Shown: in pieces, positions 1 through 64,000 of the stretch | Layout: each line of letters begins with the position of its first letter | Position numbering within the stretch: position 1 is the first letter of the stretch | Assembly (NCBI RefSeq): GCF_004136635.1 | Contig: NZ_NOIU01000002.1 | Span: 310,001 to 374,000, forward strand | Length of the DNA stretch: 64,000 nt | Origin: Rothia halotolerans | Lineage (GTDB): Bacteria; Actinomycetota; Actinomycetes; Actinomycetales; Micrococcaceae | Reading direction: 5' to 3' | Translations under genes and position numbers: made by a program | The notes under the pieces: model-generated | Databases searched by the model: none | Seen by the model: the letters and a program-made list of their open reading frames with translations, nothing else | Told to the model about the DNA's origin: nothing

Positions 1-35
1 TGATCCGCTAGGGTCCTCCGCCGTCCCGCCGCCGG

Positions 36-41
36 TAGAGT
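36..41 (+). promoter_or_regulatory. -10 element of dtd, probably leaderless
   Basis: TAGAGT lies six bases before the dtd ATG, so the predicted transcript starts at or next to the A of the start codon. No convincing -35 hexamer is seen 17 bases upstream. GGAGG just before the ATG could also act as a ribosome binding site on a longer transcript. Confidence 0.45.
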
Positions 42-47
42 GGAGGC

Positions 48-506
48 ATGCGCATCGTGCTCCAGACCGTCTCCCGCGCCCGCGTCACCTCCGAGGACGA
101 GGTGGTGGGCGAGATCGAAGGGCCCGGGCTCCTGGCGCTGGTGGGGATCACCCACGGCGACGGCCCGGCCGAGGTGGAGAAGCTCGCGGCGAAGACCTGG
201 GGCCTGCGCCTGCTGCCGGGGGAGCGCTCCTGCTCCGACACCGGCGCCCCCATCCTGGCGGTCAGCCAGTTCACCCTCTACGGCGACGTGCGCAAGGGGC
301 GGCGCCCCTCGTGGTCTGCCGCCGCCCCGGGCCCGGCCTCCGAGCCGGTCTTCGCCGCCTACGTCGCCCGTCTCCGGGAGCTCGGCGCGCGGGTGGAGAC
401 GGGCCGGTTCGGCGCGCACATGGACGTCGAGCTCGTCAACGACGGCCCCTTCACCCTGGTGCTGGACAGCGCGGAGCTGCTGCCCGGAGAGCGGAGGCCC
501 TCATGA
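48..506 (+). CDS. dtd: D-aminoacyl-tRNA deacylase
   Basis: A 152-residue protein matching the small Dtd family, which hydrolyses D-aminoacyl-tRNAs (and glycine misloaded on tRNA-Ala) in the cytoplasm to prevent misincorporation. The two family signatures are intact: SQFTLYG at residues 73-79 and NDGPFT at 131-136, the latter carrying the Gly-cisPro chirality filter. Length is normal for the family (about 145-155). The ATG is chosen because it follows a good -10 at leaderless distance and the N-terminus (MRIVLQ) fits the family. Its stop overlaps the rarA start by four bases, so the two are translationally coupled. Confidence 0.95.
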
Positions 507-1927
507 CCCAGTCCCTGTTCGACCAGGCCGACGACGACCTGCCCGAGGGCGCCGGGCCCGCGGCCGGGGACGGCGAGCGGGGGGACGACGCCGCCGGCCG
601 CTCCCGGCGGTCCCGCGCGCCGCTGGCGGTCCGCATGCGGCCCCGCGCCGTCGAGGAGATCGTGGGCCAGCAGCACGCCCTGACCCCCGGCTCCCCGCTG
701 CGGGTGCTGGCGGGGGAGGACTCCGGCCCGGCGGGCCCCTCCTCGGTGATCCTCTGGGGTCCGCCGGGCACGGGCAAGACGACCATCGCGCACGTGATCG
801 CCCGCGGCACCGGCCGCAAGTTCGTCGAGCTCTCGGCGGTCACGGCCGGGGTCAAGGACGTCCGGGCCGTGATGGAGCAGGCCCTGACGGACCGCGACCT
901 GCACGGCATGACCACGGTGCTGTTCCTGGACGAGATCCACCGCTTCAGCAAGGCGCAGCAGGACGCGCTGCTGCCCGGCGTCGAGAACCGCTGGGTGGTC
1001 CTGGTCGCCGCGACCACGGAGAACCCCTCCTTCTCGATCATCTCGCCGCTGCTCTCCCGCTCCATCCTCGTGACGCTCAAGCCCCTGGAGGACGCCGACA
1101 TCGGGGCCCTGCTGGACCGCGCGGTCGCGGACCCGCGGGGGCTGGGCGGCTCGGTCGAGCTCGAGCCCGAGGCGAGGCGGCACCTGGTCGAGATGTCCGG
1201 CGGGGACGCCCGCCGGGCGCTGACGAGCCTGGAGGCGGCCGCCGCTGTCGCCTACGGGGAGTCGGAGGACGCCGAGGAGCCGATCACGGTCACCGAGAAG
1301 CACTCGGAGGAGGCGCTGGACCGCGCCGCGCTGCGCTACGACCGCGCGGGGGACCAGCACTACGACGTCATCTCCGCCTTCATCAAGTCCATCCGCGGCT
1401 CCGACGTCGACGCCGCCCTCCACTACCTCGCCCGCATGATCGAGGCCGGCGAGGACCCCCGCTTCATCGCCCGCCGCCTCGTGGTCCACTCGAGCGAGGA
1501 CATCGGCATGGCGGACCCGACGGCGCTGCAGACGGCCACGGCCGCCGCCCAGGCGGTCCAGCTGATCGGGATGCCCGAGGCGCGGATCAACCTCGCCCAG
1601 GCGGTCATCCACCTGGCGACCGCGCCGAAGTCGAACGCCGTGATCACCGCGATCGACGGCGCCCTGGCCGACGTGCGCGCCGGCGGCGCCGGCCCCGTCC
1701 CGACCCACCTGCGGGACGCCCACTACGGCGACGCCGCCCGGCTGGGCCACGGCCGCGGCTACATCTACGCGCACGACGCGCCCCACGCCGTCGCCGCCCA
1801 GCAGTACGCCCCGGACAAGCTGGTGGGCAAGGAGTACTACCGGCCCACCGAGTACGGGGCGGAGAAGGGCCTGAAGCGGCGCGTGGCGATCATCCGGGAC
1901 CTGCTGCGCGGGCGACGGGGCGGATAG
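503..1927 (+). CDS. rarA: Replication-associated recombination ATPase RarA (MgsA)
   Basis: A 474-residue AAA+ ATPase of the RarA/MgsA/WRNIP1 family, which acts at stalled forks and is related to clamp loaders. Visible motifs are Walker A GPPGTGKT (86-93), Walker B LFLDEIH (about 139-145), sensor 1 ATTENPS and an SRS arginine finger just after it, followed by the lid and C-terminal tetramerisation region ending in the family-typical [15 protein letters not shown]. The first 40 residues are acidic and low in complexity. The start ATG overlaps the dtd stop. Family assignment is secure; the exact role in this organism is inferred. Confidence 0.95.
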
Positions 1928-1987
1928 CGGGGGACACGGCCCCCAGCACAGGAGACGCAGGACACATCCCACGGGTGCCGCGCGGCA

Positions 1988-2016
1988 CTGACAATCCTGC
2001 ACGGTTGGTCTAGGGT
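1988..2016 (+). promoter_or_regulatory. Promoter of rpsD
   Basis: CTGACA (1988-1993), a 17-base spacer and TAGGGT (2011-2016) form a near-consensus housekeeping sigma promoter. The predicted start site is near 2023, which leaves a leader of about 185 bases before rpsD. Confidence 0.6.
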
Positions 2017-2022
2017 TGGTGG

Positions 2023-2207
2023 TTGGCTGGCAAGCCGTCCAAAACGCGCCCCGCGGGGTGATCACCGGGCGGTTGTAGTGAGGGTTGCGGCTGACCCGAG
2101 CTCTCCACCGCGCAAAACCGTGCGCGGCCACCCCGATGGAGGCCAGTCCGGCAGAACAAATGGTGCCGGGCTACCGCGCCCGGGATCAACCGCATGAAAG
2201 GCAATAC
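2023..2207 (+). promoter_or_regulatory. Long structured 5' leader of rpsD
   Basis: Between the predicted promoter and the rpsD GTG lies about 185 bases without a credible gene. It contains two hairpins: CCGCGC (2108-2113) with GCGCGG (2122-2127), and CCGGGC (2166-2171) with GCCCGG (2178-2183), the second ending about 25 bases before the start codon. S4 is a known autogenous regulator in Bacillus and E. coli, so a translational control element is plausible. No match to a described leader family could be established by eye. Confidence 0.35.
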
Positions 2208-2843
2208 GTGGCTACCAACAGCAAGCGTGCGCGCAATCTTGTGCGCAAGTCCCGTGCCCTCGGGATCGCCCTGACCCCGAAGGCAGAGAAGTACTTCGAG
2301 CGTCGTCCCTACGGTCCCGGCCAGCACGGCCGTGCCCGCAAGAAGGCCGACTCCGACTACGCGGTGCGTCTGCGCGAGAAGCAGCGTCTTCGCGCCCAGT
2401 ACAACATCCGCGAGGCCCAGATGCGCCGGGCCTACGCCGAGGCCAAGCGCGTCGAGGGCCAGACCGGTGAGAACCTGGTCGAGATCCTCGAGTCCCGCCT
2501 CGACGCCCTGGTGCTGCGTTCGGGCTTCGCCCGGACCATCGCCCAGGCCCGCCAGCTCGTGGTGCACCGTCACATCATGGTCGACGGCGTCCGCGTGGAC
2601 CGCCCCTCCTTCCGCGTGAAGGCCGGCCAGCTGATCCACGTGCACCCGCGCTCCGAGAAGATGGAGCCGTTCCAGGTCGCCGCCACCGGCGCGCACCAGG
2701 ATGTCCTCCCGGACACCCCGGCATACCTGAACGTCGAGATCGACAAGCTGCACGCGAAGCTCGAGCACGCCCCCAAGCGCGCCGAGGTTCCCGTGACCTG
2801 CGAGGAGCAGCTCGTGGTCGAGTACTACGCCCGCATGGCGTAG
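2208..2843 (+). CDS. rpsD: 30S ribosomal protein S4
   Basis: A 211-residue S4 protein, a primary 16S rRNA-binding protein of the small subunit body. The N-terminus (ATNSKRARNLVRKSRALG) and the S4 RNA-binding domain (LDALVLRSGFARTIAQARQL and onward) are clear. No N-terminal zinc-finger cysteines are present, so this is the cysteine-free form. The GTG at 2208 is preferred to in-frame codons further upstream because the S4 family starts here and AAAGG precedes it by six bases. The gene is monocistronic as judged by its own promoter and a downstream hairpin, and sits outside the large ribosomal operons, as is usual in this clade. Confidence 0.97.
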   Translation: MATNSKRARNLVRKSRALGIALTPKAEKYFERRPYGPGQHGRARKKADSDYAVRLREKQRLRAQYNIREAQMRRAYAEAKRVEGQTGENLVEILESRLDALVLRSGFARTIAQARQLVVHRHIMVDGVRVDRPSFRVKAGQLIHVHPRSEKMEPFQVAATGAHQDVLPDTPAYLNVEIDKLHAKLEHAPKRAEVPVTCEEQLVVEYYARMA

Positions 2844-2857
2844 GGACGTGAAGCCGA

Positions 2858-2891
2858 CCGACGGCCCGGGGCATCCGCCACGGGCCGTCGG
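2858..2891 (+). terminator. Hairpin terminator after rpsD
   Basis: A perfect 11-bp stem (2858-2868 with 2881-2891) with a 12-base loop starts 15 bases after the rpsD stop. There is no U tract, which is common for GC-rich actinobacterial terminators, so termination efficiency is uncertain. Confidence 0.55.
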
Positions 2892-2999
2892 CACGTTAAA
2901 AGTCGGATGACGTAAACTAAGACAGGTTGTGCGTCCGGAGACGAGAAACCGGGGACAGCGCCAGCACCACAGACGAGTCATCGAGGAGACGGTTCACCT

Positions 3000-3413
3000 A
3001 TGACGGGCGGAGAGATCGCAGGACTCATCGCGGCGGCGGTGTTCGCCGTCCTCGTCGCGCTGCTGGCGATGCCCATCATCAAGCTGGGCAGGGTCTTCGA
3101 CGAGACCCGGGAGATGGTCCGCCAGCTCAACGAGGGGACGGGGCCGCTGATCGAGGAGTTCACCCGCACCGTCTCCACCACCAACTCCCAGCTGGAGAAG
3201 GTCGACGGCATCACGGACAACGTCTCGGACGCCTCCGCCAACGTCTCCGCGCTCTCCAGCCTGGTCGCCTCCACCGTGGGGCAGCCCCTGATCAAGATGG
3301 CGTCGTTCTCCTACGGCGTCCGCAAGGCCTTCCGCCCGCACGACGGCGCGGCCCGGCCCGGCTCCGAGGGATCCGCCCCGCAGGACGCCGCCGAGGACGG
3401 GGGTCCGCGATGA
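3000..3413 (+). CDS. DUF948 membrane-anchored protein
   Basis: A 137-residue protein with one N-terminal membrane segment (about residues 4-25) followed by a helical, coiled-coil-like region (about 30-95) rich in polar heptads, the pattern of DUF948. The function of the family is unknown; members resemble methyl-accepting or mobilisation-type coiled coils but have no enzymatic motif. GAGGAGAC is well placed before the ATG. The gene overlaps the next one by four bases. DUF948 genes lying between rpsD and alaS are a recurrent actinobacterial arrangement, so co-transcription with the following genes is likely. Confidence 0.85.
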   Translation: MTGGEIAGLIAAAVFAVLVALLAMPIIKLGRVFDETREMVRQLNEGTGPLIEEFTRTVSTTNSQLEKVDGITDNVSDASANVSALSSLVASTVGQPLIKMASFSYGVRKAFRPHDGAARPGSEGSAPQDAAEDGGPR

Positions 3414-3970
3414 GCGCCTGGGGACGCGTCGGGATGCTTCTGGCGGGAGCCGCCGTGGGGTACGTCGCCGCCAAGCGCGGCCGCACGGCCCTCGAGGTCG
3501 CCGGCGAGCTGGTGACCCGCGGCGGCACGCCGGCGCACCGTTCCGGGCCGGAGACGCCGCTGGGCCGGCTGTGGGACTCCCGCGCCGCCGAGCCCCTGCG
3601 CCGCGGCGCTCTCGGCGCCATCCGCTTCGCCGCGACGGTCAAGCAGGGGATGCAGGAGCGCGAGGACGAGCTGAACGGCCGCTACGCTGTACCGACCCAG
3701 CGCCCGCGTCCCGCGGCGTGGGAGAGGCTCGCGCCCGCCCCGGAGAGTCCCCGTCCCGTTCACCCGCCGCACGGGCACCAGACTCACCCCCCGCACGGAC
3801 ACCAGCCCCCGGCCCCGGACGCCCTCGGGCCCGGCGCTCAGACCCCCGACTCCCCGGCCCCCAGGGGCCCGGCCTCCGGCGGCCCGGCTCCCGGACCGCG
3901 GGACCGCCGCTCCGGCGGGCACCGGGACGACGACCTCCCCGACGACTTCTTCACGGGGCGCGGCGCCTGA
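3410..3970 (+). CDS. Conserved-position membrane protein with His/Pro-rich tail
   Basis: A 186-residue protein of no certain family. Residues 7-21 form a short hydrophobic segment that could anchor it. Residues 22-95 look globular and basic. From about 97 to the end it is proline-rich and probably disordered, including a near-perfect tandem repeat HPPHGHQ (118-124 and 126-132) and an acidic end (DDDLPDDFF). By position, between the DUF948 gene and alaS, it corresponds to the DUF6167 gene of Streptomyces, but sequence similarity is too weak to claim. The start overlaps the previous stop (ATGA). Confidence 0.7.
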   Translation: MSAWGRVGMLLAGAAVGYVAAKRGRTALEVAGELVTRGGTPAHRSGPETPLGRLWDSRAAEPLRRGALGAIRFAATVKQGMQEREDELNGRYAVPTQRPRPAAWERLAPAPESPRPVHPPHGHQTHPPHGHQPPAPDALGPGAQTPDSPAPRGPASGGPAPGPRDRRSGGHRDDDLPDDFFTGRGA

Positions 3971-4030
3971 CGGCCCCCGGCCTCACCCTCTCAGCTCAGA
4001 ACCCACCGGACGAAAGACGAATCAAGCCAC

Positions 4031-6712
<2,682 letters not shown>

Positions 6713-6737
6713 AAGCGACGAGCGGATAGGCCACAGC

Positions 6738-7280
6738 GTGTTCGAGCGAGGAGTGAGGATGGGGGTCGACGTGGGCAACGCCCGCGTGGGCCTCGCCCTG
6801 AGCGACCCCGACGGGATCCTGGCGACCCCGCTGAAGACCCTCAAGCGCAACGTCAACACCGACTCCGACCGCCGGGTGCTGCGCAGGCTCCTGCGGGTCC
6901 ACGAGGTCACCGAGGTCTTCGTCGGCTGGCCCCGGACCATGCGGGGCGGATCCAGCGCCTCGACCGGCATGGCCGAGGACTACGCGGCCGGGCTGGTCCG
7001 GGAGCTCGCGGAGGACGGCGAGGAGATCCCCGTCTGGCTGGTCGACGAGCGCCTCACCACCGTCTCGGCCCACAGGTCCCTGCACGAGGCGGGGGTCTCC
7101 TCGCGGGACTTCCGGGCCGTGGTGGACCAGGTGGCCGCCGTCAACATCCTCCAGCAGTGCCTCGACGCGCTGAAGAACGATCAATCACTGGCCGGCCATC
7201 GGGTGCGGTCGCAGAGCGCGCCGGGCCCGGAGCCAACCGGACCCGGCGTCGTTCCCGATCAGATGGGAGACCCTTCGTGA
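6738..7280 (+). CDS. ruvX: RuvX/YqgF-family nuclease
   Basis: A 180-residue RNase H-fold protein of the YqgF/RuvX family, described both as a putative Holliday junction resolvase and as a 16S pre-rRNA 5'-end processing nuclease. Catalytic acids are recognisable in MGVDVGNAR (Asp11) and VDERLTT (102-108, Glu104). GTG at 6738 is chosen over ATG at 6759 because the family normally has several residues before the first strand; this remains a choice. The C-terminal 25 residues are unconserved. The stop overlaps the mltG GTG. Confidence 0.9.
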   Translation: MFERGVRMGVDVGNARVGLALSDPDGILATPLKTLKRNVNTDSDRRVLRRLLRVHEVTEVFVGWPRTMRGGSSASTGMAEDYAAGLVRELAEDGEEIPVWLVDERLTTVSAHRSLHEAGVSSRDFRAVVDQVAAVNILQQCLDALKNDQSLAGHRVRSQSAPGPEPTGPGVVPDQMGDPS

Positions 7281-8485
7281 ACCACGATTCCCCACGACGC
7301 CGCCGCGGACGCGAGGAGGGCGAGACCCTGCACGGCCTGCTCGCGCCGACGGAGGCCGAGGAGCGCGCCGGCTACGGGCCCCTGCGCGTGGAGCACGAGG
7401 AGATCTCTCCCGAGGACGCCAAGCGCAGGCATCTCCGCCGGCGCAACACGATGCTGACCGCCATCGTCCTCTTCGCCGTGGCCCTGATCATCTCGGGGAC
7501 CATCGTGGGACCCCGGCTCGGGCTGTTCCAGACCAAGGACTACCACGGCGAGGGCAACGGCACCTCGGTGACCTTCACCGTCTCGGACGGCGACGGCAAC
7601 GCCACCATCGCGCAGAACCTCGAGAGCGAGGGCGTCGTCGCGGACGCCGAGCGGTTCCTGGACGTCTACGAGGAGCGCTCCGACGGCCAGTTCATCCAGC
7701 CCGGGACCTTCGAGCTGCAGGAGCGGATGAGCTCGGAGTCGGCCGTGGACTCGATGCTGGGCACCGGGGGAGCGGCCGAGCACTACGTGGCCATCAACCA
7801 GGGCCTGCGCATGGACGAGACCTTCGACCAGCTGGCCGAGGCCACGGGCATCCCGGTCTCCGAGTTCGAGCAGTTCGAGGACGACACGGCCGCCTTCGGC
7901 ATCCCCGACGAGTTCCCAACCCTCGAGGGCTACCTGCACCCCGGCGAGTACCGCTTCCCGACCGACGCCGGCGCGGAGGACGTGCTGGAGGAGATGACGC
8001 AGCGGACCAAGGACGACCTCGCGGACCTGGACATCACCGACGACGAGGAGATCTTCCACGCGGTGACCGTGGGCTCGATCCTCGAGTTCGAGGCGACGCC
8101 GCAGGACTACGCGGCGGTGGCGGGCGCCATCGACAACCGGATCGAGAACCCCGACGGCGAGACGCAGGGCTTCCTGCAGTCCGACGCCACGGTCGCCTAC
8201 GGCCTGGGGGAGAAGACCTACCAGATCACCAACGAGCAGAAGGCGGACACGGGCAACCGGTACAACACCTTCGCCCACCAGGGGCTCCCCGTCGGCCCGA
8301 TCGGCTCGCCGGACAAGACCGCGCTGAGCGCCGCCGCGGATCCCGAGGACAACGACTACTACTTCTGGGTCACGGTGGACCTCGACACGGGCGAGACGAA
8401 GTTCGCCCGCACCTACGAGGAGCACCAGCAGAACGTCGCCGAGTACGAGCAGTGGTGCTCCGAGAACGAGGGGAAGTGCGTCTGA
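7277..8485 (+). CDS. mltG: Endolytic transglycosylase MltG
   Basis: A 402-residue single-pass membrane protein (YceG family) that cleaves nascent glycan strands and so sets peptidoglycan chain length. It has a charged cytoplasmic N-terminus (1-55), one membrane helix at about 58-78, then an extracellular LysM-like and catalytic region. The catalytic glutamate motif is SILEFEA with Glu270 in the expected place, and the YNTF...GLPVGPIGSPD segment conserved in the family follows. Two cysteines near the C-terminus (WCSENEGKC) could form a disulfide outside the cell. Start GTG overlaps ruvX; the stop shares one base with the aroE start. Confidence 0.94.
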   Translation: MNHDSPRRRRGREEGETLHGLLAPTEAEERAGYGPLRVEHEEISPEDAKRRHLRRRNTMLTAIVLFAVALIISGTIVGPRLGLFQTKDYHGEGNGTSVTFTVSDGDGNATIAQNLESEGVVADAERFLDVYEERSDGQFIQPGTFELQERMSSESAVDSMLGTGGAAEHYVAINQGLRMDETFDQLAEATGIPVSEFEQFEDDTAAFGIPDEFPTLEGYLHPGEYRFPTDAGAEDVLEEMTQRTKDDLADLDITDDEEIFHAVTVGSILEFEATPQDYAAVAGAIDNRIENPDGETQGFLQSDATVAYGLGEKTYQITNEQKADTGNRYNTFAHQGLPVGPIGSPDKTALSAAADPEDNDYYFWVTVDLDTGETKFARTYEEHQQNVAEYEQWCSENEGKCV

Positions 8486-9435
8486 TGACCGCGGAGACCG
8501 ATCTCGGCGGGGCCCGCGGCGGATGGGCCGCTGTGCTCGGCAGCCCCATCGAGCACAGCCTCTCCCCGGCGCTGCACCGGGCGGCCTACGAGGTGCTCGG
8601 GGCCGACCTGGGCTACGAGCGCCGCGAGGTCACGGAAGAGACGCTGGGGGACACCGCCCGTCCCGCGCTGGCCGACCCCCGCTGGCGGGGCTTCTCGGTC
8701 ACGATGCCGCTGAAGTCGGCCGTGCTGGACTGGGCGGGCCGTGCCACCGGCTTCGCCCGGCTGGTGGGAGTGGCCAACACCCTGGCCCCCGTGCGCCGGG
8801 ACGGCGCCGTCGAGGTCCTCGCCCACAACACCGACGTCTCCGGGATCGTCAACGCCCTGCGCCACGCGGGGGTCAGCGGCTCGACGGGCCTGCGCGCGGC
8901 GATCATCGGCGGCGGGGGGACCGCGACCGCCGCGGCGGCCGCCCTGCACGTCCTCGGCGCCGACGCCGTGCGCGTCTACGTCCGCGACCCCTCCCGCGCC
9001 GCCCGGGTGGAGTCCGTGACCCGTCAGATCGGCATGGAGCTCCAGTTCCGCGGGCTCGAGCGCGCGGCGGCGGAGCTGGGCGCGGCGGAGCTGGCGATCT
9101 GCACCCTGCCGGCCCGCGCCTTCGACGCCCAGGCGGAGCGGCTGCCTGAGGACCTCGGGCGCACCTCCGTGCTCGACGTCTCCTACGACCCGTGGCCCTC
9201 CGCCCTGGCCGAGGCCGCGACGGCGCGCGGCGCCCGCGTGGTCTCCGGCAAGGACATGCTCCTCTACCAGGCGGTGGACCAGGTCAAGCTGTTCACGGGC
9301 GCGCCGCTGGAGGAGCCGCTGCCCCGTCAGGAGGCGGTGCTCGCCGCCATGGCCCGGGCGGTCGGCCTCGGGCCGCGGGACTATGTCCCGCGCGAGATCT
9401 CCGACGAGGCGCTGCTCGCCCCGCGCGCGGGCTGA
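8485..9435 (+). CDS. aroE: Shikimate dehydrogenase
   Basis: A 316-residue NADP-dependent enzyme reducing 3-dehydroshikimate to shikimate, the fourth step of aromatic biosynthesis. SPIEHSLSP near residue 19 binds shikimate; catalytic Lys77 (SVTMPLKS) and Asp117 (NTDVSG) are present, and GGGGTATAAA is the dinucleotide-binding turn. It is slightly longer than E. coli AroE (272). The start codon shares its first base with the mltG stop, so translation is coupled. The next gene, aroC, has its own upstream gap, so aroE belongs to the alaS-ruvX-mltG transcript. Confidence 0.95.
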   Translation: MTAETDLGGARGGWAAVLGSPIEHSLSPALHRAAYEVLGADLGYERREVTEETLGDTARPALADPRWRGFSVTMPLKSAVLDWAGRATGFARLVGVANTLAPVRRDGAVEVLAHNTDVSGIVNALRHAGVSGSTGLRAAIIGGGGTATAAAAALHVLGADAVRVYVRDPSRAARVESVTRQIGMELQFRGLERAAAELGAAELAICTLPARAFDAQAERLPEDLGRTSVLDVSYDPWPSALAEAATARGARVVSGKDMLLYQAVDQVKLFTGAPLEEPLPRQEAVLAAMARAVGLGPRDYVPREISDEALLAPRAG

Positions 9436-9594
9436 GCCCGGACCGGGAGGGCCCGCCCGGCGGCGTCGGCCCTTCACATAGTGGGCCATTCCCGGACGGG
9501 GTGCCGCGCGGGCCGGCCTGCGGCCCACAATGTACTTGAAGCATCACGGGCGCCCGCGCGAGGCGGGCGGCCGGACGAGAGAGAAGGACCGTAC
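9436..9594 (+). promoter_or_regulatory. aroE-aroC spacer with candidate promoter
   Basis: This 159-base gap probably holds the promoter of the aroC-aroK-aroB set. CACAAT (9526-9531) is the best -10-like hexamer, but no -35 is recognisable. A 7-bp inverted repeat GTGGGCC (9481-9487) / GGCCCAC (9522-9528) overlaps it. GAGAGAAGGA precedes the aroC GTG as its ribosome binding site. Confidence 0.3.
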
Positions 9595-10815
9595 GTGACA
9601 CTTCGCTGGCTGACCGCAGGAGAATCCCACGGCGAGGCGCTGGTGGGCATCATCGAGGGCGTCCCCGCCGGGGTCGAGCTCACCTCGGCGCACATCCGCG
9701 ACGCCCTGGCCCGCCGCCGCCTCGGGTACGGGCGCGGGGCCCGGATGAAGTTCGAGGAGGACCGCGTCCGCATCCTCGGCGGCGTCCGCCACGGCGTGAC
9801 CCAGGGCGGCCCGGTGGCGATCGAGATCGCCAACACCGAGTGGCCGAAGTGGACCGACGTCATGTCCTCCGACCCCGTGGACCCCGAGGTCCTCGCCGGG
9901 CGGGCCCGCAACGCGCCGCTGACCCGGCCGCGGCCCGGCCACGCGGACCTCACCGGCATGCAGAAGTACGGCTTCGACGAGGCCCGCCCGGTCCTCGAGC
10001 GGGCCAGTGCTCGGGAGACCGCCACGCGGGTCGCGCTCGGCGTCGTCGCCGCCCAGATCCTCAAGGCCCTCGGCGCGGAGCTGGTCAGCCACACCACCGC
10101 GGTGGGGACCGTCTCCTCGCCCGAGGACGCCGCCCTGCCGGGCCCGGGCGATGTCGGGGCCCTCGACGCCGACCCGCTGCGCTGCCACGACGCCGCGACC
10201 TCCGAGGCGATGGTGGCCGAGGTCGACGCCGCCCACAAGGAGGGCGAGACCCTCGGCGGCGTCGTCGAGGTCCTGGCCTACGGCCTGGCGCCGGGCCTGG
10301 GCTCCTACGTCCACTGGGACCGCCGCCTCGACTCCCGCCTGGCCGGCGCGCTGATGGGCATCCAGGCCATCAAGGGCGTCGAGGTCGGGGACGGCTTCCG
10401 CACCGCGGCCCGCCGCGGCTCGGCCGCCCACGACGAGATCGAGGCCGCCGAGCAGGGCGGGATCCGCCGCACCAGCAACCGCGCCGGCGGCATCGAGGGA
10501 GGCATGAGCATCGGGGACACGCTCCGGGTGCGCGCCGCGATGAAGCCGATCGCCACGGTGCCCAAGGCGCTGAGGACGGTGGACACCTCCTCCGGCGAGG
10601 CCACCAAGGCCCACCACCAGCGCTCGGACGTGTGCGCGGTGCCGGCGGCCGGCGTCGTCGCGGAGGCGATGGTCGCGCTCGTGCTCGCCGACGCCTACGC
10701 CGAGAAGTTCGGCGGGGACTCGATCGCGGAGACCCGCCGCAACGTCGAGGCGTACCTGGCCGCGATCCCGGAGAGCCTGCACTCGGTCTCCGACGCAGAG
10801 GGGCGGGTCGAGTAG
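9595..10815 (+). CDS. aroC: Chorismate synthase
   Basis: A 406-residue FMN-dependent enzyme converting 5-enolpyruvylshikimate 3-phosphate to chorismate. It opens with the family N-terminus [11 protein letters not shown] and contains the conserved RPRPGHADL and [10 protein letters not shown] segments around the flavin and substrate sites. Length and sequence are typical of the actinobacterial form. The GTG start has a strong ribosome binding site (GAGAGAAGGA). aroK begins two bases after the stop, and aroB follows, forming an aro operon. Confidence 0.97.
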
Positions 10816-10817
10816 CC

Positions 10818-11435
10818 GTGCCTCCCAAGAACCCCCTGGAGACCGCAGGCAGCGGCGACGACCGCCTGGACCCCGCTCTGATCAGGTCGCTGAGCGAGCA
10901 CGAGGAGCCGCGCGGCCCGATCGTGCTCATCGGCCCGATGGCCGCCGGCAAGTCCTTCCTCGCCCTGCACCTGTCGAAGTTCCACGGATACAAGTTCGTC
11001 GACGCCGACCAGCTCATCGTCTCCCGCCACGGGGTCATCTCGGAGCTCTTCGAGACCTACGGCGAGCGGTACTTCCGCGACCTCGAGGCGGACACGATCA
11101 CCGAGGTGCTGGGCGACCCCGAGTACGAGGGCGCGATCTTCTCGGTGGGCGGCGGCGCGCCGATGACGCCGCGGGTCCGGGAGCGGCTGGCCGAGCACCG
11201 CGTCGTCTACCTCCGGATCGACGCCGAGACCGTGGAGCCCCGGATCGCCGGGAACACCAGCCGGCCGATGCTCCGGCCGGACCCGGTGGCCCGGTGGAAG
11301 GAGATCCTCGAGCAGCGCAAGGAGACCTACGAGGCGCTGGCTGACGTCGTCATCGACGCCAGCGGCGACCGCAGCATCAACGACATGGCCGAGGAGCTGG
11401 ACCGCGCGATCCGCGGCCCGGCCGCCGGCCGCTGA
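10818..11435 (+). CDS. aroK: Shikimate kinase
   Basis: A 205-residue NMP-kinase-fold enzyme phosphorylating shikimate at the 3-OH. The P-loop reads GPMAAGKS (39-46), which keeps the GxxxxGKS requirement. The shikimate-binding Asp lies in FVDADQLI, the Arg in YFRDLE, the GGG turn in SVGGGAP and the lid arginine in NTSRPML. About 30 residues precede the first strand, more than in E. coli AroK. GTG at 10818 is the first start available after aroC and lies two bases beyond its stop, so the extension is probably real but not proven. Confidence 0.93.
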   Translation: MPPKNPLETAGSGDDRLDPALIRSLSEHEEPRGPIVLIGPMAAGKSFLALHLSKFHGYKFVDADQLIVSRHGVISELFETYGERYFRDLEADTITEVLGDPEYEGAIFSVGGGAPMTPRVRERLAEHRVVYLRIDAETVEPRIAGNTSRPMLRPDPVARWKEILEQRKETYEALADVVIDASGDRSINDMAEELDRAIRGPAAGR

Positions 11436-11464
11436 CTCCCCAGGAAGGAACCGGCAGAGCACCC

Positions 11465-12571
11465 ATGGCCGAAGAGAACACCACCGTGACCACCGTCCCC
11501 GTGACGGGCAGGCAGCCGAGCGAGAACTACAACGTGCTGATCGGGCACGGCCTGCTCGGCCGGCTGCCGGACATCCTCGGGCCCCGGGCGCAGCGCGTCC
11601 TGGTCGTCCACCCCCGGGCGCTGCGCTCGACCGGCGAGCTGGTCATGAACGACCTCCGCACCGCCGGCTACGAGTCGTTCTCGGCGGAGATCCCCGACGC
11701 CGAGGAGGGCAAGCACGTCCAGGTGGCGGCCTTCTGCTGGCAAGTGCTGGGGCAGAACGACTTCACGCGCTCCGACGTCGTCATCTCGGTCGGCGGCGGG
11801 GCGGTGACCGACGTCGCCGGCTTCGTCGCCGCGACGTGGCTGCGCGGAGTGCGGGTGGTCCACATCCCGACGACGCTGCTCGGCATGGTCGACGCCGCCG
11901 TGGGCGGCAAGACCGGCATCAACACCGCCGAGGGCAAGAACCTCGTGGGCTCCTTCCACCCGCCGGCGGCGGTCCTGTGCGACCTCGACACCCTGCTGAC
12001 CCTGCCCGTCAACGAGCTGCTCACCGGCATGGCGGAGGTCGTCAAGTGCGGCTTCATCGCGGATCCGGAGATCCTGCGGCTCGTCGAGGAGAACCCAGAC
12101 CGCGTCCGGGACTCGCAGTCGTCGGTGGTCCGCAAGCTCGTCGAGCGTTCCGTCCGGGTCAAGGCCGAGATCGTCTCGGAGGACCTCCGGGAGTCGGGGC
12201 GCCGGGAGTTCCTGAACTACGGGCACACGCTCGGGCACGCCATCGAGCTGGCGGAGCGCTACCAGTGGCGCCACGGCGCGGCGGTCGCGGTCGGCATGGT
12301 CTTCGCCGCGGAGCTGGCGGCCGCCGCCGGGAACCTGGACGAGGAGGTGGTGCACCGCACCCGCGCCGTCCTGGAGTCCCTGGGGCTGCCGGTGAGCTAC
12401 CGCGGAGGCCGCTGGAAGCAGCTCAGCGACGCGATGCACCGGGACAAGAAGACCCGGGGCAACCTGCTGCGCTTCGTGGTGCTCGACGCCGTCGGCTCCC
12501 CGCGCATCATGGAGGTCCCGGACGAGTCGATCCTCTTCGCGACCTACCAGGAGATCGCGGAGGAGGCCTGA
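11465..12571 (+). CDS. aroB: 3-dehydroquinate synthase
   Basis: A 368-residue NAD- and metal-dependent enzyme of the second shikimate step. GGGAVTDVAGFVAATWLRG and KTGINTAEGKNLVGSF bind NAD and substrate; the metal-binding His residues are in NYGHTLGHAIE. AGGAAGGAAC precedes the ATG. It completes an aroC-aroK-aroB block; aroE lies immediately upstream in the previous operon. Confidence 0.97.
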   Translation: MAEENTTVTTVPVTGRQPSENYNVLIGHGLLGRLPDILGPRAQRVLVVHPRALRSTGELVMNDLRTAGYESFSAEIPDAEEGKHVQVAAFCWQVLGQNDFTRSDVVISVGGGAVTDVAGFVAATWLRGVRVVHIPTTLLGMVDAAVGGKTGINTAEGKNLVGSFHPPAAVLCDLDTLLTLPVNELLTGMAEVVKCGFIADPEILRLVEENPDRVRDSQSSVVRKLVERSVRVKAEIVSEDLRESGRREFLNYGHTLGHAIELAERYQWRHGAAVAVGMVFAAELAAAAGNLDEEVVHRTRAVLESLGLPVSYRGGRWKQLSDAMHRDKKTRGNLLRFVVLDAVGSPRIMEVPDESILFATYQEIAEEA

Positions 12572-12609
12572 GCCGGCCGGCCGGCGCGGGGGAGCGGGGC
12601 CCGAGGCGC

Positions 12610-12615
12610 TACAAT
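12610..12615 (+). promoter_or_regulatory. -10 element before efp
   Basis: TACAAT, one base from the consensus, lies 63 bases before efp. The -35 position is G-rich and does not match, so this may be a weak or activator-dependent promoter. Confidence 0.45.
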
Positions 12616-12678
12616 GGCTACCGATCCACCGGCGGCGTCCGACGACGTCGCGTGCCCAAGAACTGAGAAGGAGCGTTC

Positions 12679-13242
12679 GTGGCAACGACCAACGACATCA
12701 AGAACGGGACCATCCTGAAGCTGGACGGCAATCTCTGGGGCGTCATCGAGTTCCAGCACGTCAAGCCCGGCAAGGGCGGGGCGTTCGTGCGCACCAAGCT
12801 GCGCAACGTCACCAGCGGCAAGGTCGTGGACAAGACCTTCAACGCCGGCGCGAAGGTCGACGTCACCACCGTGGACCGCTCCGAGTACCAGTACCTGTAC
12901 CAGGACGGCGCGGACTACGTCTTCATGGACAACAAGACCTTCGACCAGATCAACGTCCCCGAGGCCGTGGTCGGCGAGGCCGCCAACTTCATGCTGGAGA
13001 ACCAGAACGTGACCGTGGCGCTGTACGAGGGCGAGCCCCTGTACATCGAGATGCCGCCGTCGGTGGTCCTGGAGATCACCTACGCCGAGCCGGGCCTGCA
13101 GGGCGACCGCTCGACCGGCGGCACCAAGCCCGCGACGCTGGAGACCGGCTACCAGATCCAGGTCCCGCTGTTCGTGGACCAGGGCACCAAGGTCAAGGTC
13201 GACACCCGTTCCGGCGACTACCTCGGGCGCGTCAACGAGTGA
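12679..13242 (+). CDS. efp: Translation elongation factor P
   Basis: A 187-residue three-domain EF-P that relieves ribosome stalling at polyproline stretches. The tip loop facing the peptidyl-transferase centre reads KPGKGGAF with Lys32 at the apex. Described actinobacterial EF-Ps carry a PGKGP loop and work without lysine modification; here the last position is Gly, and no modification gene (epmA/epmB, ymfI) is in the window. GAGAAGGAG precedes the GTG. nusB overlaps the 3' end by four bases. Confidence 0.97.
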
Positions 13243-13649
13243 GGTCCCTGACGAAGGCGCGGATCCGCGCCCTGGAAGTCCTCTTCGAGGCGGACGAGCG
13301 CCGCGAGGACCTGCTCGAGGTCCTCTCGCGGCGCCGGCTCCACACCTCCGCCCTGATCTCCTCCTACTCGGAGCAGATCGTCCGCGGGGTCATCGAGCAC
13401 GACGAGGAGATCTCCGAGTACCTCGAGACCTACGCGAAGGGCTGGACCCTGGACCGGATGCCGTCGGTGGACCGCGCGATCCTGAAGATCGGGGCGTGGG
13501 AGCTGCTGTACAACGACGACGTCCCGGACGCCGTCGCCGTCTCGGAGGCCGCGGGCCTGGCCCGCACCCACTCCACCGACGACTCCCCGCGGTTCGTCAA
13601 CGGGCTGCTGGGGCGGCTCCAGAAGGTCAAGCCGACGCTGCTGGCCTGA
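13239..13649 (+). CDS. nusB: Transcription antitermination factor NusB
   Basis: A 136-residue all-helical NusB, the boxA RNA-binding partner of NusE (S10) in rRNA antitermination. It has the family N-terminus ([18 protein letters not shown]) and the [14 protein letters not shown] helix. Its GTG overlaps the efp stop, so the two are translationally coupled; efp-nusB next to a pyr operon is a common actinobacterial arrangement. The pyrR control region begins about 50 bases downstream. Confidence 0.94.
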
Positions 13650-13693
13650 GGGGCTCCCGGCTCCGGCTCCGGGCGCTCCCCGGGGCCGGCGGC

Positions 13694-13704
13694 TGTGGTA
13701 CCTT
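13694..13704 (+). promoter_or_regulatory. Extended -10 promoter of the pyr operon
   Basis: TGTGG followed by TACCTT (13699-13704) resembles an extended -10 element. The predicted transcript starts near 13711 and has a leader of about 70 bases carrying the PyrR-binding hairpin. TTGACA at 13703-13708 is not followed by a usable -10. Confidence 0.4.
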
Positions 13705-13747
13705 GACATGCAGGTGCCCGCCGAGGGCGCCGAGCAACCTTTAAATT

Positions 13748-13763
13748 CCGTCCTGTGAGGCGG
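13748..13763 (+). promoter_or_regulatory. PyrR-binding RNA hairpin
   Basis: The core CGUCCUGUGAGGCG (13749-13762) fits the PyrR consensus ARUCCnGnGAGGYU: pairs C-G, G-C, a bulged U at 13751, C-G, C-G and the purine-rich loop UGUGA. The two lower consensus pairs (A-U, R-Y) are replaced by compensatory C-G and G-C. The hairpin ends directly before GGAAGGAGG (13764-13772), the pyrR ribosome binding site, so bound PyrR would block initiation, as described for Mycobacterium smegmatis. Confidence 0.8.
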
Positions 13764-13781
13764 GGAAGGAGGCGAACGCAC

Positions 13782-14405
13782 ATGAGAGAGCCATCGGAGA
13801 GCATCGAGGGTCCCGGAACGGGGACCCCCCGGCGCGCCCGGGTCATTCTCGACGCTGCCGACGTCGACCGGGCCCTGACCCGGATCTCCCACGAGATCGT
13901 CGAGGCCAACAAGGGCACCGACGGACTCGTCCTGCTGGGCATCCCGCGCCGCGGCTACCCGCTGGCACGCCGCATCGCGGAGAAGATCGCCCGCTCCTAC
14001 CCCGGCTTCGACCCGGCCGAGGGCCTGGGCCAGCTCGACGTCACCATGTACCGGGACGACCTGCGCCGCAGCACCTCCCGCACCCCCATGCCGACCCAGC
14101 TCCCGCCCCGCGGGATCGACCGCCGCAACGTGGTGCTGGTCGACGACGTCCTCTACTCCGGGCGCACCATCCGCGCCGCCCTGGACGCGATGGCCGACTT
14201 CGGCCGCCCCGCCGTGGTGCGGCTGGCCGTGCTGATCGACCGGGGCCACCGCCAGCTGCCGATCCGCGCCGACCACGTCGGCAAGAACCTGCCGACCTCC
14301 CTCGACGAGTCCGTGAAGGTCTACCTCGAGGAGATCGACGGCGCCGCCGGCGGCCCGGACCGCGTGCAGATCCTCGCCCCCGCCGGATCGGAGGACCGCT
14401 CGTGA
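13782..14405 (+). CDS. pyrR: Pyrimidine operon regulator PyrR
   Basis: A 207-residue phosphoribosyltransferase-fold RNA-binding regulator with possible uracil phosphoribosyltransferase activity. The PRPP-binding loop is [20 protein letters not shown], and TMYRDDL is also typical. The N-terminus has about 25 extra residues before the family start ([11 protein letters not shown]). It senses UMP and binds the hairpin just upstream of its own start. The stop overlaps the pyrB GTG by four bases, so repression of pyrR translation is likely to reach pyrB. Confidence 0.96.
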
Positions 14406-15400
14406 GGCACCTGCTGGACACCCGGGACCTGAGCCGCGCGGAGGCCGTCTCCCTGCTCGACACCGCCGACAGGATGGGCGAGGTCGGCCACCGCGAGGTC
14501 AAGAAGCTGCCCGCCCTGCGCGGGCGCACCGTGGTCAACCTCTTCTTCGAGGACTCGACCCGGACCCGCATCTCCTTCGAGACCGCGGAGAAGCGCCTCT
14601 CCGCTGACGTGATCAACTTCGCCGCCAAGGGCTCCTCGGTGTCCAAGGGAGAGTCGCTGAAGGACACCGCCCAGACCCTCGAGGCCATCAACGCCGACGC
14701 CGTCGTGATCCGCCACCCCGGATCCGGCGCCCCGCAGCGGCTGGCCACCAGCGGCTGGATCGACGCGCCGGTCATCAACGCCGGCGACGGCACCCACGCG
14801 CACCCGACCCAGGCGCTGCTGGACGCGATGACCCTCCGGCAGCACCGCGCCCGCCTGGCCTCGGCCGACACCGCCGGGACCGACCTGGCGGGGCTGCGCG
14901 TGGCGATCGTCGGGGACGTGCTGCACTCGCGCGTCGCCCGCTCCAACGTCTGGCTGCTGCATACCCTGGGGGCCGAGGTCACCCTGGTGGCGCCTCCGAC
15001 CCTGCTGCCGGTCGGCGTCGACGCCTGGCCGGTCGCCGTCGAGTACGACCTCGACGCCGCCCTGGCCCGCGGCCAGGACGCCGTGATGATGCTGCGGATC
15101 CAGCGCGAGCGCATGAACGCCGCGTTCTTCCCCTCCGCCGAGGAGTACGCGCGCCTGTGGGGCCTGACCCCCGAGCGCCTGCGCGCCCTCGAGGCCGCCG
15201 GCGGCGGCACCGCGATCCTGCATCCCGGCCCCATGAACCGCGGCCTGGAGATCAGCTCCGAGGCCGCGGACTCCGACCGATCGCTGGTGCTGGACCAGGT
15301 GACCAACGGCGTCTCGGTGCGCATGGCCGTGCTGTACCACCTGCTGACCGGCCCGCAGGCCCCCCACGGCCCCGACGAAGAAGGACACCATGACCGCTGA
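14402..15400 (+). CDS. pyrB: Aspartate carbamoyltransferase catalytic chain
   Basis: A 332-residue enzyme condensing carbamoyl phosphate with aspartate, the committed pyrimidine step. The carbamoyl-phosphate loop STRTR is at residues 52-56 ([13 protein letters not shown]), followed by the KGESLKDT loop and HPGPMNRG near the C-terminus. There is no pyrI regulatory subunit, as usual in Actinobacteria. It overlaps pyrR at the start and pyrC by 11 bases at the end. Confidence 0.97.
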
Positions 15401-16700
15401 GAAGTACCTGATCCGCCGGGCCCGCCTGCTCGGGGAGCGGACCGCAGACCTGCTGATCGCCGACGGCGTCATCGCCGAGGTCGGCCAGGACCTGGAGGCC
15501 GAGGGCGCCCGGGTCGTCGAGGCCGAGGGCCTGATCGCCCTGCCCGGCTTCGTCGACGTCCACACCCACCTGCGCGAGCCGGGCCGCGAGGACGCCGAGA
15601 CCGTGGAGACCGGCACCCGGGCCGCGGCCGCGGGCGGCTACACCGCGGTCTGCGCGATGGCCAACTCCCATCCCGTGGCGGACACGGCCGGCGTCGTCGA
15701 GCAGGTCTACGAGCTCGGCCGCGCCGCCGGCTGGGTGGACGTCCACCCGGTGGGCGCGGTGACCGTGGGCCTGGCCGGCGAGCGGCTCTCCGAGATCGGC
15801 GCGATGGCCGGCTCCCGCGCCGGGGTGCGGATGTTCTCCGACGACGGCAAGTGCGTGCACAACGCGGTGCTGATGCGCCGGGCGCTCGAGTACGTCAAGA
15901 CCTTCGACGGCGTCGTCGCCCAGCACGCCCAGGAGCCGCTGCTGACCGAGGGCGCCCAGATGAACGAGGGCGCCGTCTCCGCCGACCTGGGGCTGACCGG
16001 CTGGCCGGCCGTCGCGGAGGAGTCGATCATCGCCCGCGACGTGCTGCTGGCCCAGCACGTCGGCTCCCGGGTGCACGTCTGCCACCTGTCCACGCGCGGC
16101 TCGGTGGAGATCGTGCGCTGGGCCAAGGAGCGCGGCATCGACGTGACCGCCGAGGTCACCCCGCACCACCTGCTGCTGACCGACGAGAAGGCGCGCACCT
16201 ACGACCCGGTGTACAAGGTGAACCCGCCGCTGCGCACCGAGGAGGACGTGCTCGCGCTGCGCGAGGCGGTCGCGGACGGGACGATCGACGTGATCGGCAC
16301 CGACCACGCCCCGCACCCGATCGAGGCCAAGGAGTGCGAGTGGTCCTGCGCCGCGATGGGCATGACCGGGCTGGAGACGGCCCTGTCCATCGTCCAGCTC
16401 GCGCTGGTGGAGACCGGCGCGATGGACTGGGCCGGCGTCGCCCGGATCATGTCCGTCACCCCCGCCCGGATCGCCCGCATCGAGGACCAGGGCCGCCCGC
16501 TGGCCGCCGGGGAGCCGGCGAACATCACGCTGGTCGACCCGCGGGCGCGCCGCACGGTGGTCCCGGAGGACCACCAGACCAAGGGCCGCAACTCGCCGTT
16601 CCGGGGCCTCGAGGTCCCGGGGAGCATCCGCGCCACGTTCTGCCACGGGCACCCGACCGTGCTCGACGGCGCCGTGGCCGGCCCCCGCACCGACGCCTAG
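15390..16700 (+). CDS. pyrC: Dihydroorotase (class I)
   Basis: A 436-residue amidohydrolase-fold zinc enzyme closing carbamoyl aspartate to dihydroorotate. Metal ligands appear in [10 protein letters not shown] and the late Asp in GTDHAPH. Sequence and length match the class I enzyme found with the actinobacterial pyr operon. The ATG lies inside the end of pyrB. Confidence 0.96.
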
Positions 16701-16712
16701 GAAGGGGCGGAC

Positions 16713-17252
16713 ATGGACAGCAAACTCCTCACCACGGCGATCCTGGTGATCCTCGCCCTGCTGGTCTTCTGGGGGCTGCGCCGCGGCTGGCTCGCCCGCC
16801 GGGGGCGGCAGGCCGACCTCGCCCCGCTGCCCGAGGTCCCGGAGGAGCTCGACGGCGCCGAGGCCGCCTTCGGGCCCCGGGTCCAGTACGTGAGCACCAC
16901 CGCGGCAGGCGACTGGCTGGACCGCATCGCCGCCCAGGGGCTGGGCATGAAGGCCAACGGCCGCGCCCTGGTCTTCCCGGACGGGCTGATCGTGGCCCGC
17001 GAGGGCGCCCGCGACCTCTGGATCCCGGCCGGGAGCATCGAGGTGCTGCGCCGGGAGTCCGGCATGGCCGGGAAGTTCGTCGAGCGGGAGGGCCTGGTCG
17101 TCGTGACCTGGCGGCTGGGCGACCGGCTGCTCGACACCGGCCTGCGCACCCGCGCCGCGGCCGAGGCGGCACCCCTGCTCGAGGCCCTGCGGGAGATCGC
17201 CCCCGAGGCCGCCGATGCACTGCCCGGCACGGACCGCGCCTCCGCCTCCTAG
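16713..17252 (+). CDS. Membrane protein between pyrC and carA (PH-like domain)
   Basis: A 179-residue protein with one N-terminal membrane helix (about 5-23), a basic stop-transfer segment (RRGWLARRGRQ) and a soluble part of mainly beta character (about 50-165) resembling the PH-like domain of the conserved protein found between pyrC and carA in many Actinobacteria (for example Rv1382 in M. tuberculosis). Function is unknown. Its fixed place inside the pyr operon suggests a pyrimidine-linked role, but nothing in the sequence shows one. GGAAGG precedes the ATG. Confidence 0.8.
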   Translation: MDSKLLTTAILVILALLVFWGLRRGWLARRGRQADLAPLPEVPEELDGAEAAFGPRVQYVSTTAAGDWLDRIAAQGLGMKANGRALVFPDGLIVAREGARDLWIPAGSIEVLRRESGMAGKFVEREGLVVVTWRLGDRLLDTGLRTRAAAEAAPLLEALREIAPEAADALPGTDRASAS

Positions 17253-17322
17253 CCCCCACACCACCCCAGACCCACCCACGCCGCGGCCGTCCGCCGCGCA
17301 GCACGTGAGGAAGTGAACCGCA

Positions 17323-18510
17323 ATGACCACCACCACCGCCCCGCTGGCCGGGGCCACCGAGCCGGCCGTCCTGGTCCTGGAGGACGGCACCGTCTACCGG
17401 GGCCGCGCCTACGGAGCCCGGGGGGCCACCCTGGGCGAGGCCGTCTTCTCCACCGGCATGACCGGCTACCAGGAGACCCTGACCGACCCCTCCTACGCCG
17501 GGCAGATCGTGGTGCAGACCGCGCCGCACATCGGCAACACCGGCGTCAACGCCGAGGACGCCGAGTCCCGCCGCATCTGGGTCGAGGGCTACGTGGTGCG
17601 CGACGCCGCCCGCAGGCCCTCCAACTGGCGGTCCGAGCGGCCGCTGGACGAGGAGCTCGAGGAGCAGGGCGTCGTCGGCATCCGCGGGATCGACACCCGG
17701 GCCCTGACCCGCCGGCTGCGCAGCGTCGGCTCGATGCGCTCGGGCATCTTCTCCGGCGCCGAGGCGCAGCGCCCCGAGGCCGAGCTGCTCGAGGCCGTCC
17801 GCGGCCAGGCCTCCATGAAGGGCGCCAAGCTCGCGGAGACGGTGAGCGTCGGGGAGACCCTCACCATCGAGCCCGCGGATCACGGCTGGAGCGGGGAGCC
17901 GCTGGGCACCGTCGTCGCCGTGGACCTCGGCATCAAGTCGATGACCCCGCGGCGCTTCGCCGAACGCGGCCTGCGGGTGCACGTGGTCCCCGCGACCGTC
18001 TCCTTCGAGGAGCTGCGCGCCCTGAGCCCCGACGGCGTGTTCTTCTCCAACGGCCCGGGCGACCCGGCCACCGCCGACGAGCAGGTCGAGCTGCTGCGGC
18101 GGGTGCTGCGCGAGGGCATCCCGTTCTTCGGCATCTGCTTCGGCAACCAGCTGCTGGGCCGCGCCCTGGGCTTCGGCACCTACAAGCTGCCCTTCGGCCA
18201 TCGCGGCATCAACCAGCCGGTCCTGGACCGCTCGACCGGCAAGGTCGAGATCACCGCGCAGAACCACGGCTTCGCCGTCGACGCCCCGCTCGAGGGCCCG
18301 GTCACCGCTCCGCAGGAGGAGTTCGGCCGCGTCGAGGTCTCGCACGTGTGCCTGAACGACGACGTCGTGGAGGGCATCCGCTGCCTGGACGTCCCCGCCT
18401 TCTCGGTGCAGTACCACCCCGAGGCCGCCGCCGGCCCGCACGACGCCGCCTACCTCTTCGACCGCTTCACCGACCTCATGTCCGCCGGCTCCCAGAAAGC
18501 AGGTAAGTAG
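17323..18510 (+). CDS. carA: Carbamoyl phosphate synthase small chain
   Basis: A 395-residue glutamine amidotransferase subunit delivering ammonia to CarB. The nucleophile is Cys272 in [10 protein letters not shown], where the residue after FG is Asn instead of the more common His (GHQ); His365 and Glu367 (YHPEA) complete the triad. The N-terminal CPSase domain is intact. GAGGAAG precedes the ATG. It is four bases from carB, so stoichiometric translation is likely. Confidence 0.97.
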
Positions 18511-18514
18511 CCAC

Positions 18515-21807
<3,293 letters not shown>

Positions 21808-21811
<4 letters not shown>

Positions 21812-22647
21812 GCGCGGGGGACCGCCTCTACGCGGCGATGCGCCGCAGCGGGCCGCTGTGCGTGGGGATCGACCCCCATCCAGGCCTGCTGGAGTCCTGG
21901 GAGCTGGCCGACGACGCCGAGGGCCTGCGCAGCTTCGCGCTGCGGACCCTCGACGCCGCCGCCGGGTCCGCCGCCGCGGTCAAGCCGCAGGTCGCCCTCT
22001 TCGAGCGCCACGGCTCGCGCGGGCTCGCGGTCCTCGAGGAGGTCCTGGCCGGGGCCCGTGAGCGCGGGCTGGAGGCGGTGGCCGACGCCAAGCGCGGCGA
22101 CATCGGCTCCACGATGGCCGCCTACGCCAGCGCCTGGCTCGGCGAGGGCTCCCCGCTCGCGGCCGACGCCGTGACGCTGAGCCCCTATCTGGGCTTCGAG
22201 TCGCTGCGCCCGGCCCTGGACCTCGCCGAGGAGAACGGCCGCGGCACCTTCGTGCTGGCCCTGACCTCCAACCCCGAGGGGGCCTCGGTCCAGCACCGCG
22301 GCGGCCCCGAGTCGGTGGCGGCCGGGACCGTCCAGGCGGCCCGGGAGGAGAACGCCCGCCGCGAGTGGGAGCACGCCGGCCCGTGCGGCCTGGTGGTCGG
22401 CGCCACGGTGGGTCCCGTGCTGGAGGAGCTGGGGATCGACCTGGCCGCCTTCAACGGGCTCGTCCTGGCCCCGGGCTACGGCGCGCAGGGCGCCTCCGAG
22501 GAGGATCTGGCCCGCGTCTTCCGGGGCGCGACCGACAAGGTGCTGGTCTCCTCCTCCCGCGGCGTGCTGCGGCACGGCCCGGCCCAGGGGGCGCTGGAGG
22601 CGGAGATCCGACGCTGCAACGAAGCCCTGGGGGAGGCTCTCGGCTAG
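21808..22647 (+). CDS. pyrF: Orotidine 5'-phosphate decarboxylase (type 2)
   Basis: A 279-residue OMP decarboxylase of the longer, mycobacterial-type subfamily. The catalytic motif DAKRGDIG is at residues 93-100, with Lys95 and the paired aspartates. The C-terminal phosphate-binding part ([18 protein letters not shown]) is present. GTG overlaps the carB stop. It is the last gene of the pyr operon; an excellent intrinsic terminator follows. pyrD and pyrE are not in the window. Confidence 0.95.
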
Positions 22648-22678
22648 TCACACGGCGATTCGAAGCGAATGGCGATGC

Positions 22679-22719
22679 ATCGCGGGGAGAAGGTATGCAC
22701 CTTTTCCCCGCGATTTTTT
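22679..22719 (+). terminator. Intrinsic terminator of the pyr operon
   Basis: A continuous 16-bp stem (22679-22694 with 22699-22714, one G-U pair) closed by the tetraloop AUGC and followed by a run of six T. It is the clearest Rho-independent terminator of the window and insulates mihF from the pyr operon. Confidence 0.93.
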
Positions 22720-22721
22720 AT

Positions 22722-22739
22722 TAAAAGCTTTAGCTTTTA
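22722..22739. repeat. A+T-rich dyad TAAAAGCT/AGCTTTTA
   Basis: A perfect 8-bp inverted repeat with a two-base centre directly after the T run. It could act as a back-up or reverse-direction terminator, or as a protein-binding site. It opens an A+T-rich stretch that is unlike the rest of the window. Confidence 0.5.
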
Positions 22740-22775
22740 GAGCCTCTCCGGCGACGGTTCCACGGATCGTCGAAA

Positions 22776-22793
22776 ACGTACTATTGAGTACGT
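22776..22793. promoter_or_regulatory. Dyad ACGTACT-N4-AGTACGT over a -10-like hexamer
   Basis: A perfect 7-bp inverted repeat with spacer ATTG. It covers TACTAT (22779-22784), a near-consensus -10 for a possible distal mihF promoter; the -35 region is poor. The overlap is what a repressor operator would look like. Confidence 0.4.
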
Positions 22794-22807
22794 CACTCGG
22801 TGCGGGA

Positions 22808-22823
22808 CCGGCATATATGCCGG
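22808..22823. promoter_or_regulatory. 16-bp perfect palindrome upstream of mihF
   Basis: CCGGCATATATGCCGG is a gapless palindrome lying between two candidate mihF promoters, about 35-50 bases upstream of the proximal -35. It could be an operator, or in RNA a short hairpin of a distal transcript. No regulator can be assigned. Confidence 0.5.
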
Positions 22824-22855
22824 CCGTTCGAATCGGCCGCCGTTCCGCGTCACAT

Positions 22856-22885
22856 GTGGCAGATCGGGGTCTTTTGGGGTACTTT
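22856..22885 (+). promoter_or_regulatory. Proximal promoter of mihF
   Basis: GTGGCA (22856-22861), an 18-base spacer and TACTTT (22880-22885). The predicted start near 22892 gives a leader of about 70 bases. Confidence 0.45.
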
Positions 22886-22895
22886 GGTTCCCAGT

Positions 22896-22943
22896 CGCGA
22901 GGAAAAGTTTGGGGCATTTCACACATCACGTGAATTCCTCGCG
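22896..22943 (+). promoter_or_regulatory. 5' stem-loop in the mihF leader
   Basis: CGCGAGGAA (22896-22904) pairs with TTCCTCGCG (22935-22943), a perfect 9-bp stem around a 30-base loop. It starts within a few bases of the predicted 5' end and finishes just before the ribosome binding site GAAAGGGAG, so it could stabilise the message or tune initiation. Confidence 0.45.
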
Positions 22944-22963
22944 GCAAGAGAAAGGGAGTATTC

Positions 22964-23278
22964 ATGGCATTGCGCCCTCTGACGGAAGAAGAAAGGGCCG
23001 CGGCCCGCGACAAGGCGAAGCGATCGCGCCAGGAGCGAGCGGAGGCGAAGCTGGCCCTCAAGAAGCGGGAGGTCTCGATCGAGGAGTTCCTCGACCGGGC
23101 CGACGCCAACGAGGCTTTGCAACGCATTCGCGTCGAGGATATGTTGAAGTCCATCCCCAGCATCGGTGAGATCCGGGCGGCCTCGATCATGCGCGAGCTG
23201 AAGATCGCCCCGAGCCGGAGGCTCAGGGGGCTGGGTGCGCACCAGCGCAGCAGTCTGATCACATACCTCGAAGGGTGA
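22964..23278 (+). CDS. mihF: Actinobacterial integration host factor MihF
   Basis: A 104-residue nucleoid protein of the actinobacterial IHF family (mIHF/sIHF), unrelated to HU-type IHF. A long basic N-terminal helix (about 8-50) is followed by the helix-two-turns-helix region from IPSIGEIRAASIM to the end. In mycobacteria the protein is essential, and in Streptomyces it affects nucleoid structure and development. GAAAGGGAG precedes the ATG. It sits directly before gmk, the conserved order. It has its own A+T-rich control region with several dyads. Confidence 0.95.
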   Translation: MALRPLTEEERAAARDKAKRSRQERAEAKLALKKREVSIEEFLDRADANEALQRIRVEDMLKSIPSIGEIRAASIMRELKIAPSRRLRGLGAHQRSSLITYLEG

Positions 23279-23284
23279 GTCGCC

Positions 23285-23869
23285 ATGGCCGAGAACCACA
23301 CACCGCGGCTGACAGTGCTGGCCGGTCCCACCGCCGTCGGCAAGGGCACGGTCTCCGCGTACATCCGCGAGCACTATCCGAAGGTGTGGTTCTCGGTCTC
23401 GGCCACCACCCGTGACCCCCGCCCGGGGGAGCGGGACGGGGTCCACTACCACTTCGTCTCGGACGAGGAGTTCGACGCGATGGTCCGGGACCACCAGCTG
23501 CTCGAGTGGGCCACCGTGCACAACACGCATCGCTACGGCACCATGCGCTCCACGGTGGAGCGCGCCCTGGCCGCCGGCAGCCACGTGCTCCTGGAGATCG
23601 ACCTCCAGGGGGCCCGTCAGGTCCGCAACTCGATGCCCGAGGCACGGCTGATCTTCCTAGCCCCGCCGAGCTGGGAGGAGCTCGTCTCCCGCCTGCAGGG
23701 CAGGGGCACCGAATCCGCCGCGGAGCAGCGGCAGCGGCTCGAGACCGCCAAGGAGGAGCTCGCGGCCGAGCCGGAGTTCGACGTCACGGTCGTCAACGAC
23801 ACGGTCGAGCGGGCCGCGGAGGAGATCGTCTCCCTCATGGGCGCCGACTCGGTGGCCTCCGGGAGCTGA
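23285..23869 (+). CDS. gmk: Guanylate kinase
   Basis: A 194-residue enzyme converting GMP to GDP with ATP. The P-loop is GPTAVGKGT (14-22), the GMP-binding segments are [14 protein letters not shown] and YGTMRSTVE, and [11 protein letters not shown] is also typical. Length is normal. It lies six bases after mihF, so co-transcription is very likely. Confidence 0.96.
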
Positions 23870-23944
23870 TCGCGGCCTCGCCCTGCCGGCGGGTGTCGCC
23901 GCGCACATCCCCGCCGGGACCATGCGCTTTCACGGATCGCGCGG

Positions 23945-23950
23945 TATGCT
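23945..23950 (+). promoter_or_regulatory. -10 element before rpoZ
   Basis: TATGCT about 110 bases before rpoZ, within a locally A+T-rich patch. No -35 is evident. TTGACA at 23978-23983 lies downstream but lacks a matching -10. Confidence 0.35.
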
Positions 23951-24012
23951 GGGATTTTAGTTTTGCCGGCGAGGCGCTTGACACGGTCCCTCGCGCGGAT
24001 GCTCCATCGCAC

Positions 24013-24030
24013 GGGGCGGGGTCCCGCCCC
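24013..24030 (+). promoter_or_regulatory. GC-rich hairpin in the rpoZ leader
   Basis: GGGGCGGG (24013-24020) and CCCGCCCC (24023-24030) form an 8-bp stem with a two-base centre, 27 bases before the rpoZ start. It could attenuate or pace expression of the downstream genes; it lacks a U tract. Confidence 0.4.
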
Positions 24031-24057
24031 CCACGTCAACAGACACGGGAGAAGCTC

Positions 24058-24471
24058 TTGTCACTTTCCGAACACGAAGGCATCATCGACCCCTCGGTCG
24101 ACTCGCTGCTGAGCAAGGCCGAGTCCAAGTACGGGCTGGTCATCTTCGGCGCGCGCCGGGCCCGTCAGATCAACGCCTACTACTCCCAGCTGCAGGAGGG
24201 CCTCTTCGAGCACGTCGGCCCCCTGGTGGACACCGACGTCAACGAGAAGTCCCTCTCGATCGCCATGCGCGAGATCGAGGAGGACGTCATCGAGTCCCAC
24301 CACGTCGAGGGCGGGCGCTTCAACGAGAACGGGCAGCTGATCCACGACGAGGAGCCCGTCTCCGACTTCTTCACCTCCGACCTGTTCCCGACCGGCATCG
24401 AGGAGATCTCCGAGCCGTTCGTCGAGTTCAGCAACGAGGAGGACGGCCAGGGCGGCCAGCCGGAGGCGTAG
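24058..24471 (+). CDS. rpoZ: RNA polymerase omega subunit with acidic C-terminal extension
   Basis: A 137-residue omega subunit, which chaperones beta-prime into RNA polymerase. Residues 1-75 contain the conserved core ([28 protein letters not shown], and [15 protein letters not shown]). Residues 78-137 are an extra tail rich in Glu and Asp ([25 protein letters not shown]); typical actinobacterial omegas end near residue 85-110. The TTG start at 24058 is chosen because GGGAGAAG precedes it and the sequence matches the family start. The tail is in frame and ends at a normal stop with no sign of a frameshift. Confidence 0.93.
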
Positions 24472-24503
24472 CCCTCGGCACGCGCGCACGGACCTCGGGA
24501 TGG

Positions 24504-24532
24504 TTGGGGCGGCCGGACACGGCGGCTAGACT
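24504..24532 (+). promoter_or_regulatory. Leaderless promoter of coaBC
   Basis: TTGGGG (24504-24509), a 17-base spacer and TAGACT (24527-24532). The GTG start follows the -10 by seven bases, placing transcription and translation starts on the same base. No ribosome binding site is present. Confidence 0.65.
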
Positions 24533-24539
24533 ACCGTAG

Positions 24540-25895
24540 GTGCGCATCATCTTAGGTATCGGCGGAGGCATCGCGGCGTACAAGGCCGCGATGCTTCTGC
24601 GTCTCTTCAGCGAAGCGGGGCACGACGTCGTCCCCATGCCCACCGACTCCGCCCTGCGCTTCGTGGGGGCTCCCACCTTCGAGGCGCTCTCCGGGCATCC
24701 CGTGCGGGTCTCCGTCTTCGAGGACGTGGAGACCGTCAACCACGTCCGGCAGGGGGAGCAGGCGGACCTGATCGTCGTCGCGCCGGCCACCGCGGACCTG
24801 CTCGCCCGGCTCGCCGCCGGCCGAGCGGACGACCTGCTGACCGGGACCGTGCTCACTGCCACCTGTCCCGTGGTCATCGCCCCGGCCATGCACACCCAGA
24901 TGTGGGAGAACCCCGCCACCCGCCGCAACGTGGAGATCCTGCGCGGGTACGGGTACACGGTGGTCGAGCCCGCCGTGGGGCGCCTGACGGGCAGGGACAG
25001 CGGCGCCGGGCGGCTTCCGGAGCCGGCCGAGATCCGCGACGCCGCCCTGGCCGCCCACGCCGGGACCCGGCCCCGGGCCACCGCCCGCACCGAGGTCCGG
25101 CCTCAGACCGCCGGGCACGCCGGCCCGCGTGCCGACGACGAGCGGGCCGGGGACCGGACGCCCGGAGGCCCCCGGCGTGAGGGGCCGCTCGGCGGGCGCC
25201 GCGTCGTCGTCACCGCCGGCGGCACGCGCGAGCCGCTGGACCCGGTGCGGTTCCTCGGCAACCGATCCTCGGGGAAGCAGGGCATCGCGGTGGCGCGTGC
25301 GGCGCTGGACGCCGGCGCCGAGGTCACCCTGCTGCTGGCCCACACCGAGGTCCCCGCCCCGGCGGAGGAGGCGGGCCTGACGATCCGCAGCGTGGGCACG
25401 GCGCTGGAGCTGCGCGAGGCGGTCTTCGCCGCCCTCGCCGAGCAGCCCGCGGACGCGCTGGTCATGACGGCCGCCGTCGCGGACTTCCGGCCCGGCGCAT
25501 ACCGCGAGTCCAAGATCAAGAAGGACCCCGAGGCGACCGACGCGCCCGTCATCGAGCTGGTCCGCAACCCCGACATCCTGCGCGAGGTCGTCCAGCGGCG
25601 GGGGGAGGGCGGCCCCGCGCCCGCGCTGATCGTGGGGTTCGCGGCGGAGACCGGCTCCGAGGAGGCGAGCGTGGCCGAGCTCGGCCGGGCGAAGCTATGC
25701 TCCAAGGGCAGCGACGTCCTGGTGGTCAACCAGGTGGGGACCGACCTCGTGTTCGGCAGCGACCGGACCGCGGCGACGATCCTGGTCCGGCGCGGCTCCG
25801 AGACCGAGGAGACCGACGTCGCCGGCGGCAAGGATGACCTCGCGAGACGGCTCGTGGAGCTCATGGCGTCACATCCTGACATGAGACGGCGGTAG
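24540..25895 (+). CDS. coaBC: Bifunctional phosphopantothenoylcysteine synthetase/decarboxylase
   Basis: A 451-residue fusion for two steps of coenzyme A synthesis. Residues 1-175 are the FMN-dependent decarboxylase (CoaC), with GGIAAYKA at the N-terminus, His68 in VNHV and the PAMHTQMWENP flavin motif. Residues about 218-451 are the ligase (CoaB), starting RRVVVTAGGTREPLDPVRF. A charged disordered linker (about 175-217) joins them. The CoaC flap, ACGD in E. coli, reads TGRD here (about 150-153), so the flap cysteine is absent. The GTG start is set by the leaderless promoter. Confidence 0.95.
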   Translation: MRIILGIGGGIAAYKAAMLLRLFSEAGHDVVPMPTDSALRFVGAPTFEALSGHPVRVSVFEDVETVNHVRQGEQADLIVVAPATADLLARLAAGRADDLLTGTVLTATCPVVIAPAMHTQMWENPATRRNVEILRGYGYTVVEPAVGRLTGRDSGAGRLPEPAEIRDAALAAHAGTRPRATARTEVRPQTAGHAGPRADDERAGDRTPGGPRREGPLGGRRVVVTAGGTREPLDPVRFLGNRSSGKQGIAVARAALDAGAEVTLLLAHTEVPAPAEEAGLTIRSVGTALELREAVFAALAEQPADALVMTAAVADFRPGAYRESKIKKDPEATDAPVIELVRNPDILREVVQRRGEGGPAPALIVGFAAETGSEEASVAELGRAKLCSKGSDVLVVNQVGTDLVFGSDRTAATILVRRGSETEETDVAGGKDDLARRLVELMASHPDMRRR

Positions 25896-25917
25896 GCGGA
25901 AAGACGCGGGCAGCTAG

Positions 25918-25923
25918 TACAGT
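25918..25923 (+). promoter_or_regulatory. -10 element of metK, probably leaderless
   Basis: TACAGT ends six bases before the metK GTG, so the transcript should start at the start codon. No -35 or ribosome binding site is recognisable, and no SAM riboswitch could fit. Confidence 0.5.
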
Positions 25924-25929
25924 GGTCGC

Positions 25930-27135
25930 GTGACTTCGAACGAGAACCAGTACCTGCGCCTGTTCACCTCGGAATCGGTGACGGAGGGCCACCCCGACAA
26001 GATCTGCGACCAGATCTCCGACTCGATCCTCGACGCGCTGCTGGACCAGGACCCCCTGGCCAACGTGGCGGTCGAGACCATGGTCACCACCGGGCAGGTG
26101 CACGTCGCCGGCGAGGTCACGACCAACGCGTACGTGGAGATCCCCAAGATCGTCCGGGAGACGATCCTGGACATCGGCTACAACTCCTCGACCCACGGCT
26201 TCGACGGCGAGTTCTGCGGCGTCTCCGTCTCGATCGGCGAGCAGTCCCCGGACATCAACGCCGGCGTCTACGAGTCCTACGAGCAGCGCATCGGCGTCGC
26301 CGAGGACGAGCTGGACCACCAGGGCGCGGGGGACCAGGGGCTGATGTTCGGCTACGCCTCCAACGAGACGGCCTCGCTCATGCCGGCCCCGATCTGGATC
26401 GCCCACCGGCTCTCCGAGCGCCTCACCGAGGTCCGCAAGAGCGGGATCCTGCCTGGGCTGCGGCCCGACGGGAAGACGCAGGTCACCCTCGGGTACGACG
26501 GGAGCACGCCGGTCTCGGTGGACACCGTCGTCGTCTCCTCCCAGCACGCCGCGAGCTACGAGCTGGGCGCGCTGCAGCAGGACATCCGCGAGGCGGTGGT
26601 GGCCCCGGTCCTGGAGGACCTGGAGCTGGACACCTCGGACGCGAAGTTCATCATCAACCCGGCCGGCCGCTTCGTCCAGGGCGGCCCCGTCGGCGACGCC
26701 GGGCTGACCGGGCGCAAGATCATCGTGGACACCTACGGGGGCATGGCCCGCCACGGCGGAGGCGCGTTCTCGGGCAAGGACCCCTCGAAGGTCGACCGCT
26801 CGGCCGCGTACGCGATGCGCTGGGTGGCCAAGAACGTCGTCGCGGCGGGCCTGGCCGACCGCGCCGAGGTGCAGGTCGCCTACGCGATCGGCAGCGCGCG
26901 CCCGGTGGGCCTCTACGTCGAGACCTTCGGGACCCACCACGTGGACCCGCAGCGCATCGAGGCCGCCATCCGCGAGGTCTTCGACCTGCGGCCGCTGGCC
27001 ATCATCCGCGACCTCGAGCTGCGGCGCCCCATCTTCGCCAAGACGGCCGCGCACGGCCACTTCGGCCGCACGGAGCCCGAGTTCACCTGGGAGAGCACCA
27101 ACAGGGCGGAGGCCCTGCGGGCGGCCGCCCTCTAG
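25930..27135 (+). CDS. metK: S-adenosylmethionine synthetase
   Basis: A 401-residue methionine adenosyltransferase. The N-terminal [17 protein letters not shown], the [12 protein letters not shown] signature and the P-loop-like [19 protein letters not shown] are intact. It supplies SAM for methylation and radical-SAM enzymes. The GTG fits the -10 spacing. priA begins two bases after its stop. Confidence 0.98.
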
Positions 27136-27137
27136 CG

Positions 27138-29537
27138 ATGGAACACGACGTGGGGGAGGCGGAGGCGCCGGGCCCGGCCGGTCTGTTCCCCATCGAGGAG
27201 GCGGCTCCCGGCGGCCGGACCTCCGGCGGCGTCGTGCTCGCCGAGCGGGACCCGGTGGCCCGCGTCGCCATCGACACCCGGGTGCCGCATCTGGACCGGC
27301 TGTTCGACTACCACGTCCCCGCCGAGCTCGACGAGGAGGCCCAGCCGGGCACCCGCGTGCGGATCGCCTTCCACCACCGGGAGACGGTCGCCTGGCTGGT
27401 GGAGCGCGTCCCGAGCAGCGACTCCTCGGTGCCGCTGCAGCCGTTGCGCGGGGTCCTCTCCCCGGTGCGGGCGCTGACGCCCGAGACGTGGGCGCTGGTC
27501 CGCGCGGTCGCGGCCCGCAGCGCCGGGCTGGACTCCGACGTGCTCCGGCTGGCGGTGCCCCCGCGCGCCGCCGGCGCGGAGAAGCGCCACCTCGCCCGGG
27601 CCGCCGACGCCGAGGAGCAGCCCCGGCCCGCCTGGACCGCGGCGGAGGGCGAGGGCGGGGAAGACGCCGTCCTCCCCGCGGAGGCCGATCCGGCATCCGG
27701 GGCGGGGGCCGGTGAATCCGCCGCTGCCGAGGGCCATCGCCCAGCCGACGCCTCGGAGGAGAACGAGGGCGCCGCCGCGGTGGAGGGAGCCGAGGCAGAC
27801 GAGGGTTCCCCCGCCGGCGGAGCCTCGGGCGGAACCGAAGACTCCGTGTCGGCTGGCACCTCTGACAGCGTCGGGAGCCCCGCTGCGGACGAAGGCGCTT
27901 CCGCCGTCGAGCACGCCTCCGTCCCCGACCACGCCCCCGCCGAGGAGGCGTCCGGCTCCGGCTGGGAGCCGTACCTCGGCGGCCCCGAGTTCCTCGCCGC
28001 GCTCTCCGACGCCGAGCACCCCGCCGTCAGGAGGGTCGCCGCCTTCGCCCCGTCCGGTGGCCGGGACTGGGCGGAGCTGACGGCCCGGGCGTGCGCCGCG
28101 ACGCTCACCTCGGGGCGCCGCGCGCTCGTCGTCGTCGCGGACAACGGGCGGCTGGACCGCCTCGAGGCCGCCCTCGGCCGGCTGGTCGACGCCGAGCGGA
28201 TCGCCCGGCTGAGCAACGACGCCGGGCTCAGCACCCGCTACGCCCAGTTCCTGCGCGCCCTGAGCGGCGAGGCCTGGGTGGTCATCGGCACCCGGTCCGC
28301 GGCCTTCGCGCCGGTGCCGGACCTCGGCCTGGTGGCCTGCTTCGACGACGGCGACTCGAACCTGATCGAGCGGCAGGCCCCCTACTCGCACGCGCGCGAC
28401 GTGCTCCTGCTCCGCGCCCAGCAGCAGGGCTGCTCGGCGCTGTTCGGCGGCTACGCCGTCTCCCCCGAGGCGCAGCGCCTCGTGCAGACCGGCTGGGCCC
28501 TGCCGCTGGCCCTGCCGCGCCCCGAGCTGCGCCTCGCCTCGCCGCACATCGTGGCGACCTCGGACTCCTTCGAGCGCACCCGGGACCCGCTGGCCGCGCT
28601 GGCCAGGATCCCGCAGACCGCCCACCGCGTCGCCCGGGAGGCGCTGGCCAGCGGACCCGTCCTGGTGCAGGTGGCCCGCACCGGCTACGCGCCGAGCCTC
28701 GCCTGCCAGCGCTGCCGTGCCTCGGCGCGCTGCCCGCACTGCCACGGCCCGCTGCGCCTGGAGAAGGACTCCCGCGCCCAGGCGACCTGCCGCTGGTGCC
28801 ACCGCGGGGTCGCCGAGTGGCGCTGTCCCGAGTGCGGCTCGGACCGGTGGCGGCTGACCACGGTCGGCGCGCTGCGCACGGCCGAGGAGCTCGGCCGCGC
28901 CTTCCCGCAGGTGCCGGTGGTCAACTCGAGCGCCGAGAGCGTCCGGAGCGAGGTCGGCTCCGCGCCGAGCCTCGTGGTCGCCACCCCCGGTGCCGAGCCC
29001 CGGGCCGCCGGCGGCTACCAGGCTGCCCTCCTGCTGGACGGCGACCGCATGCTGGCGCGCGACTCCCTCCGGGCGGGGGAGGACGTGCTGCGGCGCTGGA
29101 TGAACGCGTGCGCCCTGGTCAAGCCGCGGGAGGAGGGCGGCCGGGTGGTGTGCACGGCCGAGGAGTCGGGGCCGCTGGCAGCGCTGGTCCGCTGGGACCC
29201 CGCCGGCTTCTCCGCGCGGGAGCTGGCCGAGCGGCACGAGCTGGGGCTGCCGCCCGCGGTCCGCATCGCCGCGATCACCGGCCCGCGGGCTGCCGTCGAG
29301 GCCTTCCTCGTCGCCCTGGACGCCCCCGCCGTCGCGCCCCCGCCCGCCCTGCGGGTGCTGGACGCCGTCCCGCTGAGCGACGACGACGCCGAGGACGAGT
29401 ACCGGGCCCTGCTCTTCATGTCCTACGCCGCGGCGCCGGCCGTCACCCGCGCCCTGCGGGGGATCCGGGCGGGGTTCTCCGCCCATCGCCGCTACGGCCC
29501 GGTGCAGATCCGCTGCGACGGGATCGACCTGCTCTGA
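27138..29537 (+). CDS. priA: PriA-like primosomal protein N' lacking helicase motifs, with a large insert
   Basis: A 799-residue actinobacterial PriA. The DNA-binding N-terminal domain (about 35-140) and the zinc-binding cysteine pairs (CQRC, CPHC, CRWC, CPEC) are present, so a primosomal DNA-binding role is plausible. The ATPase is degenerate: no GxxxxGKT P-loop, and the DEEH box is replaced by DDGD (403-406, before SNLIERQAPYSHARD). Loss of helicase motifs is known for the phylum. Residues about 150-275 are an extra low-complexity acidic/Ala/Gly/Ser stretch. It follows metK by two bases, and the usual fmt neighbour does not follow. Confidence 0.9.
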   Translation: MEHDVGEAEAPGPAGLFPIEEAAPGGRTSGGVVLAERDPVARVAIDTRVPHLDRLFDYHVPAELDEEAQPGTRVRIAFHHRETVAWLVERVPSSDSSVPLQPLRGVLSPVRALTPETWALVRAVAARSAGLDSDVLRLAVPPRAAGAEKRHLARAADAEEQPRPAWTAAEGEGGEDAVLPAEADPASGAGAGESAAAEGHRPADASEENEGAAAVEGAEADEGSPAGGASGGTEDSVSAGTSDSVGSPAADEGASAVEHASVPDHAPAEEASGSGWEPYLGGPEFLAALSDAEHPAVRRVAAFAPSGGRDWAELTARACAATLTSGRRALVVVADNGRLDRLEAALGRLVDAERIARLSNDAGLSTRYAQFLRALSGEAWVVIGTRSAAFAPVPDLGLVACFDDGDSNLIERQAPYSHARDVLLLRAQQQGCSALFGGYAVSPEAQRLVQTGWALPLALPRPELRLASPHIVATSDSFERTRDPLAALARIPQTAHRVAREALASGPVLVQVARTGYAPSLACQRCRASARCPHCHGPLRLEKDSRAQATCRWCHRGVAEWRCPECGSDRWRLTTVGALRTAEELGRAFPQVPVVNSSAESVRSEVGSAPSLVVATPGAEPRAAGGYQAALLLDGDRMLARDSLRAGEDVLRRWMNACALVKPREEGGRVVCTAEESGPLAALVRWDPAGFSARELAERHELGLPPAVRIAAITGPRAAVEAFLVALDAPAVAPPPALRVLDAVPLSDDDAEDEYRALLFMSYAAAPAVTRALRGIRAGFSAHRRYGPVQIRCDGIDLL

Positions 29538-29580
29538 GCGCCGGAGCCGCGGACGCCGGCCGACAGCGCGGGACCCGCCG

Positions 29581-30678
29581 CTAGCCGACGACGTCGCGGG
29601 CCAGCCGCGCCAGCCGCCCGGCGGAGCGATCCCAGCTGTAGCGGCCGGCGTCGCGCACCGCCGCGAGGGCTTGCCGGCGGTAGACCTCCGGCTCGGCCAG
29701 GGAGCGGATCCGCTCGACGAGCTCGCCCTCGGCCTCCGGGTCTGCCCGCAGCGCGCCGGGGGCGATCTCGCGGAAGATCTCGATGTCGCTGGTGACCACC
29801 GGCGTGCCGGCGGCCATCGCCTCGACCACCGGCAGCCCGTACCCCTCGGAGGCGCTGGCCGTGACCAGCGCCGCGCACTCCCGCAGCAGGCGCCGGTACT
29901 CGGCGTCGGTGACGCCGCCGTGGAAGGTCACTCGCGCGCCCGGCGGGACGAGGGCGCGCAGCTGTTCGGTCCGCCGCTCGGGGAAGCGGGAGAGGATCCG
30001 CAGCTCGTGCTCGGGCAGCCGCCCCATGGCCTCGATGAGCCGCTCGACCCGCTTGTAGGGCATGGCCGAGCCCATGTAGAGCAGGGAGTCCCCGCGGCCG
30101 GGGATGCGTTCGAGTGCCTCCTGCTCCTCGCAGACGGCGTCGGCCGGCGGCGCGTTGGAGACCACGTGGACGGGGCGACGGGTCAGGCGGTGCTCGGCCA
30201 TGAGCCGCCGGGTGGTCTCGCTGACGGTCACGACGGCGTCGGCCCGGTTCAGCAGCATCCGCTGCGGCGCGTAGGAGGTGTGGAAGAGACGCCAGCCGAG
30301 GCGGACCGGGGCCGGCAGGAAGCCCGGCGGCTCGGGGTGCTCGTAGTAGATGAGGTCGTGCAAGGTCAGGACGAGCGGGAACCTGCGGCCCAGCCCGCCC
30401 ACGGTCTGCATGGGGGAGAACAGCAGGTCCGGGCGGTAGCGGTTGAGGAGCCAGCCGGTGAGCGGCTCGAGCGGCCCGGTGGGGGAGGGACCCATGATCC
30501 AGGGCAGGCCGGGCAGCTGGGCCAGCTGCGCCTCGTCGCTGATGAGCATGGCCACGCGCAGGCCGGGCTCCTCGCCCGCCTCGATGCGGCGCCTCAGGGC
30601 ATGGAGCAGCTCGGCGGTGTAGCGGCTGATGCCGTCGTGGACCGGGCGGACGTAGCGGGCGTCGAAGACCATCCTCAT
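29581..30678 (-). CDS. Glycosyltransferase family 4
   Basis: A 365-residue GT-B-fold retaining glycosyltransferase. The N-terminal MRMVFDARYVRPVHDGISRY resembles mannosyl/glucosyltransferases; the C-terminal nucleotide-sugar domain has GSAMPYKRVERLIEAM and the acidic E(x7)E box in SASEGYGLPVVEAMA. There are no membrane helices. Acceptor and sugar are unknown; cell-wall or glycolipid mannosylation is a guess. AAGGAGG lies ten bases before the ATG. Its start overlaps the stop of the upstream hydrolase gene, so the two form one operon, convergent with priA. Confidence 0.88.
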   Translation of the reverse strand: MRMVFDARYVRPVHDGISRYTAELLHALRRRIEAGEEPGLRVAMLISDEAQLAQLPGLPWIMGPSPTGPLEPLTGWLLNRYRPDLLFSPMQTVGGLGRRFPLVLTLHDLIYYEHPEPPGFLPAPVRLGWRLFHTSYAPQRMLLNRADAVVTVSETTRRLMAEHRLTRRPVHVVSNAPPADAVCEEQEALERIPGRGDSLLYMGSAMPYKRVERLIEAMGRLPEHELRILSRFPERRTEQLRALVPPGARVTFHGGVTDAEYRRLLRECAALVTASASEGYGLPVVEAMAAGTPVVTSDIEIFREIAPGALRADPEAEGELVERIRSLAEPEVYRRQALAAVRDAGRYSWDRSAGRLARLARDVVG

Positions 30679-31616
30679 GCCGGCTGCGCCTCCTTCCGCA
30701 GGAAACCCTCGACGAGACCGGCGGCGCGGCGGGGGGCCTCGTAGTGGACCAGGTGCCCGACGGCGGGGATGACCTCGAGCCGGGCGTCCGGGAAGAGGCC
30801 GGCGAGCGTCCGCTGGCCGGCGACGGAGCCCAGGTCGTCCTGCTCCGCGGCGATCAGCAGCACGGGGCAGGCGACCGAGGGGGCGACGTCGCGCACGGTG
30901 TCCCGGATCGAGGAGCCGTAGGCCTCGAGCACGGTCCGGCGGCTGCTGAAGGCCCCGAAGTACGCGGCGTGCTGGCCGTTGATGAAGCTCCTCAGACCCG
31001 GGAGGCGGTTCTTCATCATGACCTCGGAGGAGATCCGGGTGATGAGGCGGGAGCGGACCAGGGCGTCCCCGGCCCGGCCGGGCAGCGCCGCGCAGACCCG
31101 GTAGAAGAGGGAAGCCGCGCCGGCCGCGGCGCGGGCCCCCGTCTCCAGGGCGGGCTCGCAGATGGGGTTGACCAGGGCGAGGGCTGAGACCGCGCCGGGA
31201 TGCCGGGCGGCCAGGCGCGCGGCGACCACCGAGCCGAAGGAGTGCCCGACGACGGCGAGCGGCTCGCTTCCCAGCTCTGCGGCCAGCGCCCGGAGGACCT
31301 CGGCGTACTCGTCCGCGGTGTGCGGCAGGCTCGTCAGCGGCTCGGAGGCGCCGAAGCCGGGCAGGTCCGGGACCACGACCTCCCATTCGCGCCGCAGCGG
31401 CTCCGCGAGCAGGGCCATGCCGTGGTGGTCCCCGCGGAAGCCGTGGACCATCAGCAGCCGCGGGGCGCCGGCGCGCAGGGAGGGGTAGGTCCAGTAGCGG
31501 ATCCTGGCGGCGTCGTGGACGAAGCCGCTCTCGCGGGGGAAGTAGGCGGGGCGCGGCTGCGCCTCGAAGACGCCGTCCGTCTCGCCGGCGCTCGGCCGCG
31601 GGGACTCGTGGGGCAC
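30675..31616 (-). CDS. Alpha/beta hydrolase
   Basis: A 313-residue alpha/beta-fold hydrolase with the oxyanion turn VHGFRGDHHG, nucleophile elbow GHSFGS and catalytic histidine in AVGHLVHYE; EQDD probably supplies the acid. There is no signal peptide. Substrate unknown. GTG at 31616 is chosen because AAGGAG precedes it; a longer version would begin in the promoter region. It is translationally coupled to the GT4 gene, suggesting a shared pathway such as cell-envelope glycolipid processing (inference). Confidence 0.85.
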   Translation of the reverse strand: MPHESPRPSAGETDGVFEAQPRPAYFPRESGFVHDAARIRYWTYPSLRAGAPRLLMVHGFRGDHHGMALLAEPLRREWEVVVPDLPGFGASEPLTSLPHTADEYAEVLRALAAELGSEPLAVVGHSFGSVVAARLAARHPGAVSALALVNPICEPALETGARAAAGAASLFYRVCAALPGRAGDALVRSRLITRISSEVMMKNRLPGLRSFINGQHAAYFGAFSSRRTVLEAYGSSIRDTVRDVAPSVACPVLLIAAEQDDLGSVAGQRTLAGLFPDARLEVIPAVGHLVHYEAPRRAAGLVEGFLRKEAQPA

Positions 31617-31648
31617 GGGCTGGCACTCCTTCTGCTGGGGTTGGGGCC

Positions 31649-31654
31649 AGCTTA
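31649..31654 (-). promoter_or_regulatory. -10 element of the hydrolase-GT4 operon
   Basis: TAAGCT on the minus strand, about 33 bases before the GTG, in the intergenic region shared with leuS. No good -35 is seen. Confidence 0.35.
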
Positions 31655-31687
31655 CAAGCCGTGGCCGGCGTTGCTTGCCCGAGACGC

Positions 31688-31693
31688 TAGACT
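31688..31693 (+). promoter_or_regulatory. -10 element of leuS
   Basis: TAGACT on the plus strand gives a leader of about 80 bases before leuS. The -35 position is GC-rich. No T-box features and no leucine-rich leader peptide were found in the leader. Confidence 0.45.
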
Positions 31694-31779
31694 GTGGATG
31701 ATCCCTAGCGAACGGCCCTGCCCTCGGCATGCCCCCGGCAGTGCGGCCCTTCGGAACACCTCAGCGCAAAGGAAACACT

Positions 31780-34287
31780 GTGCCTCACACGGATGGAGAG
31801 AACTCCGCACGGGACGCCCACGAGGAGAAGGTCTACGACTTCTCCTCGATGGAAGCCGTCTGGGCGGACTACTGGGAGCGCGAGCGGGTCTTCGCCCCCA
31901 GCGACGACGGCTCGAAGGAGCGCCGCTACGTCCTGGACATGTTCCCCTATCCCTCCGGCGACCTCCACATGGGCCACGCCGAGGCCTTCGCGATGGGCGA
32001 CGTCGTGGCCCGGTACTGGATGCAGCGCGGCTACGACGTCCTGCACCCCATCGGCTGGGACTCCTTCGGCCTGCCGGCCGAGAACGCCGCCATCAAGAAC
32101 GACGTGCACCCGTCCGAGTGGACGTACCGGAACATCGAGACGCAGGCGGCCTCCTTCAAGCGCTACGGCATCGCGGTGGACTGGTCGCGCCGGCTGCACA
32201 CCTCCGACCCGGAGTACTACCGCTGGACCCAGTGGCTGTTCCAGCAGTTCTACGCGCGCGGCCTCGCCTACCGCAAGGACTCCCCGGTCAACTGGTGCCC
32301 CAAAGACCAGACGGTGCTGGCCAACGAGCAGGTCGTCAACGGCGAGTGCGAGCGCTGCCACACCAAGGTGACCAAGAAGTCGCTGAACCAGTGGTACTTC
32401 AAGATCACCGACTACGCCCAGCAGCTGCTGGACGACATGGACCAGCTGGAGGGCCACTGGCCCGATCGCGTGCTGGCCATGCAGCGCAACTGGATCGGCC
32501 GCTCCGAGGGCGCCCACGTGACCTTCCAGATCGAGGGGGACGGCTCCAAGCCGGCCACCGAGCTGGACGTGTTCACGACCCGCCCGGACACCCTCTACGG
32601 CTCGACCTTCTTCGTCGTCGCCGCCGACGCCGACCTGGCCCACGAGCTGGTGACGCCCGAGCAGTCGGCCGCCCTGGAGGCCTACCGCGAGGAGGTCAAG
32701 GCCTTCTCCGACATCGAGCGGCAGTCCAGCGACCGGCCGAAGACCGGCGTGTTCACCGGCCGCTACGCGATCAACCCCCTGACCGGCGAGAAGCTGCCGA
32801 TCTGGGCCGCCGACTACGTGCTGGCCGACTACGGCACCGGCGCCATCATGGCCGTGCCCGCGCACGACCAGCGCGACCTCGACTTCGCCCGCGCCTTCGA
32901 CCTGCCGGTGCGCGTGGTCGTGGAGACCGGCGAGGAGGACCCGGCCGAGACCGGCGTCGCCACCGCCGGCGAGGGCACGCTGGTCAACTCCGGCCCGCTG
33001 GACGGGCTGGGGAAGGCCGAGGCGATCGCGCGCGCCATCGAGCTGCTCGAGGAGCGCCGGACGGGCGAGGGGCAGACCATCTTCCGCCTGCGCGACTGGC
33101 TGCTCTCCCGCCAGCGCTTCTGGGGCGCGCCGATCCCCATCGTCCACTGCGGCTCCTGCGGCGAGGTGCCGGTGCCCGAGGACCAGCTGCCGGTGCGCCT
33201 GCCCGAGGACCTCAGGGGCGAGGAGCTCGCCCCGAAGGGTCGCTCGCCGCTGGCGTCGGTGAGCGAGTGGGTCGACGTCGAGTGCCCCTCCTGCGGCGGC
33301 CCCGCCCAGCGGGACACCGACACGATGGATACCTTCGTCGACTCCTCCTGGTACTACCTGCGCTACGCCAACCCGCACCTGGACACCGCTGCGTTCGACG
33401 CCGAGGCCCTGCGGAACTGGGCGCCGGTGGACCAGTACGTGGGCGGCGTCGAGCACGCGATCCTGCACCTGCTGTACTCGCGGTTCTTCGTCAAGGTCAT
33501 CCGGGACATGGGCTACATCGACTTCGACGAGCCCTTCCGCGCCCTGCTGAACCAGGGCCAGGTGCTCAACCAGGGCAAGGCCATGTCCAAGTCCCTGGGC
33601 AACGGCGTGGACCTGGGCGAGCAGCTGAACACCTACGGGGTCGACGCCGTGCGCACCACCATGGTCTTCGCCTCCCCGCCGGAGGACGACATCGACTGGG
33701 CCGACGTCTCGCCCGGCGGCGCCGCGAAGTTCCTGGCGCGCGCCTGGCGCCTGGGCCAGGACGCGGAGAGTGCCCCGGGGGCCCCGGCGGAGGAGGGCGA
33801 CGTTGCCCTGCGCCGGGTAACCCACCGGACGATGCACGAGTCCGCGCAGGCGCTGGACGCGCACAAGTTCAACGTCGTCGTGGCCAAGACCATGGAGCTG
33901 GTCAACGCGACCCGCAAGGCCATCGACTCCGGCTGCGGGCCGGCCGACGCCGCGGTCCGCGAGGCCGCTGAGGCCGTCGCCGTGCTGCTGTCCCTCTACG
34001 CGCCCTACACGGCCGAGGACCTGTGGCACGAGCTGGGGCACCAGACGCCGGTGCTGCGGGCCGGCTGGCCCGCGGTGGACGAGGCGCTGCTGGTGGACGA
34101 GACCGTCACCGCGGTGGTCCAGGTCAAGGGCAAGGTCCGGGACCGCCTGGAGGTCGCGAAGGACATCACCGCCTCGGAGCTCGAGCGCCTCGCGCTGGAC
34201 TCGGAGCCGGTGCGGCGCTTCCTGGGGGACGCGCCGATCCGCAAGGTCATCGTGCGCGAGCCCAAGCTCGTGAACATCGTGGCCTAG
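31780..34287 (+). CDS. leuS: Leucyl-tRNA synthetase
   Basis: An 835-residue class I synthetase. The HIGH-type motif is MGHAEAF within [11 protein letters not shown], and the KMSKS motif is AMSKSLGNG; the CP1 editing domain lies between, and there is an anticodon/C-terminal domain. GTG at 31780 is preferred to the ATG 51 bases upstream because AAAGGA precedes it and the family N-terminus begins shortly after. It is divergent from the hydrolase operon. Confidence 0.97.
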
Positions 34288-34297
34288 GGGGGCAGAG

Positions 34298-35257
34298 ATG
34301 TCCGCGGGCAGCGCTGGGGCCGGCCAGGTCGCCGTCGTCACCGACTCGGCGGCCGGGCTCGACCCGGGCGTGTCCGCGGCCTGGGAGGCAGCCGGGGACT
34401 TCGCGTGCGTGTCCATGCCCCTCATGGTCGAGGACCAGATCTATCCCGGCGGCGATGATCCCCGCCTTGAGCAGCAGCTGGTCATTGCGGCGGCCGAGGG
34501 GCGGCGGATGAGCACCTCCAAGCCCTCGCCCGGGGCCTTCGACGCCGTCTACCGGCGGCTCGCCGAGCGCGGCTTCGAGGCGGTCGTCTCGATCCACCTC
34601 TCCGAGGAGCTCTCGGGCACGGTCTCCACGGCCCGGGCCTGCTCGGGCGAGGCCCCGGTGCCGGTGACGGTGCTCGACACCCGCTCCGTGGCCATGGCGC
34701 AGGGCTTCGCGGTCGCCTCCGCGCTGGGCAGGGCCCGGGCGGGCGGCTCGGTGGAGGAGGTCCTCGCGGCGGCCCGGGCCTCCCTGGAGGGGACCCGGCT
34801 GCTTTTCTACGTTCCGACCCTCGAGGCCCTGGCCCGCAGCGGCCGCATCCCCAAGGGGCTCGCCGTGGTCGGCCAGATGTTCCAGATCAAGCCGATCGCC
34901 ACCGTCGCGGCGGGGCGGCTGAAGTACCTGGAGCGGCCGCGCCAGGAGGCGGCGGCCCGCAGGAGGTTGGTCGAGCTGGCGGTGGAGGACGTGCGGCACG
35001 CCCTGAGGCGGCAGAGTGCGCTGGCCGCGGCTTCGGAGCCCGGGGAGCCGGAGGCCGCGCTCGCGGTCCACGACTTCTACGGCCGGCACGTGGCGGACCT
35101 CATCGAGGACGGCGTCGCCGCGGCCTTCGGGGATCGGGTGAGGATCCTCAGGTACCCGCTGCCGCCCGTGCTGGCGGTCCACGCCGGGCTCGGGCCGGTG
35201 GCCGTCGTGGCCGCGCCCCGGGCCCTCGCCGGCGAGCTGGCGTCCCCAACCGGCTGA
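34298..35257 (+). CDS. DegV family fatty-acid-binding protein
   Basis: A 319-residue DegV/EDD-fold protein. Family motifs are AVVTDSAAGLD near the N-terminus, STSKPSPGAF, HLSEELSGT and VLDTRSVAMAQGF. Members bind fatty acids and some present them to fatty-acid kinase (FakA); no fakA is nearby. It is ten bases after leuS, so probably co-transcribed, with degV immediately before comEA as in related genomes. Confidence 0.9.
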   Translation: MSAGSAGAGQVAVVTDSAAGLDPGVSAAWEAAGDFACVSMPLMVEDQIYPGGDDPRLEQQLVIAAAEGRRMSTSKPSPGAFDAVYRRLAERGFEAVVSIHLSEELSGTVSTARACSGEAPVPVTVLDTRSVAMAQGFAVASALGRARAGGSVEEVLAAARASLEGTRLLFYVPTLEALARSGRIPKGLAVVGQMFQIKPIATVAAGRLKYLERPRQEAAARRRLVELAVEDVRHALRRQSALAAASEPGEPEAALAVHDFYGRHVADLIEDGVAAAFGDRVRILRYPLPPVLAVHAGLGPVAVVAAPRALAGELASPTG

Positions 35258-35337
35258 AAGACCAGCGGCGGCGTCCGGCCGTCCACCGATCCGGCTGATG
35301 AGCCCCGTTCCCGCCGACGTCGTGCCCTCATCGTCCC

Positions 35338-35343
35338 TAGTCT
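35338..35343 (+). promoter_or_regulatory. -10 element of comEA, leaderless spacing
   Basis: TAGTCT ends seven bases before the ATG at 35351, so a leaderless comEA transcript is predicted. No convincing -35 is visible. It supports the far-upstream start chosen for ComEA. Confidence 0.45.
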
Positions 35344-35350
35344 CGGCACC

Positions 35351-36574
35351 ATGGTGAAGGGAACCGAGGGGCAGGGAATCGCCGGGACGAGCGCCGGGGC
35401 GGGCAGGATCAGCACTGGCGCGGGCAGGACGGATGCCGGTGCGGGTGGGTCGCGCTCGGGGCAGATCGGGATGGCGCAGGGCGGGGTGCCACAGGACGGG
35501 GTGGTGCGCCGCGTAGTCGCGACGACCGGCCGCGCCGGGCCGCCGGCCTCGCGGGAGCGCCTGACGGCTATGATCGAGCGCCTCTCCGAGCGGGAGGGCG
35601 CCATGGGCTCGTCGGAGATCCGGGGGCGGGCCGCCGAAGCCCCCCGGGCGCGGCCTCGGGACACCGAACCGCCCGGGGAAGAGGCGCAAGTCGACTCTGT
35701 TGAGCCGGAGGAGGGGGCCCCTGCCGGGGCCCGGCAGGGCTGGGGCCGAGACGAGGACGCAGTGGAGGCCGAAGGGGCGCCACGCCATGCCGCAGCCCTG
35801 CCGGCCTCGGCCTCCTCCGTCGCGGCGCGCTGGCTGCCTTCCCGGCGTGCGGCGTGGGCGATGTTGGTGCTCGTCGCCCTGGCGGTGGCGCTGGTGCTGC
35901 TGTTCCCGCCCAGCTGCGGGGCCCGCCCGGAAGTCAGCGTGCTGGTCTCCGGTTCCCCGAGTCCCTTGCCCGACGGTCTCCCCTCCGCGCCCGCCGCCGC
36001 TTCCTCCGCTGCGGCGGGGGAGGGCGACGACGTAGTGGCGCACGTGACCGGGGCGGTGCGCCGGCCGGGTCTGGTCCGGCTGCCCGGCGGAGCCCTGGTG
36101 GACGACGCCGTGCGCGAGGCCGGCGGCCTGAGCGAGGACGCCGCGGCCGAGGGCGTCAACCTCGCCGCCGAGGTCGAGCGCGGCCAGCAGGTCCGGATCC
36201 CCACGCGCGAGGAGGCGGCGGCCGCCCCGGCCGCTGTGGGGCCCGCCACCGGGTCATCCGGCGGCCCCGCGTCCGGAGGCTCCAGCGCGGCCGGGACCGG
36301 CGGGGCAGCTGGGTCGGGCGGGACAGGGAAGCCCCCGGCCGCCTCCGGAGCAGCCGGAGGGACCTCTGCCGGAGGCGCCGAGGGGCGGATCAACCTCAAC
36401 ACGGCCACGGCGGCGGAGCTCCAGACGCTGCCTCGCGTGGGCCCGGTCCTCTCCGAGCGCATCGTGGACTGGCGGGAGCAGAATGGTCCCTTCGCCTCAG
36501 TCCAGGAGCTCGACGCGGTCCCGGGCATCGGGGACGCCATGATGGCCTCCCTCGAGCCGCTGGTGACGGTCTGA
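35351..36574 (+). CDS. comEA: ComEA-type competence DNA receptor
   Basis: A 407-residue membrane-anchored DNA-binding protein of the transformation apparatus. From the N-terminus: a long Gly/Ala-rich then charged cytoplasmic region (1-165), one membrane helix (about 167-185), an SLBB domain (about 228-284), a Gly/Ser/Ala linker (290-343) and a double helix-hairpin-helix DNA-binding domain (345-405, INLNTATAAELQTLPRVG and FASVQELDAVPGIG). The start is uncertain: the leaderless promoter favours 35351, while Met74 would leave a more usual tail. comEC starts two bases after the stop. Confidence 0.9.
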   Translation: MVKGTEGQGIAGTSAGAGRISTGAGRTDAGAGGSRSGQIGMAQGGVPQDGVVRRVVATTGRAGPPASRERLTAMIERLSEREGAMGSSEIRGRAAEAPRARPRDTEPPGEEAQVDSVEPEEGAPAGARQGWGRDEDAVEAEGAPRHAAALPASASSVAARWLPSRRAAWAMLVLVALAVALVLLFPPSCGARPEVSVLVSGSPSPLPDGLPSAPAAASSAAAGEGDDVVAHVTGAVRRPGLVRLPGGALVDDAVREAGGLSEDAAAEGVNLAAEVERGQQVRIPTREEAAAAPAAVGPATGSSGGPASGGSSAAGTGGAAGSGGTGKPPAASGAAGGTSAGGAEGRINLNTATAAELQTLPRVGPVLSERIVDWREQNGPFASVQELDAVPGIGDAMMASLEPLVTV

Positions 36575-36575
36575 G

Positions 36576-38429
36576 GTGCGGGACGTCGACGATCTCCGCC
36601 TCCCGCCGGGACGGGCCGCGGATATGCGGCTTCTGCCCGCGGCGGGGGTCGTGTGGGGCGCCGCGGCCGCGGTCGCCGCGGGACAGCCAGCACCGCCGAG
36701 GATCTGGGCGCTCGCCGTGCTCGCCCTCGCGGTGCTGACCCAGATCGGCGCGACGCTGTGGGGACGCCTGGGCCTCCGCCCGTCGGGCCGGCGCGTGCTC
36801 CAGGGGGCGACGGCGTCGTGCGTCCTCGCGCTGGTCGCGCTCGCGGCCTTCATCGCCTGGGCCGGCGACGCCGGAGGCGGGGCGGCCGCTCGGTTGGCCG
36901 GTGCCGCCGGCTCCGAGCGGATGTTCCGGGCCGTCGTCGAGCCGGAGGGCGAGCCCCGGTTGGTCGAGGGCAGGTACGGCACTTCCCAGGTGATCGACGG
37001 CAGGGTGCTCGAGGCCGACGGCGCAGCACACGGCGAGGGACAGCCCGAGCGGATCACCCTGTGGCGGCAGGTCCCCTCGGAGGACGACGCCGAGCCAGCC
37101 TGCCCGCCGTCCCGTCCCGGCGAGACCGAGGCCCCGGACCGGACAGCATCTCCCCATAAGGCCGAGGACGACGCCGGAGCCGGCCGGGAGCGCCCGCGAC
37201 CCGGTTCCTGCATGCTCTCGGTCATCGGGCAGGTGGAGCGGGACGGGGGCGGCTACACCATGCGCGTCGGGGCGCTCACGCCGGTCGCTGCGCCGTTGAA
37301 GGGCTCCGGTGGGGAGCAAGGCCTTCTCCCGGATCCGCTGCTCCGCGGCATCGACCGCCTCCGGGAGGGGTTCCGGCAGCGCGTCGAGGCCCAGCTACCG
37401 CAGGACCCCGCCGCGCTGGTCCTCGGCATGACCTACGGCGACGACTCGGGGCTGCGCCCGGAGACCCAGGACGCGCTCAAGACCTCGGGACTGACGCATC
37501 TGACGGCTGTCAGCGGCGCTAACGTGGCGCTGGTGTTCCTGCTCGGGGTCCACTCGATCCGCTGGACCCGCTGCCCACGGCCGATGACGCTCGTCGTAGG
37601 GCTGGTCGCCGTCGGCGCGTACGTGGTGCTGGTGGGCCCCGAACCCTCCGTCCTGCGCGCGGCGGTGATGGGTGTGCTGGGCGGGGTGACGCTGGCGCTC
37701 GGCCGGGGAGGAGCGGCCACCTCGGCGCTATGGGTGTCGGTGATCGTCCTGTTGTGCGCCGACCGCCATCTGGTGGACGAGCCGGGCTTCATCCTCTCGG
37801 TCCTGGCGACGGCGGGCATCGTCCTGCAGGGCGCCGTCATGAGCCGGGCCCTGGTACGGTTCATGCCGCGCATGGTCGCGGATCCGCTGGCGGTCACCGC
37901 GGTCGCGAGTCTCTGGTGCGGCCCGTATCTGGTCTGGATGACCGGCTACTGGGCGCCGTTCACCCTGCTCGCGAACCTTCTGGTGGCACCGGTGGTGCCG
38001 GGCGTGACCCTCTGCGGGCTGATGGCGCTGTGCCTCCAGGGGATCGCTCCCTGGTCCAGTGTGCTGACGACGACGGCGGGCGTGGGGGTCCGATGGGTCG
38101 AAGCCGTCGGCGTCGGTGCGGCGTCGTTGCCCGGCTCCCGGGTGGAGGCGGGTGAGGGACCGCTCCCCGTCCTGCTCGCGGTCGTCCTCGCTGTGGCCGT
38201 CGCGCTGCTCGTCTTCCGCGCGGACCCGCTGCGCGATGCCGGGAGGAAGGCGATGCCGGAGAACCTCGGACTGAGTCTGAGCCTGAGGCGCGACGCTGGG
38301 GAGGCCTTGTCAAAGGGGAGAGGCGGGGCCCTGGGCTGTGACGATGCCGCGGGCGTGTTCCTCTCCGGTGAGGCGAGCGGGCAGAGGCGGGATCATCCTT
38401 CTCGGGCAGGGCCCGGCCGGAGACGATAA
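36576..38429 (+). CDS. comEC: ComEC/Rec2 DNA channel without C-terminal nuclease domain
   Basis: A 617-residue polytopic protein. N-terminal membrane helices (about 20-95), an OB-like extracellular domain (about 115-245) and the competence domain with signature LTHLTAVSGANVALVF (305-320) and repeated helices to about 545 are present. The metallo-beta-lactamase-like domain of full ComEC proteins, with its HxHxDH-type motif, is absent. After the last helix there is only a 70-residue basic tail of low plausibility. It forms an operon with comEA and adjoins the accessory block, so 3' truncation is possible; some actinobacterial ComECs naturally lack this domain. Confidence 0.85.
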   Translation: MRDVDDLRLPPGRAADMRLLPAAGVVWGAAAAVAAGQPAPPRIWALAVLALAVLTQIGATLWGRLGLRPSGRRVLQGATASCVLALVALAAFIAWAGDAGGGAAARLAGAAGSERMFRAVVEPEGEPRLVEGRYGTSQVIDGRVLEADGAAHGEGQPERITLWRQVPSEDDAEPACPPSRPGETEAPDRTASPHKAEDDAGAGRERPRPGSCMLSVIGQVERDGGGYTMRVGALTPVAAPLKGSGGEQGLLPDPLLRGIDRLREGFRQRVEAQLPQDPAALVLGMTYGDDSGLRPETQDALKTSGLTHLTAVSGANVALVFLLGVHSIRWTRCPRPMTLVVGLVAVGAYVVLVGPEPSVLRAAVMGVLGGVTLALGRGGAATSALWVSVIVLLCADRHLVDEPGFILSVLATAGIVLQGAVMSRALVRFMPRMVADPLAVTAVASLWCGPYLVWMTGYWAPFTLLANLLVAPVVPGVTLCGLMALCLQGIAPWSSVLTTTAGVGVRWVEAVGVGAASLPGSRVEAGEGPLPVLLAVVLAVAVALLVFRADPLRDAGRKAMPENLGLSLSLRRDAGEALSKGRGGALGCDDAAGVFLSGEASGQRRDHPSRAGPGRRR

Positions 38430-38523
38430 ACGTGGGAGGCCAGGCGATGATCACGTGATTTGTCGTCTGCATCGCTCTTTCGCGGACCTATTCGAGGCCC
38501 TCCGGGGCGAACAGGCACATGGA

Positions 38524-39181
38524 TCAGTTGCGGTTCATGCCGTGCCTGCGCGTGTCGAGGGCGAACTTGAAGTGGCTCTCGGCCACGTCGATCTGGCTCC
38601 TCGGCGTGGAGGGGTCGAAGACCCGGAGCAGCGAGAAGCGGAACGTGCCCGGATCGGCGGTGCGCAGCTCGACGTTGCCGCCGTGGCCGTTGGCGGCGTA
38701 GGCCTCCCACCGCTGGCGGATGCTCTCCGCGCCGTCGGCCTTGCCGACGTACTGACGACCGTCCCGGGTGTCGGTGATCCGGTAGATCCCCGCCACCGAG
38801 GCCAGCGCCGTGCGCCACGAGGCGTAGGCGGGCTCGCGCATCACGGCCTGGAGGCGCGGGTAGTCCAGGACGAGCCGGTCGTAACCGGGGGAACGGCACC
38901 GGCTCCGCATCGGCGATCTCCAGCACGGGGTACCCGGCGGCGGTGTCCGCGTTGATGCGCCAGGTGCGCGGGGATCTTCATCCGATCACCAGCCTGTTCC
39001 TGAGATCGGCCAGCTGCTCGGACTCGACGAGGTCGAAGGTGCGCAGCACCCCGTCCTCGGAGATCTCACCGCGGTTCTCCAGCACCGACCAGAGCCGGGC
39101 CCGCTGACCGCCCTCCCAGTTTCCCACCCTGGATGACGCGCCATCGCGATCCGGGCGACGCACGACTCGCGAGCGTTGCAC
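38524..39181 (-). pseudogene. Broken GIY-YIG nuclease gene
   Basis: Remains of a GIY-YIG family protein. The C-terminal 90 residues contain GIYRITDTRDGRQYVGKADG and AESHFKFALDTRRHGMNRN. Two lesions are visible: a TGA at 38980-38978 where the continuing frame reads GxRSPRTWRINADT, probably a former TGG codon, and one extra base in a run of five G (38887-38891) that shifts frame between EPVPFP and GYDRLVLDYP. The 5' part is missing, cut near 39181 where the copper locus promoter begins. It is not expected to be functional. Confidence 0.75.
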
Positions 39182-39203
39182 GAGTACCCCGCCAGCGTAT
39201 AGC
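39176..39203 (+). promoter_or_regulatory. Promoter of the copper cluster
   Basis: TTGCAC (39176-39181), a 16-base spacer and TATAGC (39198-39203). The predicted start is near 39210, just upstream of the CsoR-type dyad. Confidence 0.55.
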
Positions 39204-39217
39204 CTTCAGAGTGTCAG

Positions 39218-39234
39218 ATACCCCTCCGGGGTAT
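39218..39234. promoter_or_regulatory. CsoR-type copper operator
   Basis: ATACCCC-TCC-GGGGTAT is a perfect 7-bp inverted repeat with a G/C-tract centre, the form bound by CsoR-family Cu(I) sensors. It lies at about +8 to +24 of the predicted transcript and just before the copZ ribosome binding site GAGGAAGGAAG. A regulator bound here would be released by Cu(I). No csoR gene is in the window. Confidence 0.75.
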
Positions 39235-39254
39235 ACCTAGAGGAAGGAAGCACC

Positions 39255-39464
39255 ATGACGCAGAACCAGTACCAGGTGTCCGGCATGACCTGCGGGCACT
39301 GCGAGATGTCGGTCCGCGAAGAGGTCGGCGAGCTCCCCGGCGTCACGGGCATCGAGGTCAGCGCCCAGACCGGCACGCTCGTGGTGACCGGCGAGGGGGA
39401 GATCGACGACGCGAAGGTCCTGGCCGCGGTCGAGGAGGCCGGGTACACGGCCGAGCGGGTCTGA
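39255..39464 (+). CDS. copZ: Copper chaperone (CopZ-like HMA protein)
   Basis: A 69-residue heavy-metal-associated domain protein with the Cu(I)-binding motif GMTCGHC (10-16) and the beta-alpha-beta-beta-alpha-beta pattern. It carries Cu(I) in the cytosol to the CopA ATPase encoded downstream. GAGGAAGGAAG precedes the ATG. The stop overlaps the next start (ATGA). It is controlled by the upstream CsoR-type dyad. Confidence 0.93.
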   Translation: MTQNQYQVSGMTCGHCEMSVREEVGELPGVTGIEVSAQTGTLVVTGEGEIDDAKVLAAVEEAGYTAERV

Positions 39465-40111
39465 TGAGGGCCGGGACCAGGCTCTCGCTCTACGGGGTCG
39501 GGCTGGTGGCGGCGTTCGGGGCTGCATTCGGCCTCGGCGGCGTCGCCGTCCCGGACAGCGTCGTGGAGTCGTGGACCCAGCAGAGCGGAGCGGACGAGCA
39601 CGGTGAGCACGGCGAAGGAGCGGAGCAGATGAGCACGCACGACGAAGACCAGCACGAGGCCGGCGGCATGGCCGGCCACGAGCACGCAGCGGACGGCGGC
39701 GCACCGCCGGAGGGCATCGTGGCCGCCGCGGACCCCGCCTACCCGCTGGGTGAGACGGTGCGCCTGAGCGCCGACCACATGCCGGGCATGGACGGTGCGG
39801 AGGCCACGGTCTCCGGGGCGTTCGCCACGACGGCGTACTCGGTCAGCTATACGCCGACCACCGGAGGGGACCCCGTGCGCGACCACAAGTGGGTCGTCCA
39901 CGAAGAGCTGCGGGATCCCGGCGAGGCACCCCTGCCCGACGGGGCCGAGGCGGTGCTCGAGGCCGATCACATGGACGGCATGGAGGGAGCCGAGGCGACG
40001 ATCGACAGCTCCACCCAGGAGACCGTCTACATGGTCGACGTCGAGACGGACGACATGACGATGACCAACCACAAGTGGGTCGTCGAGAGCGAGATCCACC
40101 CCGCCGGCTGA
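39464..40111 (+). CDS. Exported Met/His-rich protein with two DUF1541 repeats
   Basis: A 215-residue protein with an N-terminal membrane segment or signal (about 8-29), a His/Glu/Met-rich region (about 44-82, with several HE and HD pairs) and two tandem DUF1541 (YdhK-type) repeats: [20 protein letters not shown] to HKWVVHEEL, and [17 protein letters not shown] to HKWVVESEI. Each repeat has Met/His clusters suited to copper binding. It probably buffers or delivers copper outside the membrane; family function is not settled. It lies between copZ and copA in one operon. Confidence 0.82.
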
Positions 40112-40181
40112 CCCGGCCGGAACGGACCGGCGGCCGCATCGGCGGCCGCCGCAGATGAGCAGGAACAGGAAGGGGCGCGCA

Positions 40182-42449
40182 GTGAGCACCCAAGCACCGC
40201 CGGTCGCCGAGGCCGGCATCGAGCTCGAGATCGGCGGGATGACCTGCGCCTCGTGCGCCAACCGGATCGAGAAGAAGCTGAACAAGCTCGACGGCGTGCA
40301 GGCGACGGTCAACTACGCCACCGAGAAGGCCAAGGTCACCGCCCCCGAGGCGTACGACCCGCAGCTGCTGATCGCCGAGGTCGAGAAGGCCGGCTACGCC
40401 GCCGCCCTGCCCCAGCCCCGGCGCACCGAGGCCGAGGAGACGAGCGCGGGCGGGCCCGAGGACGCCGATCCGGAGCTGACCTCGCTGCGGCAGCGGCTGA
40501 TCGGCTCGATCGTGCTCACGGTTCCCGTGATCGCGATGGCGATGATCCCGGCCCTGCAATTCACCTACTGGCAGTGGCTCTCGCTGACCCTGGCCGCGCC
40601 GGTGATCGTGTGGGCGGCGTGGCCCTTCCACAAGGCGGCGTGGACCAACCTCAGGCACGGCACCGCGACCATGGACACGCTCATCTCCATGGGCACCACC
40701 GCGGCGTTCCTGTGGTCGCTCTACGCCCTGTTCTTCGGCACCGCCGGGACGCCGGGGATGGTCCACCCCTTCGAGTTCACCCTGGCACCGTCGGACGGGG
40801 CCGCGAACATCTACCTCGAGGCCGCGGCCGGGGTCACGATGTTCATCCTCGCCGGCCGCTACTTCGAGAAGCGCTCCAAGCGCCAGGCCGGAGCCGCGCT
40901 GCGCGCCCTGCTGGAACTCGGCGCGAAGGAGGTCTCGGTGCTGCGCGACGGCGTCGAGGTGAAGATCCCGACCGCGGACCTGCAGGTCGACGACGAGTTC
41001 GTCGTCCGCCCGGGGGAGAAGATCGCCACCGACGGCGTCGTCGTCTCCGGCACCTCCGCCGTGGACGCCTCGATGCTCACCGGCGAGTCCGTGCCGGTGG
41101 AGATCTCCGAGGGCGACGCCGTGACCGGCGCGACCGTCAACGCCGGCGGCCGCCTCCTCGTGCGGGCCACCCGGGTCGGGTCGGACACGCAGCTGGCGCA
41201 GATGGCCCAGCTGGTCGAGGACGCCCAGACCGGCAAGGCCGAGGTCCAGCGCCTGGCCGACAGGATCTCCGGGGTCTTCGTCCCGATCGTGATCGTCATC
41301 GCCGTCGCCACCCTCGGCGCGTGGCTCGGCGCGGGCTTCCCGACCGTCGCCGCCTTCACCGCCGCCGTCGCGGTGCTGGTCATCGCATGCCCCTGCGCCC
41401 TCGGCCTCGCCACCCCGACCGCGCTGCTGGTGGGCACCGGGCGCGGCGCGCAGATGGGCGTGCTCATCAAGGGCCCCGAGGTCCTGGAGTCCACCCGCAA
41501 GGTCGACACAGTGGTGCTGGACAAGACCGGCACCGTCACCAGCGGGAAGATGACGCTCACCGACGTGATCGCCGAGCCGGGCGTGGATCGGGCGGAGCTG
41601 CTGCGCTTCGCCGGCGCGCTCGAGAACGCCTCCGAGCACCCGATCGCGCAGGCCATCGCGGCGGGCGCGGTCGAGGAGGGCGGCGCGCTGCCGACTCCCG
41701 AGGACTTCGCCAACGTCGAGGGCAAGGGCGTGCAGGGCGTCGTCGAGGGCACCTCCGTGGTGGTGGGCCGCGAGACGCTGCTGGCCGACTGGTCGCAGAG
41801 GCTCTCCCCGGAGGTCGCCGAGGCGAAGGGCGCGGCAGAGCGCGAGGGCAAGACCGTCGTCGCCGTCGGCTGGGACGGGCGGGCGCGCGGCGTCCTCGTG
41901 GTCGCCGACGCCATCAAGCCCACCAGCGCCCGGGCCATCGCCGAGCTCAAGCAGCTCGGCCTGACCCCGGTGCTGCTGACCGGCGACAACGAGGCCGTGG
42001 CCCGCGAGATCGCCGGCGAGGTCGGCATCGAGCAGGTGATCGCCGAGGTCCTGCCGAAGGACAAGGTTGACGTCGTCTCCGGCCTCCAGGCGGAGGGGAA
42101 GGTCGTGGCGATGGTCGGCGACGGCGTCAACGACGCCCCGGCCCTGGCCCAGGCCGACCTGGGCCTAGCGATGGGCACCGGCACCGACGTCGCGATCGAG
42201 GCCGCCGACATCACGCTGGTGCGTGGTGACCTGCGCGCCGCGGTCGCCGCGATCCGGCTCTCCCGCAGGACGCTGCGGACGATCAAGACCAACCTGTTCT
42301 GGGCCTTCGCCTACAACGTCGCGGCCATCCCGGTCGCAGCACTGGGCATGCTCAACCCGATGCTCGCCGGCGCGGCGATGGCGTTCTCCAGCGTCTTCGT
42401 CGTCGGTAACAGTCTCCGTCTGCGCGGCTTCACCAGCGTCACGAAGTAG
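40182..42449 (+). CDS. copA: Cu(I)-exporting P1B-type ATPase
   Basis: A 755-residue copper ATPase. One N-terminal HMA domain has GMTCASCAN; the transmembrane metal site CPC is in [12 protein letters not shown]; phosphorylation site DKTGT, SEHP nucleotide motif and hinge GDGVNDAPA are intact; the late YN and MAFSS motifs in the last helices mark the P1B-1 (Cu+) group. GTG at 40182 is preferred because AGGAAGG precedes it; an in-frame ATG at 40155 lacks a ribosome binding site. It exports Cu(I) handed over by CopZ. Confidence 0.95.
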
Positions 42450-42514
42450 CCCGCGAGGAAAGGATCCGTCCGCCGAGGCCGGCCGAGCCGAGCCGCGTCG
42501 AAGGTCGGGACATG

Positions 42515-42559
42515 CGCCGCCCAGGCAGCCGGGGGAGAGCCCCGATGGCCTGGGCGGCG
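42515..42559. terminator. Bidirectional hairpin between copA and the VOC gene
   Basis: CGCCGCCCAGGC (42515-42526) and GCCTGGGCGGCG (42548-42559) form a perfect 12-bp stem. An inner CGGGG/CCCCG stem (42530-42534 with 42540-42544) nests inside. It lies between convergent genes and probably terminates both transcripts. Confidence 0.65.
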
Positions 42560-42574
42560 TGCTGCTCGCGCCCG

Positions 42575-42946
42575 CTAGGCCTTGTCGTGGACGGTCACGG
42601 CGTACCCGTCCGGATCGAGGAAGGTGAACGCCAGGCCGAACGGCCCGGCCTCCGGCGCACGCAGGATCGTGGTCCCCGCCGCGGCGAGGGAGTCGTGCAG
42701 CTCCTGCGAGTCGTCGCAGTGCAGCCACAGCGCGACGCCGGTGCCGGGGCGGGGAGTCGCCTGGTCCAGGTCCACACCGGGCAGCGGCTCTCGCACGGCG
42801 AAGGGGATGGGGGAGGTCGCGAAGAGGACCGCGCCGGGAGGTGCTGCCTGGACCCGGCGCAGGCCGAGGCGGGTCTCGTAGAACTCCGCGGCGCGCTCGA
42901 GGTCGCGCACCTGCAGGGCGATGAAGTCCGGACCGGTGACTGCCAT
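42575..42946 (-). CDS. VOC (glyoxalase/dioxygenase-fold) family protein
   Basis: A 123-residue vicinal-oxygen-chelate protein made of two beta-alpha-beta-beta-beta modules (IALQVRDLERAAEFYETRLGL and GTGVALWLHCDDSQELHDSL to FLDPDGYAVTV). Such proteins act as glyoxalase-like enzymes, dioxygenases or drug-binding resistance proteins; the substrate cannot be read from sequence. GGAAGGAAAC precedes the ATG. It is divergent from the MarR gene, with two operator dyads between them. Confidence 0.85.
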   Translation of the reverse strand: MAVTGPDFIALQVRDLERAAEFYETRLGLRRVQAAPPGAVLFATSPIPFAVREPLPGVDLDQATPRPGTGVALWLHCDDSQELHDSLAAAGTTILRAPEAGPFGLAFTFLDPDGYAVTVHDKA

Positions 42947-42965
42947 GGGGTTTCCTTCCGAAGTG

Positions 42966-42983
42966 ATGTCAGCATGTTGACAT
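42966..42983. promoter_or_regulatory. MarR operator 1
   Basis: ATGTCA-N6-TGACAT, a perfect dyad. It contains TTGACA (42977-42982), a consensus -35 for marR, and the minus strand carries the -10-like CATGCT of the VOC gene. Its centre is 27 bp from that of operator 2. Confidence 0.7.
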
Positions 42984-42992
42984 AAAGAGGAT

Positions 42993-43010
42993 ATGTCAGA
43001 ATATTGACAT
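42993..43010. promoter_or_regulatory. MarR operator 2, covering the marR start codon
   Basis: A second identical ATGTCA-N6-TGACAT dyad whose last two bases are the first two of the marR ATG. On the minus strand it supplies CTGACA, a -35 placed 17 bases before the CATGCT in operator 1. Binding would shut off both directions. Confidence 0.7.
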
Positions 43011-43461
43011 GAAGCAACCCGCAGACGAGCTGGAAGCGATGATCGGCTACCGGCTGAAGCAGGCCCAGGCGGCGCTGCGCTCGCGCATGGACGAGACGCT
43101 GAAGCAGCTCGAGCTGACCACCTCGCAGTACTCCTGCCTCGAGACGATCGGGCGGCGCCCCGGGGCCTCGAACGCGGAGATCGCCCGGAGCGTGTTCGTC
43201 TCCCGGCAGGCGATGAACACGCTCCTGCGCGGGCTGCAGCAGCGCGGCCTCGTGACGAGGGCGGAGAGGGCGGAGGCGGGCAGGGCGCTCCCGATCAGGC
43301 TCACGGGCGAGGGGAGGCGGCTCCTGGGGGAGGCGGCGGCCCGGATCGCCAGGATCGAGAAGGCGATGTCCGACGCGCTCGGCCCGGAGCGGCGGACATC
43401 GCTGATGAGCGGTCTCACCCGATGCGTGGACGCGCTGGAGGACCTGCCCGACCCCGAATAG
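43009..43461 (+). CDS. MarR family transcriptional regulator
   Basis: A 150-residue winged-helix dimer. The recognition region is SNAEIARSVFVSRQAMNTLLRGLQQRGLV, followed by the wing (RAEAGRALPIRLT). It probably represses itself and the divergent VOC gene by binding the two identical dyads between them; the inducer is unknown. Its ATG lies inside the second dyad and no ribosome binding site is visible, so a leaderless or near-leaderless message is likely. Confidence 0.9.
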   Translation: MKQPADELEAMIGYRLKQAQAALRSRMDETLKQLELTTSQYSCLETIGRRPGASNAEIARSVFVSRQAMNTLLRGLQQRGLVTRAERAEAGRALPIRLTGEGRRLLGEAAARIARIEKAMSDALGPERRTSLMSGLTRCVDALEDLPDPE

Positions 43462-43559
43462 ATCTGTGCGGGTCTCGGCCCGCTGCGTGAGGGCGCTGAG
43501 ACCTCCCGGCCGGGCGAAGGTACCCCGCGGCCGCCCGCGGCCCGCGGCGTCCAGGCGCC

Positions 43560-45242
43560 CTACGCCCCGGCCAGATCCCGCCGGCGGAAGCCCCCGACGC
43601 CGACGCCGGCCAGCAGGAGGGCGATCCCGGCGAGGACTCCGACGGCGGCCCAGGAGACGTCCTCGGCCGGGTACTGGCCGATGTGCCGGAACACGGAGGT
43701 GCCGAGCACCGCGTCGTCGAGCTCCATCATGTCCCCGAACAGGCTCAGCACGGCCCCGTACGCGAACACGGCCCAGGTGAGGCCGATGAGCCGCGGCGCG
43801 ATCCCGTAGAGCGCGAGGGCCAGTCCCAGCAGCGACCAGACGGCCGGGGCATGCGCCACGTGCCCGAGCAGCGTCGGACCGAGGAGCCCCCAGTCCCCGG
43901 TCGAGAGCGCGGCGCCGAGCCCCTCGCCGAGGCCGGCCGCGGCCAGCAGGCAGAGCGACCCGAGCGCGGAGACCGCCGCCCACGAGAGGATCCAGCCGCT
44001 GCGGGAGACCGCCGCGGCGAGCACGGACTCGGCCCGCGCGCTCTGCTCCTCGCCCCGCAGCCCCTGCGCCGAGAGGATCGCGCAGACCGCGGCGATGATG
44101 GCGAAGTAGACGCCCATGAACCCGAGGTAGCCGTCGACCATGCCCCCGGAGCCGCCGAAGACGGCGAGGATCTCCGCCGGCATCCCCTCCGCGTTCTCGG
44201 CCATCGGCTGCAAGAACGCCCCGAAGACGACGCCGCCCGCCAGCAGCGCGAACGACCACCAGGCCAACCCGGCCCGCTGCAGCCGGAAGGCGAGCGAGAA
44301 CGAGCCCCGCAGCCACCGGGGCGCGGCGGCGGAACCGAGCCGATCCGGCAGGATGCCCGCGGCCAGGTCGCGTCGCGACTGCAGCGCGAAGCCGGCGAGG
44401 AGCAGCAGCGCCGTCGCCGCGAGGGAGATCGCCAGCGGCCACCACCGGTCGAGGACGAGCGGAGCGGTCTGCTGCGACCAGCCGAACGGCGAGAGCCAGG
44501 ACAGCCAGTCCAGCTCCCCTCCCTGCACGGCGGACATGTCGCCGAGGCCGCGGACGGCGAAGCTCGCCGCGAGCACCGCCCCGGCGCCGCCGGAGGCCGC
44601 CCGCGAGTAGGGCGAGAGCTGCACGGTCACCGCGGCGATCCCGGCGAAGACGAGACCGGCGGCACCGACGCTGCAGCCGAACAGCAGCGAGGAGCCCAGC
44701 GACCCCGGCTCGGTCGGGGAGGCGTAGAACACCGCGGTCATGAGCCCCGCCGTCAGCAGGTTCATCAGCGTCACCAGGAGCAGGACCGCGGCCAGCGGCG
44801 CATGCCGACCCACGACGCTCGCGCGCACCAGCTCCGCCCGGCCGCTCTGCTCCTCCACGCGGGTGTGCCGGGAGACCGTCATGATGCTCATCAGCGCCGC
44901 GCCGATCATCAGGTACGCCCCGTACATCCCCACCAGGAACCGGGCCGCGGTGATGTCGTCGAAGCCGTAGGCCGGGCCGCCGACCAGCGCCATGACGGGG
45001 TTCGTGGCGAACACGGCGAAGCTCGCCAGCGACTCCTCGTCCAGCACGAGGCCGAGCGCGCTCGCGAAGTAGGCGAGCATCGCCGTCATCCCGAGCACCC
45101 AGGCGGGGAGCCAGATCCGGTCCCGGCGCAGCATGAACCGCAGCAGGCTCCCCGTTCCCGTCAGCGAGCCGCCCGACGAGGCGGTGCCGCGGTGCGCCGG
45201 GCCGGCCCGTCCCGACGGCGCGGCCGCCGGCGCCCCGCTCAT
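43560..45242 (-). CDS. ABC exporter permease (two-module, tetronasin-type)
   Basis: A 560-residue integral membrane protein with about 12 predicted helices in two similar halves, each beginning with a basic stretch before the first helix ([17 protein letters not shown] and [18 protein letters not shown]). This is the architecture of actinobacterial antibiotic exporters of the TnrB3 type. A disordered Gly/Ala/Ser N-terminus precedes helix 1. Its start overlaps the stop of the ATPase gene by four bases. The exported compound is unknown. Confidence 0.88.
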
Positions 45243-46165
45243 GACGCGCTCCTATGCAGCTCGTCCCCGTAGTGGCGCAGCAGCAGCTGCTCGAGCGTCG
45301 GCGGCGACGCCGTGAGGGCCTGCACGCCGTGGGAGGAGAGCTCCCGCATGATCTCGGGCAGGTGCTGGGCGTCGGCGTCGAAGCGGATCTGCCCGCCCTC
45401 CTCGCGCAGATCGTGCACGCCCGGCCGGTCCGTCAGCCCGGAGACCGGACGAGCCGTCCGGGCGGTCACCGCCGTGCGGGAGAGGTGCCGCAGATCGCTC
45501 AGCGTCCCGGACTCGACCACCTTCCCGTGCCGGACGATGGAGATCCGGTCGGCGAGCGCCTCGACCTCGGCGAGGATGTGGCTGGACAGCAGCACCGTGC
45601 AGCCCTCGTCCCTCGCCCGCCGGATGCACTCCTGGAAGACCGCCTCCATGAGCGGGTCGAGCCCGGCCGTGGGCTCGTCGAGCAGGAGGACCTCGGCGTT
45701 CGAGGCCAGCGCGGAGATGAGGGCGACCTTCTGCCGGTTGCCCTTGGAGTAGGCGCGTCCCTTCTTGCGCGGGTCGAGGTCGAAGCGCTCGACGAGCTCC
45801 TCGCGCCTGCGTCTGTCGACGCCGCCGCGCAGCCGCGCGAACAGATCGATCGCCTCGCCGCCGGTCAGGCTCGGCCAGAGTTCGACGTCGCCGGGCACGT
45901 AGGCGAGCCTGCGGTGCAGCGAGACCGCATCCGACCACGGGTCACCGCCGAGCAGACGCACGGTGCCCGAGTCGTGGCGCAGGATCCCGAGGAGGATCCG
46001 GAGGGCGGTCGACTTCCCCGCGCCGTTCGGGCCGAGGAAGCCGTGGACCTCGCCCGGGGCGACGCGGAGGTCCAACCCGTCGAGCGCACGGGCGGGGCCG
46101 TAGCTCTTGACGAGGTTCGAGATGCTGATGACGGGAGTCTCGCCGTCGCGTGGGGCGGAGGTCAT
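45239..46165 (-). CDS. ABC exporter ATP-binding protein
   Basis: A 308-residue nucleotide-binding subunit of the DrrA-like drug-exporter type. Walker A is GPNGAGKST, the signature is the variant YSKGNRQKV, Walker B is [13 protein letters not shown] and the switch histidine is in LLSSHIL. A C-terminal extension of about 80 residues is typical for DrrA-like proteins. It pairs with the overlapping permease gene and is preceded by an overlapping tetR, so the operon is tetR-ATPase-permease. Confidence 0.93.
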
Positions 46166-46866
46166 CGCTGATCGCCTTCGTTCGTCGTGGAGGCTTCGCC
46201 CTCCGGTCCGGCCGGAGGCGCGTCGTGCCGGCCCCCCGGAGCGGCGGAGGGCGTCGAAAGGTCCTGGCGGTCGGGTTCGGAGGTGATGAACCCGTGCCGG
46301 TACAGGTCGAGGAGGCAGGGGGCGAGTCGGGCCAGCGAGCCGGCCAGATCCTCGGTGCCGAGCGCGTGCCTGACCCTGGGCTCGAGCAGCATCGGCGAGA
46401 GTGCCAGCACCGCGATCGCGGTCGACTGCGCGCGCCGGTCCTCGGCCTGGCGGAAGGCGTAGCCGGCGAAGCCCTCGCCGATGATCTGCTCGAGGACCGC
46501 GACGTAGTGGTCGAAGAATCGCTGCCCCTGTCCGGAGGGGTCGAGCATCGACTTCAGGAAGTACTCCACGTAGGTGCGCATCGGCCCCTCGGTGAGCAGC
46601 TCGGCGAGCAGGGACGGCGGCGCCTGGGGGTTCTCCCGCTTGATGTCGGTCAGCGTCTCGAAGACGTGGTCGTCGCAGGCCGCGCGCAGCTTGGCCTTGG
46701 AGCCGAAGTGGTGGATCACCAGGCCGGGCGAGACGCTCGCTGCCGCCGCGATGCCGCGCACCGTCGTCGAGGAGAATCCCCGCGCGGCGAACTCGGTGAT
46801 CGCGGTGTCCCGGATGCGCTCCGCGGTCTCGGGAGCGGTGTGCGGAGCACGAGAGGTTGAACTCAT
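46162..46866 (-). CDS. TetR family regulator of the ABC exporter
   Basis: A 234-residue regulator with an N-terminal helix-turn-helix ([41 protein letters not shown], in two parts) and a C-terminal ligand domain. The last 30 residues are disordered and charged. ATG at 46866 is chosen because the -10 (TTCAAT) ends seven bases before it; the message appears leaderless. A 14-bp palindrome covers that -10, so autoregulation of the whole operon is likely. The inducer is probably the exported drug (inference). Confidence 0.9.
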
Positions 46867-46880
46867 GTTCAATATTGAAC
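46867..46880. promoter_or_regulatory. TetR operator palindrome
   Basis: GTTCAATATTGAAC is a perfect 14-bp palindrome. It covers the minus-strand -10 TTCAAT and directly abuts the ATG of tetR. With TTGACG at 46902-46897 as -35 and a 17-base spacer, repressor and polymerase sites coincide. Confidence 0.75.
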
Positions 46881-46902
46881 GCGCGTTTTATCTCGTCGTC
46901 AA
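46874..46902 (-). promoter_or_regulatory. Leaderless promoter of tetR-ABC operon
   Basis: Minus strand: TTGACG (46902-46897), 17 bases, TTCAAT (46879-46874). Transcription is predicted to start at 46866, the A of the start codon. Confidence 0.6.
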
Positions 46903-46994
46903 CGCCTGCCGTCTTCCTTCGTCGTGAGGCGGCGAGCGGCCGATCCGCCGCCGGCAGGACCGTGGTGCTGGCGCGCAGGATCCTCTCGCCTCCC

Positions 46995-47000
46995 TAGACT
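46995..47000 (+). promoter_or_regulatory. -10 element of the 47008 gene, leaderless
   Basis: TAGACT ends seven bases before ATG 47008. No ribosome binding site is present between them. No clear -35. Confidence 0.45.
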
Positions 47001-47007
47001 GGGCGGC

Positions 47008-47253
47008 ATGGGCATCAAAGAACTGATCTTCGGAGACCGGCGGGACCCTCGCCATGTGCTGGAGGAGCTGTTCGGCGGCACCGCGGAGGAGGACTCGGCT
47101 CCCGAGAGCGCCAAGACCTGGGCGCGTGAGCGGCTTGCCGCCGCCGGCGTGAACCCTGCGGCGGAGACCGTGAGAGCGGTCCGGCTGCTGCGCGTGGAGG
47201 AGCCGAGGCTGTCGCTGCTGCCGGCGGCCTACCTGGTGAAGCAGATCGCCTGA
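47008..47253 (+). CDS. Small hypothetical protein
   Basis: An 81-residue soluble, probably helical protein (MGIKELIFGDRRDPRHVLEEL to the C-terminal LSLLPAAYLVKQIA) with an acidic middle. No recognised domain, no signal peptide and no membrane segment. The start is fixed by a leaderless-type -10 element; an upstream in-frame start at 46924 would produce a low-complexity Arg/Pro-rich N-terminus and is less likely. It precedes a small membrane-protein gene by 20 bases, so the pair may be co-transcribed. Function unknown. Confidence 0.6.
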   Translation: MGIKELIFGDRRDPRHVLEELFGGTAEEDSAPESAKTWARERLAAAGVNPAAETVRAVRLLRVEEPRLSLLPAAYLVKQIA

Positions 47254-47273
47254 AACGTCGAGGGAGGCGTCCC

Positions 47274-47519
47274 ATGACCTGGAAGAAGCCCGTCTACATC
47301 GCTGCGGGGATCTGCATCGGCGTCGGACTGATCCTGATGCTCTTCGTCTTCGGATCGGTGGTCTACGCGGCTCGTTTCGACCCGGGCTCAGGAGCGAACA
47401 TCGGAGCCGGCCTCGCGTTCATGGCCTCGATCGCCGCGCTGCTGGCCGGCGGCGTCACCACCTGGGTGGGCATCGCGACGGACCGCCGCGAGAAGCGATC
47501 CCGCCGGGGTCCGCGCTGA
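47274..47519 (+). CDS. Small two-helix membrane protein
   Basis: An 81-residue protein with two membrane helices (about 7-29 and 44-67), a short loop between them and a basic C-terminal tail (RREKRSRRGPR) that should lie in the cytoplasm. No conserved domain is recognised. GAGGGAGG precedes the ATG by about six bases. It is probably co-transcribed with the small gene upstream and ends about 220 bases before holA. Confidence 0.65.
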   Translation: MTWKKPVYIAAGICIGVGLILMLFVFGSVVYAARFDPGSGANIGAGLAFMASIAALLAGGVTTWVGIATDRREKRSRRGPR

Positions 47520-47607
47520 GTCGCCGAAGAGGCACGACGACGCTGAGTCCGGCAGCGGCCTCAGGGGCTGTCAGACCGCGTAGGGGGCTGAGAGGCGTGA
47601 GCGTGCG

Positions 47608-47650
47608 TAGGATCAGGATCTTCGTCTGCAGGCGCCCCGCGCCCTAGGAT
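47608..47650 (+). promoter_or_regulatory. Two candidate -10 elements upstream of holA
   Basis: TAGGAT occurs at 47608-47613 and again at 47645-47650 in the 218-base gap before holA. Neither has a good -35. The second would give a leader of about 80 bases. Confidence 0.3.
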
Positions 47651-47737
47651 GAAGGGAACACCGAGAGAACCCCGCGGCGAAACCGCACGGCCGGAAGACC
47701 CCGACCCGCGCCCCGCCCGAGACCTAAGGACCGCCCA

Positions 47738-48748
47738 GTGCCCCCACGCCGATCCACACGATCCCAGCAGAGCGGCCCGACGTGGCGCGACGTCGAGCCG
47801 GCGCCGGTCGTGCTGCTGCTGGGCTCCGAGGAGTACTTCGCCCACCAGGCGCGCCGCCGCCTCATCGGCCTGGCCCGCGAGGCCGGCGGGGGAGCCGAGG
47901 TCCACGACCTCTCAGCGCGCGACTACTCGGCCGGCGCGCTCCCGATGGCGACCAGTCCCTCCCTCTTCGGCGACTCCCGCGTGGTCACGGTCGGGGAGCT
48001 GGAGAAGATGAGCGAGGAGTTCCTCGAGGACGCGATGGCCTACCTCGCCTCGCCCGATCCCGACTCCACCGTCATCCTCACTCACGGCGGCGGCAACCGG
48101 GGCAAGAAGCTCATCGACGCGATCGGCCGGGCCAAGCACCCCGTCGTCGAGTGCAAGCCGCTGAAGAGCGACCGGGACAAGTCCGACTTCGTCTACGCCG
48201 AGGTCCGCGCAGCCGGCCGCCGCATCGAGCCCGACGCCGCCCGCCTGCTGATCGCCGCCGCGGGCCGGGACGTGGGCGAGCTGGCGTCGGCCTGCCGGCA
48301 GCTGGCGCAGGACGGGCCGCCCACCATCACCGACGCCGTCGTGGAGAAGTACTACGGCGGTCGCGCCGAGGTCACCGCCTTCAAGGTGGCCGACGCCGCG
48401 GTCGCCGGAAACAGCGGCGTCGCGCTCCGGGCCCTGCGCCAGGCGCTGGACTCCGGGACGGATCCCGTGCCCCTGGTCGGCGCGCTGGCCATGCGGGTCC
48501 GGCACATCTGCCAGGTGCACGGCCGCCGCGAGTCGCCCGCCGGCCTCGCCCGCTCCCTGGGCATGGCGCCGTGGCAGGTGGAGCAGGCGCAGCGGGACTC
48601 CCGGCGCTTCACCTCCGAGGCGCTCAGCCAGGTCGTGCGCAGCCTCGCCGAGGCGGACGCCCACGTCAAGGGCGAGGCCCAGGACCCCGTGTACGCCCTG
48701 GAGCGCGCCGTGCTGACCCTGACCACGGCGGGCCAGCGCCGCGGGTGA
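47738..48748 (+). CDS. holA: DNA polymerase III delta subunit
   Basis: A 336-residue clamp-loader subunit that opens the sliding clamp. It has the family N-terminus (VLLLGSEEYFAHQARRRLI), the VVTVGELEKMSEE segment and the C-terminal domain (HICQVHGRRESPAGLARSLGMAPWQV). CTAAGGA precedes the GTG. In related genomes holA follows comEC directly; here about 9.3 kb separate them. The last 39 bp before the stop region are repeated exactly 545 bp downstream. Confidence 0.93.
   Translation: MPPRRSTRSQQSGPTWRDVEPAPVVLLLGSEEYFAHQARRRLIGLAREAGGGAEVHDLSARDYSAGALPMATSPSLFGDSRVVTVGELEKMSEEFLEDAMAYLASPDPDSTVILTHGGGNRGKKLIDAIGRAKHPVVECKPLKSDRDKSDFVYAEVRAAGRRIEPDAARLLIAAAGRDVGELASACRQLAQDGPPTITDAVVEKYYGGRAEVTAFKVADAAVAGNSGVALRALRQALDSGTDPVPLVGALAMRVRHICQVHGRRESPAGLARSLGMAPWQVEQAQRDSRRFTSEALSQVVRSLAEADAHVKGEAQDPVYALERAVLTLTTAGQRRG
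48704..48742 (+). repeat. 39-bp direct repeat, copy 1 (3' end of holA)
   Basis: This copy encodes the last residues of HolA (RAVLTLTTAGQRR) and is followed by GGG TGA. It is identical over 39 bp to 49249-49287. Confidence 0.9.
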
Positions 48749-49248
48749 GGGCTGTCCGTAGCACGGGGGCCGCGTCGTCCACAGGAGCCTTCCATCTCAG
48801 GATCCCGATCCCCCATGCCGGGCGATGATGTGATGATGTGGGAGCATGGGGCAACGTGTTCTTCGCAGGAGATCGGAAGCTGTCGGATCGGCATCGGTCT
48901 TCGGCGATACCGAGATGAGGGCCGCGCTCGGTGAAAGCCCCACGAGCATGAAGACGCCGGGGAGCTCGCCGCTCCCGGCATGTCGTGGCAGGACGCCAGG
49001 ACAGGGGGACCTCTGAATGCGGCACCAGGGACTGCGGATCGTCGCCACCGCGGCGTTCTCCGGCATCTTCACGGCCTGGCTCCTGGACCTCCTGCGCTTC
49101 GGCCTCGACCTGCGCGGCACCATGGTCGCGCTGTCGCTCCTGATCCTGACGGGCGGCGTCGCACTCTGGTCGCTTCTCTCCGACGGGACCCTTCGCCGCG
49201 ACGCGGAGGAGCCGGACGAGCCTTCGTGAAGCGGATCCCTGTCCCCAA
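48743..49248 (+). other. Segment bracketed by the holA-end repeats
   Basis: A 506-bp stretch between the two repeat copies. Its first half (48749-49016) has no credible gene, only short low-complexity features such as two copies of GATGATGT near 48824-48838. Its second half carries a small membrane-protein gene. No transposase, integrase or terminal inverted repeats were seen. Confidence 0.6.
49017..49229 (+). CDS. Small two-helix membrane protein inside the repeat-bracketed segment
   Basis: A 70-residue protein with two likely membrane helices (about 6-26 and 34-53) and an acidic C-terminus (RRDAEEPDEPS). AGGGGGA precedes the ATG by about eight bases. No domain is recognised. It is the only plausible gene between the two 39-bp repeats. 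Coding status rests on the hydrophobic pattern and start signals alone. Confidence 0.5.
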   Translation: MRHQGLRIVATAAFSGIFTAWLLDLLRFGLDLRGTMVALSLLILTGGVALWSLLSDGTLRRDAEEPDEPS

Positions 49249-49287
49249 CGCGCCGTGCTGACCCTGACCACGGCGGGCCAGCGCCGC
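49249..49287 (+). repeat. 39-bp direct repeat, copy 2
   Basis: Exact duplicate of the holA 3' end. Read in the holA frame it ends in CGC CGC TGA, and it is followed at once by the -10 TAGGGT (49294-49299) of the cupin gene. It may therefore represent the original holA end and its natural junction. Confidence 0.9.
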
Positions 49288-49331
49288 TGAGGCTAGGGTG
49301 GAGGCACAGAATCGCACGAGGAGGTGCAGGA

Positions 49332-49673
49332 ATGAGTAACCTGAACGAGGAGGCCCGCAACCATCTGCAGGCGGCTCGGGAGGACGAGCGGGGCCGCAGC
49401 GCGGGCCTGGTGGTCCACGACGGCGAGCTGCGCCAGACGGTCATCGCGCTCGCCGAGGGAGCCAGGCTCCCCGCCCACAACTCACCGCCGGCGGCGAGCC
49501 TCCAGGTGCTCACCGGCCGGGTGAGGGTCGAGCTCGGCGAGGAGGTCCAGGGGGAGTTCGCGGCCGGGGAGCTGTGGGTGCTCACGCACGAGCGGCACTC
49601 GGTCCTCGCCCTCGAGGACTCGGCGTTCCTCCTGACCACCGTCACCAGCGTCCCCAGGTCGTCCTACTCATGA
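49332..49673 (+). CDS. Cupin-domain protein
   Basis: A 113-residue single-domain beta-barrel protein. Residues about 40-105 (ALAEGARLPAHNSPPAASLQVLTGRVRVELGEE, in part, and FAAGELWVLTHERHSVLALEDSAFLLTTV) follow the two cupin motifs. Some metal-ligand positions are kept (His47 and the His in HERHSV), but the pattern is not strict. Possibly a small-molecule sensor or binding protein. GAGGAGGTG precedes the ATG. It overlaps the DUF488 gene by four bases. Confidence 0.75.
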   Translation: MSNLNEEARNHLQAAREDERGRSAGLVVHDGELRQTVIALAEGARLPAHNSPPAASLQVLTGRVRVELGEEVQGEFAAGELWVLTHERHSVLALEDSAFLLTTVTSVPRSSYS

Positions 49674-50086
49674 GCGCGGCGTCGAAGGGATCCGAGCGGT
49701 CCTCTCAGGGAACGGGGAAGAAGCAGGCCGACGTCGTCGTGAAGAGGATCTACGAGAAGGCCGCGGACCGGGACGGCAGCCGGGTGCTCGTGGACCGGGT
49801 CTGGCCGCGGGGCATCAAGAAGGCCGATGCCGGGCTGACCGAGTGGCTGAAGGAGGTCGCGCCGACCTCCGAGCTGCGCAAGTGGTACTCCCACGACCCG
49901 GAGAAGTACGAGGAGTTCGCCCGCCGCTACCGGAAGGAGCTGGCGGAGGGACCGCAGCGCGAGGCGTTCGAGGAGCTCGTGGAGATGGCGCGCGAGAAGC
50001 GGCTGACGCTGCTGACGGCCACGAAGTCCCCGGAGATCAGCCAGGCCGAGGTCCTGCGGGGCCTGATCGCGGACCAGGCCTTCTGA
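49670..50086 (+). CDS. DUF488 family protein
   Basis: A 138-residue member of DUF488. The family signature is RVLVDRVWPRGIKKADAGLTEWLKEVAPTSELRKWY (in parts), followed by EFARRYRKEL and LLTATKSPEISQAEVL. Function is unknown. A lysine-rich disordered N-terminus of about 25 residues precedes the domain. It is coupled to the cupin gene, and a long perfect hairpin separates it from convergent rpsT. Confidence 0.85.
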   Translation: MSAASKGSERSSQGTGKKQADVVVKRIYEKAADRDGSRVLVDRVWPRGIKKADAGLTEWLKEVAPTSELRKWYSHDPEKYEEFARRYRKELAEGPQREAFEELVEMAREKRLTLLTATKSPEISQAEVLRGLIADQAF

Positions 50087-50165
50087 ACCGGCTCGGACGG
50101 GGGAGGGAAAGCCTCCTGTGAGCCCGCCCGGACGCACCGTCGAGGCCCCGCTCCGCCCGGACGCA

Positions 50166-50200
50166 CGAAGGCCCCCGCCGGAATCCGGCGGGGGCCTTCG
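50166..50200. terminator. Bidirectional hairpin between DUF488 gene and rpsT
   Basis: A perfect 16-bp stem (50166-50181 with 50185-50200) closed by an AAT loop. It lies between converging genes and should terminate both. No T run follows on either side. Confidence 0.75.
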
Positions 50201-50219
50201 ACTCACTTACTACCGAAGA

Positions 50220-50483
50220 CTAGGAGAGCCCGTTGACGCGAGCGGCCAGGCCCGACTTCTTGTTGGCAGCGTTGTTCTTGTGCAGAACACCCTTGCTGAC
50301 AGCCTTGTCGAACTTCTTGCCGGCCAGGCGCAGAGCCGAGACGGCCTGCTCCTTGTCGCCCGCTTCCACGGCGGCGTTGACCTTGCGCACCGAGGTGCGC
50401 AGATCCGACTTGTAGGCGTTGTTACGCAGACGAGCCTTCTCGTTGGTCAGGATCCGCTTCTTCTGGGACTTGATGTTAGCCAC
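50220..50483 (-). CDS. rpsT: 30S ribosomal protein S20
   Basis: An 87-residue, lysine-rich, all-helical S20 that binds 16S rRNA early in assembly. The family start is [20 protein letters not shown], and [18 protein letters not shown] ends the protein. AGAAGG precedes the GTG by about seven bases. It is monocistronic and divergent from lepA, the usual actinobacterial order holA-rpsT-lepA. Confidence 0.96.
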
Positions 50484-50813
50484 GTGAAAACCTTCTGTTG
50501 TTCGTCGTATAGGTCAGTGAGGGCAAACGAGCCGGTCTTGACTGAGCGGCGTGGGGATGCCTGTGACAACCGGCTCGCAGTGCCCGATGACCATCGGACA
50601 CACAGCTAATGAGTCTATCAGCAAGGCCGGGTCCCGGCCATAGGGCGTCCCGGGTCGCGTACGCCACACCTCCGCGCGGCTCCCCGGCGGCGTCGTGCCC
50701 CGCGCCCGCGCACCCGGGCCCGGAGCGACTTAGCGCCGGATGGGAAAACATGGGAAACTAGGAGATCGACCGGCACGCTCACGTGCACCAGTCCATAGAA
50801 AGGGCAGCTACTC
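50484..50813. other. rpsT-lepA divergent intergenic region
   Basis: A 330-bp gap without a plausible gene. On the minus strand it holds TAGACT (50617-50612), a candidate rpsT -10, giving a leader of about 120 bases. That leader contains a 9-bp inverted repeat CGAGCCGGT (50528-50536) / ACCGGCTCG (50569-50577) around a 32-base loop, possibly a site for S20 autoregulation. On the plus strand no clear lepA promoter was found; AGAAAGGG before 50814 is its ribosome binding site. Confidence 0.5.
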
Positions 50814-52670
50814 GTGGCACCTCAGGCGAGCGAAGCTCCGCGCCCCGCGGCGACCGATCCCAGCATCCTGCGGAACTTCTGCATCATCGCCCACATCGAC
50901 CACGGCAAGTCCACCCTGGCGGACCGGATGCTGCAGGCGACCGGCGTGCTGACCCCCCGGGAGATGAAGAACCAGTACCTGGACCGGATGGACATCGAGC
51001 GCGAGCGCGGCATCACCATCAAGTCCCAGGCCGTGCGCATGCCGTGGGAGGTCGAGGGGACCGCCTACGCGCTGAACATGATCGACACGCCCGGCCACGT
51101 GGACTTCACCTACGAGGTATCCCGCTCCCTGGCCGCCTGCGAGGGCGCGCTCCTGCTGGTCGACGCCGCCCAGGGGATCGAGGCGCAGACGCTGGCCAAC
51201 CTCTACCTGGCGATGGAGAACGACCTCACCATCATCCCGGTCCTGAACAAGATCGACCTCCCCGCGGCGCAGCCCGAGAAGTACGCGGAGGAGCTCGCCA
51301 ACCTCATCGGCGTGGATCCCGAGGACGTCCTGCGCGTCTCCGGCAAGACCGGCGAGGGGGTGGAGGAGCTGCTGGACCGGATCGTCCGCGACCTCCCCGA
51401 GCCCCAGGGCATGGCCGACGCCGAGCCGCGCGCCATGATCTTCGACTCCGTGTACGACTCCTACCGCGGGGTGGTGACCTACGTCCGCGTCGTCGACGGC
51501 ATGCTCAGGCCGCGGCAGAAGATCGCCATGATGTCCACCGGCGCCGAGCACGAGCTGCTGGAGATCGGCGTGATCTCGCCCGAGCCCAAGCCCACCGAGG
51601 GGCTCGGCGTCGGCGAGGTCGGCTACCTCATCACCGGCGTGAAGGACGTCCGGCAGTCGCGGGTGGGCGACACCGTCACCGACGCCAAGCGCCCCGCGCC
51701 GGAGAACCTGGGCGGCTACGAGGACCCCAAGCCCATGGTCTTCTCCGGCCTCTTCCCGATCGACGGCTCCGACTACCCGATCCTGCGCGACGCCCTGGAC
51801 AAGCTGAAGCTCAACGACGCCGCGCTGGTCTACGAGCCGGAGACCTCCGCCGCGCTGGGCTTCGGCTTCCGCGTCGGCTTCCTCGGCCTGCTGCACCTCG
51901 AGATCGTCCGGGAGCGCCTGGAGCGGGAGTTCAACCTGGAGCTCATCTCCACCGCGCCCAACGTCATCTACGACATCGTGGCCGAGGACGGCACCTCGAT
52001 GCGCGTGACCAACCCCAGCGAGTTCCCCGAGGGCAAGATCTCCACCATCGAGGAGCCGATGGTCGCCTGCACCGTGATCGTGCCCAGCGAGTTCATCGGC
52101 GCCGTGATGGACCTGTGCCAGTCCCGCCGCGGCCAGATGGGCGGCATGGACTACCTCTCCCAGGACCGCGTCGAGCTGCGCTACCGGATGCCGCTGGCGG
52201 AGATCGTCTTCGACTTCTTCGACCAGCTGAAGTCGCGCACCCGCGGCTACGCCTCGCTGGACTGGAAGCTCGACGGCGCCCAGGAGTCCGACCTGGTCAA
52301 GGTGGACATCCTGCTGCAGGGCGAGCGGGTGGACGCCTTCTCGGCCGTGACCCACCGGGACAACGCGTACTCGTACGGCACCACGATGGCCACCCGGCTG
52401 CGCGAGCTGATCCCGCGGCAGCAGTTCGAGGTGCCCATCCAGGCCGCCATCGGCTCCCGCATCATCGCGCGCGAGAACATCCGGGCGATCCGCAAGGACG
52501 TGCTCTCCAAGTGCTACGGCGGCGACATCTCCCGCAAGCGCAAGCTGCTGGAGAAGCAGAAGGAGGGCAAGAAGCGCATGAAGATGGTGGGCCGCGTGGA
52601 GGTCCCGCAGGAGGCGTTCATCGCGGCGCTCTCCTCGGGCGAGGAGTCGAAGGACAAGTCCAAGAAGTGA
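50814..52670 (+). CDS. lepA: Elongation factor 4 (LepA), ribosome back-translocase
   Basis: A 618-residue translational GTPase resembling EF-G but with the LepA-specific C-terminal domain. G1 is AHIDHGKS (26-33), G3 is DTPGH, G4 is NKID. The basic C-terminus ([24 protein letters not shown]) is diagnostic. It remobilises stalled ribosomes and aids 30S biogenesis. AGAAAGGG precedes the GTG. Its stop overlaps hemW by four bases. Confidence 0.97.
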
Positions 52671-53896
52671 GCCCCGCCCAGCCCACCGGGGATCCGGCAC
52701 CGGCGGACGGCCTGCTGCCCGCCGGCGCGGGGGCCGAGGCCGCCGCGCGCACCTTGAGCCTGTACGTCCACGTCCCGTACTGCACCGTGCGCTGCGGCTA
52801 CTGCGACTTCAACACCTACGCCGCGGAGGAGTTCTCCGACGGCGTCGGGCGGCTGACCTACGCCGACGACGCCGTGCGCGAGCTCCGCTTCGCCGCCGAG
52901 GTCATGGAGCGCTCGGGCGGGCTCGGCCGGCCCCTGCACACGGTCTTCTTCGGCGGGGGGACCCCGACCCGGCTCCCGGCCGAGGACCTCGCGCGGATCC
53001 TGCGCACCGGCGTCGAGCTCTTCGGCATCGAGGACGGCGCGGAGGTCACCACCGAGGCCAACCCCGACTCGGTGACCCGCGAGGACCTCGAGACCCTGCG
53101 CGACGCCGGGTTCACCCGCGTCTCCTTCGGGATGCAGTCCGCGGTGCCCCGCGTCCTGGAGGTCCTGGACCGCACCCACACCCCGGCGAACGTGCCGAAG
53201 GTCGTGGACTGGGCCAAGGAGCTCGGCCTGCAGACCTCCGTGGACCTGATCTGCGGCGCGCCGGGGGAGACCCTGGAGGAGTGGGAGACCTCGGTCCGCG
53301 CGGCGATCGGCTACGCGCCGGACCACATCTCCGCCTACTCGCTCATCGTGGAGCCGGGCACCAAGCTCGCGGCGCAGATCGCCCGCGGGGAGCACGTGCC
53401 GGTGGACGACGACACCCAGGCGGACATGTACCAGCTGGCCGACGAGCTCTTCGCCGGCGCGGGGTACCACTGGTACGAGATCTCCAACTGGTCCACCGGG
53501 CCCGCGACCCGATCGCGGCACAACCTGGCCTATTGGCGCAACCAGGACTGGTGGGGGATCGGCCCCGGCGCCCACTCGCACGTGGGCGGGGTGCGCTGGT
53601 GGAACCTCAAGCACCCCCTGCCCTACGCCAACCGGCTGCGCGAGGGCGTCTCGCCGGCGGCCGCGCGGGAGCACCTCGAGGCGGAAACCCGCTACACGGA
53701 GGAGATCATGCTGGGCGCCCGGATCGCCGACGGCCTCCCGGTGGAGCGGCTGCGTCCCGCGGGCCGCGAGGCGACCGGCTGGCTGCTGGGCCAGGGCCTC
53801 ATCGAGGCGGGGGAGCTGGAGCGCGGCCTGGTCCGCCTGACCCTGCGCGGCAGGCTCCTGGGCGACGCAGTGGTCAGGGAGTTGCTGGCGGACTGA
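52667..53896 (+). CDS. hemW: HemW-type radical SAM protein (heme chaperone)
   Basis: A 409-residue radical SAM enzyme-like protein. The [4Fe-4S] cysteines are C39, C43 and C46 in [12 protein letters not shown]; the GGGTPTRL motif and the C-terminal HemW region ([17 protein letters not shown]) follow. HemW proteins bind heme and deliver it to respiratory enzymes; they do not have the HemN oxidase signature. About 30 residues at the N-terminus are an Ala/Pro-rich extension. Its GTG overlaps the lepA stop. Confidence 0.94.
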
Positions 53897-53960
53897 GCCG
53901 GGGCCCGCGGGCTCCGCGCGGCCACGGCGGGGTGGGGTCGAGGGCCCCATGCCGGGCGGC

Positions 53961-53982
53961 TCCCGGGGCTTCAGCCCCGGGA
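53961..53982. terminator. Hairpin between hemW and the DUF4870 gene
   Basis: TCCCGGGGC (53961-53969) and GCCCCGGGA (53974-53982) form a perfect 9-bp stem with loop TTCA between convergent genes. It has no T run. Confidence 0.6.
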
Positions 53983-53987
53983 CCGGA

Positions 53988-54434
53988 TCAGGCGTCCCGG
54001 CTGAACTTGTCCAGCAGCCGCGTGTTCAGCGGGTACTGGTACGGGTTGCCCCGGTTGACGACGACGCCGGCGATCAGCGACATCACGGTCACGTACAGCC
54101 ACACCACGGCCGCCGCGAGCCCGAAGAACCAGCCGATCGCCGGGATCACCGAGAGCCCGATGCAGGCGATGATCAGGATGGTCGGCAGCAGGGTGAAGTT
54201 CAGCGCCTCCCGCGACTCCTGGGCCGTGAAGCGGCCGCGCTGGCGGACCGTGGCGTAGATGACGGCGGAGGGCAGGCATCCTGCCACGCCGCCGAAGTGC
54301 GAGAGCGTCGCCAGCGCGCGATCGTCCCTGACGCTCAGCGGCTGAGGGGTCGCCGAGACCCCCTCGAACGGAGTGCCGGACTCGGTGGTGGAGGTACGCC
54401 CCAAGGAATTCCGCCCTTTTCTCTCATGGCCCAT
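53988..54434 (-). CDS. DUF4870 membrane protein
   Basis: A 148-residue protein of the DUF4870 family with an N-terminal polar region (1-50), then helices at about 51-72, 85-110 and 113-130 (LATLSHFGGVAGCLPSAVIYAT, LNFTLLPTILIIACIGLSVI, FFGLAAAVVWLYVTVMSLIAG). The QESREALNFTL segment is typical of the family. Function is unknown. The ATG at 54434 gives a usual length, but no ribosome binding site precedes it, so the start is tentative. Confidence 0.8.
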   Translation of the reverse strand: MGHERKGRNSLGRTSTTESGTPFEGVSATPQPLSVRDDRALATLSHFGGVAGCLPSAVIYATVRQRGRFTAQESREALNFTLLPTILIIACIGLSVIPAIGWFFGLAAAVVWLYVTVMSLIAGVVVNRGNPYQYPLNTRLLDKFSRDA

Positions 54435-54566
54435 GGTTCTAGAAGCGCGAGGTGCGCTCCGTCCATGGTACCGGTTCGGGGCCGTCCTCAAACCGCGGGC
54501 TCCCGCACGGCCTCCATGGCGTGGGAGGGGTGCGTCGTCGTCCCCGGTCCCAGCGCCCTCGAGGGG

Positions 54567-55427
54567 TCAGGAGCCCTCGGCGTCCTGGGTGAGGAAGTCG
54601 ATGATGTGCTCCACCGGGCCGAGGATCCCTGGGTCCAGGTCCGCGTAGGTCCGCACGCTGCCCAGGATCCTCTTCCACCCGGCCGCGGACTCGGCGGGGG
54701 TGCCGTGCGGCCAGCCGATGCGCCGCAGGATTCCGGTCTTCCAGTCCTCGCCGCGCGGCACCTCGGGCCAGGCGCTGAGCCCGACGGCGGCCGGCTTCAC
54801 CGACTGCCAGACGTCGACGTAGGGATGCCCGACGAACAGGACGTTCTCCCGGGCCCCGGGAAGCCTCATCGCCTCCTCCGCCAGGCGGGACTCCTTGCTG
54901 CCGGGCACCAGGTGGTCGGCCAGGACGCCCAGGCGCCGATGCGGGGCGGGGGAGAAGTCGCGGATGATCTCGGTCACGTGGTCCAGTCCGTGCATCGGCT
55001 CCACCACGATGCCCTCGTGCCGCAGGTCCTCGCCCCAGACCTTCTCCACCAGCTCGGCGTCGTGCACGCCCTCGACCAGCATGCGCGAGGCCCGGGCCGT
55101 CCTGGCCCGGGCGCGCGGAGCGGCGACCGAGCCGGAGCGGGTGCGCTGCGGCCGGCGGGAGGCGGCGGCGCGCGGCGGGACCAGGGCCACGGGCTCCCCC
55201 TCGTAGAGGAAGCCCGGGCCGAGCGGGAACGAGCGCACCGCCCCGTGCCGGTCCTCCAGCCCGACGACGCGCTGCCCGCCGATGCTCTCCAGGGACACGG
55301 CCGCGCCGACCCAGCCGGACTGGACCTCCTCGATGACCATCCCCGCCCTGACCTCCAGCTCCCGGGCCGCGGACGCCGGGGCGGCGGCCGCCGAGAGGTC
55401 CTGGGGGCCCCACGCGTATCGATCCAT
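54567..55427 (-). CDS. DUF3097 protein
   Basis: A 286-residue actinobacterial protein of DUF3097. An N-terminal beta-rich half (about 20-85, VRAGMVIEEVQSGWVGAAVSLE) is followed by a basic linker and a conserved half starting MLVEGVHDAELVEKVWGEDL and containing VLADHLVPGSKESRLA and VLFVGHPYVDVWQ. The VEG...D arrangement resembles TOPRIM domains (inference), hinting at nucleic-acid work. Function is not established. It is divergent from hrcA, with about 200 bases between. Confidence 0.85.
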   Translation of the reverse strand: MDRYAWGPQDLSAAAAPASAARELEVRAGMVIEEVQSGWVGAAVSLESIGGQRVVGLEDRHGAVRSFPLGPGFLYEGEPVALVPPRAAASRRPQRTRSGSVAAPRARARTARASRMLVEGVHDAELVEKVWGEDLRHEGIVVEPMHGLDHVTEIIRDFSPAPHRRLGVLADHLVPGSKESRLAEEAMRLPGARENVLFVGHPYVDVWQSVKPAAVGLSAWPEVPRGEDWKTGILRRIGWPHGTPAESAAGWKRILGSVRTYADLDPGILGPVEHIIDFLTQDAEGS

Positions 55428-55511
55428 CGGTCTCCTCCTCGCATCTGATCAGCCGTGCGTCGGGGCTCCGGGCCCCGGCTCCTCAGCCTAGAGCTTATGG
55501 CCCGCGATCCG

Positions 55512-55540
55512 TTCCCGTGCCCCGACCAGGGGCGTAGAAT
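55512..55540 (+). promoter_or_regulatory. Promoter of hrcA-dnaJ
   Basis: TTCCCG (55512-55517), a 17-base spacer and TAGAAT (55535-55540). The CIRCE-like dyad begins at the last base of the -10. Confidence 0.6.
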
Positions 55541-55566
55541 TAGCAGGCAGGCACATTGAGTGCCAG
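55540..55566. promoter_or_regulatory. CIRCE-like HrcA operator
   Basis: TTAGCAGGC-N9-GAGTGCCAG matches the CIRCE consensus TTAGCACTC-N9-GAGTGCTAA at 14 of 18 arm positions with the exact 9-base spacer. It overlaps the start-site region of the hrcA promoter, where HrcA would repress its own operon until heat shock. Confidence 0.7.
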
Positions 55567-55631
55567 AATGGTCAGGCACGTCCAGGCACGGCAGCGCGTC
55601 CGTGCCGCGATCTTCGAGGAGTCACACACCC

Positions 55632-56645
55632 GTGAACCAGCCGCGTCGGCTCGAGGTGCTCAGCGCCATCGTGGAGGACTACGTCCACTCGCGGGAGCCC
55701 GTGGGCTCGAAGGCGCTGGTGGAGCGGCACAACCTCGGCGTCTCGAGCGCCACCGTGCGCAACGACATGGCCGCCCTGGAGGAGGAGGGGATGATCACCG
55801 CCCCGCACGCCAGCGCCGGGCGGATCCCCACCGACAAGGGCTACCGCGCGTTCGTCGACCAGATCTCGGCCGTCAAGCCGCTCTCGGCCGCCGAGCGCCG
55901 CGCGATCACCGGCTTTCTCGAGTCGGCCGAGGACCTGGACCAGGTGATGGCCCGCACCGTCCGGCTGCTCTCGCAGCTGACGCACCAGGTGGCCGTGGTC
56001 CAGTACCCGGTGAGCACGGGCGAGGCCGTGCGGCACATCGACCTGGTGGAGATGTCCCCGGGGCTGGTCCTCGCCGTCGTCATCACGAGCCGGGGACGGG
56101 TCCTGCAGCGGGCGGTGGAGGTGGACCCCGCGCCCTCGGAGATCGGGCTCGCGGCCGTGCGGGCGAGCGTGCTCGACGAGGCGCTCGGCCAGCCCCTGAC
56201 CGATCTGGCGCCCGGCGCGGCGCGGGCCGTCGACGCCGTGGAGCCCGCCCTGCGGCCCGCGGCCCTGACGCTGGCCGGGGCGGTCGCTGACCTCGGCAGC
56301 GGGCAGCGCGAGGAGCGCCTCCTGATGGCCGGCACCTCGTACCTCGCCCAGGCCACCGGCGACTTCACCCGCAGCATCGCCCCCATCCTCGACGCGCTCG
56401 AGGAGCAGGTGGTCATGTTGCGCCTGCTCTCCGAGATCGGGGAGGATTCCCGGGGGGTCTCGGTGCGCATCGGACGGGAGAACGCCGAGTCGCCGCTGGC
56501 GGACGCCTCCGTCGTCGCCACCGGGTACGGTCCCAGCCTGGCCTCGAAGCTGGGCGTGGTGGGGCCCACGCGCATGGACTATCCGACGACCATGTCCTCG
56601 GTCCGCGCCGTCGCGCGGTACCTGTCCCGCATCCTGCACGAATAG
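55632..56645 (+). CDS. hrcA: Heat-inducible transcription repressor HrcA
   Basis: A 337-residue repressor with a winged-helix N-terminus (RRLEVLSAIVEDYVHSREPVGSKAL and SSATVRNDMAALEEEG), an inserted GAF-like domain and a dimerisation region ending RMDYPTTMSSVRAVARYLSRIL. GAGGAG precedes the GTG. It binds CIRCE elements and depends on GroEL for folding; a CIRCE-like dyad lies at its own promoter. dnaJ and rsmE follow, the standard actinobacterial order. Confidence 0.96.
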   Translation: MNQPRRLEVLSAIVEDYVHSREPVGSKALVERHNLGVSSATVRNDMAALEEEGMITAPHASAGRIPTDKGYRAFVDQISAVKPLSAAERRAITGFLESAEDLDQVMARTVRLLSQLTHQVAVVQYPVSTGEAVRHIDLVEMSPGLVLAVVITSRGRVLQRAVEVDPAPSEIGLAAVRASVLDEALGQPLTDLAPGAARAVDAVEPALRPAALTLAGAVADLGSGQREERLLMAGTSYLAQATGDFTRSIAPILDALEEQVVMLRLLSEIGEDSRGVSVRIGRENAESPLADASVVATGYGPSLASKLGVVGPTRMDYPTTMSSVRAVARYLSRILHE

Positions 56646-56729
56646 ATCGCGGGCCGGCGCTGTTGACGTCGGGGGACACCAGACACGCAGATTCACGCGG
56701 CGAGCGGCCGCAAGAGTGAGGAAGATTCA

Positions 56730-57860
56730 GTGAGCAGTCATTACGAAACGCTCGGTGTGGCGCGCGATGCCAGCGCCGAGGAGATCAAGAAGGCCTACCG
56801 GAAGAAGGCCCGCAAGCTCCACCCGGACGTGAACCCCTCGTCCGAGGCCGCCGAGGAGTTCAAGCGCGTCTCGCACGCCCACGACGTCCTCTCCGACCCG
56901 GAGAAGCGGCGGGTCTACGACACCACCGGCAACGAGAACGGCAGCAACACCGGCTTCGGCGGCGGCTTCCCCGGCTCGGGCTTCGGCTTCTCCGACATCT
57001 TCGAGACCTTCTTCCAGGGCGCCGGGGCCTCCCGGGGCCCGGCCAGCCGCGTGCGCCAGGGCCAGGACGCGCTCATCAACGTCCGCGTGGACCTGCGCGA
57101 CGCCGTCTTCGGCACGGAGAAGGAGGTCACGGTGGACACCGCCGTGACCTGCGAGCTCTGCCACGGCGAGGGCACCCAGGAGGGCACCAAGCCCGAGACC
57201 TGCCAGGTCTGCCACGGCCAGGGCCACGTGCAGCGCCAGGTCCAGTCGATCCTCGGCAACGTGGTCACCACCGCCGAGTGCCCCAACTGCCGCGGCTTCG
57301 GCACCGTCATCAAGAACCCCTGCCAGGAGTGCTACGGCGAGGGGCGGGTGCGCCAGCGCAAGCCGCTGACCCTGCGCATCCCGGCCGGCGTCGCCACCGG
57401 CACGCGCATCCGCCTCAACGGCCAGGGCGAGGCCGGGACCGGCGGCGGCCCCAACGGCGACCTCTACGTCGAGCTGCGGGTCACCCAGCACGAGACCTTC
57501 TCCCGCGAGGGCGACGACCTCCACGCGACCGTCACCATCCCCATGACCGCCGCGGCGCTGGGCACGACCATCTCGCTGGAGACCTTCGACGGCCCGCGCG
57601 ACGTCTCGGTCAGGGCCGGCACCCAGACCGGGGACACCGCGACGCTCAAGGACCTCGGCGTGACCCGGCTGCGCGGCAACGGCCGCGGCAACCTCGTGGT
57701 CCGGTTCGCGGTGGAGACGCCGACCAAGCTGACCCACGAGCAGCGCGAGCTGCTCGAGCAGCTCGCCGCCTCCCGCGAGGAGGACCACACCAGCGCGGAG
57801 ACCGTGAGCAACCAGAACCAGGGCTTCTTCTCCCGCCTCCGGGACAGGTTCCAGGACTAG
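56730..57860 (+). CDS. dnaJ: Chaperone DnaJ
   Basis: A 376-residue type I J-protein. The J domain has HPD at residues 31-33; a Gly/Phe-rich linker follows ([13 protein letters not shown]); four CxxCxGxG-type repeats form the zinc-finger domain ([32 protein letters not shown]); then the substrate-binding C-terminal domains. This is the DnaJ2 paralogue normally paired with hrcA; the dnaK-grpE-dnaJ1 cluster is not in the window. GAGGAAG precedes the GTG. Confidence 0.97.
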
Positions 57861-57873
57861 GGACGACGCCGCC

Positions 57874-58641
57874 ATGACCCGACCGATCTTCTACGCCGCC
57901 CCGGAGGACCTCGCTGACCTCGGGCCGGGGGAGACCTACGTGCTCGACGGCGCCGAGGGCCACCACGCCGCGACCGTCAGGCGGCTCGCGGCGGGCGAGG
58001 CGCTGGACCTCGTGGACGGCCGGGGCACGCGTGTGCCCGGCGTCGTGGAGGCGGTGCTCGACGCCGGCCTGGAGGTCGGCGTCACCGGCCCGCCGGTCCG
58101 CGACCAGGGCAGCGGCGTCGTGCTCGTCCAGGCCCTGGCCAAGGGCGACCGCGACCTGATGGCGGTGGAGATGGCCACCGAGCTCGGCGTCGACGGCGTG
58201 GTGCCGTGGCAGGCAGAGCGCAGCATCGTGCGGTGGAAGGGCGAGCGCGCCGCGAAGGCCCACGCCAAGTGGGAGCGCACGGCGGCGGCCGCGGCCAAGC
58301 AGGCCCGCCGCGCCGCGATCCCCGCGGTCTACGACCTGCACTCCTCGGCGGAGCTGCCCGCGGCCTTCGACCCCGGCGACCGCGTGCTGGTCCTCCACGA
58401 GGAGGCGGAGCTGGGCCTGTCCGAGGCGCTGCGCCGCGAGCCGGCCGCGGCCCGGCAGGGCGGCTCCGGCACCACCTACCTCGTGGTGGGTCCCGAGGGC
58501 GGCATCTCCCCGGCCGAGCTGGAGGCGCTGACCGGCGCCGGGGGCACGGCGGTGCGGCTGGGGCGCGACGTCCTGCGCACCTCGACGGCCGGTGCCGCCG
58601 CGCTGGCCGTGCTCCACGCGGCCTCCGGCTACTGGTCCTGA
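57874..58641 (+). CDS. rsmE: 16S rRNA m3U1498 methyltransferase
   Basis: A 255-residue SPOUT-fold methyltransferase (RsmE). An N-terminal PUA-like domain (EGHHAATVRRLAAGEALDLVDG) is followed by the knotted SAM-binding domain (VQALAKGDRDLMAVEMATELGV; VVGPEGGISPAELEAL; VRLGRDVLRTSTAGAAAL). It methylates U1498 of 16S rRNA. It lies 13 bases after dnaJ. Its last 13 bases overlap the convergent lipoprotein gene. Confidence 0.95.
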   Translation: MTRPIFYAAPEDLADLGPGETYVLDGAEGHHAATVRRLAAGEALDLVDGRGTRVPGVVEAVLDAGLEVGVTGPPVRDQGSGVVLVQALAKGDRDLMAVEMATELGVDGVVPWQAERSIVRWKGERAAKAHAKWERTAAAAAKQARRAAIPAVYDLHSSAELPAAFDPGDRVLVLHEEAELGLSEALRREPAAARQGGSGTTYLVVGPEGGISPAELEALTGAGGTAVRLGRDVLRTSTAGAAALAVLHAASGYWS

Positions 58642-59549
58642 GGCACGCTCCGCTCGATCGTCCCCTCGCGGACCGTGAAGTCGTGGTCGTCCCAGAGGCT
58701 CACGTCCTGCGCGGGGTCCACGAGGCCCTGGTCGTAGACCTCCTCGTTCGGCACGAAGGCCTCGATGGTGTAGTCCCCGGGGTCCAGGGTGCGGTCGAAC
58801 TGGATCTCGTGGTGCCCCGAGCCGTCGTCGCGCAGGTCCACGGCCTCCTCCTCGATGACCCCCTCGATCCCGCTGAGGCGCCAGTGCACGCTGGAGGCGA
58901 TGTGGTCGGAGACGAGCTTGAAGCCGACCTCGCGGGAGTGCACGCCGCCCTGGTCCGGGTCGATCACCCACAGGGGTGATCGCGCCGCGTCGTCCCGCTG
59001 GGTGGGGGAGCCGAGGGTCTCCCCGCCGAACTGGTGCCCGGCGCGGCCGTCGACCAGCACCACCACCGTGGTGGCGTGCTCGGCGTCGAGGACCTTGGTG
59101 CTGACCGCCGTCGCCGTGGCGGTGTAGACGAGCTGCTGGAGCGCCATCCGCTCGGCCTCCTCGCCGAGGTCCTCCGGGAACATGTCGGAGGAGACGTCCA
59201 GGGTCAAGGTTCCGTCCGAGGTCACGGAGCTGCCCACCGAGCTCGCCGGGGACCAGGGGTTCTCGTAGTCGGGGTCGGCCGGCTGCATCCGGGACATCAT
59301 GGACACCGCCATGGCGACGACGTCCCCGGCGGGGGCGGACTCGTCCGGGGCCAGCGGCACGTACTCGCGGAACAGGTGGGCGCGGGGCCCGGGCTGGCCG
59401 ACCCAGTACAGCGGCACGCGCTGGCTCGAGGAGGAGTCCCGCAGCGCGCCGCCGGACCCCTCGGAGGAGCCGTCCAGCAGGCCGCAGCCGGTGAGGGCGA
59501 GCAGCGCCGCCGAGGCGAGGGCCGCGATGCGCGTGAGGCGTGGCGCCAT
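58629..59549 (-). CDS. GerMN-domain lipoprotein
   Basis: A 306-residue exported lipoprotein. A signal peptide ends in the lipobox LTGC (cysteine near residue 22). Residues about 40-200 resemble the GerMN domain (VPLYWVG, LFREYVPL, AVSMMSRMQPADPDYENPW, LTLDVSSD), as in LpqB and GerM, and the C-terminal 100 residues form a beta-rich region. The ATG at 59549 is chosen because GGAGGTG precedes it by nine bases; a GTG 12 bases upstream is possible. Function unknown; GerMN proteins act at the cell wall. Confidence 0.82.
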   Translation of the reverse strand: MAPRLTRIAALASAALLALTGCGLLDGSSEGSGGALRDSSSSQRVPLYWVGQPGPRAHLFREYVPLAPDESAPAGDVVAMAVSMMSRMQPADPDYENPWSPASSVGSSVTSDGTLTLDVSSDMFPEDLGEEAERMALQQLVYTATATAVSTKVLDAEHATTVVVLVDGRAGHQFGGETLGSPTQRDDAARSPLWVIDPDQGGVHSREVGFKLVSDHIASSVHWRLSGIEGVIEEEAVDLRDDGSGHHEIQFDRTLDPGDYTIEAFVPNEEVYDQGLVDPAQDVSLWDDHDFTVREGTIERSVPQDQ

Positions 59550-59606
59550 GGGCGTGGGCACCTCCAGCTCTTCCAGACGACGACGGCGGCGTGGCGCGTC
59601 CCGTAC

Positions 59607-59612
59607 ATTCTA
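59607..59612 (-). promoter_or_regulatory. -10 element of the GerMN lipoprotein gene
   Basis: TAGAAT on the minus strand, about 57 bases before the ATG, with TGGGGA 17 bases upstream as a weak -35. Confidence 0.45.
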
Positions 59613-59646
59613 TCGGCGGAGCCCCGCCCTCCCCACCCTCGCCTAG

Positions 59647-59652
59647 TAGGCT
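59647..59652 (+). promoter_or_regulatory. -10 element of phoH
   Basis: TAGGCT about 52 bases before the phoH ATG; no -35 is apparent. The message would carry phoH, ybeY, the CNNM gene and era. Confidence 0.35.
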
Positions 59653-59704
59653 GGGGTCAGAAACACGTCACAGATCCACGACCCGAGAGGTTGCCCCGCT
59701 GTCC

Positions 59705-60778
59705 ATGTCATCCACGCCTCCCGGGGCGACCCGGCCGCTGTCCGTCTCCCGCACCTACGACTTCTCCTCCCGCGACTCCATGGTCCAGTCCCTGGGGCCG
59801 CAGGACTCCTCGGTGCTCGTCATCGAGCAGGCGTTCCCCGAGGTCTCGCTGCGCGTGAGGGACCTCGAGATCGCGGTCACGGGCCCCTCGCCCCAGGTGG
59901 ACGTCGTGATCCGGCTCCTCGAGGAGCTCGAGGCCCTGGCCCGCCAGGACTCGGTGATCACCGCCCAGGTGGTCAAGCGCCTGGTCGATCTCCTGGTGCG
60001 CAACATGAGCACCGCGACGCCGACGATGACGCAGAACATCCTCTCCAGCCGCGGCCGGAAGATCCGCCCCAAGACCGTGAACCAGTCGGCCTACGTGGAC
60101 GCGATCGACGCGCACACCGTGACCTTCGGCATCGGCCCGGCGGGCACCGGCAAGACCTACCTCGCGATGGCCAAGGCGGTGCAGGCCCTGCAGGCCAAGG
60201 AGGTCAATCGGATCATCCTGACCCGTCCCGCGGTCGAGGCCGGCGAGCGGCTGGGCTTCCTGCCCGGCAGCCTCAACGAGAAGATCGACCCCTACCTGCG
60301 TCCCCTCTACGACGCGCTGCACGACATGATGGACCCCGAGTCCATCCCGCGGCTGATGGAGGCGGGCACGATCGAGGTCGCCCCGCTGGCCTACATGCGC
60401 GGGCGCACGCTCAACGACGCCTTCATCATCCTCGACGAGGCGCAGAACACCACCGTGGAGCAGATGAAGATGTTCCTGACCCGCCTGGGCTTCGGCTCCA
60501 AGATGGTGATCACCGGGGACGTGACCCAGGTGGACCTGCCGACCGGGGCGGCCTCGGGCCTGCGCCAGGTGCGCGGGATCCTCGAGGGCGTCGAGGACAT
60601 CGACTTCACCGTCCTGGAGGCGGTCGACGTCGTGCGCCACCAGCTCGTCAGCGACATCGTCACCGCCTACGGGCGCTGGGAGGAGGGCGAGCAGCGGCGC
60701 GGGGAGCGCCCCGCCCGCCGCCGCCCGTCCCGCGGGGAGTCCCGGCCGGCCCGGGCCGAGCGGGAGGACGGCGAGTGA
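59705..60778 (+). CDS. phoH: PhoH-like ATPase (YbeZ)
   Basis: A 357-residue P-loop ATPase. Walker A GPAGTGKT is at residues 144-151 and Walker B is FIILDEAQN; an N-terminal KH-like region (about 30-110) precedes them. It is the partner of YbeY in rRNA processing and RNA metabolism. The C-terminus is a disordered Arg-rich tail. GAGAGG lies about 14 bases before the ATG, so the start is slightly uncertain. It overlaps ybeY by four bases. Confidence 0.93.
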
Positions 60779-61272
60779 ACCTCGACATCGAGATCCGCCC
60801 GGACGTCCCGGAACCGGAGCGCGCCGCCTTCGCCGAGCTCGACGCCGAGCGGCTGAGGGGCCTGGTCGAGCTCGCCTTCCGCCGCCTCCACGTGGACCCG
60901 GAGACCGAGCTGTCCCTCGCGGCGGTCGACGCCGCCGAGATGGCCGAGCTGCACGTGCGGTGGATGGACCTGCCCGGTCCGACCGACGTCATGTCCTTCC
61001 CCATGGACGAGATGCGGCCCGGCACCCCGGAGCGCCTCAGCGAGGGGACGCTGGGCGACATCGTCCTGTGCCCGGCTGTGGCCGCCGAGCAGGCCCGCGC
61101 GGCCGGCCACAGCACCTCGGACGAGCTGTGCCTGCTCACCGTCCACGGCGTCCTCCACTGCCTGGGCTACGACCACGGCACCGCCGAGGAGGAGCGCGAG
61201 ATGTTCGGGATCCAGCGCCGGATCCTCGAGGAGTTCCTGGGCCGGCCGGCCCCCGTCGAGACGAGGCACTAG
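60775..61272 (+). CDS. ybeY: Endoribonuclease YbeY
   Basis: A 165-residue zinc metalloprotein needed for 16S rRNA 3'-end maturation and 70S quality control. The metal motif HxxxHxxGxDH reads [11 protein letters not shown]. The N-terminal half has the [11 protein letters not shown] segment of the family. GTG overlaps the phoH stop. It is followed by the CNNM gene after six bases. Confidence 0.95.
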
Positions 61273-61278
61273 CGGCCC

Positions 61279-62568
61279 ATGCTCCCCACGATCCTGATCC
61301 TCGCGATCCTGGTGCTCATCGGCGTCGCCTTCCTCCTCACGGCCACCGAGTCCGCCTTCACCTACCTGCCGCGCCACGAGGCCGAGAAGATCGGCGAGGA
61401 GCCCGGGCACGAGGCCCTGCGGCGGATCCTCGCCGAGCCCCGCGTGCACATGCACACGCTGCGGCTGGTGCGGGTCCTCTGCGAGAGCCTGTTCACGATC
61501 CTGCTGGTGCTGCTGATGCTCGACTTCGCGCACGCGCCGTGGCTGGCCGGGCTGCTCGCGCTGGTCATCGCGACGCTGGTCGGCTACGTCGTCATCGGCG
61601 TCTCGCCCCGGCACGTGGGCCGCTCGAACCCGCTGCGGGTGGCCTCCGCGGCCGCCGGGCCGCTACGGGGCCTCACCGTGGTCCTCGGGCCGGTGGCGCG
61701 CGGGCTGATGCGCGGAGGCGCCCGGCTCGCCCCGGCCACGGACGAGTCCGCCGGCTTCTTCACCGAGGAGGAGCTGCGCGAGTTCGTGGACCGGGCCTCG
61801 ACCCGGGACATCATCGAGGACAGCGAGGCGGCCATGCTGCACTCGATCTTCGAGCTCGACGACACGCGCATCCGCGCCGTCATGGTCCCGCGCACCGACA
61901 CCGTCACCGCCGAGCTCGAGGAGAGCCTCGAGGACGCACTGAACCTCTTCCTGCGCTCCGGGTACTCGCGCATCCCGGTGCTGGGCGAGGACATCGACGA
62001 CGTCCGCGGCTTCCTCTACCTCAAGGACGTGGCCGAGGCGATCCTGCTGGAGCGCGGGGAGGCCCGCAGCCGCGGGGTGCGCGACCTGCTGCGCCCTGCC
62101 CGCTTCGTGCCCGAGTCGCAGAAGGTCTCCGAGCTGCTGCCGCAGATGCAGCACGAGGGCACCCACATCGCCGTCGTCGTGGACGAGTACGGCGGCACGG
62201 CGGGGCTGGTCACGCTCGAGGACCTGATCGAGGAGCTGGTCGGGGAGATCGTGGACGAGTACGACACCGCCATCCCCGAGGTCGAGCGCCTCGGGGACGG
62301 GGAGTACCGGGTCAGCGCGCGGATGAGCGTGGGGGACCTGGGCGAGCTCTTCGACGTCGACCTGGACGACGACGACGTCGACACCGTCGGCGGCCTGCTC
62401 GCCAAGGCGATGGGCCGGGTCCCCATCGTGGGCTCGAGCGCCGAGATCTACGGCATCCACCTCAAAGCGGTTAAGCTCGAAGGGCGCCGCAACCGCGTGG
62501 GGATGGTGCTGGCCTGGCAGGAGCCGGGGGAAGAGGACGACGACCAGGCCCGCGGGGCCGAGGAGTGA
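61279..62568 (+). CDS. CNNM/CorC-type transporter-associated protein (hemolysin C family)
   Basis: A 429-residue protein with a DUF21/CNNM membrane domain (helices about 3-22, 67-90, 93-113), a CBS pair (about 200-320, VMVPRTDTVTAELEESLEDAL and VDEYGGTAGLVTLEDLIEELVGEI) and a C-terminal CorC_HlyC domain (about 335-415). CNNM proteins are linked to Mg2+ (and Co2+) efflux. It sits in the conserved ybeY-CNNM-era order. The stop overlaps era by four bases. Confidence 0.92.
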   Translation: MLPTILILAILVLIGVAFLLTATESAFTYLPRHEAEKIGEEPGHEALRRILAEPRVHMHTLRLVRVLCESLFTILLVLLMLDFAHAPWLAGLLALVIATLVGYVVIGVSPRHVGRSNPLRVASAAAGPLRGLTVVLGPVARGLMRGGARLAPATDESAGFFTEEELREFVDRASTRDIIEDSEAAMLHSIFELDDTRIRAVMVPRTDTVTAELEESLEDALNLFLRSGYSRIPVLGEDIDDVRGFLYLKDVAEAILLERGEARSRGVRDLLRPARFVPESQKVSELLPQMQHEGTHIAVVVDEYGGTAGLVTLEDLIEELVGEIVDEYDTAIPEVERLGDGEYRVSARMSVGDLGELFDVDLDDDDVDTVGGLLAKAMGRVPIVGSSAEIYGIHLKAVKLEGRRNRVGMVLAWQEPGEEDDDQARGAEE

Positions 62569-63653
62569 CCATGGAATTCGCAGCCGTGCCCGAGGACTAC
62601 GTCGCCGGGTTCGCCGTGCTCGTCGGGCGCCCGAACGCGGGCAAGTCCACGCTGACCAACGCCCTGGTCGGGCAGAAGGTCGCGATCACCTCCAACCGCC
62701 CCCAGACCACGCGGCACACCATCCGCGGCATCGTCCACCGGGAGCACTCGCAGCTGATCCTGATCGACACCCCCGGCCTGCACCGTCCCCGCACGCTGCT
62801 CGGGGAGCGGCTGAACGACCTGGTGGGGGAGACGCTGGCGGAGGTCGACGTCATCGGCTTCTGCATTCCGGCCGACGAGAGGATCGGCCCCGGGGACCGG
62901 TTCATCGCCGCCCAGCTCGCGGCCGCCGGCAACAAGCCGGTCGTGGCGATCGTCACCAAGGCCGACGCGGTGAGCCAGGAGCGGCTGGCCGAGCAGCTGA
63001 TGGAGGTCGCCCGCCTGGGCGACGAGACGATGACGGCCGAGCGCGCCGCGCGGGAGGAGCGCCGCCGCCGGCGGGAGGCCTCCGGAGGGCGCGGAGGCGG
63101 CGAGAAGAAGCCCGCCACCCCCTTCTCGCGCGACGCCGGCCCCCGCCCCGCCGAGACCCCCGCGCACGACGACGGCCAGGGCGGCTGGGCGGACATCATC
63201 CCGGTCTCCGCGGTCGAGGGCTACCAGGTCGAGGCCGTCGCCGACCTGCTGAGCACCCACCTGCCGGACTCCCCGCCGCTCTACCCCGAGGGGGACCTCA
63301 CCGACGAGCCCGAGGCCGTCATGGTGGCCGAGCTGGTCCGGGAGGCGGCCCTGGAGGGCGTGCGCGACGAGCTGCCCCACTCGGTGGCCGTGACGGTCGA
63401 GGAGATGCTCGAGCGCGAGGACCGCCCCGAGGACGACCCGATGATCGACGTGCACGTGAACCTCTTCGTCGAGCGCGAGTCCCAGAAGGCGATCATCATC
63501 GGCCGCCGCGGCGCCAGGCTCCGCGAGATCGGGACCACCGCCCGCCGCGGGATCGAGGCGCTGCTGGGCACCAAGGTCTACCTCAGCATCCACGTGAAGG
63601 TCGCCAAGGACTGGCAGCGGGACCCCCGCGCGCTGGGCCGGCTCGGCTTCTGA
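62565..63653 (+). CDS. era: GTPase Era with a disordered insertion
   Basis: A 362-residue ribosome-assembly GTPase. G1 is GRPNAGKS (21-28), G3 is DTPG, G4 is TKAD (131-134), G5 is VSAVEG, and the C-terminal KH domain (IIIGRRGARLREIG) binds the 16S 3' end. Between G4 and G5, at about residues 156-208, there is an extra charged stretch rich in Arg, Glu, Gly and Pro, which makes it 60 residues longer than E. coli Era (301). The GTG overlaps the previous stop; the ATG two codons later is also possible. Confidence 0.95.
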   Translation: MTMEFAAVPEDYVAGFAVLVGRPNAGKSTLTNALVGQKVAITSNRPQTTRHTIRGIVHREHSQLILIDTPGLHRPRTLLGERLNDLVGETLAEVDVIGFCIPADERIGPGDRFIAAQLAAAGNKPVVAIVTKADAVSQERLAEQLMEVARLGDETMTAERAAREERRRRREASGGRGGGEKKPATPFSRDAGPRPAETPAHDDGQGGWADIIPVSAVEGYQVEAVADLLSTHLPDSPPLYPEGDLTDEPEAVMVAELVREAALEGVRDELPHSVAVTVEEMLEREDRPEDDPMIDVHVNLFVERESQKAIIIGRRGARLREIGTTARRGIEALLGTKVYLSIHVKVAKDWQRDPRALGRLGF

Positions 63654-63700
63654 GGCGCTCCCGGCGGAGGCCGGTGGCGCGAACACCCAGAGACGGCGCC

Positions 63701-63706
63701 TACAAT
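63701..63706 (+). promoter_or_regulatory. -10 element of the LCP gene
   Basis: TACAAT, about 40 bases before the GTG start. No clear -35. CAGGAG before 63746 is the ribosome binding site. Confidence 0.45.
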
Positions 63707-63745
63707 GTCCCGAAGCACGGCACATCGACGACCAGGAGCTCCTCA

Positions 63746-64000
63746 GTGACGCAGACGCCTACCGGACCGGACGAGCGCACCACGCCGCGGCTCAGCCAGC
63801 GGGGACGCCACTTCGCGAACGGCGCGGTCGTCTCCCGGCAGTGGGTGTGGATCGCGCTGTGCTGCGTCTCCCTGCTGCTGGTGGTCATGGGAGCGGGCGG
63901 CTTCGCGGCGCTGCGGCTGCAGCAGAACGTCTCGACGCAGGCGCTGAACCTCGGCGGCTCCTCGGGCTCCGCGGCCGACGTCGAGGGCCCGCTCGACATC
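63746..64000 (+). CDS. LytR-CpsA-Psr family protein (partial, 5' end)
   Basis: The first 85 residues of a gene that runs off the window. A cytoplasmic basic N-terminus (1-30), one membrane helix (about 34-58, WVWIALCCVSLLLVVMGAGGFAAL, in part) and an extracellular start (QQNVSTQALNLGG to EGPLDI) match the start of LCP phosphotransferases, in which the next residues are normally LLLGTDSR. Such enzymes attach secondary cell-wall polymers to peptidoglycan. The diagnostic domain lies outside, so the call rests on topology and the junction sequence. Confidence 0.6.
   Translation, partial: MTQTPTGPDERTTPRLSQRGRHFANGAVVSRQWVWIALCCVSLLLVVMGAGGFAALRLQQNVSTQALNLGGSSGSAADVEGPLDI

Follow-up and report, generated by a model that had tools for sequence, protein, structure and literature searches.

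The junction between holA and rpsT in Rothia halotolerans carries about 1.4 kb of extra DNA, in which an exact copy of the last 39 coding bases of holA that precede its GGG-TGA end is found 506 bp downstream of the first. The best explanation, to which we assign a probability of roughly 55%, is that this region is a small variable segment specific to this lineage, produced by illegitimate recombination in which the holA tail was copied. The features of the locus are as follows, with positions given in the window, which is the whole 64-kb stretch of DNA that was analysed.

47738-48748, plus strand: holA, DNA polymerase III delta subunit, 336 aa (Pfam DNA_pol3_delta_C)
48704-48742, plus strand: copy 1 of the 39-bp repeat, final coding bases of holA ahead of GGG-TGA
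48743-49248: 506-bp segment between the copies, GC content 67.6% versus 72.3% for the window
48753-50155: whole extra block, which replaces 89 bp of Rothia santali
49017-49229, plus strand: orphan small membrane-protein ORF, 70 aa, without a match in Pfam, NCBIfam or PHROG
49249-49287, plus strand: copy 2 of the 39-bp repeat, with TGA directly after it
49332-49673, plus strand: cupin-like protein, 113 aa (cupin Pfam matches below the cut-off)
49670-50086, plus strand: DUF488 protein, 138 aa (PF22752, 1.3e-38)
50166-50200: 17-bp perfect stem ahead of rpsT, kept in R. santali
50220-50483, minus strand: rpsT (ribosomal protein S20), which normally lies next to holA

The two copies are identical at 39 of 39 positions, lie in direct orientation, and are spaced 545 bp start to start, and they continue into different sequences on both sides. 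From the base composition, approximately 1e-12 such exact pairs within 5 kb are expected by chance per 64-kb window, confirming that the repeat is real. Exact non-tandem repeats of at least 22 bp within 5 kb are rare in this genome; in 464 kb (the window plus 20 stretches of 20 kb), only one other was found (47 bp, 384-bp spacing), and this presumably represents a repeated protein domain. When a 3-bp indel is allowed, TGAGG follows both copies, but extending the repeat to take in the stop codon was not supported (P 0.57). No third copy of the core is present in the genome (3.04 Mb, 10 contigs), nor does the core significantly match the region from about 49900 to 50250, between the DUF488 gene and rpsT. 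The other match to the core (L002, 77%) lies in a region that we take to be xseA and was therefore rejected as a chance match.

The first-pass annotation had described this exact repeat correctly, together with holA, the small ORF, the cupin ORF and the stop codon that directly follows copy 2. It had also named a cupin promoter by eye alone, and a consensus scan of 48600-50250 for sigma-70-type promoters or terminators yielded nothing. The 506-bp segment contains one ORF whose composition resembles that of coding sequence (third-position GC 0.92), and the start of the DUF488 gene overlaps the cupin stop codon (ATGA). A search for RNA elements in 47000-50700 gave, up to E 5, a sub-threshold match to sodF_sRNA on the rpsT terminator as the sole Rfam match, and an RNA element was rejected.

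As the first-pass annotation had proposed, the junction was aligned with those of relatives. The nearest relative compared was R. santali strain AR01 (Micrococcaceae; G024), in which the holA protein is 90% identical and lies on an 8,854-bp contig. This contig is collinear with the window over 47717-48752 and again over 50156-53907, with 89 bp between the two blocks versus 1,403 bp in the window, and the rpsT terminator comes after holA. The right edge of the extra DNA thus lies just left of the 17-bp stem. The first-pass annotation had regarded only the 506 bp between the copies as inserted. The idea of an insertion was borne out, because the segment has no match in the 34 other genomes of the genus (E 0.001) and is missing from the R. 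santali junction, but its extent needs revision: the extra DNA measures about 1.4 kb instead of 506 bp and comprises the orphan small ORF, copy 2 and the cupin-DUF488 pair.

A holA match was present in 59 of 59 genomes. We examined 84 holA loci of relatives, from 32 of the 34 other genomes of the genus (all except G016 and G023) and 52 other genomes of the family; 21 of these loci were read only about 1.4-1.5 kb downstream, and one (L136) about 2 kb. None contains the small ORF, the cupin gene or the DUF488 gene (tblastn, E 1e-4). An exact repeat of the holA tail of at least 22 bp was likewise found downstream in 0 of the 84, with the 21 shorter loci read to about 1.4-1.5 kb only. The junction itself is conserved: rpsT was found in 83 of the 84 loci, the exception (L123) ending 297 bp past holA and before rpsT, and its near end is at most 600 bp from the holA end in 73 of the 83. 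In six of the remaining genomes, all of the genus, rpsT is on the opposite strand and 0.8-0.94 kb away; in the other four, the distance is 0.7 kb (G167), 0.8 kb (G062), 2.5 kb (G152) and 5.6 kb (G179), and other ORFs occupy the space in G152, G062 and G167. The extra DNA is therefore accessory DNA of one lineage, absent from relatives at a conserved junction.

Two further observations concern this spacer. In seven genomes of the same genus (L109-L114 and L116), rpsT lies on the opposite strand 0.4-1.2 kb downstream of holA, and short ORFs seem to sit between the two genes in some of them. In addition, a 14-bp repeat is located at 50124-50166, ahead of the rpsT terminator, and R. santali contains three similar units there, suggesting that the spacer before the terminator expands and contracts.

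The genes of the extra block have different distributions. At E 0.01, the small ORF protein is matched in 6 of the 245 genomes of the family, one of them being its own. The best ORFs of similar size, of 64 aa (G183, E 4.2e-4) and 72 aa (G282, E 5.6e-3), come from two genomes of a different genus in the family, and 14 columns are invariant among the three sequences. A profile search of 396 genomes of the order found a match in 22, again including its own, and the remaining 21 are weak (E 2.5e-4 or worse) and mostly inside long frames. No phage, plasmid or viral-contig relative of the small ORF was found. Two weak relatives were noted at 1492-1686 in L034 and 1441-1659 in L038; the latter overlaps the gene for a Tat-signal-like protein (weak NCBIfam match), and the former seems to have a gene for a similar protein next to it. 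The ORF may thus be part of a two-gene unit there.

Of the 34 other genomes of the genus, 2 have a weak match to the cupin protein; across the family, 146 of 245 genomes match the cupin protein and 153 of 245 match DUF488. The two occur together in none of the 33 cupin-bearing and 24 DUF488-bearing loci examined. The cupin-DUF488 stretch has partial matches in 73 plasmid records at 60-80% identity, making a plasmid origin of both genes possible, and these matches look like homologous genes rather than genes of mobile elements. The 506-bp segment gave no DNA-level match to phages or plasmids, and no known mobile element was found in it.

The age of the duplication can be estimated from the core. 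Whereas the two copies are identical, the corresponding holA end in R. santali matches at only 29 of 39 positions, and the best match among the 29 genus loci searched is 32 of 39 (G008, ungapped). Copy 2 was thus made from the holA of its own lineage, after the split from R. santali, and is recent. The first-pass annotation had described copy 2 as if it were the original holA end, a reading that found no support. Since the cupin-DUF488 pair that follows it is itself extra, copy 2 does not adjoin ancestral downstream DNA. The flanks also favour copy 1, whose flank is similar to that of R. santali with P=0.02 versus P=0.67 for copy 2. This similarity rests partly on the stop codon (past the stop alone, P=0.24), and holA in G008 ends in CGCCGC-TGA, the same ending as copy 2. 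For these reasons, we are only leaning towards copy 1 as the original.

Short copies of the holA tail are also found directly after the holA stop codon in three other genomes of the family: 21 bp with the stop included (L153), 14 bp (L157) and 13 bp (L122). They make a copying error at the holA-rpsT spacer plausible. Tail matches of 13-14 bp also occur kilobases away from holA, not beside the stop codon (14 bp at 5.5 kb in L159; 13 bp in L119 and L131), and the two shorter copies, in L157 and L122, could therefore partly be due to chance.

On the favoured reading, about 1.4 kb of accessory DNA entered this lineage in the interval from holA to the rpsT terminator and, in the same process or in a second step, the final 39 bp of the lineage's own holA were copied again by illegitimate recombination, for which template-switch, slippage or a homology-facilitated event is the inferred route. 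In its available part, the study of Touzain et al. 2010 (PMC2884548) describes most such diversity in Escherichia coli as fitting no known mobile or repeated element and the variable segments as likely made by illegitimate recombination. Together with the re-copying of the tail in three family genomes, this description favours illegitimate recombination. Several points weigh against it: an exact 39-bp repeat around 506 bp is longer than the flanking repeats usual in the part of PMC2884548 available to us, the tail copies in the other genomes are adjacent and short rather than spaced, and the cupin-DUF488 part may have come from mobile DNA.

The first-pass annotation had suggested that the repeat is the attL/attR left when a minimal or decayed element integrated site-specifically, with a tandem duplication event as the alternative. 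Such an element, a remnant or one mobilised in trans, would have used the 3' end of holA as its target, and its integrase would have been lost or be encoded elsewhere. The geometry agrees with this proposal: a direct repeat of the target stands at both ends of the segment, holA is left open, and integration into a gene end also leaves a repeat that keeps frame and stop codon. Within the core, two inverted 7-bp arms (CGCCGTG/CACGGCG) separated by 11 bp resemble a weak recombinase core, with P 0.085 by shuffling and 0.048 against 39-mers of the window, and the genome has three matches to the tyrosine-recombinase family and three to the resolvase family. However, none of these six is nearby, the closest on the same contig being about 304 kb away, and no integrase or recombinase match (Pfam or PHROG) was detected in the six scanned ORFs that overlap the 506-bp segment. 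The DNA right after the distal repeat is the cupin-DUF488 pair instead of ancestral DNA, a feature that would still be compatible with attL/attR if the pair had been gained separately beforehand. Use of the same target, judged by a downstream tail repeat of at least 22 bp, was observed in 0 of the 84 other loci (21 read about 1.4-1.5 kb only), the genome contains no third core, a 28-base part of the core is absent from viral contigs, and against phages the core gave one partial 87% match at E 0.6. Moreover, the sister species R. santali departs from this target at 10 of the 39 positions, so an incoming element would need a core matched to the present species. The window is without any tRNA that could have served as a target, and a limited literature search found no paper on integration at holA. 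Of the hallmarks of site-specific integration that were tested, only the repeat itself is present, leaving little beyond geometry; we consider such an integration unlikely, and the duplication fits better. The absence of an inverted pair at the segment ends, among 25 of the 27 pairs listed, also speaks against an integrated element and led us to reject a transposon or MITE. A length of 39 bp is too long for the usual transposon target duplication.

A sequence of two or three steps, in which slippage duplicated the holA tail in tandem and the 506-bp segment was then inserted between the copies, with cupin-DUF488 added downstream, would agree with the tail duplications beside the stop codon in L153, L157 and L122 and with the short units repeated ahead of the terminator in the window and R. 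santali. It requires several independent events, including an insertion exactly between two copies that damaged neither, and is also improbable. The order core-segment-core could have resulted from a single homologous crossover with a small circle bearing the holA tail and the 506-bp segment, but the plasmid searches turned up no relative of either the segment or its ORF, and the carriage of a holA tail by such a circle would be unexplained, which makes this a distinctly remote explanation. It is very doubtful that the 506-bp unit is a cassette without an integrase, moving into and out of the holA end by way of the 39-bp repeats; if it were, cells would switch between a holA-cupin arrangement and one with the small membrane protein. 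Exact 39-bp repeats would in any case allow deletion of the segment by recombination or slippage, with a holA one codon shorter and running into the cupin gene as the expected product. Finally, the genome is a draft of 10 contigs, but the locus is inside a contig of 1,054,027 bp and the copies run into different sequences on both sides, so an assembly error is hardly credible.

The DNA on the other side of holA also differs. For the 9.4 kb from comEC to holA (38279-47716), blastn found no counterpart in the contig of R. santali, which has a presumably MgtC-like gene at this position. This region encodes a P-type ATPase with a heavy-metal domain and DUF1541, glyoxalase-like, MarR, ABC-transporter and TetR proteins, with a weak GIY-YIG match below the cut-off, and its edges share no exact repeat of at least 11 bp. 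Gene content thus differs from that of R. santali on both sides of holA.

The locus shows that an integrated element should not be called from a clean direct repeat of the 3' end of a gene alone: here, both the age of the repeat and the state of the junction in relatives speak for another origin. In several genomes, the holA-rpsT spacer has duplicated holA tails or, occasionally, gained genes, and it could be studied as a natural archive of illegitimate recombination within the Micrococcaceae.

Some integrative elements restore the 3' end of the gene into which they insert, their targets being tRNA and protein-coding genes. Like them, the present locus has a segment bracketed by direct copies of the 3' end of a gene, but no integrase was found, the target is not conserved in the sister species, and the distal copy is not beside the ancestral downstream sequence. 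As in the tail duplications of L153, L157 and L122, the holA end recurs between holA and rpsT; those copies are 13-21 bp long and beside the stop codon, whereas the present one is 39 bp long and 506 bp apart. As far as the available part of PMC2884548 describes them, microdiversity loci are likewise short accessory DNA between conserved genes, with direct repeats and without mobile-element genes. Direct repeats flank 10-18% of the variable segments in that account, most being under 30 bp; the present repeat is longer than most, copies a gene 3' end, and has one copy at the edge of the block and the other inside it. Homology-facilitated illegitimate recombination, as presented in the accessible portion of PMC3240628, similarly joins foreign DNA to the chromosome without an integrase, with the difference that no donor sequence is known for the present locus. 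Set beside these systems, the phenomenon is real, young and local, and ordinary in kind.
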